The notes beneath the pieces were generated by a model. It was not told the DNA's origin, did not search any database, and was given only the letters and a program-made list of their open reading frames with translations. Of a stretch of DNA of 64,000 nt, positions 1-64,000 are shown piece by piece. Where the stretch lies: NCBI RefSeq assembly GCF_000210075.1, contig NC_021017.1, positions 1,500,566 to 1,564,565 of the forward strand, given 5' to 3'. How positions within the stretch are numbered: the stretch's first letter is position 1; the number at the start of each line of letters is the position of its first letter. Both the position numbers and the translations under genes were made by a program. The stretch is from Bacteroides xylanisolvens XB1A (lineage in GTDB: Bacteria; Bacteroidota; Bacteroidia; Bacteroidales; Bacteroidaceae).

Positions 1-76
1 AATTAAGAACTGTACTGAAATGAATGAAACCTTGCTTTCTAACTGCTGATTACTCATTATTTCTTTATCCGTACGT

Positions 77-1624
77 TTACTGTTTGGGTAGCGTCACCGA
101 GAAATATGGATTGGGCGTATGTTGTTCGAAGATGATAGCTTTCATCTTTTCTACAACGTCCGGATGTTGGAGTGCTATATCAGTATCTTCGTGAATGTCC
201 GTTTTTAAGTTGTAGAGGAACGGTGTTCCTTTTTTTACCACCATCTTCCAATCGTCCATGCGTACGGCAATCTGGTCTGTTTCATCAAATTCCCAATACA
301 GGAAATCATGTTTCTTTTGCTTTTTCTTACCCAGCAGTGTGGGAGCAAAAGAAATCCCATCGAAATAATCGACTTCTTTTTCTTTATTGCCATATTTCTT
401 TTCGTAGTCCTTGATGCCGATCACTTCGCAGAATGTAGGCATTAAATCATAAAAAGCACAGATGTGATCGTTCACTTTACCTGCTGGTATGTGCCCCGGC
501 CAACGCGCGATAAACGGAATACGTATTCCTCCTTCATGACACTGGCGTTTTAATCCGCGCAGCTTTCCGTCTCTGCCGAAGAAAGTAGGATCGGCTCCGC
601 CTTCTTCGTGAGGGCCGTTGTCACTGGAGAAAATAACCAATGTGTTTTCGTCCAGCCCTTTCTCTTTCAGCTTTTTCAGGACTTCACCCACGTAATAATC
701 CAGCCGGGTAATCATTCCTGCAAATTGAGCATGAGTGTGCGTAATAGCATTGTATCGTGAGCCTTCGCTTCCTTTAAACTCTTTGTCCGGGTTGAATTTG
801 GCTTTGTATTCATTCAGGATGGAATCTTCCGGTTGAACGAGTTCCGCATGAGGTAAGGTGTAAGTCAATATGCCGAAAAACGGTTGTTGGTCGTCTTGTT
901 GGTCCAGCCACTCCAATGCTTTCTGATGAATCATGTCGGCCGAGTATTGCGGACGTTTCTGGTAGTCGGGACCATACATCGGATATTTGATGTTTTCATC
1001 CATCACCACCCGCACCACTCCGGTGTCGCCCAACGCTTTACTATAACGGTTCAGGAAATTGGGATAGTAGAGATGAGCCTGAAATTGACAGATGTAACCG
1101 TAGTATTCATCTATTTCCCGTTTGTCGGGAGTAGAACGCGAGCCTTCATATCCTCCCGCCCATTTGCCGAACATACCCGTGGTATAGCCATTGTCTTTCA
1201 TTATTTCCGGTAAGATTACATGGTCGGAATCATAAGGGTGTTGTCCTACTATCGAATATTCTTGGTTTTGCCCATACAACACGATCGGTACATTTTTCCA
1301 GTATTCTTTGTTGCCTCGCACCTCGCAGTGGCCTGAATGTTGCCCTGTCATGAATGAAGCTCTGGAAGGCGCGCTGACGGGACTGCCGGCGTATGCCTGT
1401 GTAAAACGCATACCTTCATTCGCCATCGTGTCTATATGAGGGGTGCGGATAAATGGTTGACCGTAACAGCCTAAATCTCCATATCCCATGTCATCGCAGA
1501 GAATGAAAAGAATATTGGGTGGAGTATTTGATTGGGGCGGTGTAGTGTTTTCCGGTGCTTTGTTAGTGGCTGTTGCAGCGCAGGTAACAGTGGACATAAG
1601 GGTTAGAATGAAAGGTTGTTTCAT
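77..1624 (-). CDS. Family S1 sulfatase, Ser-type, exported
   Basis: Sulfate ester hydrolase of the arylsulfatase superfamily, 515 residues. An N-terminal signal peptide (about 1-22) predicts export. The metal-binding D44-D45 is visible, followed by the formylglycine motif S84-A-P-S-R88. Because Ser rather than Cys is at position 84, the anaerobic maturase (anSME) is the expected activator. GKW at 152-155, H259 and D335-N336 fit the remaining active-site shell. Bacteroides use such enzymes to desulfate host mucins or glycosaminoglycans; the substrate here cannot be told, and no SusC/D pair or maturase lies beside it in the window. It is separated from the upstream peptidase gene by a strong hairpin terminator, so it probably has its own promoter. 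Full length for the family. Confidence 0.93.
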   Translation of the reverse strand: MKQPFILTLMSTVTCAATATNKAPENTTPPQSNTPPNILFILCDDMGYGDLGCYGQPFIRTPHIDTMANEGMRFTQAYAGSPVSAPSRASFMTGQHSGHCEVRGNKEYWKNVPIVLYGQNQEYSIVGQHPYDSDHVILPEIMKDNGYTTGMFGKWAGGYEGSRSTPDKREIDEYYGYICQFQAHLYYPNFLNRYSKALGDTGVVRVVMDENIKYPMYGPDYQKRPQYSADMIHQKALEWLDQQDDQQPFFGILTYTLPHAELVQPEDSILNEYKAKFNPDKEFKGSEGSRYNAITHTHAQFAGMITRLDYYVGEVLKKLKEKGLDENTLVIFSSDNGPHEEGGADPTFFGRDGKLRGLKRQCHEGGIRIPFIARWPGHIPAGKVNDHICAFYDLMPTFCEVIGIKDYEKKYGNKEKEVDYFDGISFAPTLLGKKKQKKHDFLYWEFDETDQIAVRMDDWKMVVKKGTPFLYNLKTDIHEDTDIALQHPDVVEKMKAIIFEQHTPNPYFSVTLPKQ

Positions 1625-1658
1625 TGTTTTTGGGGGTTAAGTGTGTTATTATTAGTAG

Positions 1659-1696
1659 AAAAAGATGTGTCCGGCAAAGAACGGACACATCTTTTT
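1659..1696. terminator. Rho-independent terminator after the M24 peptidase gene
   Basis: A 15-bp perfect stem, arms 1659-1673 and 1682-1696, with an 8-nt loop and A/T tracts on both sides. It lies directly after the stop of the minus-strand M24 peptidase and before the sulfatase start, so it ends the peptidase transcript. Confidence 0.85.
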
Positions 1697-1706
1697 CATC
1701 ATCTGT

Positions 1707-2870
1707 TTAACTTAATTCAATGATTTCTTCATTGCAGTTCGTCAGCTTTTCTATTCCTTCATTGGTTACTACCCAAGAGTTTTCAATACCTACGGGGCCT
1801 ACACCCGGAATAACGATTTTCGGTTCGAGGGCAAAGACCATGCCCGGTTCTAATTGTTGTTTCATGCGGGGAGCCAATACCGGAGCTTCATTAATTTCGA
1901 GTCCGATACCGTGGCCGATAAACTTGGCTTGTTGCCCTGTTCCCATAAATTTGTCGGCAAATCCGGCTTCTTTGGCTATTTCGGCAGCTGTGTCGTAAAG
2001 CACTTCACAAGCAATGCCCGGTTTGGCGATGGAAGCAATCTTTTCCTGAATATCCAAACAAACCTGATGGGCGGTGTAAGCCTCTTCGGGCAGCTTTCCT
2101 ATTGAGAATACACGGCTCATATCGTTCATGTAGCCGTTGAAGTTACCTCCCAAGTCCACCATAACGCTCTGACCTTCCTTTAGCGGAGTTTTATTTGCTC
2201 CTCCCGGCAAAGCAGGATCAAGTCCCTGTCCACCTAAAGCAAAATCATAGGGCGAGGGGTATCCGGCATTGTCTCCGGTCAGTACGCTACCCATGAATAT
2301 TTCCATGCTGCGTCCGAATACCCGGAAAATTCCGAGGCAACCTTGCAAGCGCATCAGGCGTTCTATTTCAATGGAAAACTCGATGTCCGTCATACCGGGG
2401 CGATATACGCTTGGAATCTGCTCGTATGCCTTGGCGTGGGCAATGCCCGAACGGCGGAACATCTCAATTTCTACAGGTGTTTTTACGCTGCGTGCCTGAC
2501 GAATCAACGGGGTGCCATTTACAACTTCTGCTTCCGGAAACAGGCTGGCCAGACGGCAATATTCCGTATAAGGGAGCTCGTCACCTTCTAACATCAGTTT
2601 GGTTGGCATCGGCAATCCTTGTTCTTTCAACAGGTCAACGATTTGTTCCGGTTTGCGAATCGAGAACGAATGTTCTCCTGTGATATTATTAGGGCGTTTG
2701 AAAAACAATAGTGCAGGCGAATGAAGGGGGAGGTAAAGATAGCCACTGACTACACAGCCATACGTGTAAATTAAATTTGCATTACAAGTGATAAGTGCGG
2801 CGTCAATGCCCTGTGACACCATCAGACTGCGAATCTTGTCACGGCGAAATTTCAATTCGGGTTGTAGCAT
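1707..2870 (-). CDS. M24 family metallopeptidase (Xaa-Pro aminopeptidase/dipeptidase type)
   Basis: Cytoplasmic peptidase of 387 residues with the pita-bread fold. A creatinase-type N-terminal domain (about 8-125) precedes the catalytic domain (about 130-385). The five dinuclear metal ligands are all visible: D239, D250, H320 (in GHGIGLEINE), E349 (in ALEPK) and E363 (in GIENS). Family members release N-terminal residues next to proline or split Xaa-Pro dipeptides. It lies between a sulfatase and an NAD-type glutamate dehydrogenase on the same strand, and a prolyl oligopeptidase lies further upstream, which suggests a peptide and amino-acid catabolism neighbourhood. A -7-like box (TATCTTTG on the minus strand, 2984-2991) lies about 115 nt upstream. 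No signal peptide. Confidence 0.92.
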   Translation of the reverse strand: MLQPELKFRRDKIRSLMVSQGIDAALITCNANLIYTYGCVVSGYLYLPLHSPALLFFKRPNNITGEHSFSIRKPEQIVDLLKEQGLPMPTKLMLEGDELPYTEYCRLASLFPEAEVVNGTPLIRQARSVKTPVEIEMFRRSGIAHAKAYEQIPSVYRPGMTDIEFSIEIERLMRLQGCLGIFRVFGRSMEIFMGSVLTGDNAGYPSPYDFALGGQGLDPALPGGANKTPLKEGQSVMVDLGGNFNGYMNDMSRVFSIGKLPEEAYTAHQVCLDIQEKIASIAKPGIACEVLYDTAAEIAKEAGFADKFMGTGQQAKFIGHGIGLEINEAPVLAPRMKQQLEPGMVFALEPKIVIPGVGPVGIENSWVVTNEGIEKLTNCNEEIIELS

Positions 2871-3030
2871 TTTTTATTTATTACATGATTATTAATTACA
2901 AAACTATCAATGGTAAATTATTAGTTGTGAGTTATTTATCTGATATAACAAATTCACAAACCATTATTTAACCTATCATGCCACAAAGATAATTAATTCC
3001 AGCGAAAATATTGTTAATCTCAAAAAAATA

Positions 3031-3067
3031 GCGCTACCCGCGTCCTGTCACAGGAGGCGAGCAGCGC
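3031..3067 (-). terminator. Terminator of the NAD-type glutamate dehydrogenase gene
   Basis: Hairpin just past the dehydrogenase stop, with outer GCGCT/AGCGC and inner TCCTGT/ACAGGA pairing. On the minus strand it is followed by a T-rich run (complement of 3021-3030). Confidence 0.75.
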
Positions 3068-3102
3068 AAACCACAAATACAAATACAACTAAACAAAGTC
3101 TT

Positions 3103-4440
3103 CTAAATAACGCCTTGTCCCATCATTGCGTGAGCTACTTTCATAAACCCGGCAATGTTGGCACCCTTCACATAATTAATGTATCCGTCGGGTTCCGTGC
3201 CGTACTTCACGCATTGTGCATGGATGCCGTGCATGATTGCATGGAGCTTTTCGTCCACTTCGGCAGCACTCCAGCTTAGGTGCATTGCGTTTTGAGACAT
3301 TTCCAGACCGGAAGTGGCAACACCGCCTGCGTTGACCGCTTTACCCGGAGCATACATTGTCTTATGTTCAATAAAGAGGTCGATTGCTTCGGGAGTACAT
3401 CCCATGTTGGAAATTTCTCCGACGCAAAGTACGTCATTTTTTATGAGATTTTGAGCATCTTCTCCATTTAATTCATTCTGGGTAGCACAAGGAAGCGCGA
3501 TGTCTGCTTTCACTTCCCACGGGCGCTTGCCTTCTACAAAGGTAGCATTCGGATACTGTTCTGCATAAGGGGCAACAATGTCATTACCCGACGAACGAAG
3601 TTCGAGCATATAGTCTATCTTTTCGCCGCTGATACCATCCGGATCGTAGATATATCCGTCCGGACCGGAAATTGTAATCACTTTGGCACCCAGTTCGGTA
3701 GCTTTGGTAGCTGCTCCCCAGGCGACGTTGCCAAAACCGGAAATAGCGACTGTCTTACCTTTTATGTCAATACCTTTTGCTTGTAGCATCTGATTTACAA
3801 AATACAGACCACCGAAACCGGTAGCTTCCGGGCGAATCAACGAGCCTCCGAATTCTAATCCCTTGCCGGTGAATGTGCCTGTAAATTCGCGAGTCAGTTT
3901 CTTATACATACCGAACATATAACCTACTTCACGTCCGCCTACGCCGATATCACCGGCTGGTACATCCATATCCGGTCCGAGGTGACGCCATAACTCCAAC
4001 ATAAAGGCTTGACAGAAACGCATAATTTCAGCATCACTCTTACCGCGCGGAGAGAAATCGGAACCACCTTTTCCACCACCCATAGGCAGCGTGGTCAGTG
4101 CATTTTTGAATGTCTGTTCGAAACCGAGGAACTTCAGAATGGAGAGATTGACGGAAGCATGGAAACGGATACCGCCTTTATAAGGACCGATTGCATTATT
4201 GAATTGTACACGATAACCGAGGTTGGTCTGTACCTCGCCTTTATCATCCACCCACGTTACACGGAAAGTGAAGATACGGTCGGGTTCTACCAATCTTTCT
4301 ATGATTTTAGCTTTTTCAAATTCAGGATGTTGATTGTATATATCTTCGATAGAAAGAAGAACTTCCTTCACTGCTTGAAGATATTCAGATTCACCGGGAT
4401 GCTTAGCCTCCAAAGAGGACATGATTTTCTGGATGTTCAT
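3103..4440 (-). CDS. Glutamate dehydrogenase, NAD-type by sequence
   Basis: Hexameric-class glutamate dehydrogenase (445 residues), interconverting glutamate and 2-oxoglutarate plus ammonia. The catalytic lysine region GGGKGG (K124) and D164 in PAGDIGVGG are intact. The dinucleotide fold reads GFGNVA (235-240), and the second strand ends in SGPDG (258-262). This matches the pattern I recall from the NAD-dependent clostridial enzyme rather than the GSGNVAQ/SDS pattern of NADP enzymes, so I infer NAD preference and a mainly catabolic role. A paralogue with the other pattern lies 13 kb away at 17485-18819. A -7 box (TATATTTG) on the minus strand lies at 4492-4499. Cofactor preference is inference; the enzyme family is certain. 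Confidence 0.93.
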   Translation of the reverse strand: MNIQKIMSSLEAKHPGESEYLQAVKEVLLSIEDIYNQHPEFEKAKIIERLVEPDRIFTFRVTWVDDKGEVQTNLGYRVQFNNAIGPYKGGIRFHASVNLSILKFLGFEQTFKNALTTLPMGGGKGGSDFSPRGKSDAEIMRFCQAFMLELWRHLGPDMDVPAGDIGVGGREVGYMFGMYKKLTREFTGTFTGKGLEFGGSLIRPEATGFGGLYFVNQMLQAKGIDIKGKTVAISGFGNVAWGAATKATELGAKVITISGPDGYIYDPDGISGEKIDYMLELRSSGNDIVAPYAEQYPNATFVEGKRPWEVKADIALPCATQNELNGEDAQNLIKNDVLCVGEISNMGCTPEAIDLFIEHKTMYAPGKAVNAGGVATSGLEMSQNAMHLSWSAAEVDEKLHAIMHGIHAQCVKYGTEPDGYINYVKGANIAGFMKVAHAMMGQGVI

Positions 4441-4585
4441 GATACTATGTTTTAAAAGGTTAATTCTGATAAAATGTCAACTAATTCACTGCAAATATAG
4501 GAATTTTTTTCAAAGTTGCTTGTTTTAATGCAGATATTTTGATTAAATAATGATAAAATGTCAATTTCTTCTGCTGAAAAACACA

Positions 4586-4627
4586 AAGCCCCGCAGCCTG
4601 TAATGTAAAATACAGGTTACGGGGCTT
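4586..4627. terminator. Terminator of the prolyl oligopeptidase gene
   Basis: Hairpin with outer 8-bp stem AAGCCCCG (4586-4593) / CGGGGCTT (4620-4627) and an inner CCTGT/ACAGG stem. It lies 30 nt past the stop of the minus-strand peptidase and ends in a T-rich stretch on that strand. Confidence 0.85.
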
Positions 4628-4656
4628 CTATGTGTTTATAAATAGGAAGTGTCGCT

Positions 4657-6768
4657 TTAGAATTTTGGTTTCATTCCTAAATTATACATGATGAATCCGT
4701 AAATATCAGCTTGTTCTTCCAGTACTTTAGCCATTGGTTTGCCTGCGCCATGCCCGGCTTTGCTGTCAATACGGAGCAGTGTCGGATTGGTACCGTCGTT
4801 GTCGGCTTGCAGGGTAGCGGCAAACTTGAATGAGTGGGCAGGGACTACACGGTCGTCATGGTCGGCGGTAGTGACCAGTGTTGCCGGATATTTCGTGCCC
4901 GGTTTCAGGTTGTGCAGTGGAGAGTAGCCTTTGAGGTATTCAAACATCTCTTTGCTGTCTTCGCTTGTGCCGTAATCGCTTGCCCAGTTCCAGCCGATAG
5001 TGAATTTATGGTAGCGGAGCATATCCATTACACCTACTTGCGGGATCGCTACACGGAACAGGTCAGGACGCTGTGTCATGCAGGCACCTACCAACAGACC
5101 ACCGTTGGAACCTCCTACAATGGCGATTTTATCTTTATTCGTATATTTCTGGTCGATCAGATATTCGGCAGCAGAGATGAAATCGTCGAATACGTTCTGT
5201 TTCTGCATTTTAGTTCCGGCTACGTGCCAATCTTCACCGTATTCACTACCACCGCGCAGGTTTACTTGTGCGTAGATACCTCCATTTTCGAGGAATGGAA
5301 TGCGCGTGGCGCTGAAGCCCGGGTTGAGGCTGATGCCGAAGCCGCCATATCCGTAGAGGAATACAGGGTTCTTGCCGTCTTTCTTCAAATCTTTCTTATA
5401 AGTAAGGAACATCGGAATTTTTACGCCGTCTTTGCTGGCGAAGAATACTTGTTCGGTCACAAAATCATCCGAGTTGAATTGTACTTTCGGGGCACGGTAT
5501 AGTTCGTAGGTGTTCTGATCCATGTCGTATTTGTAGGTAGCACCCGGTATGGTGAATGAAGTGAATCCGAAGAAACATTCTTTGTCGTCTTTGTTGCCGC
5601 TAAAGCCTACGGAACCGAGTGACGGCAGTTGGATTTCCTGAATTTGTTTACCGTCGAGACCGTAAACGTATGCGTGGTTCGAGGCATCTTTGTCATAAGT
5701 AAGGAACAGTTTGCCACCGATCACTTCCGCATTTGAAAGAACAGCTTCCGATTCGGGTACGAGCTCTTTCCAGTCTTCCAGCTTCGGACGGTTGATGTCA
5801 GCTACCATGATCCGGTTTTTCGGTGCACCGTAGTTGGTATAAATATAAATCTGGTCGCCGATAACTTCGATTGGGTAATATTGGTAGTCGAGGTCTGAAG
5901 TCAGCTGGATGAAGGGTGAATTCGGCTTTTTCAAATCCCGTATAAACAGGTTGTTACCTCTTCCGGCGCCGGATTCCGTTAGGAAGAGAATCCGTTCGTC
6001 TTCACTGGTGCTCGATGTATAGAAACGTTTCGGATAAGCAGGATTCTGATAAATCAGTTTATCTTTTGACTGTGGCTCACCGATTTTGTGATAATAGATT
6101 TTGTGATTCTCGTTCACGTTGGAGAACTCTTTTCCTTTGGACGGTGCATCATAGGCACTGTAATAGAAACCGTCTCCCTGCCAGGCAGCACCGGTGAACT
6201 TGGCCCATTCGATGTGGTCTTCCAGTAGTTTTCCGCTTTCGGTATCCATTACATAAATTTCAGACCAGTCCGAACCGCTGCGTGAAATACTGTAAGCGGT
6301 GTACTTGCCGTCGTTTGAGAAATAAAGACCGGTCAGTGCCACTGTTCCGTCGTCCGATAGTTTGTTGGGATCGAGGAAAACACGCGGTTCGCCGTCCAAT
6401 GAGTCCTGCACATAGAATACACTCTGGTTCTGCAGACCGTCATTTTTACTGAAATAATACTTTCCATGTTTCTTGATCGGAGCACTGATTTTCTCGTAAT
6501 CGGCCAGTGTTGTCAATCGTTTCAGCAGGTTTTCGCGGAACGGGATCTGGCTAAGATACTCATTCGTTACTTTGTTTTGTGCTTCTACCCAGGCAGTAGT
6601 GGCTGCGCTGGTGTCATTTTCCAACCATCTGTAAGGGTCGGGAACTTGTGTGCCGAAGTACACATCTACAGTGTCTACCTTTGTCGTCTCGGGGTAAACC
6701 AGCTTTTTTTGTTGGGGAGCGCATGACATCACCATGATTCCACTCATTAATAAAGTTACCTTTTTCAT
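4657..6768 (-). CDS. Prolyl oligopeptidase (S9A), lipoprotein signal
   Basis: Serine peptidase of 703 residues that cuts short peptides after proline. An N-terminal lipoprotein signal ends in MVMSC (Cys16), so it should be anchored in the cell envelope. The first about 400 residues form the beta-propeller typical of S9A; the C-terminal alpha/beta-hydrolase domain carries nucleophile S554 in GGSNGG, the acid within ADHDDR (636-639), and H673 in KAGHGAG. Length matches the family. A promoter-like TAGATTTG box on the minus strand lies at 6805-6812, with an imperfect TTTG partner 19 nt upstream. With the nearby M24 peptidase and glutamate dehydrogenase it fits a peptide-degradation group. Confidence 0.95.
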   Translation of the reverse strand: MKKVTLLMSGIMVMSCAPQQKKLVYPETTKVDTVDVYFGTQVPDPYRWLENDTSAATTAWVEAQNKVTNEYLSQIPFRENLLKRLTTLADYEKISAPIKKHGKYYFSKNDGLQNQSVFYVQDSLDGEPRVFLDPNKLSDDGTVALTGLYFSNDGKYTAYSISRSGSDWSEIYVMDTESGKLLEDHIEWAKFTGAAWQGDGFYYSAYDAPSKGKEFSNVNENHKIYYHKIGEPQSKDKLIYQNPAYPKRFYTSSTSEDERILFLTESGAGRGNNLFIRDLKKPNSPFIQLTSDLDYQYYPIEVIGDQIYIYTNYGAPKNRIMVADINRPKLEDWKELVPESEAVLSNAEVIGGKLFLTYDKDASNHAYVYGLDGKQIQEIQLPSLGSVGFSGNKDDKECFFGFTSFTIPGATYKYDMDQNTYELYRAPKVQFNSDDFVTEQVFFASKDGVKIPMFLTYKKDLKKDGKNPVFLYGYGGFGISLNPGFSATRIPFLENGGIYAQVNLRGGSEYGEDWHVAGTKMQKQNVFDDFISAAEYLIDQKYTNKDKIAIVGGSNGGLLVGACMTQRPDLFRVAIPQVGVMDMLRYHKFTIGWNWASDYGTSEDSKEMFEYLKGYSPLHNLKPGTKYPATLVTTADHDDRVVPAHSFKFAATLQADNDGTNPTLLRIDSKAGHGAGKPMAKVLEEQADIYGFIMYNLGMKPKF

Positions 6769-6804
6769 GTGAATAAAAAGTCTTTTTGAATAAACTTAAA
6801 GTTA

Positions 6805-6812
6805 CAAATCTA
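6805..6812 (-). promoter_or_regulatory. -7 box of the prolyl oligopeptidase promoter
   Basis: TAGATTTG matches the Bacteroides TAnnTTTG -7 consensus, about 37 nt upstream of the start codon. A one-mismatch -33 element sits 19 nt further upstream. Confidence 0.5.
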
Positions 6813-6878
6813 CAAAATAATAAGAGATAAACAAGTAAACTTTATAAAGAAGATGATGGAAAATGAGATTTAAAGAAT

Positions 6879-6886
6879 TAACTTTG
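6879..6886 (+). promoter_or_regulatory. -7 box of the ATPase/HNH pair
   Basis: TAACTTTG is an exact match to TAnnTTTG and lies 28 nt before the ATPase start. The -33 partner is not evident. It indicates the defence-like pair has its own promoter, divergent from the peptidase gene. Confidence 0.5.
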
Positions 6887-6914
6887 CAAAAGTAATCATC
6901 AAGTATAAAGGACT

Positions 6915-8150
6915 ATGGGTAATTTTATTACGAGTATCAAGGTTAATCATATTTTTCATTTGGAGAACTTTTGTATACCAATCTCTGAAAATGAAAAAAA
7001 ACATCTGATTATTACGGGAAAGAACGGAAGTGGTAAGACTATTCTGTTGAATGCAATTGTGGAGCATTTAAGTAAGGTTTGTAATGATAAGATGTTGAGT
7101 TTCTTAGATTTTAAGAAATATTTAGAGTCTAATCAAGCATGGTTGCAGCAAGCTGAGACCACTGGTGATTCGAAAAGTATTGCTTCCGGCCAGAATAACG
7201 TTGAATATTATAAAAATAGAATTGAAGAATTTTATGGAAAAGTAGAACTTTCATTCCATGATATATACTCTATACCTAAGGATTTTTTAAGTCAGGACTT
7301 TATTATAGCCTACTATGCTGATGAACGTAAGTCTCTTTTTGTAGAACCTAAGAATCCTGTTAAGCCAGATTTGAAGATGAAGACTGATCTGAAACATAAT
7401 AAAGTAGATCAGTTCTTGAATTTTATGGTTGACTGTAAAGTGCAAGAGGCCTTAGCTCGTAATGAAGGAAAAACAGAGGATGCTGATTATATTCGTCAAT
7501 GGTTTGTCGGCTTCCGAAATATTCTTCGTCAGATATTTGATGATACAACCTTAGAACTTGATTTCAATTATAAAGATTACTCTTTCCTTATTCAAACACG
7601 CGGAAAGTCGTTTAAATTCACCGAACTATCAGCGGGATATTCGGCTGCATTAGACATTGTAGCCGATTTAATTTTAAAAATGCAATCACAGAATAATGTG
7701 GTCCGTGCATACGAGAAAGAAGGAATTGTGTTGATTGATGAAATAGAAACGCATCTTCATTTGGAACTACAACGAGTGATTTTGCCGATATTGACTACTA
7801 TTTTTCCTAATATACAGTTTGTTGTCACTACTCATTCCCCTTTTATTCTTAATTCTTTAGAGAATGCTATTGCTTTTGATTTGGAGCATCGTGAACCAAT
7901 TGAAGACTTAACGGATTATTCTTATGAAGCATTAGCAGAAGGTTACTTTGGTGTTCGTACAGACTCCAGTGAGATTCAAATGCGTTTACAACGGATGGAA
8001 GAATTGATTCGTTCCGATCGGCTTTCTATTTCGGATAAAAGTGAGTTGGAAATGTATCTGCAGGATTTTGATAAGATTCCGGAAGCAGTTGCTCCTGCTG
8101 TAAAAGCTAAATATTATGATCTGAAAAGAGAGTGGCAAAATAAGAATTAA
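6915..8150 (+). CDS. AAA/ABC-type ATPase, candidate PtuA of a Septu-like defence pair
   Basis: Soluble SMC/ABC-like ATPase (AAA_15/AAA_21 type), 411 residues. Walker A GKNGSGKT is at 35-42, a signature-like LSAGYSA starts at 238, Walker B VLIDE is at 272-276 with E276 as the likely catalytic acid, and the switch TTH is at 305-307. Insertion between the two halves is about 190 residues. The next gene, 5 nt downstream, encodes an HNH nuclease. This ATPase-then-HNH order is that of PtuA-PtuB (Septu) anti-phage systems, in which the ATPase holds the nuclease inactive until infection. Low G+C and AT-rich codons contrast with the flanking genes, which fits horizontal gain. There is no reverse transcriptase nearby, so it is not a retron of the Ec78 type. 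Family assignment is strong; the defence role is inferred. Confidence 0.8.
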   Translation: MGNFITSIKVNHIFHLENFCIPISENEKKHLIITGKNGSGKTILLNAIVEHLSKVCNDKMLSFLDFKKYLESNQAWLQQAETTGDSKSIASGQNNVEYYKNRIEEFYGKVELSFHDIYSIPKDFLSQDFIIAYYADERKSLFVEPKNPVKPDLKMKTDLKHNKVDQFLNFMVDCKVQEALARNEGKTEDADYIRQWFVGFRNILRQIFDDTTLELDFNYKDYSFLIQTRGKSFKFTELSAGYSAALDIVADLILKMQSQNNVVRAYEKEGIVLIDEIETHLHLELQRVILPILTTIFPNIQFVVTTHSPFILNSLENAIAFDLEHREPIEDLTDYSYEALAEGYFGVRTDSSEIQMRLQRMEELIRSDRLSISDKSELEMYLQDFDKIPEAVAPAVKAKYYDLKREWQNKN

Positions 8151-8155
8151 TTAAG

Positions 8156-8797
8156 ATGATTAGAATTTGTAAAAATGCAGATAAGCCACAAACTTTAGAT
8201 AAGAGTTATAATACGGACGAGGTCTGCAAACAATTACTGATGGATCAGAATGATAAATGTTATCTATGCGAACGGCGTTTGACAACTGATTATCAAGTAG
8301 AGCATTTTAAATCGCAAGCCAATAATGGAGACTTGAAACAAACATGGGAAAACTTATTTGTAGCTTGTGGATACTGTAACAATAAAAAGTCGAATAAGTA
8401 TGATGATATCTTAGATCCGACTCAATATGATATCGAAACTATAATAGAACATTCAAATGATTTTGTTAATCAGAAAGCAATATTTGATAGTGATAATAGA
8501 ACTTCTGAAGTACTTTCAACGATAAAGTTATTGAATTTATTATTTAATGGAAAACTATCTTATAGGAATTGTCGTGAGCAACGATTTTATGATGAATTTA
8601 TTCAAAAAATGAATTTCTTTTCTTATGTTGTTGATGAATATATGTCAGGTGAGAAAGAATATTATTATCCGGTTATAAAAGAACAGTTGGATATTCGTAG
8701 TGAATATTTGGGATTTAAATATGCCATTATTCATAGTAACGATTTGCTGAAACATGATTTTGGAGATATGACGATTTGGAATAAGAAAGGAGAATGA
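8156..8797 (+). CDS. HNH endonuclease, candidate PtuB of a Septu-like pair
   Basis: HNH nuclease of 213 residues, TIGR02646/PtuB-like. Two zinc knuckles frame the active site: C35-x2-C38 and C71-x2-C74. H50 (in VEHF), N66 and N75 supply the His-Asn-Asn set. It starts 5 nt after the ATPase stop, so the two are almost certainly co-transcribed and made as partners; in Septu the HNH protein is the DNA-cutting effector. Codon use is as AT-rich as in the ATPase and unlike the next gene. The following gene begins 4 nt after its stop, which may be read-through placement rather than functional linkage. Confidence 0.8.
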   Translation: MIRICKNADKPQTLDKSYNTDEVCKQLLMDQNDKCYLCERRLTTDYQVEHFKSQANNGDLKQTWENLFVACGYCNNKKSNKYDDILDPTQYDIETIIEHSNDFVNQKAIFDSDNRTSEVLSTIKLLNLLFNGKLSYRNCREQRFYDEFIQKMNFFSYVVDEYMSGEKEYYYPVIKEQLDIRSEYLGFKYAIIHSNDLLKHDFGDMTIWNKKGE

Positions 8798-8801
8798 CTT
8801 T

Positions 8802-11771
8802 ATGCTTAGTAAATATAAATTAAACCAGCTTTACTTCAAAGATACACAATTCGCCAACCTGATGACAAGGCGAATTTTTAACGTGTTGTTAATCGCTAAT
8901 CCTTATGACGCTTTTATGTTGGAAGATGACGGGCGTATTGATGAGAAGATTTTCAATGAATACACCTCTTTATCTTTGCGTTATCCGCCTCGTTTCTCGC
9001 AGGTATCCACAGAGGAGGAAGCATTGGCGCAGTTGGAAAATATGTCGTTCGACCTGGTGATTTGTATGCCGAGCACGGGGGATAATGACAGTTTTGATAT
9101 CGGTCGTCATATAAAAGAGAAATATGAGCATATTCCTATCGTGATCCTGACTCCTTTCAGCCATGGTATTACCAAACGGATTATCAATGAAGATTTGAGT
9201 GCGTTTGAATATGTGTTCTGTTGGTTGGGCAATACCGACCTGCTGGTGTCTATTATCAAATTGATAGAAGACAAGATGAATCTGGAACACGATGTGCAGG
9301 AAGTCGGTGTGCAGTTGATTCTTTTGGTGGAGGATGGCATTCGTTTCTATTCTTCTATTTTGCCGAATCTGTATAAGTTCGTGTTGAAGCAGAGTCAGGA
9401 GTTCTCTACTGAAGCCTTGAATGCGCACCAGCGTACACTTCGTATGCGCGGGCGGCCTAAGATTGTACTGGCACGTACGTATCAGGAGGCAATGGAAATT
9501 TATCATAAGTATCAAAATAATATATTAGGAGTAATCACCGACGTCCGTTTCCCGAAAGTGGAGCGGGGGGAGAAAGACGGTCTGGCAGGTATCAAGCTGT
9601 GTGCCGAGATACGCAAGAACGATCCGTTTGTTCCGTTGATTATCCAGTCGTCCGAATCGGAAAATTCGTCTTATGCCGCTAAGTACGGCGCTAGCTTTAT
9701 TGATAAGAACTCAAAAAAGATGGATGTCGATTTGCGTCGTATCGTTTCCGATGATTTTGGTTTTGGTGATTTTATATTCCGTAACCCGGCTACCGGGGAA
9801 GAGATTGCCCGTGTCCGGAATCTGAAAGAACTGCAAAACATTCTTTTTGCCGTACCTGCGGAGTCTTTCTTATATCATATCAGCCGGAATCATGTGTCGC
9901 GTTGGTTCTATTCTCGTGCCATGTTCCCGGTAGCCGAGTTTTTAAAACCGATTACCTGGAATAGTCTTCAAGATGTGGATGCTCACCGGAAAATCATCTT
10001 TGAGGCGATTGTGAAGTATCGTAAGATGAAGAACCAGGGAGTCGTGGCTGTGTTTAAGCGAGACCGTTTCGACCGTTATTCTAACTTTGCCCGTATCGGG
10101 GATGGTTCTTTGGGCGGAAAAGGGCGTGGACTGGCGTTTATTGATAATATGGTGAAGCGTCATCCGGAGTTTGAAGAGTTTGAGAACGCACGTATTGCTA
10201 TTCCTAAAACGGTGGTGCTTTGTACGGATGTGTTTGATGAATTTATGGACACTAATAATCTGTATCAGATTGCGCTGTCAGATGCGGATGATGCTACGAT
10301 TCTGAAATACTTTCTGAAGGCAAAGTTGCCTGACCGCTTGGTGGAGGACTTCTTTACTTTCTTCGATGTAGTGAAATCTCCGATTGCCATCCGTTCCTCA
10401 TCTTTGCTTGAAGATTCTCATTATCAGCCGTTTGCAGGAATCTATAACACATACATGATTCCTTATCTGGATGATCGGTATGAAATGTTGCGCATGCTTT
10501 CGGATGCCATCAAAGGGGTGTATGCATCAGTCTATTTCCGTGACAGCAAAGCGTATATGCAGGCTACTTCGAATGTGATCGATCAGGAAAAGATGGCTGT
10601 TATCTTGCAGGAGGTAGTTGGCAATCAATATGGCGACCGTTATTATCCGTCTATGTCGGGTGTGGCTCGTTCACTGAATTATTATCCTTTAGGAGATGAA
10701 AAAGCCGAAGAAGGAACGGTTAATCTGGCTTTGGGATTAGGGAAATATATTGTAGACGGTGGTATGACCCTTCGTTTTTCTCCCTATCATCCCAATCAGG
10801 TGTTGCAAACCAGTGAAATGGAAATCGCTCTGAAAGAGACCCAGACCCGTTTCTATGCTTTGGATTTAAAAAATGCCGGACATGATTTTTCTATTGACGA
10901 TGGTTTCAATTTACTGAAACTCCATGTCAAAGAGGCGGAAAACGATGGTGCCCTGCGTTATATTGCCTCTACGTATGATCCGTACGATCAGATTATCCGA
11001 GATGGTCTGTATCCTGGGGGGCGCAAGGTGATTACTTTTGCCAATATCCTGCAACATGATGTTTTCCCGTTGGCTCGTATTCTGCAGTTGGTCTTGAAAT
11101 ATGGTGAACAGGAGATGCGCCGTCCGGTTGAAATTGAATTTGCAGCAACGTTAAGTCGCGAACATGATAAATCCGGAACCTTCTATCTGTTACAGATACG
11201 TCCTATCGTAGACAGTAAAGAAATGCTGGACGAAGATTTGAACGAGATACCGGATGAAGATGTGATTCTCCGCTCATATAATTCGTTGGGACACGGTATC
11301 ATGAATGATATTTATGATGTGGTCTATGTAAAAACCGATAATTATAGTGCCTCTAACAATCAGGCAATTGCTTGGGAGATAGAAAAGATCAACCAACAGT
11401 TCTTGAATGAAGGAAAGAATTATGTGCTTGTCGGTCCGGGACGTTGGGGAAGCAGTGATACATGGCTCGGTATTCCTGTGAAGTGGCCTCATATCTCGGC
11501 TGCCCGTGTGATTGTGGAAGCCGGACTGACCAACTATCGGGTAGATCCCAGTCAAGGAACACATTTCTTTCAGAATCTGACTTCGTTCGGGGTTGGATAT
11601 TTCACTATCAATGCCTTTATGAATGATGGTGTGTATAATCAGGACTTCCTCAATGCGCAACCTGCGGTGGAAGAAACGAAATATCTTCGTCATGTCCGCT
11701 TTGAGAAACCGATGGTGGTCAAGATGGATGGAAAGAAGAAGCAGGGTGTGGTTTTGATGCCGGAGGCTTAA
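8802..11771 (+). CDS. Double receiver-PPDK/PEP-synthase N-domain protein
   Basis: A 989-residue protein usually labelled phosphoenolpyruvate synthase, but the architecture differs. Residues about 25-160 look like a degenerate receiver (no Asp at the phospho-acceptor site). Residues about 170-312 form a second receiver with E177-D178, D247 (in ITDVRF) and K302 in place. From about 430 to 800 there is a PPDK-type nucleotide-binding domain, starting near GSLGGKGRG. I see no swivelling phospho-His domain and no PEP-binding barrel, so PEP synthesis from pyruvate is unlikely. A signalling or phosphotransfer role is inference. G+C and codon use differ from the AT-rich ATPase/HNH pair just upstream, suggesting that pair was inserted in front of a resident gene. 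A strong terminator follows. Confidence 0.75.
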   Translation: MLSKYKLNQLYFKDTQFANLMTRRIFNVLLIANPYDAFMLEDDGRIDEKIFNEYTSLSLRYPPRFSQVSTEEEALAQLENMSFDLVICMPSTGDNDSFDIGRHIKEKYEHIPIVILTPFSHGITKRIINEDLSAFEYVFCWLGNTDLLVSIIKLIEDKMNLEHDVQEVGVQLILLVEDGIRFYSSILPNLYKFVLKQSQEFSTEALNAHQRTLRMRGRPKIVLARTYQEAMEIYHKYQNNILGVITDVRFPKVERGEKDGLAGIKLCAEIRKNDPFVPLIIQSSESENSSYAAKYGASFIDKNSKKMDVDLRRIVSDDFGFGDFIFRNPATGEEIARVRNLKELQNILFAVPAESFLYHISRNHVSRWFYSRAMFPVAEFLKPITWNSLQDVDAHRKIIFEAIVKYRKMKNQGVVAVFKRDRFDRYSNFARIGDGSLGGKGRGLAFIDNMVKRHPEFEEFENARIAIPKTVVLCTDVFDEFMDTNNLYQIALSDADDATILKYFLKAKLPDRLVEDFFTFFDVVKSPIAIRSSSLLEDSHYQPFAGIYNTYMIPYLDDRYEMLRMLSDAIKGVYASVYFRDSKAYMQATSNVIDQEKMAVILQEVVGNQYGDRYYPSMSGVARSLNYYPLGDEKAEEGTVNLALGLGKYIVDGGMTLRFSPYHPNQVLQTSEMEIALKETQTRFYALDLKNAGHDFSIDDGFNLLKLHVKEAENDGALRYIASTYDPYDQIIRDGLYPGGRKVITFANILQHDVFPLARILQLVLKYGEQEMRRPVEIEFAATLSREHDKSGTFYLLQIRPIVDSKEMLDEDLNEIPDEDVILRSYNSLGHGIMNDIYDVVYVKTDNYSASNNQAIAWEIEKINQQFLNEGKNYVLVGPGRWGSSDTWLGIPVKWPHISAARVIVEAGLTNYRVDPSQGTHFFQNLTSFGVGYFTINAFMNDGVYNQDFLNAQPAVEETKYLRHVRFEKPMVVKMDGKKKQGVVLMPEA

Positions 11772-12183
11772 GGTGGAATAGGGGCCAGTTGTAAATCGTG
11801 AGAGAGATTTGGGGTGTAGCAACTGCATTTCCCTTGATAACAATTTTATAATATATGGTGTTAGAATGAAAGTGATATCCTTACATGTTCCTACCTATTA
11901 AGAAAAACTAACTATTGCTTACGAATAGACTCTATTGATATATTTATATGTGAAATTTGAATGGTAACTTTCCGCTGATTATTAAAAACAGAATATAATC
12001 AGCGGAAAGTTTTGTTTTTCATGGTTGATGTTAGATGTATTTCCTTAAAAATAGAACAGAAACATGAAATATAGACCTTGTGGATATCTGAAAATAATAG
12101 TTATTTTGCAACCGTTTAAATATTATTATCTGTGTGATGGGAATATCACACAGATGTGTTTATTAATTAAAAGCAGAATAGAA
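11772..12183 (+). other. Intergenic region after the PPDK-like gene
   Basis: 412 bp without a convincing gene. It holds the terminator at 11966-12019 and AT-rich leader sequence of the following lipoprotein gene. An open frame extends upstream from the lipoprotein to 12064, but its residues lack coding character and the signal peptide begins at 12184. Confidence 0.6.
11966..12019 (+). terminator. Rho-independent terminator
   Basis: A 17-bp perfect stem, 11966-11982 with 11995-12011, followed by a T-rich run to 12019. It lies about 195 nt past the PPDK-like gene and closes that transcript. Confidence 0.9.
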
Positions 12184-13173
12184 ATGAGAAAGAATTTATT
12201 TTATTACTTATTTACCGTATTGTGTACAGCAACTTTGTTTATTTCTTGTAGTGATGATGAGGACACTCCCAATCCTGTAAATCCTTTGGTAGGTGTGTAT
12301 AGCTTGAGTGATTATGAAACAGCAGATTTTGTGGTGGCAGAAGGAGATGACCCTATTAAAAATTTTCCGAAGGCAGGTCCTTTGTATGCAAAATGGGATG
12401 CAAAGAAAGAAGATCCGTTTACAGTAGCAGCAAGTGGAATGTTTCGTATGATGGGGGCGACTATGCTTCCTCAGGTGTTGAATACGATTGAGATGAGTGA
12501 GGACGGAAATATTATTGCTTCCTATGTGGATAAACCGACTTTGCAGGGTACAGATAAATTGATGAATTGGGCTATGGCGGGACTAATGGGTGGAATGTTT
12601 CCAGAAAAATCTGAGATTACTTCATTGGCTGCCACTTCGGGATTTGTGAATTCACCTGCCGGACTTGCTACATGGTCTGAAAGTAATGGTAAAGTAGTAG
12701 TAAAACTAAATATTACTAATATTTTGGGTGCTGCTCTTGGAGGTCAGGATGCAAGCAGTTTGGAAACCATCATCAATCAGGTACTGACAGGAGAACCTGC
12801 TGTGTTGAAAGAATTATTGAAAAGTTTGTTTCAGATTGATTTGGCGAATGTAACTGATGCTTCTATTCGTCAGTTGCAGGGATGGGCATTAAATGGTATT
12901 CCGATGAATAAGAAAGAAGAAAGTGGAAAAACTTATTTGTATTTGGATAAATCGGCTTTTGATACTTTTATGATACTCCGTGACACAGGAGAAAAAGATG
13001 ATTATGGAGCCCCAATTATGAAAAATGATTTGCTTTATGTATGGGAGGCGTTGGTTAGTGCTAATTTGATTCCAGCAGAGGCTGCTCAAGCGGTTATACT
13101 GATACAAATAATTTCAGGTTACTGGAGTGAGACAAAGACCTTTGATATTGGTTTGGATTTGGTGAAACAATAA
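12184..13173 (+). CDS. Lipoprotein of unknown function (possibly DUF4925), copy 1
   Basis: Start placed at 12184, because the next residues form a clean lipoprotein signal ending in FISC (MRKNLF then a hydrophobic core); the frame opens earlier at 12064 but that extension has no signal character. 329 residues. The N-terminus resembles the next gene, and both share the pattern of a short beta-rich N-terminal part followed by helical segments rich in Leu. I suspect the Bacteroides family DUF4925 but cannot confirm it. Surface or periplasmic lipid-anchored location is inferred from the lipobox and following acidic residues (SDDED), the kind of signal linked to surface export in Bacteroides. Confidence 0.75.
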   Translation: MRKNLFYYLFTVLCTATLFISCSDDEDTPNPVNPLVGVYSLSDYETADFVVAEGDDPIKNFPKAGPLYAKWDAKKEDPFTVAASGMFRMMGATMLPQVLNTIEMSEDGNIIASYVDKPTLQGTDKLMNWAMAGLMGGMFPEKSEITSLAATSGFVNSPAGLATWSESNGKVVVKLNITNILGAALGGQDASSLETIINQVLTGEPAVLKELLKSLFQIDLANVTDASIRQLQGWALNGIPMNKKEESGKTYLYLDKSAFDTFMILRDTGEKDDYGAPIMKNDLLYVWEALVSANLIPAEAAQAVILIQIISGYWSETKTFDIGLDLVKQ

Positions 13174-13195
13174 TAGTAGGATTTATGTGATAATT

Positions 13196-13233
13196 AAAAA
13201 GGTTGGAAACGCCATTAGTCTTCCAACCTTTTT
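13196..13233 (+). terminator. Rho-independent terminator
   Basis: A 13-bp perfect stem, 13196-13208 with 13221-13233, ending in five T. It separates the two paralogous lipoprotein genes, so each is probably transcribed alone. Confidence 0.85.
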
Positions 13234-13377
13234 CGTTTTTAGGTATATTATGGAATGTATTGACAACTATTGATAAAAATAAGATTTGTGTAGGTAAATT
13301 AAAATTAGTTACTTTGTAAAATGAATGTTTGGTGAGGAAAATTGTTTATTATTAATCCTTTAGTAAGATAGAAATAA

Positions 13378-14583
13378 ATGAAAAAAGAATTATTTTGCTA
13401 TTTGACTTTTCTTTTATGCGTGGCAATATGTTTTGTATCTTGTAGCGATAAAGACGAAACTATAGTGTGTCCAATAAAGAATTTCACATTTACAGATGTA
13501 AGTGGTTTGGCTTTGACTTATAGTGGGAAGCCTATGTTAGGGAAGAAGGTAGAATTTATTCCGGATGCAGCAGATGCAACCAAAGCCCGATTGATATTGT
13601 CAGGAGCCTTGGTGGATTTATCTGATATTTTAGGTTCAGTGGCTATGAATAGCAGAGCCGGTATAACAGATCTGTTGAAGTTTGCGAGTCCGGGAGTTAT
13701 CCCGGGAGAAAAGACAACTGAACTTCATGTTACTCTGAATATAGATGGTGACATGGTGACTTTTTCCGGAGAAGAGGAGCAGAACGGAGGTATTATTCGG
13801 TATAACGGTTCAGCGACAAAGAGCTTTTTGAAATTGGACTTGAACGTGGCATTGCCTGAAAATGGCTTTGCTGATACTTCATGGAATCTGGTGCCACAGA
13901 AGAGTGTCGAACCTGTATATTATGTTTGGAAGACTTCAGCAAATCCGATATGGGGGAGTATTTTGGTTAGAGTTATTTTTACCGCTAAAGTGGTTGATAA
14001 TAAATCAATCCCCCAATTGTTATCAGCTATATTGAAGGAAGTACGTTTCCTGCCCGATGGAAATATACAGGCAGTTTATAAAAATGGTATTGCTGATGCG
14101 GAATGGAATGATTCAGATTTGAATTTGGCTATGTATAGAATGGGAGAACAGGAGAATCAGATTAAACTCTTTTTAAATCTGTCGCAAATAATGGATACGG
14201 CTATGTCAGTTACAACTTTAAGTCGAGCATCGGGAATATCTTCTGTAGACATTAAAGAGTTACTGAAATTGATTCCGATGTTGAGTGAAGGAATTCCTCT
14301 TTATTATGAGCAAGATGGAAATGGAGGTATGAAAGTCTATGTTGGAGAAGACGTGTTATTGCCTCTATTGAAAGCTGTAAAACCGTTGTTTGAGGATGAA
14401 GAGTTTGTAAACGGACTATTGGAAATGCTAGAGGCTCAAGCTGGTGATATGGCATCTTTAGTTAAAGCTTTGAAGCCAGTATTAAAAAGTCTTCCGAAGG
14501 TAATAGATGGTACAACAGAAGTTAAGTTTGGAATAATGTTTACCGCTCTGCAACCATCAGCAGAAACAAATATCTTGAAATAA
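13378..14583 (+). CDS. Lipoprotein of unknown function (possibly DUF4925), copy 2
   Basis: 401 residues with a lipoprotein signal ending in FVSC, then SDKDE. It is related in signal sequence, layout and size to the gene just upstream, so the pair looks like an old tandem duplication that has diverged. It is longer in the N-terminal beta-rich part and has a C-terminal Leu/Lys-rich helical region. No catalytic motif is recognisable. A terminator on each side indicates a monocistronic unit. Confidence 0.75.
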   Translation: MKKELFCYLTFLLCVAICFVSCSDKDETIVCPIKNFTFTDVSGLALTYSGKPMLGKKVEFIPDAADATKARLILSGALVDLSDILGSVAMNSRAGITDLLKFASPGVIPGEKTTELHVTLNIDGDMVTFSGEEEQNGGIIRYNGSATKSFLKLDLNVALPENGFADTSWNLVPQKSVEPVYYVWKTSANPIWGSILVRVIFTAKVVDNKSIPQLLSAILKEVRFLPDGNIQAVYKNGIADAEWNDSDLNLAMYRMGEQENQIKLFLNLSQIMDTAMSVTTLSRASGISSVDIKELLKLIPMLSEGIPLYYEQDGNGGMKVYVGEDVLLPLLKAVKPLFEDEEFVNGLLEMLEAQAGDMASLVKALKPVLKSLPKVIDGTTEVKFGIMFTALQPSAETNILK

Positions 14584-14625
14584 AGATATAATAATAATTT
14601 CTTTTGTACAAAAATAGCATCATAA

Positions 14626-14657
14626 AAAGGGCAGTCCTCAAAAATGGACTGCCCTTT
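14626..14657. terminator. Bidirectional terminator between convergent genes
   Basis: A 12-bp perfect stem, AAAGGGCAGTCC (14626-14637) with GGACTGCCCTTT (14646-14657), flanked by A and T runs. It sits between a plus-strand lipoprotein gene and a minus-strand beta-barrel gene that converge here. Confidence 0.88.
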
Positions 14658-14691
14658 CTCATGGTGCTATAAAACAGGATGATATTTTTCG

Positions 14692-15477
14692 TTAGAATGC
14701 ATACGCAAATCCTATATTCAGATAAATAGGATACATAGCGAAGCTTATCGTTGTGAAGTCTTTTTTGAAAATGTCATTCAATCCCCACGTGAGATCGGCA
14801 TACACTTTTAGATGCTTGAAAGCCAACCAATCCGCTCCTGCCTGAACTCCCCATTGAAAGTGGCGAAGCTCTTCCGAGAAATCATACTTTGCGCTTTTAT
14901 CGCCCTCAATTGATACTTTGTCACCAGTGGGATTTTCTTCACGCAGATATCCGTCGTACACATTTCCTGAAAATTCTCTTTCCAATATGTATGATGCATA
15001 TACACCAGCTTTCATGTGCCAACGGTCGTTTATTTTGTAAGCGGCTAATACTGGCAATGTGAGATATGAATTATTTACATTCGTACTAACTTTTCCTGTC
15101 CAATTCCCTTTTAAACGTCCGCCATCGCTAGCAATGATTTCCATATTATAATTCTTTACTGTAGCATCTGTCTTCATCTTGCGGCTTTCCAAGCGAATTC
15201 CGGTAACGATACCCCACTTCTTCGTTGGCTCTATCCATTTAGTCATATTTCCTTCCAAACTGATGGCTAATGAAGGATTATAAGAGTTGATAGATCGTAT
15301 TTCTGCTGGCAAAGGAATAGGAGAAGTTCCGCCGATACTGAATCCGGCTCTAACTTCATACTCCCAACCGTGAAGTGCTGCATTAATTAAGGTTTTGGTC
15401 CGGTTGGTCTGTGCAGAGACAGAATACACGCTAATAATTGTAAATATAAAAGCTATATATAGGTTTCTTTGTGTCAT
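14692..15477 (-). CDS. Outer-membrane beta-barrel protein (porin family)
   Basis: 261 residues with a cleavable signal peptide ending near SVSAQT. The mature part alternates polar and aromatic residues in strand-sized blocks and ends in the aromatic-terminated strand IGFAYAF, the hallmark of proteins inserted by the BAM machinery. Substrate unknown. It begins 17 nt after the stop of the PCMD-type lipoprotein, so the two form a small operon: an anchored lipoprotein followed by a barrel. Confidence 0.8.
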   Translation of the reverse strand: MTQRNLYIAFIFTIISVYSVSAQTNRTKTLINAALHGWEYEVRAGFSIGGTSPIPLPAEIRSINSYNPSLAISLEGNMTKWIEPTKKWGIVTGIRLESRKMKTDATVKNYNMEIIASDGGRLKGNWTGKVSTNVNNSYLTLPVLAAYKINDRWHMKAGVYASYILEREFSGNVYDGYLREENPTGDKVSIEGDKSAKYDFSEELRHFQWGVQAGADWLAFKHLKVYADLTWGLNDIFKKDFTTISFAMYPIYLNIGFAYAF

Positions 15478-15494
15478 ATTTTTCTGTTTTTAGG

Positions 15495-16634
15495 TTATTC
15501 TTCACAAACTAATTCTAGGTCATCTACATAAAGAGTGCTCCCTATTGCCCCTTTGAAACGATCTCCGTCTTTACTGGCAGAAAGTACGATGCTTATCTTA
15601 TACTCTCCGCGTGATAAAGCTTCCATGTCTACTTCTTTTCCATATTTGTTGTAATCGAATGGTATGTTGAACTCGGTCCATTGATCAGTTTCTTTTCTTT
15701 CTTTTTCTGGAAGAAGTGCCAATGCTATCATGCGTGGATCTTTGAATTCATTGATGGCTAGATATCCGTCCATGGTACGAAGTGTTTCATCAGTTTTGTA
15801 AAAGATGCCATACACAATGAAATTGTCTTTTTGTTCTGGTATTTCGTTTGTACCATCCATATATGTGCTACCTGCCTTGTATTTGTAATATCCTTTTAGA
15901 CGGAGCGGTTTTTTGTGGAATATTCTTCCGAAAGCGGTTGATTTTAAAGGATCGCTGACAGAAGAATTGAAATTGAATGTTCCGATGAAAAGATTTCCTG
16001 CTGCCAAGGGAGCGCCAACAAGGCTTCCTAATCCTCCGGTTGATTTAGTTACCAGTTTGGCACATTTACTGTTCTCAATTCCTCCGTCGGCTTGTGATGT
16101 GGGGTATTCTGTAGCAGGACTATTTCCGGATACTAGCATATATCCTTGATTGGCACTTGCCCATTCCATAAATTCACCTTTTGCTTTGTTCTCTTCATAG
16201 AAAATGTGGTATTTGCTGCTTTTGGAACTCAGTTTATCAAAATGAAACTGCTCGGGGATAATTTGCAAATCATCTGAAATACTGACGGAATAGGTGCGAT
16301 GCCATTTACCATCGGCTGAGGTAACGGTATAACGTACGGGATGAGTGAAGTCTTGGATACTTCCACTTGCAGGTTCGATAGTGGCACCTTCTGTTAATAC
16401 AAATTCTGGAGCCAATTGTGTAAGGGTAGCTTTGCTATTTACACTGATATAAAGGGGATAAGCATTTATGGATTCATCGTAAGGTTCGTAATAGTTTGTA
16501 TTGTCATATTCGAATATTTCTTTGGGTAGAATACATTTTAAAATGTCTGCTTCGGTATTCGGTTCTTCGTTTTGTATGCATGCAGTACTCAACAAAGATA
16601 ACAGGGTTGTGGCTAATACATTTGTAAATTTCAT
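15495..16634 (-). CDS. PCMD-type lipoprotein (putative carbohydrate-metabolism domain)
   Basis: 379 residues. The lipoprotein signal ends in LSTAC. The N-terminal part (about 35-135) is a beta-sandwich of the type seen ahead of PCMD domains. The C-terminal about 230 residues match my memory of the PCMD domain (PF13201), which resembles carbohydrate-binding jelly rolls and ends in STLYVDDLEL. It probably lies at the cell surface and binds a glycan or glycoprotein. It is first in a two-gene operon with the beta-barrel protein downstream. Function inferred only from fold. Confidence 0.7.
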   Translation of the reverse strand: MKFTNVLATTLLSLLSTACIQNEEPNTEADILKCILPKEIFEYDNTNYYEPYDESINAYPLYISVNSKATLTQLAPEFVLTEGATIEPASGSIQDFTHPVRYTVTSADGKWHRTYSVSISDDLQIIPEQFHFDKLSSKSSKYHIFYEENKAKGEFMEWASANQGYMLVSGNSPATEYPTSQADGGIENSKCAKLVTKSTGGLGSLVGAPLAAGNLFIGTFNFNSSVSDPLKSTAFGRIFHKKPLRLKGYYKYKAGSTYMDGTNEIPEQKDNFIVYGIFYKTDETLRTMDGYLAINEFKDPRMIALALLPEKERKETDQWTEFNIPFDYNKYGKEVDMEALSRGEYKISIVLSASKDGDRFKGAIGSTLYVDDLELVCEE

Positions 16635-17484
16635 CTTATATATTATGAATTAGTAAATTATGAGGAGCAAAGATACGGATTTTGAATGAACTTCAGGTGA
16701 TTTTTGATAAAAAACTCCCGCACTTCCTTTCGGAAGGAGAGGAAAGGAATGATTAAATATTCAATTAATAGGCTCAAGTTTCGTATCTTTTCATAGTATT
16801 TGGCTTGTATTTGGTTTTTTGAAGTAGATGAATCAACTGGGAGAAGTACAAGAGTTGAAGAAAATAGGTACTTGTACTGCTGTAATAAAGTACATGGAAC
16901 AGATGGAAGAAGTACTTAAAATCTGCTTTTTCAGTACTAAAACGCTCCACTAAATATTTATTGTTTATTTCAAAGACATTCAAACCATAGATAATTCATT
17001 TGTAAGAATAGCGAATTTAACTGATATTGTAAATAAAGTTCTTAATTATTTTACTATATAACTGTGAAAAGATAAAGCGCTGTTATACAACAAGATGTGC
17101 CACCTGTTTTTTCCTTTAAAACAAATGCCCCGTTTCATTTAAAGGAACGGGGCGTTTCTCGGTGTGCATCGGGGCGTTCCTTTAAAAGGAACGGTGACCC
17201 GGTTTTTGCCTATGGACAAAATATAAATATATTTTCTTTTATTCATTCCGAATTTTGCTCATAACGCGGAAGAACACAATGAAGAAATAAGACTCAACTT
17301 CAACTAAGTAGCCAAATATGTGTTAAATCCCCAAGAATAATGACTGAGCCCATATTATACCCTTTTGGGTATAAATATAATGTAATTTTTCTGTTTTACA
17401 CCCTTTAGGGTATAAAAACTCCCGCACTTCCTTTCGGAAGGCGGGAGCCTTTAAATAAACTATAGCTTATATATCTTTCGCTGA
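16635..17484. other. 850-bp intergenic region rich in hairpins and repeats
   Basis: No convincing gene. It contains a partial copy (16710-16737) of the terminator sequence found at 17414-17441. It also has a GC hairpin GCCCCGTT/AACGGGGC (17127-17134 with 17146-17153), a hairpin CGTTCCTT/AAGGAACG (17175-17182 with 17186-17193), and a hairpin TTATACCC/GGGTATAA (17355-17362 with 17367-17374). A 41-codon open frame at 16830-16955 (+) has protein-like residues but no supporting signal. Confidence 0.6.
17419..17447 (-). terminator. Terminator of the NADP-type glutamate dehydrogenase gene
   Basis: Stem CTCCCGC...GCGGGAG with an inner CTTCC/GGAAG stem and loop TTTC. The minus strand continues into TTTTTATA (complement of 17411-17418), giving a good U-tract for the dehydrogenase transcript ending at 17485. 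Confidence 0.85.
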
Positions 17485-18819
17485 TTATACGATACCTTGT
17501 GCCATCATTGCTTTAGCAACCTTCATGAATCCGGCTACGTTAGCACCCTTCACATAGTTTACGTATCCGTCGGCTTCTGTACCGTACTGAACGCAAGCTT
17601 CGTGGATATTCTTCATGATGCTCTTCAGTTTTTCGTCTACTTCTTCAGCGCTCCAGCTCAATTTGATAGAGTTTTGAGTCATTTCAAGACCTGATACTGA
17701 CACACCACCGGCATTAGCAGCTTTACCCGGAGCGTAAAGGATCTTAGCATCCTGGAACACTTTGATAGCTTCCGGAGTAGAAGGCATGTTAGCTCCTTCA
17801 GATACGGCGATACAACCGTTTGCTACCAGTTGACGAGCGTGGTCGCCATTCAATTCATTTTGAGTAGCAGAAGGAAGAGCGATATCACATTTTTCACCCC
17901 AAGGTTTAGCTCCTTCTACATATTTGCAACCATATTTTTCTGCGTATTCACGGATACGACCACGGTACAGATTCTTCAGTTCCATGATGTAGTCCAGTTT
18001 TTCGCGGTCGATACCATCCGGATCGTAGATATAACCGTCAGAGTCAGAGCAAGTAACTACTTTACCACCCAGTTCGATTACTTTTTCGATTGTATATTGA
18101 GCAACGTTACCAGAACCGGAAACCAGACAAACTTTACCTTTCAGGTCAGTGCCTTTTGTTTTCAACATTTCCATCAGGAAGTAGATGTTACCATAACCGG
18201 TAGCTTCCGGACGAATCAGTGAACCACCGAATTCGCGGCCTTTACCTGTAAATGTTCCGGTAAATTCATGAGCCAGTTTTTTATACATACCGAACATGAA
18301 ACCTACTTCACGGCCACCAACACCGATGTCACCGGCAGGAACGTCAGTTTCAGGACCGATGTGACGCCACAGTTCCAGCATGAATGCTTGTACGAAGCGC
18401 ATTACTTCGGCATTTGACTTTCCACGAGGAGAGAAGTCGGAACCACCTTTACCACCACCCATCGGCAGCGTAGTCAGTGAGTTTTTGAATGTTTGTTCAA
18501 AGGCAAGGAACTTCAAGATAGAAAGGTTTACAGATGCATGGAAACGGATACCGCCTTTGTAAGGACCGATCGCGTTGTTGTGCTGAACACGGTAACCCAT
18601 GTTGGTCTGAATATTACCTTTATCATCCATCCAAGTCACGCGGAACTGATATACTCTATCAGGAATACACAAACGTTCGATCAAGTTTACTTTATCAAAC
18701 TCCGGGTGTTTGTTGTATTCTTCTTCAATAGTAGAAAGTACTTCTTCTACTGCTTGATGATACTCCGGTTCATTGGGAAATCTTCTTTTCAGATCGTCTA
18801 ATACCTTTGCTGCATTCAT
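17485..18819 (-). CDS. gdhA: Glutamate dehydrogenase, NADP-type by sequence
   Basis: 444-residue hexameric glutamate dehydrogenase, aligned without gaps over most of its length with the paralogue at 3103-4440. K124 in GGGKGG and the PAGDIGVGG loop are conserved. The nucleotide fold reads GSGNVAQY (235-242) and SDSDG (258-262), the pattern of the NADP-dependent E. coli enzyme, so ammonium assimilation is the likely role. It has a textbook Bacteroides promoter 144-174 nt upstream and its own terminator, so it is a single-gene unit with a leader of roughly 140 nt. Cofactor assignment is inference. Confidence 0.94.
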   Translation of the reverse strand: MNAAKVLDDLKRRFPNEPEYHQAVEEVLSTIEEEYNKHPEFDKVNLIERLCIPDRVYQFRVTWMDDKGNIQTNMGYRVQHNNAIGPYKGGIRFHASVNLSILKFLAFEQTFKNSLTTLPMGGGKGGSDFSPRGKSNAEVMRFVQAFMLELWRHIGPETDVPAGDIGVGGREVGFMFGMYKKLAHEFTGTFTGKGREFGGSLIRPEATGYGNIYFLMEMLKTKGTDLKGKVCLVSGSGNVAQYTIEKVIELGGKVVTCSDSDGYIYDPDGIDREKLDYIMELKNLYRGRIREYAEKYGCKYVEGAKPWGEKCDIALPSATQNELNGDHARQLVANGCIAVSEGANMPSTPEAIKVFQDAKILYAPGKAANAGGVSVSGLEMTQNSIKLSWSAEEVDEKLKSIMKNIHEACVQYGTEADGYVNYVKGANVAGFMKVAKAMMAQGIV

Positions 18820-18962
18820 AATCTTTTTTTCTTTAATTGGTTGATATAAAAATAATGTGCTAATTTGACAATTTGCTCATGTGCCGCTCGACTATGTGCT
18901 TTTCTGCCGTATAGCAATTTGCACACTTGTATATGGGTACATCGGATTTTTATTTCCGGTTG

Positions 18963-18993
18963 CAAAAGTAAAGATAAAAATTGAACTGGCAAA
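18963..18993 (-). promoter_or_regulatory. Promoter of the NADP-type glutamate dehydrogenase gene
   Basis: On the minus strand TTTG (18990-18993) and TACTTTTG (18963-18970) are separated by exactly 19 nt, a full match to the Bacteroides housekeeping promoter. The predicted leader is about 140 nt, long enough for post-transcriptional control. Confidence 0.8.
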
Positions 18994-19066
18994 CATTTTA
19001 TAAAGAAAAATGCGATAAAACATCAAATTTGATATTTTATCGCATTAAAAATAGGAAAAAAGATAT

Positions 19067-19243
19067 TTATTTGTTCTTTTTGATCGACTTATAAACAGGA
19101 ATAAATACTAATGCTGCCGAAATGACAAGCATTACTATCGTCATCCCGTCAATTCGTTCGGCTTTTGTTAGAACTAAATAGCAAAGCGCCAACCAAAGCA
19201 GGCTGATGCAAACTATTTGTGATTTGGATAACGGGCGTTTCAT
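19067..19243 (-). CDS. Small membrane protein coupled to malic enzyme
   Basis: 58 residues. The ATG overlaps the malic-enzyme stop as ATGA (19243-19240), a translational-coupling arrangement. The protein has two hydrophobic segments (about 10-25 and 35-52) separated by KAERIDG, with basic ends (MKRPLSK and KSIKKNK), so it is a two-helix inner-membrane protein. I do not recognise a family. The coupling and the coherent topology make it very likely a real gene. It may act with, or simply be co-expressed with, the malic enzyme. Confidence 0.75.
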   Translation of the reverse strand: MKRPLSKSQIVCISLLWLALCYLVLTKAERIDGMTIVMLVISAALVFIPVYKSIKKNK

Positions 19244-21531
19244 TTCACTCCTCTTTTCTTTTTGTCAACAATGGCGTCGATCACGGCTACGGCTGTGATA
19301 TTCACAATGTCACGGACAGAACTTTCGAAATCGGTGAAGTGGATAGGTTTGTTCAATCCCATCTGGATAGGGCCGATGAATTCTGTATCCGGGTCCATTG
19401 CCTGCAACAGTTTGTAACCGGCGTTTGCTGAACTTAGATTCGGGAAAATCAATGTATTTACGTCTTTACCTTTCAGGCGGGTAAACGGATATTTGGTATC
19501 ACGCAATTCGCGGTTCATGGCAAAATTAACCTGCATTTCGCCGTCGATAGCCAATTCCGGATATTCTTCCTGCATATGAGCAACTGCTTCGTGCACTTTC
19601 ACTGGGCTACCTGCGGTATCAGCGCCGAAGTTAGAGTATGACAACATAGAGATAACCGGTGTGTGATTGAAGAAACGAACTGTTTTATCGGACAGTTTGG
19701 CGATATCAATCAATGTTTCCGTATCGGGGTGGCGGTTAATCAATGTGTCTGCCAGGAAGTAAGTACCTTTCTTGGAGTTCAGGATATGCATGGTACCGAA
19801 GTGTTTGAAGCCCGGTTGGATGCCGATCACTTCTTTTGCCACTTTGATCGTATTGCTATATCTTGTATAAAGTCCGGTGATGAATGCGTCTGCATCTCCT
19901 GTTTCCACCATCATCATACCGAAGTAGTTGCGTTCGAACATCTTGTCGTTGGCTTCTTCGTAGGTAAATCCTTCGCGTGCACGTTTTTCTGCAAGGATGC
20001 GGGAGTAACGCTCGCGACGGTCTGATTCGTCCGGGTGACGAAGATTGACGATTTCAATACCTTCCAGACTAAGCTCCATTTCTTCTGCCAGTTTTCCGAT
20101 AGCTTCGTCGTTTCCTAATAAGATAGGATGACAGATACCTTCGGCTTTTGCTTCAACGGCAGCTTTCAGCATATTCGGGTGGATACCTTCGGCAAATACG
20201 ACACGTTGCGGTGAGCGGCGGGCAGTATCATACAGTTGGCGGGTCAGTTTGGATTCGTAGCCCATCAATTCGCGCAGGTGAACACAGTAAGCGTCCCAGT
20301 CTTTGATTTCTGTGCGAGCCACTCCGCTTTCCATAGCAGCTTTTGCCACTGCGCAGGAAACTTCGGTGATGAGGCGTGGATCTACCGGTTTCGGGATAAA
20401 GTATTCCGCACCGAAAGAAAGGTTGTTTACGTGGTAGGCTGCGTTGACTACATCAGGTACCGGTTGTTTTGCCAGGTTGGCAATAGCGTGTACGGCCGCA
20501 ATCTTCATTTCTTCGTTGATTGCTTTAGCTTGAGTGTCCAAAGCACCACGGAAGATATATGGGAAACCGATTACATTATTAATCTGGTTCGGATAGTCGG
20601 AACGTCCGGTAGCCATCAGTACGTCAGGACGTGCTGCCATGGCATCTTCGTAAGAGATTTCCGGTGTCGGGTTGGCCAATGCGAATACGATGGGCATCGG
20701 AGCCATGCTGCGTACCATATCTTGACTCAACACATTTCCTTTTGACAGGCCGAGGAATACATCCGCGCCCTTGATTGCTTCTTCCAGTGTGTGGATATCT
20801 GTGCGGTCAGTTGCAAAATATCTTTTCTGTTCGTTCAGATCGGTACGTGTCTTGCTGATAACGCCTTTACTATCCAGCATGACAATATTTTCGAGGCGAG
20901 CGCCCAAAGATACATATAATTTAGTACAAGATACTGCGGATGCACCGGCACCGTTCACGACGATTTTCACATCCTCGATTTTCTTTCCTGCCACCTGCAA
21001 GGCATTTACCAAACCGGCGCTGGAGATAATAGCAGTACCGTGCTGGTCGTCGTGCATTACAGGAATGTCTAATTCTTCTTTCAGGCGACGTTCGATTTCA
21101 AAACATTCGGGCGCCTTGATGTCTTCCAGATTGATACCTCCAAAGGTAGGAGCGATTGCTTTCACTGCCGCAATGAATTTCTCCGGATCTTTCTCGTCTA
21201 CTTCGATGTCGAAAACGTCGATACCGGCATAGATTTTGAAAAGCAGCCCTTTACCTTCCATTACAGGTTTGCCGCTTAATGCGCCTATATCGCCCAGTCC
21301 GAGTACGGCTGTACCGTTAGAAATAACAGCTACAAGATTTCCTTTAGCTGTATACTTGTATGCATCCTGCGGGTTCTTCTCAATTTCGAGACAAGGTTCT
21401 GCTACACCGGGGGAATATGCGAGTGATAAGTCGGTTTGTGTACTATAAGGTTTGGTAGGCACTACCTCAATCTTGCCGGGTTTGCCCTGGGAGTGATAGA
21501 GCAAAGCGGCTTCTTTCGTTATTTTAGCCAT
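19240..21531 (-). CDS. maeB: NADP-dependent malic enzyme with C-terminal phosphotransacetylase domain
   Basis: Oxidative decarboxylation of malate to pyruvate with NADPH. I place the start at 21531 (MAKITKE), giving 763 residues, close to the usual MaeB length. The longer frame to 21573 would start inside the -7 promoter box. The malic N-terminal and NAD-binding domains fill about 1-420. The remaining about 340 residues are phosphotransacetylase-like, typically a regulatory domain that senses acetyl-CoA. Key features seen are the [12 protein letters not shown] region, the MHDDQHGTA loop and the VVNGAGASA nucleotide-binding turn. The stop overlaps the start of a small membrane protein. Confidence 0.95.
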
Positions 21532-21570
21532 GGTATATATGTAATTTGTTAATAAGTTATCAATTGGCTG

Positions 21571-21578
21571 CAAATGTA
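21571..21578 (-). promoter_or_regulatory. -7 box of the malic-enzyme gene
   Basis: TACATTTG on the minus strand fits TAnnTTTG and lies 40 nt before the chosen start at 21531. It excludes the longer open frame starting at 21573. The -33 element is weak. Confidence 0.55.
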
Positions 21579-21763
21579 GGAATAAAAGTTAGAAATTGTT
21601 GCTGTTGATTGGTAATTTCTATTAATTTTATAGCAAAATGGCTGAATTTATGATATGAGATACATAGGATATGCATTTATATCCTATTCTTTTTTAAAAG
21701 CTTAGATATTGATTTATTGAAATTTTAACAAGCGCTTTGGTTGTCGGCTTTAGTTATTTCGTT

Positions 21764-21771
21764 ATTTTTGA
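21764..21771 (+). promoter_or_regulatory. -7 box ahead of the ECF sigma gene
   Basis: TATTTTTG fits TAnnTTTG and lies 23 nt before the sigma-factor start. The nearest TTTG upstream is spaced 23 nt, slightly long. Confidence 0.45.
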
Positions 21772-21794
21772 GTCCATATATGATTTAACCTTAT

Positions 21795-22367
21795 TTGATG
21801 ATGATTACCACCCAACAACTTCAATTATTGAAGGAAGGAAATAAAAATGCTTTTGAAGCGTTGTATCGTGCATACAATGCTCGCATTTACAGTTTTGTCC
21901 TTTCTATGATAGGCGATGCCGGGGTGGCAAAGGATATTACACAGGATATCTTTCTCCAAATCTGGGAGAAACGGCTCAATATTGATTTGGAAGGTAATTT
22001 TGACGGTTATCTTTTTAAGATATCCCAAAATATGGTATACCATTACGTAAGGCGCGAACTCCTGCTTCAAAATTATGTGGATAAACTATCCAATGAATCG
22101 GCTGACGAATCCGTAGAGATAGATGAAGAGTTGGATTATTTATTTTTAGAAGAATATATCCTGAAACTTTTGGAAGAACTGCCTCCTGCCCGTCGGGAAG
22201 TTTTTATGCTCTACTGGAAATCCGGGCTGAACTATCGTGAGATAGCTGAACAGTTGGATATATCCGAAAAGACTGTTGCTACACAGGTACATCGTTCTTT
22301 GGATTTCCTGCGTGACAAACTGGGGACGATTGCCTTTTCTGTTTCTCTCTTCCTACACCATATTTAA
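21795..22367 (+). CDS. ECF-type RNA polymerase sigma factor of a polysaccharide locus
   Basis: 190 residues. Region sigma-2 (about 20-90) includes the DITQDIFLQIWEKR segment, and region sigma-4 (about 125-175) includes LPPARREVFMLYWKSGLNYREIA with a helix-turn-helix. The gene could start at 21795, 21798 or 21801 (three consecutive Met codons). It is followed by a FecR-type anti-sigma and a SusC that carries an STN signalling domain. In this arrangement, glycan binding by SusC at the outer membrane is relayed through the anti-sigma factor to release the sigma factor, which then activates the downstream locus. Confidence 0.93.
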   Translation: MMMITTQQLQLLKEGNKNAFEALYRAYNARIYSFVLSMIGDAGVAKDITQDIFLQIWEKRLNIDLEGNFDGYLFKISQNMVYHYVRRELLLQNYVDKLSNESADESVEIDEELDYLFLEEYILKLLEELPPARREVFMLYWKSGLNYREIAEQLDISEKTVATQVHRSLDFLRDKLGTIAFSVSLFLHHI

Positions 22368-22464
22368 TGCTTAATGTTTAATAAAAGTTAATATCTAACT
22401 TGTCTTTATTTTCTTGTAGTCCTTTTCTGTCTCTCAAGGCTAGTATATATAGAACAGGAAAATT

Positions 22465-23460
22465 ATGGAGCAACACGATTACATAGTACTATTGGAAAAA
22501 TTCTTCAAGAAGGAGGCCTCTTCTGAAGAAAGAAGGATACTCATTGAATGGATTCGCAAACCGGGGATTCGTGATGAGTTTAATTCGCTTTGCGAGCAGA
22601 TGTGGAAAGAAGCAGCTGTCGAAATAGATAAGACAGTGGAAGAAGAAATGTGGAATCATCTGCAGCGGAATTTGGATGAACCCAAAATTCTGTATCCGAA
22701 GAAGCGGCGTTGGCAACCTATTATATATAAGGTGGCGGCCACTATATTATTACCGGTTTGTTTGGGGCTGGCCACTTATTTCGGAGTAGGACATATAAAT
22801 AAGGTATCGCAGGATCCTTTCATGGTTGCAGTAGATTACGGGCAGAAAGCGAACCTGACTTTACCTGATGGAACGAAAGTCTGGTTGAATTCGGCTACTC
22901 ATCTTTCTTATGATGCGGAGTATAACAAATCCGACCGAAAGATTTATTTAGACGGAGAAGCCTATTTTGAGGTGGCAAAGAACAAAGACAAGCGCTTTAT
23001 CGTCTGTTGCAATGATTTGGAGATAGAAGCGTTGGGAACAACCTTTGATGTGAAGGGATATGGCGACGATCTTTCCGTCACGACACTGCTGGCGGAAGGA
23101 AGTGTCAGGGTTTCTAATAAAACGAATACCACATTGTTGAAACCCGGAGAAAAGGTAGAGTATCATAAGAATAAGCAGACATTTACTAAATCGCCCATCT
23201 CGGATCTGCGTGAAATCGACTTTTGGCGGAACAATATGTTGATTTTTAATTCAGCGTCTTTGGCAGAGATCGCGACCACGTTGGAGCGGATGTACGGGGT
23301 GAAAGTCGTGTTTGACTCGGAGAAGCTGAAGAATGTGCCGTTTTCCGGAACCATCCGGAACAGCAGTTTGCATAATGTATTTTACATTATAAGCCTTACT
23401 TATCCTTTGACTTATAAGTTAGAAGGAGATACGGTGAAAATAGGAAGTAGTATTAACTAA
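22465..23460 (+). CDS. FecR-family anti-sigma factor
   Basis: 331 residues: a cytoplasmic N-terminal sigma-binding region (about 1-80), a single transmembrane helix (about 92-112), a periplasmic FecR domain (about 125-225; LPDGTKVWLNSATHLSYD is its typical opening), and a C-terminal DUF4974-type domain (about 255-330) expected to touch the STN domain of the SusC partner. It sits between its cognate sigma factor and SusC gene. Confidence 0.93.
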   Translation: MEQHDYIVLLEKFFKKEASSEERRILIEWIRKPGIRDEFNSLCEQMWKEAAVEIDKTVEEEMWNHLQRNLDEPKILYPKKRRWQPIIYKVAATILLPVCLGLATYFGVGHINKVSQDPFMVAVDYGQKANLTLPDGTKVWLNSATHLSYDAEYNKSDRKIYLDGEAYFEVAKNKDKRFIVCCNDLEIEALGTTFDVKGYGDDLSVTTLLAEGSVRVSNKTNTTLLKPGEKVEYHKNKQTFTKSPISDLREIDFWRNNMLIFNSASLAEIATTLERMYGVKVVFDSEKLKNVPFSGTIRNSSLHNVFYIISLTYPLTYKLEGDTVKIGSSIN

Positions 23461-23499
23461 AAAAGGACGATTTATGGAAGACACCTCATAATAAAACAA

Positions 23500-23534
23500 A
23501 GAGGGTAGAATTATGTAGCAGCATAATTCCACCC
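23500..23534 (+). other. Hairpin between anti-sigma and SusC genes
   Basis: An inverted repeat pairs AGGGT-GAATTATG with CATAATTC-ACCCT around a short loop, with no T-run after it. A second hairpin, AAGTCTGA/TCAGACTT, lies at about 23639-23658, just before the SusC start at 23689. Their position between the regulators and the first transport gene suggests attenuation, processing or an operator; the function is not proven. Confidence 0.45.
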
Positions 23535-23688
23535 TGAAATTAAATACGGTTTATACATGATAGTAAAAAAGAAATTTTTCCTTATGCGGATAAGGGAAAG
23601 GGAATCCTTTTTGCATCACGATTTCACAAAGATAATAAAAAGTCTGATTTTCAGACTTATATTTTAAAGAATTTAAAGCTAATTACTA

Positions 23689-26600
23689 ATGAGAAAACAA
23701 TTACATATCATATTAAGGCTTGTTATGTTCTGTTATATCTTGTTGTTTGTGTCTCAAGAGGTAAGTGCGCAGATCACTTTCTCTGTAAAGAATCAGACAA
23801 TACGCCAGACGATACGAGTAATTGAGAAGAAGGCTGATTACAGCTTCTTTTATACGGATAAGCTTCCCGGATTGGATCAAAAGATTTCATTGAAAGTGGA
23901 CAATGAAAGTATCGATTCGGTTTTAGAAAAAGTTTTCAAAGGGTCACCTATTAGTTATAAGATAGAATCGGGCAAGCAAGTAGTGCTTACCCTGAAAACC
24001 GAACAAAACGCCTCCCAGAAAGGAGATAAGAAAACAATAACCGGTGTTGTAGCCGATCGGAGGGGGGAACCTTTGATTGGTGTTACCGTGAGAGTGGAAG
24101 GAGAGAATATTGGGACCGCTACTGACATCGACGGACGTTTCTCTTTGGAAGCTCCCATAGGGGCAAAAATCAGTTTCTCCTATATCGGTTACGTTTCCCA
24201 GTCTCATACGGTCAATAAACAGAACATCTATAATGTGTCTTTGAGCGAAGATTCGCAAGTGCTGGAAGAAGTTGTCGTGGTGGGATACGGTTCTATGAAA
24301 CGGAAAGATATTACGACGGCAGTATCTGTGGTTTCTACGGCAGATATTGAAGAACGTCCGATCATGACAGCCGCACAAGCCATTCAGGGAAAAGCAGCCG
24401 GTATTCAAGTTGTGCAGCCATCGGGTATGCCGGGTTCCGGGGTGACCATCCGGGTGAGAGGTGCTACTTCCGTGCAGGCATCCAATGAGCCGTTGTATGT
24501 GGTAGATGGTTTGCCGTCGGATGATATTTCGAATATCAGTCCGAACGATATTGAAAGTATGCAAATCCTGAAAGATGCTTCATCAGCAGCTATTTATGGA
24601 GCACGTGCGGCAAACGGAGTGGTGTTGATTACGACCAAGAGGGGAAAGATCGGTGCACCGCAGGTGAAAATGAGTGCTTATGTGGGTTTTTCTAAATTAG
24701 GGAAGAAGATAGACGCCTTGAATACAGAGCAATATAAAGACTTGATGAAAGACTTGAAAGCAGTTTCGGATGTTGCTCCCAATATTCCTGAAAATGAAAC
24801 ACGCTATGTGGACTGGACTGATTTATTCTTCGGTACGGGTGTTAATCAGAACTATCAATTATCCGTGGCAAATGGAACCGAGAAATTACAATATTTTGTA
24901 TCCGGAGGTTATTCCGATGAACAAGGTATTGTGGAGAAAGCACATTTCAACCGGTATAATTTCCGTGCGAATTTGGATAGTGAGCAGACAAAATGGTTAA
25001 AGATGGCACTCAACTTTGCGTATTCGCATACAGGAGGACAATGGGTGAACGAAAGCCGCAGTTCTTTGCGTGCCGGTTCCATCTTGTCCGTAGTGAATAC
25101 TCCTCCGTTTATGCAGAAGTGGAACCCGTATGATCCGAACGAATACGACGAACAGGCTTATGGTGCACGTATTCTGAATCCGCTGGCTGCCAATGCTGCG
25201 GACAGCAACACGAATACAGATCATATTAATGGTTCGCTCGGCTTTACGGTTGATATATACAAAGGTCTGAAATTCAAAACAACTTTTGGCATTGAACTGA
25301 CTAATGAACACTGGGATTATTATCTGGACCCGATTTCAACTTCGGACGGACGCGGTACAAAAGGACGTGTGGAAGAGAGTTTCTCACGAAACTTCGAATG
25401 GCTGTTTGAGAATTTGCTAACCTATGATTGTTCCTTCAACAAACATAACCTTTCCATCTTGGGAGGAGCCACCCAACAGCGTGCACAATATAACGCATCC
25501 TGGATGGCTGGTTTCGATCTGGCAGAGTCTTATCCCGATATTCATTCCATCAGTGCCGCCAATCAGTTGGATAAAGACGCTTGTGGTTCTTCCGCCTCCG
25601 CATGGACGCTGGCCTCTTTTTTAGGTCGTATAGCGTACAATTATGACAGCCGTTATTTGCTGACGGTCAACTTCCGTGCCGATGGTTCTTCCCGTTTTGC
25701 TCCGGGACACCGTTGGGGTACTTTTCCTTCTGTTTCGGCAGGTTGGAGAATTTCAAGCGAAAAGTTTATGCAACCTTTGCAAGACATCGTAACCGATTTG
25801 AAGCTACGTGCCGGATGGGGTATGAACGGTAACCAGGGCGGTTTTGGAAACTACGCTTACATGGCTTCCATGAGTGCTAGTAAACTGCCGGTTTCAGAAG
25901 GTAACTTATATCCAGGACTTGCCATCAGACCCGGTTCGGCAGCCAATAAAGAACTGACTTGGGAAAAAACAAGCCAGTGGAATCTGGGTCTCGACCTGAC
26001 AATGTTTGATTCCCGTTTATCCTTCTCGGTGGACGCTTACTACAAAAAAACAACCGACTTACTACTGACAGTCAGCCTGCCGGAGAATGTAGTGCCAAGC
26101 AGTGTGACAAGAAACGATGGTGAAATGGTGAATAAAGGTATGGAGTTCACTGTCTCTTCCCAGAATTTGAAAGGCAACTTCCAGTGGAATACCGATTTCA
26201 ATATCTCTTTCAACCGGAATAAGTTGACGAAGCTCGGCTTGAATAAAGTCTATTATTATGCTGAAATGTATGAATCCAAGGAGAAAGCTGTCATCCTGAA
26301 AGAAGGTCTTCCATTGGGAACATTCTTTGGATATATATCAGAAGGCGTCGATCCGGAAACTGGAAATATCATCTATCGTGACCTGAATGGTAACGGCTTT
26401 ATCGATCCGGAAGATCGCACTACCTTGGGAAATGCCCAGCCTAAGTTCATATATGGTATGACGAATACATTCTCGTATGCCGGCTTCGACCTGTCTGTTT
26501 TCTTGCAGGGAAGTCAGGGCAATAAAATTTTTAATGCGTCACGCATCGATATGGAAGGTATGACCGACTTTAGAAACCAGTCGGTTCGTGTATTGGATCG

Positions 26601-26931
26601 TTGGAAACGACCGGGTATGATTACCAATGTCCCCCGCGTTGGTAATACAGAGAACAATCACAACTCCTCCCGTTTTGTAGAAGACGGATCTTATTTGCGC
26701 TTGAAAACAGTCACTTTGTCCTATAATTTCCCTAAGAAATGGTTGAATAAAATACATCTGTCCAGATTGCAGGCTTACGTCACCGGACAGAATCTTTTCA
26801 CGTTGACAAAATACAAGGGATACGATCCTGAAGTAAATGCTTTTGGCGGCGACTCCGTTGCCCAAGGAGTGGACTATGGTACTTATCCTCAATCGAGGGC
26901 GGTAATTTTTGGTTTGAATGTTGAATTTTAA
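23689..26931 (+). CDS. SusC-like TonB-dependent glycan transporter with STN domain
   Basis: 1080 residues. Signal peptide ending near VSAQ, then an STN domain (about 30-100) that talks to the anti-sigma factor, a carboxypeptidase-regulatory beta-sandwich (about 112-195), the plug starting near EVVVVGYG, and a 22-strand barrel ending in an aromatic-terminated strand (GLNVEF). It imports oligosaccharides across the outer membrane, powered by TonB. The SusD partner starts 11 nt downstream. The presence of STN ties it to the sigma/anti-sigma pair upstream. Confidence 0.96.
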   Translation: MRKQLHIILRLVMFCYILLFVSQEVSAQITFSVKNQTIRQTIRVIEKKADYSFFYTDKLPGLDQKISLKVDNESIDSVLEKVFKGSPISYKIESGKQVVLTLKTEQNASQKGDKKTITGVVADRRGEPLIGVTVRVEGENIGTATDIDGRFSLEAPIGAKISFSYIGYVSQSHTVNKQNIYNVSLSEDSQVLEEVVVVGYGSMKRKDITTAVSVVSTADIEERPIMTAAQAIQGKAAGIQVVQPSGMPGSGVTIRVRGATSVQASNEPLYVVDGLPSDDISNISPNDIESMQILKDASSAAIYGARAANGVVLITTKRGKIGAPQVKMSAYVGFSKLGKKIDALNTEQYKDLMKDLKAVSDVAPNIPENETRYVDWTDLFFGTGVNQNYQLSVANGTEKLQYFVSGGYSDEQGIVEKAHFNRYNFRANLDSEQTKWLKMALNFAYSHTGGQWVNESRSSLRAGSILSVVNTPPFMQKWNPYDPNEYDEQAYGARILNPLAANAADSNTNTDHINGSLGFTVDIYKGLKFKTTFGIELTNEHWDYYLDPISTSDGRGTKGRVEESFSRNFEWLFENLLTYDCSFNKHNLSILGGATQQRAQYNASWMAGFDLAESYPDIHSISAANQLDKDACGSSASAWTLASFLGRIAYNYDSRYLLTVNFRADGSSRFAPGHRWGTFPSVSAGWRISSEKFMQPLQDIVTDLKLRAGWGMNGNQGGFGNYAYMASMSASKLPVSEGNLYPGLAIRPGSAANKELTWEKTSQWNLGLDLTMFDSRLSFSVDAYYKKTTDLLLTVSLPENVVPSSVTRNDGEMVNKGMEFTVSSQNLKGNFQWNTDFNISFNRNKLTKLGLNKVYYYAEMYESKEKAVILKEGLPLGTFFGYISEGVDPETGNIIYRDLNGNGFIDPEDRTTLGNAQPKFIYGMTNTFSYAGFDLSVFLQGSQGNKIFNASRIDMEGMTDFRNQSVRVLDRWKRPGMITNVPRVGNTENNHNSSRFVEDGSYLRLKTVTLSYNFPKKWLNKIHLSRLQAYVTGQNLFTLTKYKGYDPEVNAFGGDSVAQGVDYGTYPQSRAVIFGLNVEF

Positions 26932-26942
26932 TAGGTGCGAAA

Positions 26943-28418
26943 ATGAAAAACATAATAAAGTTAGCTTATGTCGTACTCTGCGTCTTAGTCGTTTCATGCA
27001 GTAATTTTCTGGATGAGAAACCGCAATCGGATTTTATGCAGGAGGGTACCGGAACGGAAGATCAGGAGTCTAAATACGGAAGTCTGGCAGATGCGCAAGC
27101 CGAGTTGCAAGGTGCGTATGAAAGCTTTAAGGCAGATATATTCCAGTCGGAAAATTACACCATTGGAGATGTACAATCCGATAATTGCTATATTGGTGGA
27201 GACGGCGTGGCCGAACAAGAATTTGATTTGTTGAAGCTGACTTCTACCAATTATAAGGTAGAATTGGTCTGGTCACAGTATTATTCAATGGCTGGCACTG
27301 CAACCAGTGTGATTGAAAATACGAAAATGATGGATCCTGCCTCTACCGTAGCAGAAGAGCGTAATCGGGTCATCGCAGAAGCAAAATTCTTGCGGGCATG
27401 GGCCTATTTCGATATCGTCCGTTTATGGGGAGACGCTCCGATGGTGTTGGATTTGATTCCGACCATTACAGCCGAGAATCTGGATAAATGGTATCCGGTG
27501 ATGTATCCTGAACGTTCTGTCGCAGATAAAATCTACGACCAGATACTGGATGATCTGAACGAAGAAAATACCATTCGTTACCTGGTAAGCAAAAATAAAG
27601 GAGTTTTCCAGGCCACCAAAGGCGCCGCTTATGCTTTGCGTGCCAAGGTGTTGGCAACCAGAGGAGAGAAATCAACACGCGACTATGCCAAAGTGGTTGA
27701 AGCTTGCGACAAAGTGATAGCAGAGGGTTATACGCTGGTCGGCAACTTTGATGAGTTGTGGCAACCTGACAAGAAATTCTCTTCCGAAAGTATCTTTGAA
27801 GTCTATTACACCTCTGATGCTCCCAACTGGGCTTATTGGGTGTTGCTGAAAGAAGACGACGGTTCGGTGACCTGGAGACGTTATTGTACGCCTACTCATG
27901 ACTTGGTTGCTAAATTCGACAAGGAGAAAGATACCCGTTATGCATCCAGTATCCTTTGGAAATCGGTTCCTTATGACACCTATTGGCCGGCGGACAGTTA
28001 TCCGTTGTCTTATAAAATTCGCGAGAAGACTTCCAACATTATTCTGATGCGATTGGCGGATATACTCCTGTTGAAAGCCGAAGCACTGGTAGAGTTAGAC
28101 CGCACTCCGGAAGCGATTCGAATCGTGAACGGCATTAGAGAACGTGCGGGCTTTGCTCCCTCTTCTCTGGATGAGAATATGGGACAGGCTAGGGGCCGCT
28201 TGGCGGTAGAGAATGAACGTCAATTGGAGTTGTATATGGAAGGTCAGCGTTGGTTTGACCTGGTACGTAATAACCGTTTGCTGGAAGTGATGCAGAAACA
28301 TAAAGACAAAGATGGCAGATTGCTGTTTGCAGGTTTGCAGGCTTTCCGGCAGTTGTGGCCGATTCCTCAAGGAGAGAAAGATAAAAACACCAATCTGACT
28401 CAAAATGAAGGTTATTAA
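26943..28418 (+). CDS. SusD-like surface glycan-binding lipoprotein
   Basis: 491 residues with a lipoprotein signal ending in VSCSNFLDEKP, the standard SusD opening. TPR-like helices and the C-terminal RagB/SusD part, including the AIRIVNGIRERAG and ENERQLELYMEGQRWFDL segments, are present. It forms the lid on the SusC barrel and captures oligosaccharides at the cell surface. It lies directly behind its SusC. Confidence 0.95.
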   Translation: MKNIIKLAYVVLCVLVVSCSNFLDEKPQSDFMQEGTGTEDQESKYGSLADAQAELQGAYESFKADIFQSENYTIGDVQSDNCYIGGDGVAEQEFDLLKLTSTNYKVELVWSQYYSMAGTATSVIENTKMMDPASTVAEERNRVIAEAKFLRAWAYFDIVRLWGDAPMVLDLIPTITAENLDKWYPVMYPERSVADKIYDQILDDLNEENTIRYLVSKNKGVFQATKGAAYALRAKVLATRGEKSTRDYAKVVEACDKVIAEGYTLVGNFDELWQPDKKFSSESIFEVYYTSDAPNWAYWVLLKEDDGSVTWRRYCTPTHDLVAKFDKEKDTRYASSILWKSVPYDTYWPADSYPLSYKIREKTSNIILMRLADILLLKAEALVELDRTPEAIRIVNGIRERAGFAPSSLDENMGQARGRLAVENERQLELYMEGQRWFDLVRNNRLLEVMQKHKDKDGRLLFAGLQAFRQLWPIPQGEKDKNTNLTQNEGY

Positions 28419-28451
28419 TGAAAAGAGGAACGTAAAATTTTAAAAGAAAAA

Positions 28452-29834
28452 ATGATGAAACACAATAATCTGTTTTTATGGTTGCTGGGGCTAACCGTTT
28501 GCTGGCTGGCTTCATGTAGCGAAGAAGATGGTCGGGTGAAGTATCCATATTCATGTCCTGAACTATCAGGACTACAATTCTCGACTACCGATCAGACTCC
28601 TGCTGCCGATTCTCTTTATTTCTCTGTAAAAATCCACGATCCGGAGACTCCTTTGTCTACGCTGGAAGTGAAATTGATGGTGGGTGAAACCTTGGTAAGT
28701 TCGCAGTCGATTCGTACGAAAGGCACTGATGTGTCGATTGTTGAGAAAGGAATTTATATCCCGTTTGAGGCTGACTTGGAAGAGAATCAGGAGGCTAAAG
28801 TAGTATTGACTGCCATCAATGTGGAAGGTAGTGAAGTCACTCAAACGTTTGATTTCCATATCGTCCGTCCACAGATTCCGGAAGTGCTCTATCTTCACTA
28901 TAACGGTGAGGTGGTAGAAATGACCCGGAGCGCAGAGAATCCTTATCTGTATCTGACGGAAGTTTCCGGCTCGGAAGAGGGCTATCCGATGGAGCTAACC
29001 GGAAAAATTTCCACTACGGAATCATTGGACGATGCGGAATTGATTTGGGGAGCTGCTGAAAAGAGTAATACAGCTGTCCTTATTGAAGCGTCGGGACCCA
29101 GCTTTGCCTTTGATTACCGGGATTGGTTTGTTGAACAGATCACTTTCGACGTGATGACTTTTAAACTGGGTGTCGTCGGTTTCCAGAAGAACCTGAAAAT
29201 TAAAGAAACCGAGTTGATAGCCAGTGAAGGATTTTTCCGTGCCCAGATTAGTTTTACTCAAGGTGAAGAATTTGAAATGAGTGGATTTGAAGATGTGGAA
29301 CATGCTTACAACCGCGACTTCTTTAGTTATAATCCGGACAATGGTAAGTTTACCTTCCTGCGCAAATCGGGAACTTGGGAAATATACTATTCTTCTAAAT
29401 TCAATTATATTTGGGTTGCACGGATGAGTGATACCGCACCTACTTGTTTCTGGTTGGTAGGACACGGATTCACTTGTGCTCCTGTCTGGAACGAGGCTTA
29501 CAATAGCGGAGGCTGGAATTTGGAAGATATATCACAGTTGGGATATATTGTGCCGATTGGTGAACAAAAATATCAAACTACTGTGTATTTGAGTAACACT
29601 CATGAATGGGAGTCTTTCGAAATCGAAATTTACAGCGATTTGCAATGGAATAAAGATAAAGGTATGGAGTTGCAAGCAGGTTCGTTGTCCGGTGATACGG
29701 ATGGAATTGAAATATCGGCTTCCAATGGAATAACGAGTGGCGACGGCTTCGTACCTGGCTATTACCGTCTGACTTTCGATACTTCGCAGGGAGTAGGCAA
29801 AGAAATATTGCACATCGAACGATTGAGTGATTAA
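28452..29834 (+). CDS. Surface lipoprotein in the SusE/SusF position
   Basis: 460 residues with a lipoprotein signal ending in LASC, then SEEDG. It is all-beta in character, with an Ig-like N-terminal part (about 30-145) and a larger C-terminal region rich in Trp and Tyr (for example HGFTCAPVWNEAYNSGGW), consistent with glycan binding. Position right after SusD and before two GH20 enzymes indicates an accessory surface glycan-binding protein. The exact DUF family is not certain. The next gene overlaps its stop codon (TAATG). Confidence 0.8.
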   Translation: MMKHNNLFLWLLGLTVCWLASCSEEDGRVKYPYSCPELSGLQFSTTDQTPAADSLYFSVKIHDPETPLSTLEVKLMVGETLVSSQSIRTKGTDVSIVEKGIYIPFEADLEENQEAKVVLTAINVEGSEVTQTFDFHIVRPQIPEVLYLHYNGEVVEMTRSAENPYLYLTEVSGSEEGYPMELTGKISTTESLDDAELIWGAAEKSNTAVLIEASGPSFAFDYRDWFVEQITFDVMTFKLGVVGFQKNLKIKETELIASEGFFRAQISFTQGEEFEMSGFEDVEHAYNRDFFSYNPDNGKFTFLRKSGTWEIYYSSKFNYIWVARMSDTAPTCFWLVGHGFTCAPVWNEAYNSGGWNLEDISQLGYIVPIGEQKYQTTVYLSNTHEWESFEIEIYSDLQWNKDKGMELQAGSLSGDTDGIEISASNGITSGDGFVPGYYRLTFDTSQGVGKEILHIERLSD

Positions 29835-32383
29835 TGTCTGAAAGAGTGATATATAGAAAAATAGGAAAGCCTATGAGAAATATACTATATATGATAGGGG
29901 GAAGTCTGTGTCTCCTGCTGTTCATGACTGGCTGTAAATCGGCTGACGGGGCGAAAGCCCCCGTGTCATTGACTTGGGAGATGGGAGCTGCCGAAGTGCA
30001 GCCCGGTTACTATGAGAACTCATTTATCCTGAAGAATATATCAGATGTTCCTTTGGGAAAGGACTGGATCATCTATTATTCGCAGTTGCCTCGTGAGATT
30101 CTTCAAGACGAATCTGCATCGGTCAAGGTAGAGGTCGTAAATGCGAACTTCTTCCGGATGTATCCGGCGGAAAACTTCCAGCCATTGGCACCGGGAGATT
30201 CGCTGATTGTGACGTTCTGTTGTACCAACGGACTGAAAAAACTGTCATATGCTCCCGAAGGTACTTACTGGGTGAGTCAGGCAGGCGGCAAGCAAGGTAC
30301 TCCCTTGCCTGTCGAACTGACCATACAGCCGCTACAAGGAATGGAGACGGAAGACTGGTATCCCGCACCTGATAAGATATATGCTTCAAACTTGGCGTTA
30401 GAAACTACTGCCAAGTTGCAACAAACTGATATTTTCCCGTCAGTAAAGGAAGCGTTTCCGGCTATCGGTAAAGAAAACGTTATCATAGAAAATAAGGTGA
30501 GACTGACTTTTCATCCCGATTTTGCCAACGAAGCAGGATTGTTGAAAGAAAAATTGGAAACACTTTATGGGTTGGAAGTCATTTCCGAAGCACCGGTAAC
30601 GGTTCATCTGGATTATTTGCCGCAACAGGAGACGGCTGCGAATGACGAATACTACCGGATGGACACAGGAAATAGTCTGATAAATATTTCAGCTCCTACG
30701 TCACACGGCATTTTCAATGGCACGCAAACCTTGCTCTCTCTCTTGAAAGGACAAGAGAAACCGTTCCGTTTGGAAGCTGTATCTATCCGTGACTATCCCG
30801 ACTTGCCGTATCGCGGACAAATGCTGGATATTGCCAGAAACTTCACGACGGCAGACCAATTAAAGAAGCTGATAGACGCCATCTCTTCTTATAAACTGAA
30901 CGTGCTGCATTTCCACTTTTCGGATGATGAAGGTTGGCGTCTTCAGATTCCCGGTTTGGAAGAACTAACCTCGGTCGGTGCACGTCGGGGACACACCACG
31001 GATGAACTGGAATGTTTGTATCCGGGCTACGATGGCAACTATGATCCGTCTGCGCCTACCTCCGGTAACGGATATTATACTCGTGAAGAGTTTATAGATT
31101 TATTGCGTTATGCAGCTCAAAGACATGTGCGTGTAATCCCGGAAATAGAGTCTCCGGGGCATGCACGGGCGGCAATAGTGTCCATGAAAGCACGTTATCA
31201 TAAATATATAAACACCGATCCTGAAAAGGCTGTCGAATATTTGTTGAGTGACGCGCAAGATACTTCCCGCTATGTTTCCGCACAGTCTTATACGGATAAC
31301 GTGATGAATGTGGCATTACCCTCCACGTATCGGTTTATGGAAAAAGTGATTCGTGAGCTGATGGCTATGTATGAAGAAGCGGAGGTACCTTTGACTACCA
31401 TTCACTTGGGAGGCGATGAAGTGCCTGATGGAGCTTGGATGGGTTCACCTGTCTGCCGGGCGTTTATGGATGAACATGGAATGACGAGTGCGCATGAACT
31501 GTCCGAATACTACATCACGAAGATGGCAGACTATCTGCAACAATATCATGTGCAGTTCAGTGGCTGGCAGGAAGCTGCGTTGGGACATTCGGAGGCTACC
31601 GACCGCCATTTGAACAGGCTTGCGGCAGGAGTATATTGCTGGAATACAGTTCCCGAATGGGAAGCGGACGAAATACCTTATCAGGTAGCCAACAAAGGCT
31701 ATCCGGTGATCCTCTGCAACGTGAACAACTTCTATCTGGATTTGGCCTATGATGCTCACCCCGATGAAAGAGGGCTCTCGTGGGCCGGATATGTGGATGA
31801 ATCTAAAGGCTTTTCCATGCTTCCATATCACATCTATCGCTCTTCGCGTACTGATATGGCTGGCAATCCGGTCGATTTAGGTATTGCGGAAAGAGGAAAA
31901 ACAGTTTTGACCGCATCCGGCAAGGAGCGTATCCAAGGAGTACAAGCGCAATTGTTTGCAGAAACGATCCGTGATTTCAAGTGGGTGGAATATTATACCT
32001 TTCCTAAAATCCTCGGACTGGTAGAACGCGGGTGGAATGCTTTTCCCGCTTGGAGTATGCTGGCAGGAGAGAAAGAACAGCAGGCTTTCAATAAAGCGCT
32101 GGCTTTGTTCTATTCGAAAGCGAGTGAGAAGGAAATGCCCCATTGGGCGTCCCGAAACATTAACTTCCGTTTGCCTCATCCCGGACTTTGCCTCAAAGAA
32201 GGCAAGCTCTATGCCAACACTCCCATCCGGGGAGGGGAGATACGCTATACGACCGATGGAGCGGAACCAACTCTTGATTCAGCGCTTTGGGAAGCTCCCA
32301 TAGCCTGTGATGCTTCGGTTGTGAAAGCTAAACTGTTTTATTTAAACAAAGAAAGTGTGACAAGCACTCTCAAAGTAAATTAA
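29834..32383 (+). CDS. GH20 beta-N-acetylhexosaminidase, multidomain lipoprotein
   Basis: 849 residues from the ATG overlapping the previous stop; the lipoprotein signal (MRNILYM through TGC) begins at the fourteenth residue, so 29873 is an equally likely start. Domains: a CHB_HEX-like N-terminal beta-sandwich (about 45-175), a GH20b domain (about 185-325), the GH20 barrel (about 330-730) with the catalytic pair D528-E529 in HLGGDE, and a chitobiase-like C-terminal domain with RYTTDG near the end. It removes terminal beta-linked GlcNAc or GalNAc using substrate-assisted catalysis. A second GH20 gene follows at once. Confidence 0.93.
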   Translation: MSERVIYRKIGKPMRNILYMIGGSLCLLLFMTGCKSADGAKAPVSLTWEMGAAEVQPGYYENSFILKNISDVPLGKDWIIYYSQLPREILQDESASVKVEVVNANFFRMYPAENFQPLAPGDSLIVTFCCTNGLKKLSYAPEGTYWVSQAGGKQGTPLPVELTIQPLQGMETEDWYPAPDKIYASNLALETTAKLQQTDIFPSVKEAFPAIGKENVIIENKVRLTFHPDFANEAGLLKEKLETLYGLEVISEAPVTVHLDYLPQQETAANDEYYRMDTGNSLINISAPTSHGIFNGTQTLLSLLKGQEKPFRLEAVSIRDYPDLPYRGQMLDIARNFTTADQLKKLIDAISSYKLNVLHFHFSDDEGWRLQIPGLEELTSVGARRGHTTDELECLYPGYDGNYDPSAPTSGNGYYTREEFIDLLRYAAQRHVRVIPEIESPGHARAAIVSMKARYHKYINTDPEKAVEYLLSDAQDTSRYVSAQSYTDNVMNVALPSTYRFMEKVIRELMAMYEEAEVPLTTIHLGGDEVPDGAWMGSPVCRAFMDEHGMTSAHELSEYYITKMADYLQQYHVQFSGWQEAALGHSEATDRHLNRLAAGVYCWNTVPEWEADEIPYQVANKGYPVILCNVNNFYLDLAYDAHPDERGLSWAGYVDESKGFSMLPYHIYRSSRTDMAGNPVDLGIAERGKTVLTASGKERIQGVQAQLFAETIRDFKWVEYYTFPKILGLVERGWNAFPAWSMLAGEKEQQAFNKALALFYSKASEKEMPHWASRNINFRLPHPGLCLKEGKLYANTPIRGGEIRYTTDGAEPTLDSALWEAPIACDASVVKAKLFYLNKESVTSTLKVN

Positions 32384-32404
32384 TCCACAAAAAGTAGATA
32401 AGTT

Positions 32405-34033
32405 ATGAACTATGATAAGATAAAAAGAAGCGGTATATTATTCCTGTTGGGAATAGGTGCGATCACATCGTTGTCGTGCAATGACAATGATAATGGAGGG
32501 TATCCGGAACGGGTACCGACCCGCCTGTCGGTAATGCCTTTGCCGGAAAGAGTTGATTATAAAGAATCGGTGGTCACTCTTCCGCAGAATGTGACTGTTA
32601 GCCAGAATATTCCGGCTTCTACGTCACAACTGTTGAAATCCACGCTGGAAGAGAAACTGTCTCTTTCCGCGAGTGACGCTTCCAACGATCATGCCTTTAT
32701 CCGGGTGAAACAAGAATCTGATCTGGCCAAAGAAGCCTATCGTCTGACCGTAACCAAAGAGGGGGCCTGCATCTATTATTCGACGGAAACCGGACTTCTT
32801 TGGGGAATCCAGACGTTGAGGCAAGCACTCGAACAAGCTAATTTCTTCACTTCGGGAAACTCGAAATATCTTCCGATGGTAGATATAAAGGATGCTCCCA
32901 AATACGACTGGCGCGGATTCCATATCGATGTGGTACGGCACATGTTTACGGTTGATTATCTGAAAAAGGTGATAGACCGTCTGTCTTTCTACAAGATAAA
33001 CAAGCTCCACTTGCATTTGACCGACGATCAGGGCTGGCGCATCGAAGTGAAAAAATATCCTTTACTGACGCAGGAGGGAAGCTGGCGTGACTTCGACGAG
33101 TATGACAAGAGATGCGTAGAGCTTTCCCAACAAGATTATAACTACGAGATAGATCCTCGTTTTGTGAGAAATGGTTCGCAATATGGTGGTCATTATACAC
33201 AAGAAGAGATGAAAGGCTTGGTGAGTTACGCATTGGAAAGAGGTATTGATATTGTTCCCGAAATAGATATGCCAGGGCATTTCTCGGCGGCTATCAAAGT
33301 GTATCCCGAACTGTCGTGTACGGGAGAAGCTGGTTGGGGAGAAGAATTTTCTTATCCTATTTGCCCTTCCCGGCCGGAAAACTATCAGTTTGTGCAATCT
33401 ATCATTGATGAAATGGTCGAAATCTTTCCTTCGGAATATTTCCATATAGGAGCTGACGAGGTGGAAAAGGATAACTGGGAGCAGTGTGAAGTCTGTCAGC
33501 AGTTGATGCAACAGGAAGGTTATCAGAAAGTGGATGAATTGCAAAACCGCTTTGTGAAGATAATGACGAACTATGTGAAGGGTAAAGGTAAGAAAGTGAT
33601 GGGATGGGACGATGCTTTTCTTGAGAAAGATCCACAAGACCTGATCTATACCTATTGGCGTGACTGGCTGCCCGACCAGCCGGGAAAGATTACCCAGAAA
33701 GGTTATCCGATTGTATTTATGGAGTGGTCTCGTTTCTATTTGAGCGCAACGCCTTCGGACGAAGGATTAAGCTCTTTGTATAACTTCGAGTTCGAACCCC
33801 AGTTTCCTAGTATTGTGAAGCAGAATGTATTAGGCTTCCAAGCCTGTGTCTGGACGGAAATGATTCCCAATGAGCGGAAGTTCGGTCAGCATGTTTTCCC
33901 TTCTCTTCAGGCCTTTTCAGAATTGGCGTGGGGAAGTGACCGCAACTGGATTGATTTCACCAATCGCCTGAAATGGCATATTAAATGGTTGAATGAGAAT
34001 GGATTTTACTTCACCAAACCGGGATTTATTTAA
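32405..34033 (+). CDS. GH20 beta-N-acetylhexosaminidase, lipoprotein
   Basis: 542 residues. Lipoprotein signal ending in LSCNDNDNG, GH20b domain (about 40-165), then the GH20 barrel with D351-E352 in HIGADE and WRGFHIDVVRH at the barrel start. Shorter than the upstream enzyme because it lacks the extra N- and C-terminal sandwich domains. Two GH20 enzymes side by side suggest different linkages or aglycone preferences on the same host glycan. Confidence 0.94.
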   Translation: MNYDKIKRSGILFLLGIGAITSLSCNDNDNGGYPERVPTRLSVMPLPERVDYKESVVTLPQNVTVSQNIPASTSQLLKSTLEEKLSLSASDASNDHAFIRVKQESDLAKEAYRLTVTKEGACIYYSTETGLLWGIQTLRQALEQANFFTSGNSKYLPMVDIKDAPKYDWRGFHIDVVRHMFTVDYLKKVIDRLSFYKINKLHLHLTDDQGWRIEVKKYPLLTQEGSWRDFDEYDKRCVELSQQDYNYEIDPRFVRNGSQYGGHYTQEEMKGLVSYALERGIDIVPEIDMPGHFSAAIKVYPELSCTGEAGWGEEFSYPICPSRPENYQFVQSIIDEMVEIFPSEYFHIGADEVEKDNWEQCEVCQQLMQQEGYQKVDELQNRFVKIMTNYVKGKGKKVMGWDDAFLEKDPQDLIYTYWRDWLPDQPGKITQKGYPIVFMEWSRFYLSATPSDEGLSSLYNFEFEPQFPSIVKQNVLGFQACVWTEMIPNERKFGQHVFPSLQAFSELAWGSDRNWIDFTNRLKWHIKWLNENGFYFTKPGFI

Positions 34034-34054
34034 TCCCGGTGTCATCAGAACGAT

Positions 34055-35170
34055 ATGAAATCAGAACGTTTACTTTCATTAGACGTGCTTCGGGGAATCA
34101 CCATTGTCGGAATGATTTTGGTGAACAACCCCGGGACGTGGGAGTCTGTTTATGCGCCCTTGCGGCATGCCGAATGGAACGGACTGACACCGACAGACCT
34201 GGTCTTCCCATTCTTTATGTTTATCATGGGTGTTTCTATGAGCTTTGCTTTATCCAGGTTCGATCATCACTTCAGCCGTAGTTTTATCACCAAACTGGTG
34301 CGGCGCACAGTGATTTTATTCTTGTTGGGACTTTTCCTTTCCTGGTTTTCGTTGGTGTGTGCGGGGGTGGAACAGCCTTTCTCACAGATACGTATTCTAG
34401 GTGTGTTGCAACGGCTGGCGTTAGCTTACTTCTTTGGTTCCTTGTTGATTATGAGTGTCCGGCGTCCGGCAAATCTGGCATGGATCTCCGCGATTATTCT
34501 GATAGGCTATATTGTCTTGTTGGCTTTGGGGAACGGCTTTGAACTATCCGAGCAGAATATTATTGCCGTTACAGACCGAACATTGTTCGGAGAAACTCAT
34601 CTGTATCGGGAGTGGTTGCCGGACGGCGGACGTATCTTTTTCGATCCGGAAGGGCTGTTAAGTACCTTGCCGTGTATTGCGCAAGTGATAATAGGTTATT
34701 TCTGCGGAAATATCTTGCGGGAGAAGACAGAAATTCATCACCGGTTGTTACAGATATCCATACTTGGTATTGTTCTTTTATTTGCCGGATGGTTGCTTAG
34801 TTACGGTTGCCCGTTGAATAAAAAAGTATGGAGTCCGACTTTTGTCTTGGTAACCTGTGGTTTTGCTTCTTTATTTCTTGTGCTTCTCACCTGGCTTATT
34901 GATATTCGTAAAAAACAGAAATGGGCGTATCCTTTCCATGTTTTTGGCACGAATCCGTTGTTCATCTATGTGGTGGCCGGCGTGTTGGCTACTCTACTCG
35001 AGGTTATCACAGTTAGTGGAATTAGTCTGCAAGGGAAGGTTTATACCTCCATCCTGCTTATTCTTCCCGACGCTTATTTGGCCTCTCTGATTTACGGTCT
35101 TCTGTTTATCGGATTCAATTATTTGATTGTGTGGGGCTTGTACAAAAAACGGATCTTTATAAAGATATAA
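34055..35170 (+). CDS. HGSNAT/NagX-like membrane acyltransferase (DUF5009 type)
   Basis: 371 residues with about ten transmembrane helices. The opening SERLLSLDVLRGITIVGMILVNNPG and LRHAEWNGLTPTDLVFPFFMFIMG are typical of the heparan-alpha-glucosaminide N-acetyltransferase-like family. By analogy it may move an acetyl group across the inner membrane onto amino sugars, which fits its place at the end of an N-acetylhexosaminidase locus. It begins 21 nt after the second GH20 gene. Biochemical role in Bacteroides is inferred. Confidence 0.85.
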   Translation: MKSERLLSLDVLRGITIVGMILVNNPGTWESVYAPLRHAEWNGLTPTDLVFPFFMFIMGVSMSFALSRFDHHFSRSFITKLVRRTVILFLLGLFLSWFSLVCAGVEQPFSQIRILGVLQRLALAYFFGSLLIMSVRRPANLAWISAIILIGYIVLLALGNGFELSEQNIIAVTDRTLFGETHLYREWLPDGGRIFFDPEGLLSTLPCIAQVIIGYFCGNILREKTEIHHRLLQISILGIVLLFAGWLLSYGCPLNKKVWSPTFVLVTCGFASLFLVLLTWLIDIRKKQKWAYPFHVFGTNPLFIYVVAGVLATLLEVITVSGISLQGKVYTSILLILPDAYLASLIYGLLFIGFNYLIVWGLYKKRIFIKI

Positions 35171-35194
35171 AAAGACAGGTCTGAAAAAAGGATA

Positions 35195-35246
35195 GTTTAC
35201 ACCGATTCTTTTCGAAAGTTGGTTTTCGTAATGAATCGGTATAAAC
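35195..35246. terminator. Hairpin at the end of the hexosaminidase operon
   Basis: A 14-bp stem with one mismatch (35195-35208 with 35233-35246) lies between convergent genes. The T-run is weak, so efficiency is uncertain. Confidence 0.5.
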
Positions 35247-35308
35247 TCTATTCATACTACTGAATTTTCACAAATTATTCGGGGGAACCATAAATAGACT
35301 GGAAGAAC

Positions 35309-36745
35309 CTACAATTTCACCTCTTTCGTGAATATTTCTCCGAAACGATTCTTAACCACCACTTTGACAGACTTCGTACCTTTCGCAGGCTGTGCCCGGA
35401 AAAGATGCCGTGTATGATAGCCGGTTTTCTTTCCTTTCACCATGTTGATATAATCCTGATCTTCATCATCAAAAGCCTGCATGGCACCTTTCAATACTCC
35501 GTCTTCGTACCAGTTTATTGTATACGTTCTGTCCCAATCCCAGATGTTGGCTACCACATAGTCTTTCTGGCTTTCAAATTCTCCCGGCTTGTGGAGCCGG
35601 AACTGATAATCGGGAGAACAGCCTGTCGCTTTGTAACGCCATTTCACATCGTCACCTTTCACTTCTACCACCAGATAACCGTTCGGCGCTCCGCAACGGT
35701 TCACGTGTCCTGCCCACCATGCACCGCAGGCAGCTCCGATATTATGTTCATAAATAGTAGGCGCAGGTTGCTGATTCTCATAGAAATGTGTGTGTCCCGA
35801 GAAAATATGAACCTGATACGGTCTTAATAGTTGGAAAAGCGCGTTGGCGTTGCGTGCATTTCCACCGGCCGATACCGTGTTGTTGGCTACCGGAGCGTGT
35901 ACGTTCAGGAATATGGTGCTTCCTTCGGGCACATAACTTAAATCTTTTCTCAACCAGTCCAGATCTTCCGGTGTGAATCGTTCCGTGTATTTCTTATTAC
36001 CATCGTAGTCGATGTCTTTCATTGCGATTACATGGATTTTTCCAATGTTGAATGAATAGTTGGCCGGACCGAACGACTGGTAATAATTCTGTTCCCCATA
36101 TCCGTCTGCCGGATGATCCGTCTGTGTCATGGATTTGTAGAGCAGGTTGAAATCATGGTTTCCCATTAGTTGGAACATTGTGATACCTAAATTAGAGACG
36201 GCTTGCCGGTAAGGAGCATATAAGTTCATGGCATCCCACACAAGGTCGCCCAGTCCCATACCAACGATTTCGAAGTTCTTTAGCGAGTCGGCAGTCTGTT
36301 TCAGGTCGGGCACTGTTTCTGTGCGGAAGCGGTTCAGTTGTTTCTCGTTCCTCACTTGCGGATCGGAAATGGCGATATATACAAATTCATCCGCCGGCTT
36401 CTGCCGTTTGGTCAGAACGAAGTTGCACTGATTCTCGCTTTTCTTCGCATCCAAATATTGATAGAAGCCGTCGGCTACACCCTCTTTGGAAGGAAGCTCA
36501 TAGTCTGCCGGAGTAGAGATGTAAACCATCGGATAACGTGCCGGATCGGTGTTCAAAACATAGTTTCCTTGCGCGTCGGTTGTTTTAAAATGCGCACCGT
36601 CAGTTACTACTACACCGCTGACAGGCTTACCTGTGTTATCTTTCACACTGCCTTTCACAACAGTCTGACCAAAAGCGGCAACAACATTTAGCTGGAGACA
36701 TAAGATTGCCGCAAACAGCATATTTCTATTACATACTTTTTTCAT
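35309..36745 (-). CDS. Calcineurin-like phosphoesterase, three-domain exported type
   Basis: 478 residues with signal peptide ending near AAFGQT. MetallophosN-type beta-sandwich (about 27-105), a metallophosphatase core (about 110-330) and a MetallophosC domain (about 340-475). All metal-binding blocks are visible: DPQ, GDLVWD, GNHD, NVHAP and GHTH. It hydrolyses phosphomonoesters or diesters; in Bacteroides this type may remove phosphate from glycans. It converges with the hexosaminidase operon, so it is a separate unit that may still serve the same nutrient. Confidence 0.9.
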   Translation of the reverse strand: MKKVCNRNMLFAAILCLQLNVVAAFGQTVVKGSVKDNTGKPVSGVVVTDGAHFKTTDAQGNYVLNTDPARYPMVYISTPADYELPSKEGVADGFYQYLDAKKSENQCNFVLTKRQKPADEFVYIAISDPQVRNEKQLNRFRTETVPDLKQTADSLKNFEIVGMGLGDLVWDAMNLYAPYRQAVSNLGITMFQLMGNHDFNLLYKSMTQTDHPADGYGEQNYYQSFGPANYSFNIGKIHVIAMKDIDYDGNKKYTERFTPEDLDWLRKDLSYVPEGSTIFLNVHAPVANNTVSAGGNARNANALFQLLRPYQVHIFSGHTHFYENQQPAPTIYEHNIGAACGAWWAGHVNRCGAPNGYLVVEVKGDDVKWRYKATGCSPDYQFRLHKPGEFESQKDYVVANIWDWDRTYTINWYEDGVLKGAMQAFDDEDQDYINMVKGKKTGYHTRHLFRAQPAKGTKSVKVVVKNRFGEIFTKEVKL

Positions 36746-36753
36746 TGCTTATA

Positions 36754-37085
36754 ACTTTCTTAGAGTGACTTGATTGAATAATGCGATAATCTCTTCCGGT
36801 TCGTCTGCCGACTTTACAGCCTCTTCGAAAGACTTGCTGTTATCGTCGAAACACATCACATTGGCACAATCCAGAATGTGTGCCATGTTGGATGTAGCAA
36901 CTTCCCGGCTCACTTCTTCCTTTTTCAGTGCTGATGTAGTCGTTGAAGTGTTCTTTGATAACCGCTGGGTAGACCGATGTAATTTTCGTCCTGTTGTGTA
37001 GGGTGACTTGCAACATATACACTAGGAAGCAAAACGTGTTTCATCCTTTCAACAAGTGGGCAAAGAACTCGGAACTTATTTCATG
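36754..37085 (-). pseudogene. Decayed unidentified gene
   Basis: The minus strand carries protein-like stretches that jump between frames. One starts at about 37045 (MKHVLLPSVYVASHP then DENYIGLPSGYQ). A second frame continues with KEHFNDYIS. A third runs SALKKEEVSREVATSNMAHI then LDCANVMCFDDNSKSFEEA and ends at a stop near 36757. Read together they look like one short protein broken by at least two frameshifts. I cannot name the family. No intact gene is present in these 343 bp. Confidence 0.4.
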
Positions 37086-37088
37086 TTT

Positions 37089-38798
37089 TTATTTTTTAGG
37101 TTTTAAAATTAGATGATAATCTTTTTCTAAATTATAATCGTTGTAATTAGGCTTTAAATAATTAGGCATTGACTCCAACTCTTCAGAAGTGCGATTTTCC
37201 TTTAATTTGAATGTTTTTATTATATGAGAAACTGGCGCACCATTTTTAGGTTGTATTTTGATGGAAAAACGTACACAAACATCTCCGGCATATTTATTAA
37301 AATTAGCCCAATCTGTATTCCAGTGATCTGTATAAACTCCCTCTTCCCAATAAGTATATTTTTCATTATTATACGATGTCTTTAAAGATCTACATAAAAC
37401 CTCTTTGTTATAATATAAAACGATTTCTTGATTTGTTACATGTATATCGGCAATGGCCTTTACTTCTGGATTAAATTCTAAGTAAGGTGAATAATCTTTA
37501 CTTGTATCAAAGACAATGCGATGAACTTCATTGATATAATCACCATATTCTGGATCAACTCCTTGATATTCATAGTATTGTTCGTGAGATTTTATTTCTG
37601 GCTTTCCTTTAAAATTCACGACTCCCAGTATTTTATTATATAATGGAACATAACCTGTTGCATTTATAACATTTTCTGTTCCTGGTAACCAAAATGAAAT
37701 TGGCATTGAAGGAAATGCTCCGCTATTTGTGCTTGTACCTGACAAGGAAATTGTAGTCATCAATTGATAATTTACCGGAGGATTTATTCCTTTATTGCTG
37801 CTTCCACCCACAATTCCACTAACAAATCCAACTATAAGTCCTGGCAGACCAGACGTAGATCCCTTTAATGCAGAACTCACTCCATTATATAACGCATTAA
37901 AAATCCCATTTTTTAGCCCTAACTTATTATTTGATTGTCCATCTTTAGCATCGGATATTTTGTTCCTCTCTAAAGAATTTAGTCCAATTCCAGCCAAAAT
38001 TCCAGTCCCTATTGATTTTAATTCATCAGATTGTAATATGTTTCCCATTTTATTTGAATGATCTACTGCTCCTTGACCTAGAATGGCATCAAGCTTTCCT
38101 TCCATTTTTCCATCTAAGTATATTTTAGAAACACTATAGTAATTCAAAAACCAATTAAATCGTATTTCATTATAAGGAATAGAAGAAAGATTTTGATCAT
38201 ATGCCAATTCATATTCCATCATATACCATCTGTTAGTAGCTAATGGCATTGAACCATCAATAGGGGCGGGCTGTAGTTGTACGTAGCTTTTCTGATCTTT
38301 TGCCACTGCATCTAGGACTGGCTGTCCTAAAAAATTTAAAATAGATGTTTCCTTGGCAGAAATAACAGAAATACCATTTTGTATATACGAAGAAGTTGCT
38401 ACGAAAGGTGTTGTTATATATAAATATATTCTCATTGTACCTCGATACTTATTATACAATACAAAGAAAGGATTATTTACTATACTAGAAGCCTCTGAAC
38501 TGAAAGCGTTGTAAAGCATCTCCCACCCATCAAAAGATTTGTAATCATTAAGTATATCTGTTTCATAAAATGAAGACAAACTCCCTGCTCCAATCCAAGG
38601 AACCGGTATTCGTGCATATCCTGCAGGAGTTGGCATCCAATCGGCATTTTCCCAATCGAAGTCAGGCGTTACCACTGAACGAGTTATTAATGAAGGGGCC
38701 AGATTCCAGTCAGTTTTACTGTCATCAGAACATGAAGTCATCGTCAGGCAATATCCTAACACTAAGAATAATAATCGAAATAATTTTTTCGTGTCCAT
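37089..38798 (-). CDS. Large lipoprotein of unknown function
   Basis: 569 residues with lipoprotein signal ending in LTMTSC, followed by SDDSKTDW. No family recognised. The middle has a Gly/Ser-rich hydrophobic stretch (around GLPGLIVGFVSGIVGGSS). The C-terminal third is beta-rich. Codon use is distinctly more AT-rich than the neighbouring phosphoesterase and hexosaminidase genes, and it is flanked by a decayed gene on one side and a gene remnant on the other, so it may be a recent arrival. Confidence 0.7.
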   Translation of the reverse strand: MDTKKLFRLLFLVLGYCLTMTSCSDDSKTDWNLAPSLITRSVVTPDFDWENADWMPTPAGYARIPVPWIGAGSLSSFYETDILNDYKSFDGWEMLYNAFSSEASSIVNNPFFVLYNKYRGTMRIYLYITTPFVATSSYIQNGISVISAKETSILNFLGQPVLDAVAKDQKSYVQLQPAPIDGSMPLATNRWYMMEYELAYDQNLSSIPYNEIRFNWFLNYYSVSKIYLDGKMEGKLDAILGQGAVDHSNKMGNILQSDELKSIGTGILAGIGLNSLERNKISDAKDGQSNNKLGLKNGIFNALYNGVSSALKGSTSGLPGLIVGFVSGIVGGSSNKGINPPVNYQLMTTISLSGTSTNSGAFPSMPISFWLPGTENVINATGYVPLYNKILGVVNFKGKPEIKSHEQYYEYQGVDPEYGDYINEVHRIVFDTSKDYSPYLEFNPEVKAIADIHVTNQEIVLYYNKEVLCRSLKTSYNNEKYTYWEEGVYTDHWNTDWANFNKYAGDVCVRFSIKIQPKNGAPVSHIIKTFKLKENRTSEELESMPNYLKPNYNDYNLEKDYHLILKPKK

Positions 38799-39279
38799 AA
38801 TTTTGATATTTTAATGATACATAAATAGTATTATCCTCTATTAGATAATATGAAATTAAAACAATTGCTCTTTTTGTCTTTTAATCATGCTACAAAGTAA
38901 GATTTTTTTTATTTCAATAGGATTACATCCTCATTAAAACAATAGTTCGTTAAGTATTCATTTAATCTTTATGTGGTAATAATTACAAACTTTTGTTTTT
39001 TATTCTTAGACCAAGCGAGAATGGTGTTCCTGCGGAAATCTTTCGTGACTACTGGAGTAACGTCCAACTGGATAAATATAAGTTTGCATTCGTGACAAAG
39101 TGGTGGTATGACGGAAAAGGCAGGCAAATTTATCGGATAGTGCATCCGTAATGCTTCAATTATCATTATATTTGCCACTCTATTATCAAGGAAGGTCTCT
39201 TTGCTTTGGGGCAATCGGCTGAATGATGCTTGGATAGGAATAACCTATAGTGTCTTTAATCTAAAACGAAAAATAATAA
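38799..39279. other. 481-bp region with a gene remnant
   Basis: Mostly AT-rich non-coding DNA. Between about 38995 and 39148 the plus strand encodes a protein-like segment without a start (RPSENGVPAEIFRDYW, then DKYKFAFVTKWWYDGKGRQ and IYRIVHP, stop). This looks like the last part of a lost gene. Nothing else is recognisable. Confidence 0.45.
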
Positions 39280-40362
39280 ATGGAAATTCAAAATAGTATA
39301 TTTAACTACGCTACTTTGCTTAAACAAGTCAAAGCACGGGTGGCACTCGCACAGAAAAAAGCGATTTATTCCGCTAATGAAGAAATGCTTTCTATGTATT
39401 GGGACATCGGCAAACTTCTTTGTGAAAGCCAGAAACAGATAGGATGGGGGAACAATGCACTTGAACAGCTTGCCAATGACCTGAAGAATGATTATCCGAA
39501 AGTGAAGGGCTTTTCCCCACGAAATTGCAGGTGTATGATTCAGTTTCATAAAGAATATAATCAAGAGCTTACAATTTGGCAACCAGTGGTTGCCAAATTA
39601 GAAATGTCAAATTGTGTTCTTCCGATAAAACAGTTAAGCTGGTCACACAACATCACTTTAATACAACGGGTAAAAGACCTGAAAGCCCGCTATTGGTACA
39701 TGATTCAATGTTTGAAGAGTGGATGGAGTCGTAATTTCTTAATTGAAGCTATCAATCAGGACTACTACCATACTTACGGAGCATTGGCAAACAACTTCGA
39801 TTCCACTCTCCCGGAAATACAAGCCAAGCAGGTAAAAGAAACCTTAAAAGACCCCTATATTTTTGATATGCTGACTTTCACTGACGAATATAACGAAAGA
39901 GATGTAGAGTTAGGGTTGGTTAAGCATATTGAAAAGTTCCTTCTCGAAATGGGAGCAGGCTTCGCCTTCATGGGCAGACAGTATCATATTGAAGTGTCCG
40001 GCAATGATTTCTATATTGACATCTTGATGTATAATGTGTTTATGCACAGGTATTTAGTCGTGGAGTTGAAAAAGGGTGACTTCCAACCCGAATATATCGG
40101 TAAACTGAATTTCTATTGTTCTGCAGTAGATGATATTCTTTGCCGGGAAGGTGATAATCAGACGATTGGTTTGCTTCTTTGTCAGAACAAAGATCGCATC
40201 ATGGCTGAATATGCTTTACGTGATGTGCACAAACCAATAGGTATTTCCGATTATGAGTTAGGTAAATCAATCCCTCACGATATAAAATCCGGACTGCCTT
40301 CCATCGAAGAACTGGAAAGCAAACTTTATCAGGGATTACAGGACAATGAAAGTGCAGAATAA
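39280..40362 (+). CDS. YhcG-type PDDEXK nuclease-domain protein (DUF1016)
   Basis: 360 residues: an N-terminal helical DUF1016_N-like region (about 10-165) with MYWDIGKLLCESQ and GFSPRNCRCMIQF, then a restriction-like nuclease domain (about 185-345). D247 (in YIDILMY), E262 and K264 (in VVELKKGDF) fit the PD-(D/E)XK core. The family occurs across bacteria and is often found in variable regions near restriction or mobile genes. Cellular role uncertain. It is a single gene here with a remnant upstream. Confidence 0.88.
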   Translation: MEIQNSIFNYATLLKQVKARVALAQKKAIYSANEEMLSMYWDIGKLLCESQKQIGWGNNALEQLANDLKNDYPKVKGFSPRNCRCMIQFHKEYNQELTIWQPVVAKLEMSNCVLPIKQLSWSHNITLIQRVKDLKARYWYMIQCLKSGWSRNFLIEAINQDYYHTYGALANNFDSTLPEIQAKQVKETLKDPYIFDMLTFTDEYNERDVELGLVKHIEKFLLEMGAGFAFMGRQYHIEVSGNDFYIDILMYNVFMHRYLVVELKKGDFQPEYIGKLNFYCSAVDDILCREGDNQTIGLLLCQNKDRIMAEYALRDVHKPIGISDYELGKSIPHDIKSGLPSIEELESKLYQGLQDNESAE

Positions 40363-40428
40363 TTTAGGCGGAGTGGTGTATAGGTGGAAAAAATACACCA
40401 TGCTCGCCCGTCTGTGCTATTTTGGTTA

Positions 40429-41277
40429 TTAGATAGAATATTTGCTCTGATACTCCTTCGGCGACATCCCTTCATGCCGTTTGAAATACCTGCCTAGATA
40501 CGACTGGTCGGGAAAACCGAGCCGGTCGGCTATTTCCTGAATCGTCAGTTCGGTGGATTGAAGCAGCACTTTTATCTCCAGGATGGAGAAGTCATCAATA
40601 AGCTTTTTGGCAGCTTCACCCGTCACGCTTTTGCAGATACCTGTCAGGTATTTGGTGGAGATACAGAGCTTGTTGGCGTAGAAGGTTACTTCCCTTTCAG
40701 CGATGCAGTTTTCGTGCACCAGTGCGATGAATTTCTTGAAGATTTCATCCTGCCGACTTCCTCCTTCTATTTCCTGCCGGTCGAAGTAGCGGTAACACTT
40801 GTCATAGATATCCAACATAAACGACTGGAGGTGATTTTTAGCAATTTGGTTGCGGAAACGATTTTCGCGGTCGTTGTATATAGCGGTCGTGGCACGTATT
40901 AACCCATTGATAGCTCCGGTATTTTCTTCCGGAAGTACGTAACACGGCTTTTCTTTGATAAACCGGAAGAAGATCGGCTCGAAACGCAGGCAGGCTTCAC
41001 GAAACATTTCTTTGGGGAATCCGAAGAAAGAAGCTGTGAAATCACTGCTGCTGCCGTTGACGCGGATAATCGTTCCCGGCAAGAGCACGATTTGAGTATT
41101 TTCGACAATTTCATAGTCTTTCAAGTCGATCGTGACGTGTGCCCATCCGCTACGGCAAAAATAGATGGCACCCCCTTCCAGTTTCCATAGGCGTTGCATA
41201 ATTGGAGACAGGTTTTCGTCCATTCCGGCTACGAACGGTTCACGAAATATGGCTAGGCTAGAGTTTTTTGATTCCAT
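40429..41277 (-). CDS. AraC-family regulator divergent from RND efflux operon
   Basis: 282 residues, with an N-terminal cupin-like sensing part (about 20-165) and a C-terminal double helix-turn-helix (about 185-280) including LTIQEIADRLGFPDQSYLGRYFKRHEGMSP. It is transcribed away from the efflux operon with a 157-bp shared control region, so it is the likely local regulator of the pump. Confidence 0.9.
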   Translation of the reverse strand: MESKNSSLAIFREPFVAGMDENLSPIMQRLWKLEGGAIYFCRSGWAHVTIDLKDYEIVENTQIVLLPGTIIRVNGSSSDFTASFFGFPKEMFREACLRFEPIFFRFIKEKPCYVLPEENTGAINGLIRATTAIYNDRENRFRNQIAKNHLQSFMLDIYDKCYRYFDRQEIEGGSRQDEIFKKFIALVHENCIAEREVTFYANKLCISTKYLTGICKSVTGEAAKKLIDDFSILEIKVLLQSTELTIQEIADRLGFPDQSYLGRYFKRHEGMSPKEYQSKYSI

Positions 41278-41393
41278 TGTTATTCTTATTTTGGGTACAA
41301 AAATAGCACTTTTTCACTAAATATCGGTTTTGATGTTCCTAAAATGAACAAAACTGAAGATACTAAGTCCAGTTTTCAATGAAGAAAACAGTC

Positions 41394-41401
41394 TACCTTT
41401 G
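41394..41401 (+). promoter_or_regulatory. -7 box of the RND efflux operon
   Basis: TACCTTTG fits TAnnTTTG, 34 nt before the first possible adaptor start. It lies in the AraC-efflux divergent region; the -33 match is imperfect, consistent with a need for an activator. Confidence 0.5.
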
Positions 41402-41434
41402 CCGCGTTTAAAAATATTTAATAGGTAACAGAAA

Positions 41435-42718
41435 ATGAGTAGAAAGGTATGTAAAATGAAGCAGGGATTATTGTTGCTCTGCTGTATGATTGCTGCGACA
41501 GGCTGTAAACAGGCTTCCCCGGCACAAATGGAAACAGAATACGAAGTGATGACCGTTGTTCCGGCCGACCGGATGATTTCAAGCGCCTACTCGGCAACCA
41601 TCCGCGGACGCCAAGATATTGATATTTATCCCCAGGTGAGTGGTACGCTGACTAAAGTCTGTGTGACGGAAGGTCAACGCGTGAAGAACGGACAGACGTT
41701 GTTCATCATCGATCAGGTGCCGTATGAAGCTGCTTTGCAAACGGCAGTGGCAAACGTTGAATCGGCAAAAGCCTCTCTGGCTACGGCACAACTGACGTAT
41801 GACAGTAAAGAGGAACTGTATAAAGCGAACGTAGTTTCCTCTTTCGATTTGAGTACCGCGAAAAACTCCCTACTGGCTGCCAAGGCACAGTTGGCGCAGG
41901 CAAAAGCGCAGGAAGTGAGTGCCCGCAACAATCTTTCTTATACGGTTGTGAAAAGTCCGGCAGACGGTGTGGTGGGTACATTGCCTTACCGCGTAGGCGC
42001 TTTGGTGAGTTCCGCTCTTGCCCAACCGCTGACAACGGTTTCCGACAATTCGGATATGTATGTTTACTTCTCCATGACGGAAAACCAGTTGCTGGGACTC
42101 ATCCGCCAATACGGTTCCAAAGAAGAGGCGCTGAAAAATATGCCTGCCATCAATCTGCAACTGAACGATAAATCGGCTTATTCCGAACAAGGACAGATCG
42201 AGTCGATTAGTGGAGTGATCGATCGTTCGACGGGTACGGTCAGTCTGCGTGCTGTTTTTCCGAATAAGGAAGGATTGTTGCATAGCGGTGGTGCGGGCAA
42301 CGTGATTGTTCCTGTGCAGAAAACGGGAGCATTGACCATTCCACAGGCTGCCACTTTCGAAATACAGGATAAGAGATATGTATATAAAGTAGTGGACGGT
42401 AAAGCTCAATCAAACCCGGTACAGGTGACTCGCGTCAACGGCGGTCGGGAATTTATTGTAGATGAAGGGCTGGTACCGGGAGATGTGATTGTGGCCGAAG
42501 GCGTAGGATTGCTTCGTGAAGGTACTCCGGTCAAGGCGAAGGCTGCTCAAACTCCAGTGGCAGGAGTGACAAAGGCTAATCAATCTTCATCAGCAGAGAC
42601 AATAAATCAATCCTCATTAGCAGAGGCAATCAACCAATCCTCATTAGCGGAGACGACCGCTCAATCTCTGTTGGCAGAGACAGCCACAGCGTCTCCGGCC
42701 ACAACTACTGAAAATTAA
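41435..42718 (+). CDS. RND efflux periplasmic adaptor (MexA/AcrA family)
   Basis: 427 residues; start at 41435 or at the internal Met at 41456, which gives a tighter lipoprotein signal (MKQGLLLLCCMIAATGC). Barrel-sandwich/lipoyl halves, an alpha-helical hairpin (about 95-165) and a beta-barrel region are in the usual order. The last about 45 residues are unusual: four tandem 9-residue units of the type NQSSLAETI (DNA 42578-42685). It links the inner-membrane pump to the outer-membrane channel, and is the first gene of the operon. Confidence 0.92.
   Translation: MSRKVCKMKQGLLLLCCMIAATGCKQASPAQMETEYEVMTVVPADRMISSAYSATIRGRQDIDIYPQVSGTLTKVCVTEGQRVKNGQTLFIIDQVPYEAALQTAVANVESAKASLATAQLTYDSKEELYKANVVSSFDLSTAKNSLLAAKAQLAQAKAQEVSARNNLSYTVVKSPADGVVGTLPYRVGALVSSALAQPLTTVSDNSDMYVYFSMTENQLLGLIRQYGSKEEALKNMPAINLQLNDKSAYSEQGQIESISGVIDRSTGTVSLRAVFPNKEGLLHSGGAGNVIVPVQKTGALTIPQAATFEIQDKRYVYKVVDGKAQSNPVQVTRVNGGREFIVDEGLVPGDVIVAEGVGLLREGTPVKAKAAQTPVAGVTKANQSSSAETINQSSLAEAINQSSLAETTAQSLLAETATASPATTTEN
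42578..42685 (+). repeat. 27-bp tandem repeat inside the adaptor gene
   Basis: Four in-frame copies of a 27-bp unit encode NQSSSAETI, NQSSLAEAI, NQSSLAETT and AQSLLAETA. Copy number could change without a frameshift. Confidence 0.85.
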
Positions 42719-42736
42719 ACCAAGGAGGAATCATTC

Positions 42737-45700
42737 ATGAATTTAAGAACCTTTATAGAACGCCCCGTATTATCGGCAGTCATTTCTATTACGATTGTTG
42801 TAGTGGGTATCATCGGGCTGTTCAGTCTGCCTGTTGAGCAGTACCCCGATATTGCTCCGCCTACCATTATGGTGAGTACCACCTATTATGGTGCCAGTGC
42901 GGAAACGTTGCAGAAGAGTGTAATCGCGCCTTTGGAAGAGGCGATCAATGGGGTGGAGGACATGACCTACATGACATCTTCCGCCACCAATGCCGGTTCG
43001 GTGAGCATCACCGTCTATTTTAAGCAGGGCACCGATCCTGATATGGCGGCTGTCAACGTGCAAAACCGTGTGTCGCGTGCTACGGGACAGCTTCCGGCGG
43101 AAGTAACCCAAGTCGGTGTGACCACTTCCAAGCGGCAGACGAGTATCTTGCAGATGTTCTCCTTGTCCAGTCCGGACGAGAGTTATGACGAGAACTTCCT
43201 GTCCAACTATATCAGCATCAACCTGAAACCACAGATTCTCCGCATCTCCGGTGTGGGCGATATGATGATTATGGGTGGTGAATATAGTATGCGTGTATGG
43301 ATGAAGCCGGATCTGATGGCACAGTACAAACTGATTCCGTCCGACATCACCGGCGTGCTTGCCGAGCAGAATATCGAATCGGCAACCGGTTCGTTTGGCG
43401 AGAACTCGAATGAAACGTACCAATATACGATGAAGTACAAGGGACGTCTGATTACTCCCGAAGAATTTGGCGACATCGTCATCCGTTCTAGCGATACTGG
43501 CGAGGTGTTGAAACTGAAAGATATTGCCGACGTACAACTGGGACAGGACAGCTACGCTTACCACGGTGGTATGGACGGCCATCCGGGTGTGTCTTGTATG
43601 GTGTTCCAGACGGCAGGTTCCAATGCGACGGAAGTAAACCAGAACATCGACAAATTTCTCGATGAGGCACGCAAGGATCTTCCGAAAGGAGTGGAGCTGA
43701 CACAGATGATGAGCTCCAACGACTTCCTGTTCGCTTCCATTCATGAGGTGGTGAAGACGTTGATCGAGGCAATTATCCTCGTGATCCTTGTGGTGTACGT
43801 TTTCTTGCAGGACTTCCGTTCCACATTGATTCCTTTGGTCGGAATCGTTGTGTCTCTGGTAGGTACGTTCGCTTTCATGGCGATAGCTGGATTCAGTATC
43901 AACCTGCTGACACTGTTTGCGCTCGTGCTGGTGATCGGTACGGTGGTGGATGATGCCATTATTGTCGTCGAGGCGGTGCAGGCGCGGTTCGATGTGGGGT
44001 ACAGGTCGTCCTATATGGCAAGTATCGACGCGATGAAAGGTATCAGTAATGCTGTTATCACTTCTTCACTGGTGTTTATGGCGGTATTTATTCCGGTGTC
44101 CTTTATGGGCGGCACTTCCGGTACGTTTTATACACAGTTCGGGTTGACGATGGCGGTGGCAGTAGGTATTTCGGCTATCAATGCGTTGACCTTGAGTCCG
44201 GCTTTGTGCGCATTGCTGCTCAAGCCTTACATCAATGAAGACGGAACGCAGAAGAACAACTTTGCGGCACGTTTCCGTAAGTCTTTCAATTCGGCTTTCG
44301 ATGTGATGGTGGATAAATATAAGACGATTGTATTGCTCTTTATCAAGCGCAGATGGCTCACATGGTCGCTGCTGGCTTGTTCCGTAGTGTTGCTTGTGTT
44401 CCTGATGAATACGACAAAGACCAGTCTGGTGCCCGACGAGGATCAGGGGGTGATTTTCGTCAATGTAAGTACGGCGGCAGGCAGTTCGCTCACAACGACG
44501 GATGAGGTGATGGAACGCATCGAAAAACGCCTGATGGCGATTCCCCAACTGAAGCACGTGCAGAAAGTGGCCGGTTACGGTTTGCTGGCCGGACAAGGAA
44601 GTTCGTTCGGAATGTTGATTCTTAAGTTGAAGCCGTGGGACGAACGACCGGATGACGCGGATAATGTGCAGTCGGTGATCGGACAGGTGTATGCCCTTAC
44701 GGCCGATATTAAAGATGCCAGTGTGTTCGCCATCTCACCGGGTATGATTCCGGGCTACGGTATGGGTAATGCGCTCGAGCTCCACATGCAGGACAAGATG
44801 GGCGGTGATATCAATGAGTTCTTTACCACTACCCAGCAATATTTGGGCGCGTTGAACCAACGGCCTGAAATAGCAATGGCTTATTCGACGTTCGACGTGC
44901 GCTATCCGCAATGGACGGTAGAGGTGGATGCGGCTAAATGCAAGCGTGCAGGTATCACGCCCGACGCTGTGTTGAGTACGCTGTCCGGCTACTACGGTGG
45001 TCAGTATGTGTCCAACTTCAACCGTTTCTCTAAAGTGTACCGCGTTATGATTCAGGCCGATCCGATGTTCCGTCTGGACGAGACTTCGCTCGACAACGCT
45101 TTTGTGCGTATGTCCAATGGTGAGATGGCTCCGTTGAGCCAGTTCGTTACACTGACCCGCAGCTATGGTGCCGAGTCGTTGAGCCGTTTCAATATGTATA
45201 ACTCCATTGCGGTGAACGCGATGCCGGCTGATGGATACAGTACGGGAGATGCGATCAAGGCTGTGCAGGAAACGGCGGAACAGTCTCTTCCGAAAGGTTA
45301 CGGCTATGACTACGGAGGTATCACCCGTGAGGAAAACCAGCAAAGCGGCACGACGATGATTATTTTCGGTATCTGCTTTCTGATGATTTACCTCATTCTA
45401 AGCGCGCTCTACGAGAGCTTCATTATTCCGTTCGCCGTTCTTTTGAGTGTGCCTTGCGGATTGATGGGTAGCTTCCTTTTCGCCCGGATGTTCGGACTGG
45501 AGAATAATATTTACCTGCAAACGGGTCTGATTATGTTGATCGGCTTGCTGGCAAAAACGGCTATCTTGCTGACGGAATATGCTGCCGAACGCCGTAAGGC
45601 CGGTATGGGACTGATTGCTTCTGCTGTCAGTGCAGCCAAAGCCCGTCTGCGCCCGATTCTGATGACGGCTTTGACGATGATTTTCGGTCTGTTCCCGCTG

Positions 45701-45934
45701 ATGATGTCTAGTGGAGTAGGAGCTAACGGTAACCGTTCATTGGGTACGGGAGTAGTTGGCGGTATGACTATCGGTACGCTGGCACTGCTTTTCATCGTGC
45801 CGACTTTGTTCATTGCTTTCCAATGGTTGCAGGAACGTCTCCGTCCCGTACAGAGTGCCCCTACGCATGATTGGCAGATTGAAGAGGAAATCAAAGTGAG
45901 CGAGGAAGAAAAGTCCAGGGCTGGAAAAGAGTAA
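42737..45934 (+). CDS. RND multidrug efflux pump, inner-membrane subunit (AcrB/MexB family, HAE1)
   Basis: 1065 residues with twelve predicted transmembrane helices and two large periplasmic loops. The proton-relay aspartates D405-D406 (in VVDDAIIVVE) in helix 4 and the lysine in GLLAKTAILLTEYA in helix 10 are present. It exports hydrophobic drugs, bile salts or similar compounds by proton antiport. It starts 18 nt after the adaptor gene. A 386-bp gap separates it from the channel gene, which is unusually long for such an operon. Confidence 0.96.
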   Translation: MNLRTFIERPVLSAVISITIVVVGIIGLFSLPVEQYPDIAPPTIMVSTTYYGASAETLQKSVIAPLEEAINGVEDMTYMTSSATNAGSVSITVYFKQGTDPDMAAVNVQNRVSRATGQLPAEVTQVGVTTSKRQTSILQMFSLSSPDESYDENFLSNYISINLKPQILRISGVGDMMIMGGEYSMRVWMKPDLMAQYKLIPSDITGVLAEQNIESATGSFGENSNETYQYTMKYKGRLITPEEFGDIVIRSSDTGEVLKLKDIADVQLGQDSYAYHGGMDGHPGVSCMVFQTAGSNATEVNQNIDKFLDEARKDLPKGVELTQMMSSNDFLFASIHEVVKTLIEAIILVILVVYVFLQDFRSTLIPLVGIVVSLVGTFAFMAIAGFSINLLTLFALVLVIGTVVDDAIIVVEAVQARFDVGYRSSYMASIDAMKGISNAVITSSLVFMAVFIPVSFMGGTSGTFYTQFGLTMAVAVGISAINALTLSPALCALLLKPYINEDGTQKNNFAARFRKSFNSAFDVMVDKYKTIVLLFIKRRWLTWSLLACSVVLLVFLMNTTKTSLVPDEDQGVIFVNVSTAAGSSLTTTDEVMERIEKRLMAIPQLKHVQKVAGYGLLAGQGSSFGMLILKLKPWDERPDDADNVQSVIGQVYALTADIKDASVFAISPGMIPGYGMGNALELHMQDKMGGDINEFFTTTQQYLGALNQRPEIAMAYSTFDVRYPQWTVEVDAAKCKRAGITPDAVLSTLSGYYGGQYVSNFNRFSKVYRVMIQADPMFRLDETSLDNAFVRMSNGEMAPLSQFVTLTRSYGAESLSRFNMYNSIAVNAMPADGYSTGDAIKAVQETAEQSLPKGYGYDYGGITREENQQSGTTMIIFGICFLMIYLILSALYESFIIPFAVLLSVPCGLMGSFLFARMFGLENNIYLQTGLIMLIGLLAKTAILLTEYAAERRKAGMGLIASAVSAAKARLRPILMTALTMIFGLFPLMMSSGVGANGNRSLGTGVVGGMTIGTLALLFIVPTLFIAFQWLQERLRPVQSAPTHDWQIEEEIKVSEEEKSRAGKE

Positions 45935-46320
45935 TTCTGATTTTTAGACAGAAGAACATAAGTACAAAAGATAAAGTCGGTGTAGTCATATAATTAATGT
46001 AATCATATAATCGATGTAATTAATATAAGTATATCACCATCATTAGTTTATATCATAAATTCAGGTACAGATTAGAAAGTTGCTTAATAACAGCCATCAT
46101 TCGAGGAACCATGTAATCCGCGTAATCCGTGCCTGATAATATAAGATGAGTATGCAAAAATACTTAGTTGATATAATGAATACAATCATTGTAATAGAAC
46201 GTTGACAATGACTTCAATATTTGTTCTTTTGTTCTTCTGTCTGAAAGATAAAATAAGCATTTAATTAGGATACAGTGAATCTGTCCTCCTCATTAGTTTA
46301 TATCATAAATTTATAGTTGA
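45935..46320 (+). other. 386-bp gap inside the efflux operon with repeats
   Basis: No gene. A 21-nt sequence (CATTAGTTTATATCATAAAT plus T) occurs twice, at 46041-46061 and 46291-46311, the second ending 9 nt before the channel start. A roughly 17-nt AT-rich unit (TCATATAAT then ATGTAA) is repeated at about 45987-46020. Another short direct repeat (GTAATCCG) occurs near 46111. The region may carry a second promoter or a processing site. Confidence 0.6.
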
Positions 46321-47685
46321 ATGAGAAAAATAATAATTCTGTCCGCAGCAACACTCGTTTTGAGCAGTTGCGGTATCTATAATAAATACAAACCGGTATC
46401 GGAAGTCCCCGAAGGACTTTACGGTAGCGAATCAGTTGCCGCCGCCGATACGGCAAACTTCGGCAACCTCTCGTGGCAGGAGGTCTTTACCGATCCGTCT
46501 TTGCAAAACCTGATTGATTCGGCACTCGTGCGCAACACGGATATGCAGACTGCCCACTTGCGTGTGAAAGAAGCGGAAGCTACCTTGCTGACGTCCAAAC
46601 TGTCTTATCTGCCTTCTTTATTCCTTGCGCCGGAAGGAGCTGCCAGCAGCTTCGACCGTGGAAAGGCGACGCAGACTTACTCTCTGCCCGTGACCGCTTC
46701 GTGGGAACTGGATATTTTCGGAAAAGTGACCACCGCAAAACGTCGTGCGAAAGCTGCTTACGAGCAGAGCAAGGAATATGAACAAGCCGTAAAGACACAA
46801 TTGGTGGCATCCGTTGCCAACACCTATTACACTTTGTTGATGCTCGATTCGCAATATGAGATAGCCGTTGCCACCGAAGCTGCGTGGAAGGAAAGCGTGA
46901 ACGCCACCCGTGCCATGAAAAAAGCCGGTATGGTGAACGAGGCGGGACTGGCGCAGACGGAGGCTACTTATTATAATATATGTACCACCGTGCTCGACCT
47001 GAAAGAACAAATCAATCAGGCGGAAAATTCACTGGCGTTGTTGCTGGCTGAAACTCCCCATGAGATACAGCGTGGCAAACTGGGAAACCAGCAGTTGCCG
47101 GAAAACTTCTCCGTAGGTGTTCCCTTGCAGATGCTTTCCAACCGTCCCGATGTGCGTAGCGCAGAATTCTCGTTGGCGCAGGCTTTCTACACCACAAATG
47201 CCGCCCGTGCCGCTTTCTATCCTTCCATCACGTTGAGTGGCAGCGCAGGCTGGACCAACAGTGCGGGTAGCATGATTGTCAATCCGGGTAAGTTTCTGGC
47301 TTCCGCCGTAGCTTCTCTGACGCAGCCTCTATTTAATAAAGGCGCCAACATCGCCCAACTGAAAATAGCGAAAGCCCAACAGGAGGAAGCCCGCCTTAGC
47401 TTTGAGCAAACCTTGCTGAATGCAGGTGTGGAAGTGAACGAGGCACTGGTACAGTATCAGACTGCTCGCGAGAAAGCCGACTACTATGACAAGCAGGTAG
47501 CCTCTTTGCAAACAGCCGCCAAGAGCACAAGCCTGTTGATGAAGCATGGCAACACCACTTATCTGGAAGTGCTGACGGCACAACAGACGTTGCTCAACGC
47601 GCAACTGTCACAAGTGGCGAACCGCTTTACCGAAATTCAGGGTGTGATTACGTTGTATCAGGCTTTGGGTGGCGGCCGTATGTAG
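46321..47685 (+). CDS. Outer-membrane efflux channel (TolC/OprM, NodT type) lipoprotein
   Basis: 454 residues with a lipoprotein signal ending in LSSC. Two repeated OEP domains (about 55-245 and 265-450) with long amphipathic helices (for example NTDMQTAHLRVKEAEATLL) and FNKGANIAQLKIAKAQQEEA. It forms the trimeric exit duct for the pump encoded just upstream. Confidence 0.94.
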   Translation: MRKIIILSAATLVLSSCGIYNKYKPVSEVPEGLYGSESVAAADTANFGNLSWQEVFTDPSLQNLIDSALVRNTDMQTAHLRVKEAEATLLTSKLSYLPSLFLAPEGAASSFDRGKATQTYSLPVTASWELDIFGKVTTAKRRAKAAYEQSKEYEQAVKTQLVASVANTYYTLLMLDSQYEIAVATEAAWKESVNATRAMKKAGMVNEAGLAQTEATYYNICTTVLDLKEQINQAENSLALLLAETPHEIQRGKLGNQQLPENFSVGVPLQMLSNRPDVRSAEFSLAQAFYTTNAARAAFYPSITLSGSAGWTNSAGSMIVNPGKFLASAVASLTQPLFNKGANIAQLKIAKAQQEEARLSFEQTLLNAGVEVNEALVQYQTAREKADYYDKQVASLQTAAKSTSLLMKHGNTTYLEVLTAQQTLLNAQLSQVANRFTEIQGVITLYQALGGGRM

Positions 47686-47767
47686 GGAGGTATGTTTAAA
47701 ATGGATGGCATCCGTTACATTGACTAACATCTGGTACCTGATCATTTGAATGTTTGTGTATGAAGAG

Positions 47768-47807
47768 AAAGAGGTGGGCTACCCTGTGAAGGGGAACTCA
47801 CCTCTTT
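47768..47807. terminator. Bidirectional terminator between convergent units
   Basis: AAAGAGGTG (47768-47776) pairs with CACCTCTTT (47799-47807), with further pairing inside, and is followed by a T-run. It ends the efflux operon and the opposing two-gene cassette. Confidence 0.8.
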
Positions 47808-47811
47808 TGTT

Positions 47812-48378
47812 TTAGCTGTCTATGTCATATAGGTTAAGAAGGGTTTCTTTAATTCTGTCTTTTTTTCTCTCTATATCAGAACACTCTTTTTTGTTTACCA
47901 TCAGGTAAGAACTGATTTCTATAAATTCGTAATGTTCAAAACGTTTTTTACCAAATAATTGGGTAGCCATGTTTTTGTATAATCTGAACCTTTGATTGTT
48001 GGCTCTTCCTTCTATTTTGTTAGATTCTAAATCTAAACTTTGAGCACCATTTATCACAAATGAAGCTAGTGGGAATTCTTGTAAAATGAGAGGGACAATG
48101 CTGGCACAAGTCATAAATATACGTAGAGTTTCTGTATAGTTGTGCATTTTGAGAATTCGGTTATATTTATTATCGAGCTTTTTGTCTCTGGCAGCATAAA
48201 ACTTGATGGCAAAAATATCATTGGTAACTTCAACCCTGACAATGTATTTTAGTCTTTGACAGATATCTTTTCTGTTTGAGTAGAATTTATAAATATATGC
48301 AAAATCAAAAGCGTCACCAACATTTGGTGACGCTTTTTGAATAAATATCATCTTATAAGGCCTTATATTATCCAGCAT
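47812..48378 (-). CDS. Unknown protein, second gene of a coupled cassette
   Basis: 188 residues, no signal peptide, no known catalytic motif; Lys/Arg-rich with mixed helix and strand character. Its ATG overlaps the stop of the preceding small basic protein (TAATG), so the two are translationally coupled. The layout (small gene first, larger second, shared palindromic operator) resembles a toxin-antitoxin pair, but I recognise neither protein and the assignment is speculative. Confidence 0.65.
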   Translation of the reverse strand: MLDNIRPYKMIFIQKASPNVGDAFDFAYIYKFYSNRKDICQRLKYIVRVEVTNDIFAIKFYAARDKKLDNKYNRILKMHNYTETLRIFMTCASIVPLILQEFPLASFVINGAQSLDLESNKIEGRANNQRFRLYKNMATQLFGKKRFEHYEFIEISSYLMVNKKECSDIERKKDRIKETLLNLYDIDS

Positions 48379-48572
48379 TACGGTACAAGTCTTATACTTG
48401 TATTTACAGGAATATTTGTTTCGTTTACACGATTCCCGTTTCCGACAATTTTTTTGAGAGACACAGTTTTATATTCGCTTATTGATTTCCATCCAAGTCT
48501 CTCACCTTTGCTCTTTTTGGTGTTGTTAGCAGCCAATGAAGCTTCTTTCTGTTTTTTTAAACTGTTTCCCAT
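48378..48572 (-). CDS. Small basic protein, first gene of a coupled cassette
   Basis: 64 residues, strongly basic (many Lys), probably disordered in the first half (NSLKKQKEASLAANNTKKSK). A Shine-Dalgarno-like AAAGGAG lies about 11 nt upstream of the start, uncommon in Bacteroides. Coupled by TAATG to the 188-residue protein. Candidate nucleic-acid-binding or antitoxin partner; not recognised. Confidence 0.6.
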   Translation of the reverse strand: MGNSLKKQKEASLAANNTKKSKGERLGWKSISEYKTVSLKKIVGNGNRVNETNIPVNTSIRLVP

Positions 48573-48619
48573 AATTAATGTCTCCTTTAGAGCTATGCCC
48601 CAAATATCTGTTTTGGAAC

Positions 48620-48647
48620 GTAATAATGTTATTACTCCGCAAAAATA
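48620..48647 (-). promoter_or_regulatory. -7 box with palindromic operator of the cassette
   Basis: TATTTTTG on the minus strand (48640-48647) fits the -7 consensus. Right after it, where transcription should start, is a perfect 16-bp palindrome GTAATAATGTTATTAC (48620-48635, arms GTAATAA/TTATTAC). This placement suggests autoregulation by one cassette product. Confidence 0.5.
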
Positions 48648-48720
48648 ACAAATATATTTGCAAGAGAGGGTGGCTGATTGTGGATTGATGAGTGCTTTTA
48701 ACTTCTTTTGTCTAATTACT

Positions 48721-49029
48721 CTATAACTCTTCGATCATGCTTAAAGGTAAATCAGTACATTCGGCAATAGATTGGTTGTCTATCCCTTTGGCTTTCATGT
48801 TCCGGGCTATTTGTAGTTGGGCTTTTTGGGCGCCTTCTTTCATCCCTTTTTGTTCAGCTGCATCCATTGTCACCAAATAATCGCGGTACACCTTGACGCT
48901 ATTGTCGTATCGCTCCCTGTCTTCCGGAGACATAGAAGCTACATCGGCGATATCTTTCAATTTCTCGAAGACAGCTTTTCGTGCCTTGAACGGCAAGATA
49001 GGTCGAACTAAAATCTTATTTCCACTCAT
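48721..49029 (-). pseudogene. C-terminal fragment of a PD-(D/E)XK Rpn/transposase-like protein
   Basis: 102 residues. From about residue 13 the sequence LPFKARKAVFEKLKDIADVA followed by SMSPEDRERYDNSVKVYRD is the C-terminal tail of the Bacteroides PD-(D/E)XK nuclease-family transposase group (PF12784). The nuclease domain is missing. The first dozen residues come from the end of the overlapping NYN gene (14-bp overlap). Probably a truncated remnant left where the NYN gene was joined. Confidence 0.7.
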
Positions 49030-49639
49030 CCGGGCGTTCTATTACATATCCGTTTGGTAGCTGCACTTTTTGGGGCAATATATGTTTCTTGAATATATTA
49101 AAAGCGCCATCAAGTTTACGTGTGCCATCACTTAGGTTCGATAAATTAGATGAATATCTGTTAGGAGGAAAATATACATAGACCTTTTGTAACGGGTTAA
49201 ATTCTCTTATCAGCTCTACAGGTGGTATTAAATCGCTGTCTGCTGATACAATGATAGCAATGTCACAGCGCTTTTTATAGGCGTCCGACAGAATCTTTGT
49301 AGCTATTCGTACATCTGTCTCTTTTTCTTCAAAAGAATGAATGATACCACCACAATAACGGCATTTAATCTCTTTTTTGAGGTATTTACCCAATATCAAG
49401 TTAAATTTAGGGTTACATTTGTTTGCTTGAAATAGTTTATCTTGCCTATCGTGTTTGCCTGCATCTGTTGGACGAGCTGAAAAATAATTGACTTCTACCA
49501 ATTCTTGATAGGACTTTAGAAAACTATTAAAGAAGCTGACTAAATCCAGCCAATAACACATTTTCCATTTTTTAGACTTCAGCCCGTAATAGAAATTAAA
49601 ACCGTCTACATAGACTATTACTTTCTTTTTGTCTTCCAT
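49016..49639 (-). CDS. NYN-domain (PIN-like) RNase
   Basis: 207 residues. A NYN/LabA-like metal-dependent RNase fold: D12 (in YVDGFN), D109 (in ETDVRIA), D134 and D136 (in SADSD) form the acidic site. An inserted knuckle, C93-x2-C96 with H101, could bind zinc and contact RNA. The gene is preceded by its own promoter and a hairpin-terminator RNA only 20 nt before the ATG. It overlaps the Rpn remnant downstream by 14 bp. The family cuts RNA in stress, defence or phage contexts; the target is unknown. Confidence 0.85.
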   Translation of the reverse strand: MEDKKKVIVYVDGFNFYYGLKSKKWKMCYWLDLVSFFNSFLKSYQELVEVNYFSARPTDAGKHDRQDKLFQANKCNPKFNLILGKYLKKEIKCRYCGGIIHSFEEKETDVRIATKILSDAYKKRCDIAIIVSADSDLIPPVELIREFNPLQKVYVYFPPNRYSSNLSNLSDGTRKLDGAFNIFKKHILPQKVQLPNGYVIERPDEWK

Positions 49640-49651
49640 AGCGTTATATAT

Positions 49652-49718
49652 AAAAAAAACCCATCTTTAATTGATGGGTCAGCCTTAGTATTTCTCAACT
49701 AAGGGGGGGTAATTTGTA
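49652..49718 (-). ncRNA. Candidate short structured RNA/attenuator ahead of the NYN RNase
   Basis: From the promoter at 49722-49752 a transcript would start near 49716. It would fold a 7-bp hairpin (49683-49689 with 49698-49704), then a 7-bp terminator hairpin ACCCATC/GATGGGT (49659-49679) and a run of eight U, about 65 nt in all, stopping 12 nt before the RNase ATG at 49639. This could be a leader attenuator or a free small RNA. The layout of promoter, small RNA, terminator and RNase resembles type III toxin-antitoxin loci, although tandem repeats are absent. Confidence 0.55.
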
Positions 49719-49721
49719 CCA

Positions 49722-49752
49722 CAAAGGTACAAATCTTTTTTAGAATAACAAA
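49722..49752 (-). promoter_or_regulatory. Promoter of the small RNA and NYN RNase
   Basis: On the minus strand TTTG (49749-49752), 19 nt, TACCTTTG (49722-49729): a full consensus match. The -7 box lies inside a perfect palindrome, ATTTGTACC (49712-49720) with GGTACAAAT (49726-49734), so a repressor could cover it. Confidence 0.75.
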
Positions 49753-49957
49753 TTGATAGGTTCTTTTTCTTCCTTTTTTATGATTTACTTTATTCTTTGG
49801 TTTCTCGAGTTACAAATACTGGCTCTACAAGTCGAGGCCTTTTCCTTGTATGATAAGAAGCGATAGTTCTTGGTTTTCTATCTTTCTTTGCCTGAATTTA
49901 TGATATAAACGAATGATGATGGCATGTTTCGTTTTTATATTCAGACTTTTTCCCGGT

Positions 49958-51007
49958 TTATCTTCCCCTGATTAGCTTTTTCAGTGTCCCGTTGTATGTG
50001 TTTTCAAATTCCGTCGGATGATTGAGCGCCCAAAGAATGTAATCACCCGGTTCGTTCTTTTTGAGTAGGGTAGGGCGGTATTGGGAACTAAGGATTTTCC
50101 ATAAAATCCCGCCGGGACCTCCCAGTTCTTTACGTCGGGCAAGGGCGGCAATCGCTTTCACTGTCTGTTCGTTCCGGATACCGATTGTTTGCATATTTAG
50201 TAGAAGTATAGCTTCCGATCCCCCTCCCGTTTGCATCCCTTCCGAAATCGTTTTCGGAGCTGTTTCTAAGACTGTTCCCGGAGCTGTTCCCGGAGCTGTT
50301 TCAGAAATTGTTTCAGAAACCGTCTCCGCAGTAGATTCCGTTTTTTCTCTTCCAATCGATTTATCCAAAGACAAACCCTCTACAACGACAGGCGAAGCCT
50401 GAAAAACGCTGTTTGACGGAACGGGCGGCATTATCCTCTCATTCTTTTTTTCGCATTTTCCTTGTCTCTCTGTCTCTTTGTCTTTTTTGATTTCAGATTT
50501 GCTCTCATTTTCCATATCCATTTCCTGTTTACCTTTGATATCTGTATCCGTTTCCTCTTTTGTTTGTGGCATTGTTGTAGCAAAATCATGGGATTCTGTT
50601 ACATCTTTAAAATCTTCCTCGATAAGCCAGAAATGTTCCAGAGGTAATTTGTATTTTCTCCGGCTGTCGGTGATGATTTTATGATATTGTTCCTGAATGG
50701 CCTGTGAGGTCAATACACCGTACTCCTTATATATAAGATTGTCGAACAGCCCCACCGCCAGGCAATCATCAATGATGGCCTGCATTTCCTCCTCCTCGCA
50801 ACACGCTTCCTGGGCGATGTCGAAGAGCGTGTCTTTGTTCCACGAAATATAATAACCTTTCTCTTTATAAATGAGGCAAAGCAGTGAAGTGAGCGCAGCA
50901 ATCCCTGCCGCATGGTGGCGACAGGAGATGCGGCGTACTTTTCTGTCCTGCAGAAAATTGACATCGAGGGGAAAATAATCTAATCCGGGTTTGGAAATGC
51001 GGGCCAT
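49958..51007 (-). CDS. Lin1244/Lin1753-like (DUF4373) domain protein
   Basis: 349 residues. The N-terminal about 130 residues (ARISKPGLDYFPLDVNFLQD, YISWNKDTLFDIAQE) are the Lin1244/Lin1753 domain found in phage- and island-borne replication-type proteins. The middle is low-complexity: a charged stretch (KEETDTDIKGK onwards) and a run of short repeats of the type ETVSETISETAPGTAPGT (about 225-255). The C-terminal about 85 residues look folded again. Found in Bacteroides accessory regions; possible DNA-binding role. It is downstream of the amidase and HNH genes on the same strand. Confidence 0.75.
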   Translation of the reverse strand: MARISKPGLDYFPLDVNFLQDRKVRRISCRHHAAGIAALTSLLCLIYKEKGYYISWNKDTLFDIAQEACCEEEEMQAIIDDCLAVGLFDNLIYKEYGVLTSQAIQEQYHKIITDSRRKYKLPLEHFWLIEEDFKDVTESHDFATTMPQTKEETDTDIKGKQEMDMENESKSEIKKDKETERQGKCEKKNERIMPPVPSNSVFQASPVVVEGLSLDKSIGREKTESTAETVSETISETAPGTAPGTVLETAPKTISEGMQTGGGSEAILLLNMQTIGIRNEQTVKAIAALARRKELGGPGGILWKILSSQYRPTLLKKNEPGDYILWALNHPTEFENTYNGTLKKLIRGR

Positions 51008-51054
51008 GATGATAAATTACTGATTGTAAATAATTGATAATAAATAACTGATAA

Positions 51055-51498
51055 TTATTGAATAAACTCCGCTTTTACATCGAAGCAGGGGCAGGATTTT
51101 ATATACTCGTTCGGTGAGATAATACCGTCTCCATTAAGGTCGGGACTGGTGTCCCGATGTCCTATCACCTGTTGCAGAGAAGGGAAGACAAGGCGCAAAT
51201 CTTCTACCAGCCGGACAAGTGCTTCACGCTGCGCTTCCGTTCGTGTGTCGGCAGGCCGACCGTTCCTGTCCAGTCCGCCAATGTAGCAGATACCGATAGA
51301 CCGATGATTCCATCCCGTGCAATGTGCTCCGTCGAGGGCAACATCCCTTCCCGGTTCAACCGTGCCGTCGAGACGGACGACGAAGTGATAACCGATAGAA
51401 CGGAAGCCGCGTTGACGATGCCAGCGGTCGATGTCGGCAGCGGTAAAATCCTGTCCCGCACGAGTGGCGGAACAATGGATGATGATGGTGTCTCTCAT
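51055..51498 (-). CDS. N-acetylmuramoyl-L-alanine amidase (Amidase_2, T7 lysozyme-like)
   Basis: 147 residues, full single-domain length. IIHCSATR at the start, GYHFVVRLDGTVEPGR, GICYIGG and IGHRDTSPDLNGDG are the hallmark blocks, with zinc ligands in IIHC, GHRD and the SCPCFD end. It cuts the amide bond between MurNAc and L-Ala in peptidoglycan. No signal peptide, so phage-like release or transfer-associated use is likely. Its start overlaps the stop of the HNH gene by 4 nt (ATGA). Confidence 0.92.
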   Translation of the reverse strand: MRDTIIIHCSATRAGQDFTAADIDRWHRQRGFRSIGYHFVVRLDGTVEPGRDVALDGAHCTGWNHRSIGICYIGGLDRNGRPADTRTEAQREALVRLVEDLRLVFPSLQQVIGHRDTSPDLNGDGIISPNEYIKSCPCFDVKAEFIQ

Positions 51499-52250
51499 TG
51501 TGAAATCCTCCTTTCTTGTTTGCGTATAGTAGGGGAGGTGAATCCGAAGGCGGCAGCCTCCTCTGCAGACAGTTGACGGTAATATTGCTTTGTCACCGAG
51601 TGGTGCACCGGAGTGAAGGGAGCGTGAATCGGTGGTACAGCCGTATCCGTTATTGCCAATGAGTTTAAAAAGACAGGCAGTTGTGATAAAGCCGATGAAT
51701 TGGCAAAGGGAACTTTCATGAAATCGTTTCCCCGATGTTGCCTTGCACGTAGGTTATGTAGCCATACACGATCCGGATGTTTCAGTTGCAGGATGAGCCA
51801 GTGTTGGTGTGACGGTTTCAGGCGTTCCTCTCTGCCCATTTCTTTCATAGACGGGTAGGCACGTAAAATGATTCCTTTCGCATCCGTTACGGCGCAGGGA
51901 GCTTTACGGGAACCTGTTCCGGTGGGGCGTAATCCTGTGCGGATGGCGTGCATCGTGTTGGTGTATGCATCGCACCATTCAAGGTTTGACACGTGGTTGT
52001 TCATTGTGTTTCCGTCAAGGTGGTTTATTTGCGGCAGATGTTTCGGGTTCGGAATAAATGCTTTGGCAATTAAGCGGTGGACGTTGTAATCGGTACAAAT
52101 TCCTTTATTCAGGAGTGATACCGTTTCATAACCGGTTCCGATGATTTTAGTGCAAAGAATTAACTTCGATTTGCCCTTGAAACTCAATACCCGCCCATGA
52201 TCTGAAATCATATAGTCGGGGTTTTCTTCAATAAATCTCCAATTTTCCAT
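51495..52250 (-). CDS. NUMOD4-HNH homing-type endonuclease with C-terminal extension
   Basis: 251 residues. A NUMOD4 motif (about 3-55, WRFIEENPDYMISDHGRVLS) and an HNH motif (H58, then H77 in INHLDGN and N85-N89 in the NNHVSNLEW block) match phage-type HNH nucleases. From about residue 180 there is an extra segment (for example VPPIHAPFTPVHHSVTKQYY, then LSAEEAAAFGF) not usual for this family; it may derive from another small gene by fusion. It is coupled to the amidase by a 4-nt overlap and preceded by the 23-bp repeat array. Confidence 0.85.
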   Translation of the reverse strand: MENWRFIEENPDYMISDHGRVLSFKGKSKLILCTKIIGTGYETVSLLNKGICTDYNVHRLIAKAFIPNPKHLPQINHLDGNTMNNHVSNLEWCDAYTNTMHAIRTGLRPTGTGSRKAPCAVTDAKGIILRAYPSMKEMGREERLKPSHQHWLILQLKHPDRVWLHNLRARQHRGNDFMKVPFANSSALSQLPVFLNSLAITDTAVPPIHAPFTPVHHSVTKQYYRQLSAEEAAAFGFTSPTIRKQERRISQ

Positions 52251-52323
52251 ACTTGATACTGATAAATGTTAATAAAATTATACTCTGTTAAAAAATAGTC
52301 GCTTCTCTGAATTTGGCAAGGAG

Positions 52324-52414
52324 AAACGGCGTTTCCTGCATCTGTTAAACGGCGCTTCCTAGTGTGGAAAAGCGGCGTTTCTTGTATGTGTTAAACGGCG
52401 TTTCTTGCTGTCTT
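52324..52414. repeat. Four-copy 23-bp tandem repeat with a palindromic core
   Basis: The core AAACGGCGTTT (or close variants with CGGCG) recurs with exact 23-bp spacing; CGGCG starts at 52327, 52350, 52373 and 52396. Each core is a near-palindrome (AAACG, G, CGTTT). The array lies between the 74-residue ORF, whose 3' end it overlaps, and the HNH gene start. A period of about two helical turns puts all copies on one DNA face, as in protein-binding iterons or operators. Confidence 0.8.
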
Positions 52415-52583
52415 CATCTTGCTCTGTAGGAGGTTCGAGCCGTTCGGCACAGTGAATGAGAAATTCTAATTCTTCTCGGCAACCTTGAATCGCTTCTTGC
52501 AGGGAGTCTACATTATACTGTCTGCAAAGAGCTTCCCACTCTTTTCGTTCTTGCAGGTTCATCCTTTTTTCCTGTAGATTCAT
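52359..52583 (-). CDS. Small hypothetical protein overlapping the repeat array
   Basis: 74 residues, helical and acidic in the middle (WEALCRQYNVDSLQEAIQGC, ELEFLIHCAERLEPP), basic at the end, which is coded within the 23-bp repeats. The ATG overlaps the stop of the DUF2693-like gene by 4 nt (52580-52583). There is a second Met at residue 8. Not recognised; coupling supports it being real. Confidence 0.55.
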   Translation of the reverse strand: MNLQEKRMNLQERKEWEALCRQYNVDSLQEAIQGCREELEFLIHCAERLEPPTEQDEDSKKRRLTHTRNAAFPH

Positions 52584-52924
52584 TCCACTTCGATATCCAG
52601 AAAATTTTCAGCATGAAAGGTGCGCCAGCCTTTGGCATCGATGTCGTAATAGACGACAAATGTGTTCTCCGGTTTCGGTGTGTACGGGCGGCGGAAACTA
52701 TGTTCGTAGCCGATGAGTGTGCCGGTGGCACGACGGATGGTTCCATCCTGCTTGGTATATCGGAAACAGACGTTTCCGTGATGCATTTGTCGGATAAGCT
52801 TTCCTATCCGGTGAGCCGTGACGAGTGCATCGTGTCGGCTCATGCCATTACTTTGCCGGATGACAGCGGCCTGCTTCATAAGCCGTATCCGTTGAAGTGA
52901 ATGATTCTTTTTGATTTCAGTCAT
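52580..52924 (-). CDS. DUF2693-like SH3-fold small protein
   Basis: 114 residues. A basic helical N-terminus (about 1-50) is followed by a small beta-barrel region (VCFRYTKQDGTIRRATGTLI through GWRTFHAENFLDIEVE), the pattern of Bacteroides DUF2693 proteins carried on islands and prophage-like regions. Possibly a DNA-binding accessory protein. It is the first gene of the minus-strand run toward 49958. Confidence 0.7.
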   Translation of the reverse strand: MTEIKKNHSLQRIRLMKQAAVIRQSNGMSRHDALVTAHRIGKLIRQMHHGNVCFRYTKQDGTIRRATGTLIGYEHSFRRPYTPKPENTFVVYYDIDAKGWRTFHAENFLDIEVE

Positions 52925-53018
52925 TTTTTTATTCGGTTTATTTTTGATTACGGTGGCAAAGGTAGAAGATGAGTTGCGTAAAGGTTGTCCAAGCTTGACG
53001 CATAAAAAAAGAATGGAT

Positions 53019-53166
53019 ACGAATGTGTCATGCTTGAATGAGTCGATGCATTAAAAGATTCGACCTGTTTTTTTTGATTATGTCAGTTGGGTAGAAAATG
53101 GGTACCTCCAAATCTATCCATATTTAAATTTATTCATGGAATAAGAACGAATGTGTCATGCTTGAA
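53019..53166 (+). repeat. 20-nt direct repeat pair upstream of the 155-residue gene
   Basis: ACGAATGTGTCATGCTTGAA occurs exactly at 53019-53038 and 53147-53166, 128 bp apart. A third, weaker relative (AAGCTTGAC) lies near 52991. It lies in the control region between two divergent genes (52924 minus and 53220 plus), so it may be an operator pair. Confidence 0.75.
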
Positions 53167-53219
53167 CACAAATGTTAAAAGAAATATCGGACTTTTGTGG
53201 AATAATATAAAAATAAATT

Positions 53220-53687
53220 ATGAAAAAGGAAAGCAAGAAATTTAAAGTAAAAAGTAGAGATAAACAGAGTAAAACAACCGGTGTCCGTCATAGTGACGAC
53301 GATGTGAAGAAAGCGGTGGTGGATCGTATTTTTAAGATAGAACAGTTGAATAATATTCCGGAAAGATATGTGGCGAACCATTCGAATTGTTCGCGCTCTT
53401 CAATAGGACGTATGTGTAAATGTAAATTTGACGGTCAGAGTCCTATCCCCGATTGGACAACTATTCATAATTATTCTGCTTGTATCATTGGAAAGTCTGA
53501 ATTTATTCCCGGATTTCCCGAAGTGTTGTGTCATGTTTTAAATCTAATTGTTGACGATTCAGCAGATATAGACTGCACGGTGGATAATGACTGCCATATA
53601 GATATTGAAATTCGATTTCATACCTCCAAAAAACTGGTTAAGGATCCTATGGAAAAGGAAGGAGATAGGGAGAAAGAGGAACAATAA
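53220..53687 (+). CDS. Hypothetical basic protein beside the invertible segment
   Basis: 155 residues. Lys-rich start (KKESKKFKVKSRDKQSK), then a region that may be helix-turn-helix-like (ERYVANHSNCSRSSIGRMCK), and an acidic tail. No family recognised. It ends 47 bp before the left inverted repeat of the SusC switch. In the present orientation the switch promoter points antisense into this gene. Confidence 0.6.
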   Translation: MKKESKKFKVKSRDKQSKTTGVRHSDDDVKKAVVDRIFKIEQLNNIPERYVANHSNCSRSSIGRMCKCKFDGQSPIPDWTTIHNYSACIIGKSEFIPGFPEVLCHVLNLIVDDSADIDCTVDNDCHIDIEIRFHTSKKLVKDPMEKEGDREKEEQ

Positions 53688-53729
53688 AAAGTAGAATTAA
53701 AGACGAAAATAGAAGGAATGGACTAATGA

Positions 53730-53954
53730 TTACCAAGTTCTTGATGAACTTGGTACATTACTAATCACGAACTTTCCATCAAGGTCAGTGGTAGTTCCGA
53801 TAGATGTACCTTTAATTACAACAGATGCCCCTATGACAGGTTGATTGTCTTCCTCGGAGAAGACAATGCCTGTTACCTTTTTAGAGGTTTGGGCAATTGT
53901 CAGGCTAATGCTTGCTAATAAGCAAGTTAATAACAGCGTTAGTTTTCTTTTCAT
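53730..53954 (-). CDS. Detached 5' end of the SusC gene (signal peptide and CarboxypepD-reg domain), inverted
   Basis: 74 residues: a signal peptide (MKRKLTLLLTCLLASISLTI, cleavage after AQ) and the carboxypeptidase-regulatory beta-sandwich found at the start of SusC proteins (VTGIVFSEEDNQPVIGASV, TTTDLDGKFVISNVP). The reading frame runs into the 17-bp inverted repeat at SSSRT (residues 69-73) and stops one codon later. The same SSSRT, in the same codon phase, occurs at residues 5-9 of the receptor body at 54539. Inverting the segment joins the two parts into one frame. In this orientation it makes only a useless short peptide. Confidence 0.88.
   Translation of the reverse strand: MKRKLTLLLTCLLASISLTIAQTSKKVTGIVFSEEDNQPVIGASVVIKGTSIGTTTDLDGKFVISNVPSSSRTW
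53735..53751 (-). repeat. Left inverted repeat (recombination site) of the SusC switch
   Basis: On the minus strand AAGTTCATCAAGAACTT; exact inverted copy at 54550-54566. The site itself has dyad symmetry (AAGTTC, 5-nt core, GAACTT), as expected for a site-specific recombinase crossover. Confidence 0.9.
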
Positions 53955-54001
53955 ATAGTTTTTATATAGTAGAATAGTCTGTTTTGTTATTTAATTATTT
54001 G

Positions 54002-54031
54002 CAAAAGTAAGCACATTTTTAGAAAAACAAA
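54002..54031 (-). promoter_or_regulatory. Promoter inside the invertible segment
   Basis: On the minus strand TTTG (54028-54031), 18 nt, TACTTTTG (54002-54009), 48 nt before the detached SusC start at 53954. As oriented it drives transcription leftward, away from the receptor body. Confidence 0.65.
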
Positions 54032-54538
54032 GAAAAATATGAAAAAAAATGCGAAATTGAACTGTATAGACAAAATACTATTGATGAAAAAGAAATGCAG
54101 ATGAAACGAGTGTGTAAAAGTGAATTTCTATGCCTTTGTGATGGTTGATAATTCAAAAGAAGTTCCTTTTTGATATTTAAATGTGATAAAATAGCCTGAT
54201 AAGATGTTTAATAACACATGAAAAATCATTAATTAGCATCTATCGGTAGAAAAAGGATAGTTTTCGGGAAGATTATGAATTTCGTGACCGTTATCTTTTA
54301 TATTGTCACTTGGAGTTCAGGATAAAAGCTATTTGGGAACTGGAAAGGTCATTATATAAAAGATATTTTCTACCTCTTCAGTAAACCGGTAAAAGACGAA
54401 AAAAGTAGATTAAAGGCAAAAAAGGAAGATTATTTTTATCTTATAGTTCCGCATTTGTTTGCTTGTATTCTCTTTAGGTATCTTCTTTTTTATGTTTATT
54501 AAAGACTTTATATTTAGATATTTGCGGAGGAATGGGCT

Positions 54539-57500
54539 ATGAAACGTATAAGTTCATCAAGAACTTTGCGAATCACCTATGTCGGCATGAAGCCGCAGGA
54601 TGTTCCTATTAAGCCGGGGACAATCAAGGTGATGATGAAATCCGACTCCGAAGTATTGCAGGAAGTGGTGGTGACCGGTATGCAAAAGATGGACAAACGC
54701 CTGTTTACGGGAGCCACCAAACAATTGGATGCCGATAATGTGAAACTGGACGGTCTGCCCGACATCAGTCGCGGCTTGGAAGGTCGTGCGGCAGGAGTTT
54801 CCGTTCAGAACGTTTCGGGTACTTTCGGTACCGCTCCTAAGATTCGTGTGCGCGGTGCTACTTCCATTTACGGAAGTTCCAAGCCCCTTTGGGTAGTAGA
54901 CGGAGTGATTCTTGAAGATGCCATCGACGTAGGTCCCGACGATCTTTCCTCCGGTGATGCGGAGACATTAATCAGTTCCGCCATAGCCGGGTTGAATTCC
55001 GACGACATCGAGAGCTTTCAGATATTGAAAGACGGATCGGCGACTTCCATTTACGGTGCACGTGCGATGGCAGGCGTGATTGTGGTCACCACCAAAAAAG
55101 GCCGTGCCGGAGTCAGCAAAATCAGTTATACCGGTGAGTTTACCACCCGTGCCATACCCAGTTACAAAGAATTCAATATCATGAATTCGCAGGAACAGAT
55201 GGGTATCTATAAAGAGATGGAGCAGAAAGGCTGGCTGAACAGTGCCGACCTTTTCCGTGCCAAAGACACGGGAGTGTACGGTCGTATGTATCGTCTCATC
55301 GACGAGTATAATAACAGCAACGGCCAGCGCGGACTTCTCAACACCCCCGAATCCCGCAATGCTTATCTCCGTGAAGCGGAAATGCGTAACACCGACTGGT
55401 TCGACGTGCTTTTCACCAATGCCATTTCGCAGAATCATTCCGTCAGCGTCACCGCCGGAACGGAAAAATCATCCTTCTATGCCTCGTTGAGCGCTATGCT
55501 CGATCCGGGCTGGTACAAGCAGAGCAAAGTGAAGCGTTACACAGCCAACGTAAACACCACCTATAATCTTTATAAAAACCTGTCGATCAACCTGATTTCT
55601 AACGCTTCCTACCGTCAACAAAACGCACCGGGAACGATGAGCTCTAGCCTCGACATCGCTTCCGGAAAGATGTCACGCGGATTCGATATCAACCCTTATT
55701 CTTACGCGCTCAATACGAGCCGTACGCTCGACCCGTCTGCGGATTATATCAGCAACTACGCTCCATTCAACATTCTTCACGAACTGGATAATAACTACAT
55801 CGAAATCAACATGGTAGATGTGAAATTTCAAGGCGAGCTGAAATGGAAAGTGATTCAAGGACTTGAATTGAGTGCCCTCGGAGCTGTGAGATACCAGACC
55901 TCGTCGCAGGAACACAACGTGCTCGACGATGCCAACCAAGCCGTTGCCTACCGTACCGGTATGGACGACGCCACCATCCGCGAACAAAACGGATTGCTTT
56001 ATAAAGACCCCGACAATCCATACGCCCTGCCTATCACCCTGCTGCCCGAGGGGGGAATCTACCAGCGTCAGGACCGCCGTATGTTGGGGCTCGATTTCCG
56101 CGGAACCCTCTCATGGAATCACCTTTTTGCCGAAAAACACATCACTAACTTCTTTGCCGGTATGGAAGTGAACAGCCTTAAAAAGGCATATTCTTCCTTT
56201 CAGGGCTGGGGAATGCAATATTCGATGGGGGAAATTCCTTCCTACGTCTATCAGTTTTTCAAGAACGGAATAGAGTCCGGTTCGCGTTATTACAGTCTGG
56301 GGCACTCCGAAACCCGTAGCATTGCGAGCTTTCTCAACGCCACCTATTCTTATGACGGCCGTTACACGCTCAACGGAACGTTTCGTTACGAAGGAACCAA
56401 CCGCATGGGCCGCAGCCGTTCGTCACGCTGGCTGCCCACGTGGAACTTGTCCGGTGCGTGGAACGTGCACGAGGAAGCTTTTTTTAAAGCGCTCCAACCC
56501 ACTCTTTCCAACCTGACTCTGAAAGCTTCTTACTCTCTTACTGCCGATCGCGGTCCGGCGGAAGTAACCAATTCGCAAGCCATCATCCGCAGTTTCTCTC
56601 CCTATCGTCCTTTTACCGATATTCAGGAAACGGGACTTTACATCGAGGACATCGAGAACAGCGAACTCACCTACGAGAAAAAGCATGAACTGAACATCGG
56701 CATCGACCTCAGTTTGCTCGAAAACCGGATCAATTTCTCTGCCGACTGGTATCAGCGCAACAACTATGACCTGATCGGTGTAGTTCCCACGCAGGGAGTG
56801 GGCGGTTTCATCAACAAATATGCCAACGTAGCCACGATGAAATCCCACGGTGTGGAGTTCACCCTTTCCACCCGCAACATTCGCACGAAAGATTTTTCGT
56901 GGAATACGGACTTTATCTTCTCCTACGCCAAAAATGAAGTGACCCAACTGAAAGGACTCACCAGCATGATGGAACTGGTATCCGGCAACGGTTTCGCCCG
57001 TGAAGGCTATCCCGTGCGCGGACTGTTTTCCATCCCTTTTGCAGGGCTCGACGCGGACGGTATTCCACAGTATCTGATTGACGGAAAACTGACCACTACC
57101 GGTGTCAACTTTCAGGAACGGGAGAAACTTGATTATCTGAAATATGAAGGTCCTACCGACCCTACTGTCACAGGAAGTTTCGGTAACGTATTCACTTACA
57201 AAGGCTTCAAACTGAATGTCTTTATGACCTATTCTTTCGGCAACGTAGTTCGACTGGACCCTGTGTTCAACTATAAATACTCCGACCTCACCGCCATGCC
57301 GCGTGAGTTTAAGAATCGTTGGACGGTCTCCGGCGATGAGGCGAAAACCAATATACCAGTGATAATAAGCGACCCGCAATATCAGGCGAATACCTCGCTC
57401 TATCTTGCTTACAATGCTTACAACTACTCCACGGAGCGTATTGCCAAAGGCGATTTTATCCGTATGAAGGAAATATCACTGATGTATGAGTTCCCGAAAA

Positions 57501-57676
57501 GCTGGATTGCCCCTGCCAAAATTTCCAACTTGTCGCTTAAGTTGCAGGCCACTAACCTCTTCCTGATTTATGCCGGCAAGAAACTGAACGGGCAGGATCC
57601 GGAATTTGTGAATACCGGCGGTGTAGCATCGCCCGTACCCCGCCAGTTCACCCTCACCCTGCGCCTGGGACTGTAA
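54539..57676 (+). CDS. SusC-like TonB-dependent transporter body, 5' end detached by inversion
   Basis: 1045 residues from a local ATG, preceded by GGAGG (54526-54530). It lacks a signal peptide and the N-terminal domain; from residue 9 (TLRITYVGMKPQD) it is a standard SusC: end of the regulatory domain, plug beginning at EVVVTGMQKMDKRLFTGATK, and barrel ending in FTLTLRLGL. The missing front lies inverted at 53730-53954. Without inversion any product would stay in the cytoplasm, so this is the OFF state. Codons end in C or G far more often than in the first SusC of the window. The SusD partner starts 38 nt downstream. Confidence 0.93.
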   Translation: MKRISSSRTLRITYVGMKPQDVPIKPGTIKVMMKSDSEVLQEVVVTGMQKMDKRLFTGATKQLDADNVKLDGLPDISRGLEGRAAGVSVQNVSGTFGTAPKIRVRGATSIYGSSKPLWVVDGVILEDAIDVGPDDLSSGDAETLISSAIAGLNSDDIESFQILKDGSATSIYGARAMAGVIVVTTKKGRAGVSKISYTGEFTTRAIPSYKEFNIMNSQEQMGIYKEMEQKGWLNSADLFRAKDTGVYGRMYRLIDEYNNSNGQRGLLNTPESRNAYLREAEMRNTDWFDVLFTNAISQNHSVSVTAGTEKSSFYASLSAMLDPGWYKQSKVKRYTANVNTTYNLYKNLSINLISNASYRQQNAPGTMSSSLDIASGKMSRGFDINPYSYALNTSRTLDPSADYISNYAPFNILHELDNNYIEINMVDVKFQGELKWKVIQGLELSALGAVRYQTSSQEHNVLDDANQAVAYRTGMDDATIREQNGLLYKDPDNPYALPITLLPEGGIYQRQDRRMLGLDFRGTLSWNHLFAEKHITNFFAGMEVNSLKKAYSSFQGWGMQYSMGEIPSYVYQFFKNGIESGSRYYSLGHSETRSIASFLNATYSYDGRYTLNGTFRYEGTNRMGRSRSSRWLPTWNLSGAWNVHEEAFFKALQPTLSNLTLKASYSLTADRGPAEVTNSQAIIRSFSPYRPFTDIQETGLYIEDIENSELTYEKKHELNIGIDLSLLENRINFSADWYQRNNYDLIGVVPTQGVGGFINKYANVATMKSHGVEFTLSTRNIRTKDFSWNTDFIFSYAKNEVTQLKGLTSMMELVSGNGFAREGYPVRGLFSIPFAGLDADGIPQYLIDGKLTTTGVNFQEREKLDYLKYEGPTDPTVTGSFGNVFTYKGFKLNVFMTYSFGNVVRLDPVFNYKYSDLTAMPREFKNRWTVSGDEAKTNIPVIISDPQYQANTSLYLAYNAYNYSTERIAKGDFIRMKEISLMYEFPKSWIAPAKISNLSLKLQATNLFLIYAGKKLNGQDPEFVNTGGVASPVPRQFTLTLRLGL
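54550..54566 (+). repeat. Right inverted repeat (recombination site) of the SusC switch
   Basis: AAGTTCATCAAGAACTT, inside the 5' end of the receptor-body frame, encoding SSSRT in the same phase as the left copy. Confidence 0.9.
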
Positions 57677-57714
57677 GTAAAGAATAGAGAATCAACCTAA
57701 AAAACATACGAGAG

Positions 57715-59268
57715 ATGAAGAAAAAGATAAACCATATACTCCCTGCACTGGTACTGACCGCAAGTTTAGGTCTGACCACCGTCTCCTGCAACGGCTTTCT
57801 GGACGAAATGCCGGACAACCGTACGGAGTTGAACACCGACCAGAAAATAGCCAAACTGCTTGTATCGGCGTATGCCGACGTGTCGCCCAACGAACTGTTC
57901 GAGCTTTACAGCGATAACTCTGATGATAGTGGCCCTACCTACGGTTACTACAAGCTTTCCGAACAAGAGTGCTACCACTGGCAAGACACCAAGGAAGAAT
58001 ATCAGGACACGCCCAATTCTCTTTGGGGAGGTTACTACAGCGCAATAGCCGCCGCCAATATGGCGCTCGATGCCATCGAAGAAAAAGGAAATCCGGCGTC
58101 ACTCGACCCACAGAGAGGTGAAGCGCTCGTGTGCCGTGCCTACTGTCATTTCATGTTGGCGAATATCTTCTGCAACGCCTACGACACTCATGCCTCCCAA
58201 TCTTTAGGAGTGCCTTATATGGAAGAGGTAGAAACCACCGTATCTCCCCGTTACGAACGAGGTACGTTGGAAGAAGTGTACCGAAAAGTGGAGCGTGACC
58301 TCCTCGAAGGGATCGACTTGATTTCGGACGACAGCTACTCTGTACCCAAATATCACTTTACCCGTAAAGCCGCTTATGCCTTTGCCGCCCGTTTCTACCT
58401 TTATTATATGAAGCCCGATTTTTCCAATTGCGACCGTGTGATTGATTTTGCCACCCGTGTATTGGGGACTAATCCTGCCGATCTGCTGCGCAACTGGGAA
58501 GCGTTGGGTAATCTTTCCGTGAACGGAAACGTGCAGGCAGATGCCTATATCGCCTCTTCCAATGAAGCCAACCTGTTGATAAGCAGCACCGTTTCCAACT
58601 GGGGAGCAATCGGGAGTGACTATCTGATAGGTCCGCGTTACTTCCACAACCAGACGCTCGCTACCAGCGAAACCTGTCTGTCTTCAGGATTGTGGGGCAG
58701 TTCGGATTATTTCTATCTGAAACCTTTCTCCACCAACGGGTTTGTTGCCAGTATCCTGCGCAAGAGCGGGCTTTATGAGGGCACATACCTTTATTATATG
58801 CCGGTTTTGTTTTCTACGGACGAAACCTTGCTTTGTCGTGCCGAAGCATACGCGCTGAAGAAAATGTATGCCCAGTCGGCAGCCGACATCACGAGTTGGC
58901 AACGTGCCTATACCCGCAACAAATCGGTGCTGACACCCGAACAGATCAACACCTATTATGATAGGATGAGTTTTTATACTCCCTTCACGCAACAAACACC
59001 GAAAAAGAAACTGGCCCCCGACTTTACGATTGAAGAGGGAATGCAGGAAAACTTCATCCATTGTATTCTGCATATCCGTCGTATCACCACCCTGCACGAA
59101 GGGATGCGCTGGCCCGACATCAAGCGATATGGCATCCTGATTTATCGCCGTGACATGGCCAACCAGCGTGTCACCGACGAAATGCCTCCGAACGACTTGC
59201 GTTATGCAATCCAAATTCCGAGGAGTGTGATCGTGGCGGGTATACAACCCAACCCGAGAAGAAATTAA
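57715..59268 (+). CDS. SusD-like surface lipoprotein of the switchable locus
   Basis: 517 residues. Lipoprotein signal ending in VSCNGFLDEMPDN, TPR-type helices with SLWGGYYSAIAAANMALDAI, and the RagB/SusD C-terminal region ending with YAIQIPRSVIVAG. It is the lid partner of the SusC just upstream. If transcription comes only from the promoter in the invertible segment, its expression is switched together with SusC. Confidence 0.93.
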   Translation: MKKKINHILPALVLTASLGLTTVSCNGFLDEMPDNRTELNTDQKIAKLLVSAYADVSPNELFELYSDNSDDSGPTYGYYKLSEQECYHWQDTKEEYQDTPNSLWGGYYSAIAAANMALDAIEEKGNPASLDPQRGEALVCRAYCHFMLANIFCNAYDTHASQSLGVPYMEEVETTVSPRYERGTLEEVYRKVERDLLEGIDLISDDSYSVPKYHFTRKAAYAFAARFYLYYMKPDFSNCDRVIDFATRVLGTNPADLLRNWEALGNLSVNGNVQADAYIASSNEANLLISSTVSNWGAIGSDYLIGPRYFHNQTLATSETCLSSGLWGSSDYFYLKPFSTNGFVASILRKSGLYEGTYLYYMPVLFSTDETLLCRAEAYALKKMYAQSAADITSWQRAYTRNKSVLTPEQINTYYDRMSFYTPFTQQTPKKKLAPDFTIEEGMQENFIHCILHIRRITTLHEGMRWPDIKRYGILIYRRDMANQRVTDEMPPNDLRYAIQIPRSVIVAGIQPNPRRN

Positions 59269-59288
59269 CAAAGAAAAAAGTGGAAGTT

Positions 59289-60200
59289 ATGAAAAAACAG
59301 CTCATTTATTTTTTGCTTGCCCTTACCGCAGTCTGCCTGGGAGCTTGCAACAATGACGACGAAATAGATACTGCGCACAGCATTTTCTCCACCGAGCCGG
59401 TGGAGAGGAACGCTTTCGACGATTGGTTGCTCGACAACTACACATATCCCTACAACATCGATTTCATGTATCGCATGAAGGACATCGAAAGCGACCATAA
59501 ATACAATCTTGTACCTGCCGATTATGATAAAGCGGTGGCACTGTCCAAAATCATCAAGCACGTCTGGATGGACGCTTATGTAGAACTGGCTGGAATCGAT
59601 TTTCTCCGCGTATATGTGCCTAAAACCTTTCATCTCATCGGATCGCCTGCTTACGAAAGTAGCGGGAATATGGTACTCGGTACGGCAGAAGGCGGAAAGA
59701 AAATCACGCTTTACAACGTGAACGACCTCAACGTGAAGAAAATCAATATCGAAAAACTGAACAACTATTACTTTGAAACGATGCACCATGAGTTCGCTCA
59801 TATCCTTCACCAGAAACGGAACTTCGACCCTTCTTTCAACCGGATCTCGGAGGGGAAATATGTGGGAGCCGACTGGTACTACTACATGACTGCAGAGGGA
59901 GCCATGCCCCGTACAAACGATATAGCGTGGCCCGACGGCTTCGTGACCGCCTATGCCATGAATCAGGCGAACGAGGATTTCGTGGAAAACATAGCCATGT
60001 ACGTCACCCACACGCAGACCTACTGGGATAATATGTTGAGGGCTGCCGGAGAAACGGGTGCAGCCACTATCAATAAAAAGTTTGCTATTGTTTACAACTA
60101 TATGCGGGATACTTGGGGAATCGACCTCAACGAACTGCGCAAAATCGTACTGCGTCGTCAGCAGGAAATTACCGAAATTGACTTGAGTACGATTCAATGA
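59289..60200 (+). CDS. Substrate import-associated zinc metallohydrolase lipoprotein
   Basis: 303 residues from the Met at 59289, which begins a clean lipoprotein signal (MKKQLIYFLLALTAVCLGAC); the frame also allows 59280. The zinc motif HEFAH (H167, E168, H171) is present, followed by LHQKRNFDPSFNRISEGKY and NEDFVENIAMYVTH, which probably supplies the third ligand. The family (TIGR04549) always sits beside SusC/SusD pairs, suggesting protein or peptide-bearing substrates handled at the surface. It lies 20 nt after SusD. Confidence 0.87.
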   Translation: MKKQLIYFLLALTAVCLGACNNDDEIDTAHSIFSTEPVERNAFDDWLLDNYTYPYNIDFMYRMKDIESDHKYNLVPADYDKAVALSKIIKHVWMDAYVELAGIDFLRVYVPKTFHLIGSPAYESSGNMVLGTAEGGKKITLYNVNDLNVKKINIEKLNNYYFETMHHEFAHILHQKRNFDPSFNRISEGKYVGADWYYYMTAEGAMPRTNDIAWPDGFVTAYAMNQANEDFVENIAMYVTHTQTYWDNMLRAAGETGAATINKKFAIVYNYMRDTWGIDLNELRKIVLRRQQEITEIDLSTIQ

Positions 60201-60228
60201 GTATGAATTTTAATTATACATTATCACT

Positions 60229-61536
60229 ATGAAGAAGAATATAACAATATACCTCTTGTTAGCTCTTGCCTGCCTGGGCTTGCAGTCATGTCTCTTTCAG
60301 GAGGAGAACTACTTTGACGATTCGTCTGCCAACCGTGCCACAGCCGATGTGAACCGGTGCAGCGAACTTTTGAAAGCGGCTCCGAATGGCTGGGTGATGG
60401 AATATTACATCGGCAAGGATTATTCGCTTGGAGGCATCACCCTGCTTTGCAGGTTTGATGGTCAGCGGGTGACAATGGCTTCGCAGATGTCGGAAGCAGA
60501 TGAGACGGTCAGTTCGCTCTATAGCGTTAAGTCGGAACAGGCGACGATGTTGTCATTCGATACCTATAATTATCTGGTGCATTATTTCGGGCAGCCGCAG
60601 GGAAGTATGTCTGACGACCCGAACGGGACGCTCGGAGGCGACTACGAATTTATTATTTCGAGTGCTTCTGCCGAGCGTATCGAACTGAAAGGCAAAAAAT
60701 ACGGCAACCGGATTGTGATGAAGGCACTTACCGAAGACCAGACGTGGAAGCAATATCTCACCAAAATTAAGAAGGTGGAGGACGATGCTTTCTTTTATGA
60801 ATATGATTTACTGATGGACGGACTCTACACGGGGCAAATGCTGCGCAGCAACTATACGTTTATCGTGACTTATTACGACGAAATAGGAAAAGTGCATCAG
60901 AAAACCGTGCCTTTTATGTTTACCGCCGACGGACTACGTTTCCATGAACCGGTAACGATAGACGGGCAGACGATGCAGAATTTTGTCTGGAAGAACGAGC
61001 TTATCAGCTTTGTCTGTACCGACGAAGGGGCTACGGGAGTCAAACTGGCGGGTGTCTACACTGCCGGGTATCAAAGCTATGATTATTATCCGGGCACTTA
61101 TCAGATGGATTTTTACCGCCTGAACGATGAAACGGGACAACTGGAAGTGGCCTCGCAGGAAGTCCGGCTATTGAAGAACGAAGACGGGAAGAGTTACTGG
61201 CTCAAAGGGTTGGAATATGATATTCTGGTGATGTATGACAAGCCGCGTGGCGGACTTTCCGTCTCTCCGCAACTTCTCGAAAAGGTACAGGGCGGATATG
61301 TTTATCTGGCTATGTGGGACGTAATGAACGATTATGTGCTCCGCAATAAGTCTATCGGACTGATTAGCTATGCTACCACTAACGGCATTTACCTGGTGGA
61401 CAATGGAGTCTGGATGGGGGAAGTTTCCGGATTCATCTTCGGAGTGTACAACTCGCAGGAGGAGGACGCAGCTTTCATCGGATACACGGATGCAGTTGCG
61501 TCAATCAGATTGGTAAAAAAAACAATAGAAGAATAG
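60229..61536 (+). CDS. DUF4302 lipoprotein
   Basis: 435 residues, lipoprotein signal ending in LQSC. Opening CSELLKAAPNGWVMEYYIG is typical of DUF4302, a Bacteroidetes family encoded with SusC/D and metallohydrolase genes. It is beta-rich and probably surface-exposed, helping to bind the imported substrate. Follows the metallohydrolase by 28 nt and is followed by the next gene after 1 nt, so all are one operon. Confidence 0.82.
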   Translation: MKKNITIYLLLALACLGLQSCLFQEENYFDDSSANRATADVNRCSELLKAAPNGWVMEYYIGKDYSLGGITLLCRFDGQRVTMASQMSEADETVSSLYSVKSEQATMLSFDTYNYLVHYFGQPQGSMSDDPNGTLGGDYEFIISSASAERIELKGKKYGNRIVMKALTEDQTWKQYLTKIKKVEDDAFFYEYDLLMDGLYTGQMLRSNYTFIVTYYDEIGKVHQKTVPFMFTADGLRFHEPVTIDGQTMQNFVWKNELISFVCTDEGATGVKLAGVYTAGYQSYDYYPGTYQMDFYRLNDETGQLEVASQEVRLLKNEDGKSYWLKGLEYDILVMYDKPRGGLSVSPQLLEKVQGGYVYLAMWDVMNDYVLRNKSIGLISYATTNGIYLVDNGVWMGEVSGFIFGVYNSQEEDAAFIGYTDAVASIRLVKKTIEE

Positions 61537-61537
61537 T

Positions 61538-62713
61538 ATGATGAACAAGTTATTTATGATAGTAGTATCCGTATGCTGCCTGCTGATGACAGCGTGCGGC
61601 ACGGAAAACGATGAAACGCCGCAGGGCTTCCGCATTGTGGACACGGATGTCGATCTGGTTGCCGGCGGTGGAACGGTGGAAGTGGTTTTGCAGGCTGCCG
61701 GAGAACTGACGGCTGTTTCCGGTGCGGACTGGTGCAGGGTGATCGAAGTGACAAACGAGAAAATCACATTACTCGCCAGGGCTAATTATGAATATGTGTC
61801 ACGTGCCACGCAAGTGACCGTAAGCGATGGTAGCAACGAACAGAAGATTGTGGTGACACAGGCTGGTAATATTTTTGCGCCCGATACCGACCAACAGGTG
61901 TTGCGGCTCGGAAATGCTCCTTCACAGACTGTGGTGCGGGTCAACAGTTCGTTTGATTTCAAGGTGAGTATACAGAAAGGAGTCGATTGGGTGGAAGTCC
62001 CTACAGCCTCGAAAGAGGAAGGCTTCCTGCTCGTACTGAAAGAGAACAAAACCGGAAATCCGCGTGCCTGCCAACTGATGGTCAGTACGAATGAGGGACG
62101 GAAGTTTTTCTATTATGTCTACCAGTATGAAGCGAGTGACTTGCTCGGAGCATGGAGGGACAGCCAGATTTATGTGAAATGGGATACGAAAAAGATAGAT
62201 AAGGCATATCGTCTCTCGGCTACGGAGGTGACGAAAGATGCGGAAGGTGATGGTTATACGATCAATATGTCGTTAGTCGGTACTCCGGTGGCACCGTATC
62301 TGAAAGATCCCTCGAAGGCCACGATTTCATTGCAGGCAACCTACGAGGATGGAGCTTTTGTGGTTCCTATCGGCGCAGCGCAGAAAGATTTTGTCCTGAC
62401 GCAGGAGGTGGATGGAACGGCCAATAATGCAATGAACCGGACAGCTGATGACACAGCACTGGAAGAGGATGTCGTTTTACAAACATTATACGGCTTTTCC
62501 GTAGCAGCTTCCTCCAACATTTATGCGAAAGGTAATTTCGGATTTGCTCCTGTGCTTTATCAGGATGGTTCTATCGGGATGAGTTATCAGGATGTAGCCG
62601 GTGCGCCGGAGAGCGGGTGTTATCTTGCGATAGCATTGTTCGACGGACAGCAGTTTTCTACGGCAGCATTGAAAGACTATATTCTTTTCCCTGACATTGC
62701 GCTCTTTAAATAG
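61538..62713 (+). CDS. BACON-type lipoprotein
   Basis: 391 residues, start at the first or second Met of MMNKLF. Lipoprotein signal ending in LMTAC. A BACON-like beta-sandwich (about 25-110, with GADWCRVIE and QVTVSDGSNEQKIVVTQAG) is followed by a second sandwich (about 115-205) and a less familiar C-terminal part (about 215-391). BACON domains bind glycans or host glycoproteins. Only 1 nt separates it from the DUF4302 gene. Confidence 0.8.
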   Translation: MMNKLFMIVVSVCCLLMTACGTENDETPQGFRIVDTDVDLVAGGGTVEVVLQAAGELTAVSGADWCRVIEVTNEKITLLARANYEYVSRATQVTVSDGSNEQKIVVTQAGNIFAPDTDQQVLRLGNAPSQTVVRVNSSFDFKVSIQKGVDWVEVPTASKEEGFLLVLKENKTGNPRACQLMVSTNEGRKFFYYVYQYEASDLLGAWRDSQIYVKWDTKKIDKAYRLSATEVTKDAEGDGYTINMSLVGTPVAPYLKDPSKATISLQATYEDGAFVVPIGAAQKDFVLTQEVDGTANNAMNRTADDTALEEDVVLQTLYGFSVAASSNIYAKGNFGFAPVLYQDGSIGMSYQDVAGAPESGCYLAIALFDGQQFSTAALKDYILFPDIALFK

Positions 62714-62846
62714 TTGGAAACTTGCAACTTATGAATCAACCGGATATAACGTTTCCGGAATAGATGTATGAAGAAAAGAACTACCGTTGTGAAACGGAAT
62801 GAGAGGTTAATAACTCTCTCTTAATTTTAACTTTACATATATGACA

Positions 62847-62909
62847 GGCGGGGAGGACTACCCGTGTGGAAAACGGGAGTTTTTTTCCCGGGATTACCCC
62901 GCCTTTTTT
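62847..62909 (+). terminator. Complex GC-rich hairpin/terminator inside the lipoprotein operon
   Basis: GGCGGGG (62847-62853) pairs with CCCCGCC (62897-62903) and is followed by six T. A second stem, CCCGT/ACGGG (62861-62865 with 62873-62877), lies inside. It stands between the BACON-type gene and the next lipoprotein, so it may end or attenuate the operon. Confidence 0.65.
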
Positions 62910-62972
62910 ATTGCCTCCAGGGGGACTACGGAAGTTCTTTTTAATGTTGTAACGATATAAAATAACTCTTAT

Positions 62973-64000
62973 ATGGATAAAAAATTAATGAATTTATTAG
63001 GTGTCTGGCTGTTCGCTGTTGCGTCTGTATGTGCGTTGACCGCTTGCAGCGACAATGACACAGAAAATCCGGAGGGCGAAAAAACCGGCGGAGAAAATGG
63101 AAAACCGACTCCTGAAACCGTAGAGTTTATCAACTCCAACCTGGTGTACTGGGGAGATGAAGACGGAGTGGGGACGGATCACTTTGTACTCACTCTTTAT
63201 ACGGATATGGAAGTGGATGCTGCCGGTAATCCGATAGGGCCGGGCAAGATAATGGCGTTCAGCCTGAACGTTCCTCCGTTTGCTTCCGGAACCACGGAGT
63301 TTCCGCTTCCCGAAAGAACCTTTGATGCGGCACCGAACGGATACACGTTTAATGAATGGACATTCAACCTTGGCTACATGAACCAAATGGATCTGCCAAC
63401 CGGGAAAGTGGAGGTGCCTGCCGGTTCTTTCTACGGTGATGTGAAAGCACACTCCACCAGTGTCGATGCCGACTTGCTTTCCGGAGGTAAAATGACCGTG
63501 AAACGGAGTGCCGACGGCGAATATACAATCAGTGGCGTTTTGGTAGGTGACTTGTCGCTCAAACGTTATTTCACTTATACGGGAAAATTGACTACTATCG
63601 ACCGTCATGGAAGTACGGAAGAAATTCCGAACTCTACGCTGAACGCCGATCTCACTCTGAACGAATGGGCGCAGGCCCGTCTGCAAGATAAGGCCGATTT
63701 TTATTATTTGCAAGACGAATCGTGCCGGGTACTCGAACTCTACTTGGCAGAAGAGGGGGTAGGACTTGCCGAAACATGGCCGACGGGCAACGGAAGAGTG
63801 CTGAAGGTGGAATTTTTTGTAGAATGGGCTACGGATGTGACACAAGGTATTCCGGCTGGTACGTATAAAGTAGTGGCACGTGACGAAGAATCGAAGGGGA
63901 TTCCGCGAGAATTCCTGAAACCGGGAGGCATTGCTTCGGGTTATCCCAATGTATTTACGTATCCGGCAGGAACCTGGTACGAGAAAATATCCAACGGAAC
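62973..64000 (+). CDS. Lipoprotein, cut off by the window end
   Basis: Starts at 62973 and stays open to the last base (342 codons visible). Lipoprotein signal ending in LTAC, then SDNDTENPEGEKTGGENG, a linker typical of surface lipoproteins. The visible part is beta-rich with no recognised motif. It follows the hairpin at 62847-62909 and may be the last or a separately controlled member of the switchable locus. Confidence 0.75.
   Translation, partial: MDKKLMNLLGVWLFAVASVCALTACSDNDTENPEGEKTGGENGKPTPETVEFINSNLVYWGDEDGVGTDHFVLTLYTDMEVDAAGNPIGPGKIMAFSLNVPPFASGTTEFPLPERTFDAAPNGYTFNEWTFNLGYMNQMDLPTGKVEVPAGSFYGDVKAHSTSVDADLLSGGKMTVKRSADGEYTISGVLVGDLSLKRYFTYTGKLTTIDRHGSTEEIPNSTLNADLTLNEWAQARLQDKADFYYLQDESCRVLELYLAEEGVGLAETWPTGNGRVLKVEFFVEWATDVTQGIPAGTYKVVARDEESKGIPREFLKPGGIASGYPNVFTYPAGTWYEKISNG

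Follow-up and report, generated by a model that had tools for sequence, protein, structure and literature searches.

A conserved small structured RNA beside NYN-domain nuclease genes of Bacteroides and other bacteria: a candidate RNA-nuclease module

The 64,000-nucleotide stretch of Bacteroides xylanisolvens XB1A DNA that was analysed (the window) contains, on its minus strand, a gene for a NYN-domain ribonuclease preceded by a promoter sequence, two hairpins and an intrinsic terminator (Table 1). These features had been listed in a preliminary description of the same DNA, namely a TTTG element separated by 19 nt from TACCTTTG, a palindrome, the hairpins, eight U residues and a gap of 12 nt between the T run and the ATG of the NYN gene (49639), and all of their coordinates proved to be exact. 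The 3' end of the small RNA is set by the T run, and its 5' end is predicted to lie a few nt past the -7 box.

Table 1. Positions of the genes and sequence features at the NYN locus of the window
Feature	Position in the window	Strand	Basis or remark
NYN-domain RNase gene, 207 aa, candidate toxin/effector (PADLOC HEC-09)	49639-49016	-	Pfam NYN, HEC-09 profile
Small structured RNA, proposed RNA antitoxin/partner, ~65 nt	49652..49717	-	Alignment A1, covariation, model R1
Hairpin 1, 7 bp, CCUUAGU-UGAGAAAU-ACUAAGG	49683..49704	-	5/7 pairs changed on both sides
Hairpin 2 (terminator stem), 7 bp, ACCCAUC-AAUUAAA-GAUGGGU	49659..49679	-	4/7 pairs changed on both sides
Eight-T run of the intrinsic terminator	49652..49659	-	First T doubles as last hairpin base
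Seven-C run before and into hairpin 1; ACCCC element	49703..49709	-	
Bacteroides-type promoter, TTTG (49752-49749), 19 nt, TACCTTTG (49729-49722)	49722..49752	-	
Perfect 9-bp inverted repeat, 5-nt spacer, over the -7 box and start site	49712-49720/49726-49734	none	

Taken alone, the promoter pattern is weak evidence, with four matches in the window against 1.18 expected and as many in 1 of 100 shuffles. The folding of the leader gave a z value of -3.17, and 1 of 200 shuffles was equally good. The genome itself contains one full copy of the leader and four short weak matches, together with one further weak match (24.9 bits) to the RNA model R1, which was built with the window sequence among others and scores the window RNA at 81.9 bits. 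In most close relatives the loop of hairpin 1 reads UGAGAAA or UGGGAAA. The inverted repeat is a possible operator; inspection by eye showed it, clearly or in part, in the closest relatives (L044 and L045); it was absent from L006 and L008, and other dyads were seen in L009-L014 and L016. As judged from these sequences, the 9-bp palindrome is a local feature that is not conserved beyond close relatives.

In the window the C run comprises seven residues, and in L044 and L060, two almost identical copies, it comprises six; slippage can change the length of homopolymer C runs such as this one. Antisense pairing of the C run with the NYN mRNA was considered and rejected, GGGG being present near the start in just 1 of 16 loci. 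The end of the NYN gene is overlapped by a C-terminal fragment of an Rpn-type PD-(D/E)XK nuclease (48721-49029), which corresponds to positions 199-272 of 273 of TIGR01784 with a score below the family cut-off. Upstream of the locus (49958-52924) lies a prophage-like remnant with a replication initiator (Lin1244_N), an amidase, a WYL_2-type protein and weak HNH/NUMOD4 matches.

The NYN protein was further analyzed at the level of sequence and predicted structure. NYN (4.5e-12) was the only Pfam family matched, and residues 5-207 aligned with positions 2-203 of the 203 positions of the PADLOC profile HEC-09 (6.9e-65). The acidic residues D109, D134 and D136 are present in all 77 relatives considered below, and D12 in all 76 relatives that have a residue at that position. 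For the AlphaFold2 model (pLDDT 93.6) the best solved fold match was 2qip, an uncharacterised Vibrio protein, and the NYN domain of MARF1 was among the five PDB fold matches at E < 0.001. The modelled PIN-like fold and the conserved acidic residues are thus those of a NYN nuclease, and the protein is, from its sequence, a probable RNA-cutting enzyme. PADLOC-DB lists HEC-09 as a candidate defence protein, by itself and with no description, the HEC label presumably denoting candidates embedded in Hma defence systems. A PADLOC comparison of 136 neighbour ORFs with 79 control ORFs found defence-profile matches in both and did not separate the NYN loci from the controls.

The NYN gene is rare in the genus of the window (8 of 158 genomes, at E up to 1e-6), and HEC-09 was detected in 45 of 395 genomes of the phylum (E up to 1e-20). 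Relatives were also found in 327 plasmid records and 2 phage records, and the family as a whole extends over many phyla, tiny plasmids and a few phage contigs. The relatives compared here were drawn from genome contigs (37 loci), genomes of the genus, the 395 phylum genomes, plasmids and phages, and their subgroups were assigned by match scores rather than by a tree. Clustering of 99 located proteins at 80% identity gave 77 relatives. Proteins of <180 aa that were broken, partial or at contig ends (L034, L036, L042, L050, L051, L087, L090, L093, L104, L110-L112, L118 and L120) were left out, as were exact duplicates, overlapping fetches, L071 (the same place as L121) and the weak homolog L041.

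The preliminary description had made its proposal of an RNA linked to the nuclease depend on conservation of the hairpins and terminator upstream of homologous genes, and the proposal survived this comparison. A two-hairpin terminator ending at most 45 nt from the start codon was observed in 51 of the 77 relatives versus 10 of 256 control genes (Fisher p = 1.6e-30), the controls being other ORFs, by our own calls, of the same loci including the 64-kb window. With the added demand of a run of at least three C at the 5' side/hairpin 1, the counts were 32 of 77 versus 1 of 256. Among the cases at 0-45 nt, the median distance from the terminator hairpin to the start codon was 18 nt. Seven of the 77 relatives were scored as "neither" by the script, and in four of these (L033, L045, L100 and L109, the others being L102, L113 and L123) an RNA is nevertheless evident on reading the DNA; conversely, same-strand script matches lie inside mis-called starts in L021, L023, L037, L088 and L092, and are probably false in L080, L115 and L125. 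When the DNA was read by eye, no such RNA was visible before the NYN gene of L113, L115, L123 and L126, and a single hairpin was present in L102. In L025 (1142-1260), a third hairpin, a strong terminator, lies between the two RNA hairpins and the NYN gene.

Leaders of the window type are present in relatives from Bacteroidota and Ignavibacteria with 48-76% protein identity, and since they are conserved there with compensatory changes, the leader goes beyond chance. Among more distant NYN relatives, including those on 3.5-kb plasmids of Enterobacteriaceae, the layout is kept and the sequence is different; the RNA sequence differs greatly among the distant subgroups, and no single model finds all of them. 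A -7 box reading TAnnTTTG or TAnnTTG was located 10-33 nt before the C run in 19 of the 20 window-type loci with a measurable gap (23 loci were read, of which L007 has no box and L047-L049 have an unmeasurable gap; the box of L015 is TAnnTTG).

Covariation of the hairpins in homologous loci, the check recommended in the preliminary description, was found for both hairpins in two sets of RNAs. In the first set (A1), consisting of 17 window-type leaders, 95.8% of the pair cells are standard and 9 of 14 pairs are changed on both sides. None of 500 shuffles was as good in four of the five measures, and 37 of 500 reached the value of the fifth (further pair types). The second set (A2) includes 15 RNAs from several families of the phylum (six from the family f18), from Thermus and from two actinobacteria; here, 96.2% of the pair cells are standard, 14 of 16 pairs are changed on both sides, and the corresponding results for 500 shuffles were none as good in four measures and 2 of 500 in the fifth. 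Common to both sets are a 5' single strand of ACNNC type, a hairpin 1 whose loop contains UGAG or UAG, a short linker that is often CYGAC, and the terminator hairpin, a likeness that was judged by eye, neither of the RNA models having been shown to find the other set. Rfam at gathering score gave no match in the window. At E up to 10, the segment 49600-49800 gave 18 weak matches, the best with E 0.56 and none of them abiF (RF03085), and no credible Rfam match was obtained at the RNA of 7 loci, 3 AbiF-type loci and 15 further loci.

In one subgroup of NYN genes, from which the A2 RNAs come, the RNA is encoded on the opposite strand (L020, L022, L064, L066 and L069-L084), with the NYN start codon 24-68 nt from the beginning of hairpin 1 and with the terminator pointing away from the NYN gene. 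In view of this orientation, the RNA constitutes a separate gene, and an attenuator role alone cannot account for it. Opposite-strand script matches were common among the control genes (45 of 256, versus 32 of the 77 relatives), and the divergent subgroup therefore rests on covariation and not on that count. All 16 intact NYN genes of the subgroup (E up to 1.2e-81) have the RNA, initially recognised by direct inspection of their DNA, and 12 of these 16 were used to build the corresponding model, R2.

The RNA and the NYN gene appear to be lost unequally. Among the 395 phylum genomes, R2 identified 43 RNA copies in 36 genomes: 16 beside an intact NYN gene, 9 beside a broken or partial one, and 18 beside none in the stretch read, so that 27 of the 43 lack an intact NYN gene (in L183, one of the 18, the NYN side is off the contig). 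The R1 model matched in 7 of the same 395 genomes; three of the matches adjoin NYN, one adjoins a broken NYN gene (L165), one has no NYN (L166) and two are weak (L196 and L197). Within the genus, 12 copies were found with R1 (E up to 3.3e-5), of which four accompany intact NYN genes, one a broken and one a truncated NYN gene, and three precede AbiF genes; the remaining copies are L188 and L193, both without NYN, and the weak match L192. Pairing in the second-type RNA reaches 89.6% without NYN versus 95.2% with NYN, and in hairpin 1 it holds in 84.0% of the cells of orphan RNAs versus 92.3% beside NYN. Since pairing is lower in RNAs without NYN, some of the orphans may be relics. In L167-L187, several orphan RNAs lie beside restriction-modification or AbiE-like genes (as judged by eye) or beside matches to DUF3800 or AbiJ_NTD4, and these genes are possibly further partners or possibly the scars of defence islands.

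The window-type RNA is not confined to NYN genes. In three genomes of the genus (G002, G037 and G143), it ends 15-17 nt before an Abi_2/AbiF ORF; the G143 protein (L190) matches Abi_2 at 1.7e-54, and those of G002 and G037 are 100% and 97% identical to it, respectively. AbiF occurs in 26 of 99 genomes of the genus, mostly with another RNA. Among 30 AbiF loci fetched, the window-type model matched at the gene in L199 and L200 only, and the Rfam abiF model (RF03085) was detected in 10 of 15 AbiF loci searched, the exceptions being L199, L200, L201, L202 and L225. The AbiF genes of L201, L202 and L225 have similar upstream hairpins, at which the Rfam abiF model remains below its gathering score. 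AbiF is reported to be a toxic HEPN RNase that is neutralised by direct RNA binding (PMC12373285), the RNA being located between a promoter and a terminator ahead of the gene.

The second-type RNA is likewise found, in divergent orientation, beside two DUF3800 genes (L173 and L178) and two genes matching AbiJ_NTD4, one below and one above the Pfam cut-off, at distances of 38-64 nt. These genes are possibly partners of the RNA or mere neighbours. DUF3800 motif RNAs are small RNAs called after the genes they accompany, and Rfam includes such motifs; two NYN-type RNA copies do lie beside DUF3800 genes, but the match to DUF3800-I (E = 6.2) was not significant.

Copies of the RNA were also found in phages. 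Scans of IMG/VR with RNA patterns identified six contigs, in which the NYN gene is intact (L257), a fragment (L254) or, in four, unmatched. The RNAs of L255, L256, L258 and L259 match the models at 37.9-72 bits. In L259 the RNA adjoins baseplate hub and wedge genes, and in L255 portal and terminase genes are located ~7 kb from it; the phage-family genes of L258, for an HNH endonuclease and an ATPase, are several kb distant, and the 4.2-kb contig L256 carries a Ro60-like gene and an apparent tRNA 3' end. A third RNA pattern, scanned in the viral contigs, gave no matches. In the phage collection there was no match to the L256 RNA, and the L255 RNA matched only MT836335.1. The latter record ("Bacteriophage sp."), a 99% copy, was not counted as phage evidence; it may be a bacterial fragment, because it is colinear with the window over ~7 kb and also matches a more distant part.

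A further phage copy is that of Thermus phage phiLo (178.5 kb; recorded host T. thermophilus HB8), which has a complete RNA (64.6 bits). From the RNA terminator up to roughly codon 25 of NYN, its DNA shares 97% identity with a locus on a Thermus oshimai plasmid; beyond that point, the phage frame departs and then stops. By eye, the promoter of the phiLo RNA reads TTGACA-17-TATAAT, the plasmid having TTTAAT. When the Thermus NYN protein was used as a query against the phage collection, three records were returned, phiLo not among them. This pattern is what would be expected of a phage that took up an antitoxin RNA to escape the toxin, and it could alternatively be a relic of chance recombination. 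Mimicry of a type III RNA antitoxin (ToxIN) has been reported for phage PhiTE (PMC3475682).

In 2 of the 5 phage loci that carry the RNA without an intact NYN gene, a TROVE/Ro60-like gene is located near the RNA (phiLo, L260 1206-2714; L256 1355-2764), with Pfam TROVE values of 1.7e-6 and 3.4e-13, respectively. Elsewhere, Ro60 binds small RNAs.

The interpretation that we favour, with moderate confidence, is that of a two-component RNA-nuclease module, akin to type III toxin-antitoxin or defence systems, consisting of a NYN nuclease and a single-copy RNA. Because the RNA stays beside the enzyme in many bacteria and because phages carry the RNA without an intact enzyme, the comparisons suggest that the RNA is an antidote that holds the NYN enzyme in check. 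In this proposed scheme, the strong promoter would give rise to a short two-hairpin RNA, with transcription mostly stopped at the terminator, and rare read-through would supply the NYN RNase (the other subgroup has the RNA and nuclease genes in divergent orientation). Present in abundance, the RNA would bind the RNase and keep it inactive. If the balance were upset, by phage infection or by loss of the locus, the RNase would be freed to cleave cellular RNA and growth would stop, as in a putative defence role; phages with the RNA but without the enzyme would neutralise the enzyme by mimicry.

The main rival explanation, to which we assign a rather low probability, considers the RNA to be a positive cofactor, forming with the NYN protein a ribonucleoprotein in which the RNA would guide or activate the cleavage of foreign RNA. 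The tight association in either orientation, and the RNA beside all of the intact NYN genes of the divergent subgroup, fit such a cofactor as well as they fit an antitoxin, and AbiF has been described as linked to the origin of RNA-guided Cas13 (PMC12373285). A variable, guide-like stretch is nevertheless lacking within either set, the single-stranded 5' part being of the conserved ACCCC or ACAUC type, and retention of the RNA beside broken NYN genes and in phages without NYN is not expected of a cofactor.

It is improbable that the leader is an attenuator of NYN transcription that has no action in trans, in which a ligand, translation or NYN itself would control read-through. Such an attenuator accounts for the order of promoter, hairpins, terminator and ATG in the window and for the start-proximal terminators of 51 of the 77 relatives, but not for the divergent RNA of one subgroup, for the RNAs without NYN in genomes and phages, or for the same type of RNA before another gene family (AbiF). 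The preliminary description had placed the attenuator beside the RNA antitoxin. As a general account, the attenuator was rejected on the basis of the divergent RNAs and the RNAs without NYN, and the RNA antitoxin with its nuclease is the best-supported reading, given a conserved and covarying RNA that occurs in two orientations, is often kept when NYN decays and is present in phages that lack an intact nuclease.

Autoregulation, in which NYN would process its own leader or terminator hairpin and the released RNA would not be inhibitory, is also given little weight. NYN-type enzymes such as Regnase-1 cleave stem-loops, and the hairpins lie on the same strand ahead of the ORF, but this explanation requires a location in cis, which is lost in the divergent subgroup. 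Chance, or the ordinary terminator of an upstream gene, has a negligible probability and is refuted by conservation, for although a two-hairpin terminator of some kind, on one strand or the other, was present in the region for 60 of 256 control genes, the RNA covaries and is conserved in sequence with the nuclease, its terminator hairpin keeps the short spacing to the start codon described above, and it has a promoter box of its own.

In terms of the known systems, the module shares with type III toxin-antitoxin loci (ToxIN, CptIN and TenpIN) an RNA gene that, with its terminator, precedes a ribonuclease gene, as in the window and in the 51 relatives. Further shared features are a sporadic distribution that includes plasmids and RNA copies in phages, for which PhiTE is a precedent (PMC3475682). 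In contrast, its enzyme is a NYN protein by Pfam and fold, and not a toxin of the ToxN, CptN or TenpN families, and one of its subgroups has a divergent arrangement of RNA and nuclease genes. Classical type III antitoxins are tandem repeats, whereas the NYN RNA is a single copy; no direct repeats of at least 12 nt were found in the leaders of the window, L008 or L064. The order of promoter, small RNA, terminator and RNase gene is also that of AbiF with abiF RNA (RF03085; RCd22-AbiFCd of C. difficile), but the window protein is NYN and not Abi_2/HEPN, and the window RNA is not RF03085. By the features examined, the module is thus a member of neither ToxIN, CptIN or TenpIN nor AbiF, and it would work like both if the antidote reading holds.

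The HEC-09 entry of PADLOC-DB represents the same protein, to which the present analysis adds the RNA partner. As in the preliminary description, which knew of no described NYN system of such layout, a search of the open-access literature (preprints outside its scope, subscription papers few) revealed no description of an RNA partner of NYN/HEC-09. HEC-09 was not mentioned among the open-access matches listed, nor in a term search of PMC12629846. An earlier description of a NYN-RNA system elsewhere is possible.

To our knowledge, the RNA-controlled toxins known so far are nucleases of the ToxN type and of the HEPN type (AbiF). The latter are described as such in PMC12373285. If the proposed module is genuine, a PIN-like/NYN nuclease would join them, and HEC-09 would gain a second part that ought to be present in any functional assay. 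A broader and more tentative proposal, possible rather than probable, is that a family of RNA antitoxins has been exchanged among unrelated abortive-infection effectors (NYN, AbiF and possibly DUF3800 and AbiJ-type proteins) and captured by phages as decoys, as illustrated by phiLo, whose copy would have lost the nuclease and kept the RNA together with a promoter. If NYN and AbiF do exchange one RNA type, RNA antitoxins would be modular, and the phage RNA copies without the nuclease would open RNA mimicry to direct study in a named phage, phiLo.

On small enterobacterial plasmids (L061, L063, L124, L129 and L132), an HTH-annotated gene is divergent to the RNA-NYN unit. The two genes have their starts 319-351 nt apart; the three HTH-annotated genes examined match HTH_36/DnaD_N, and the role of this gene may be in replication or in regulation.
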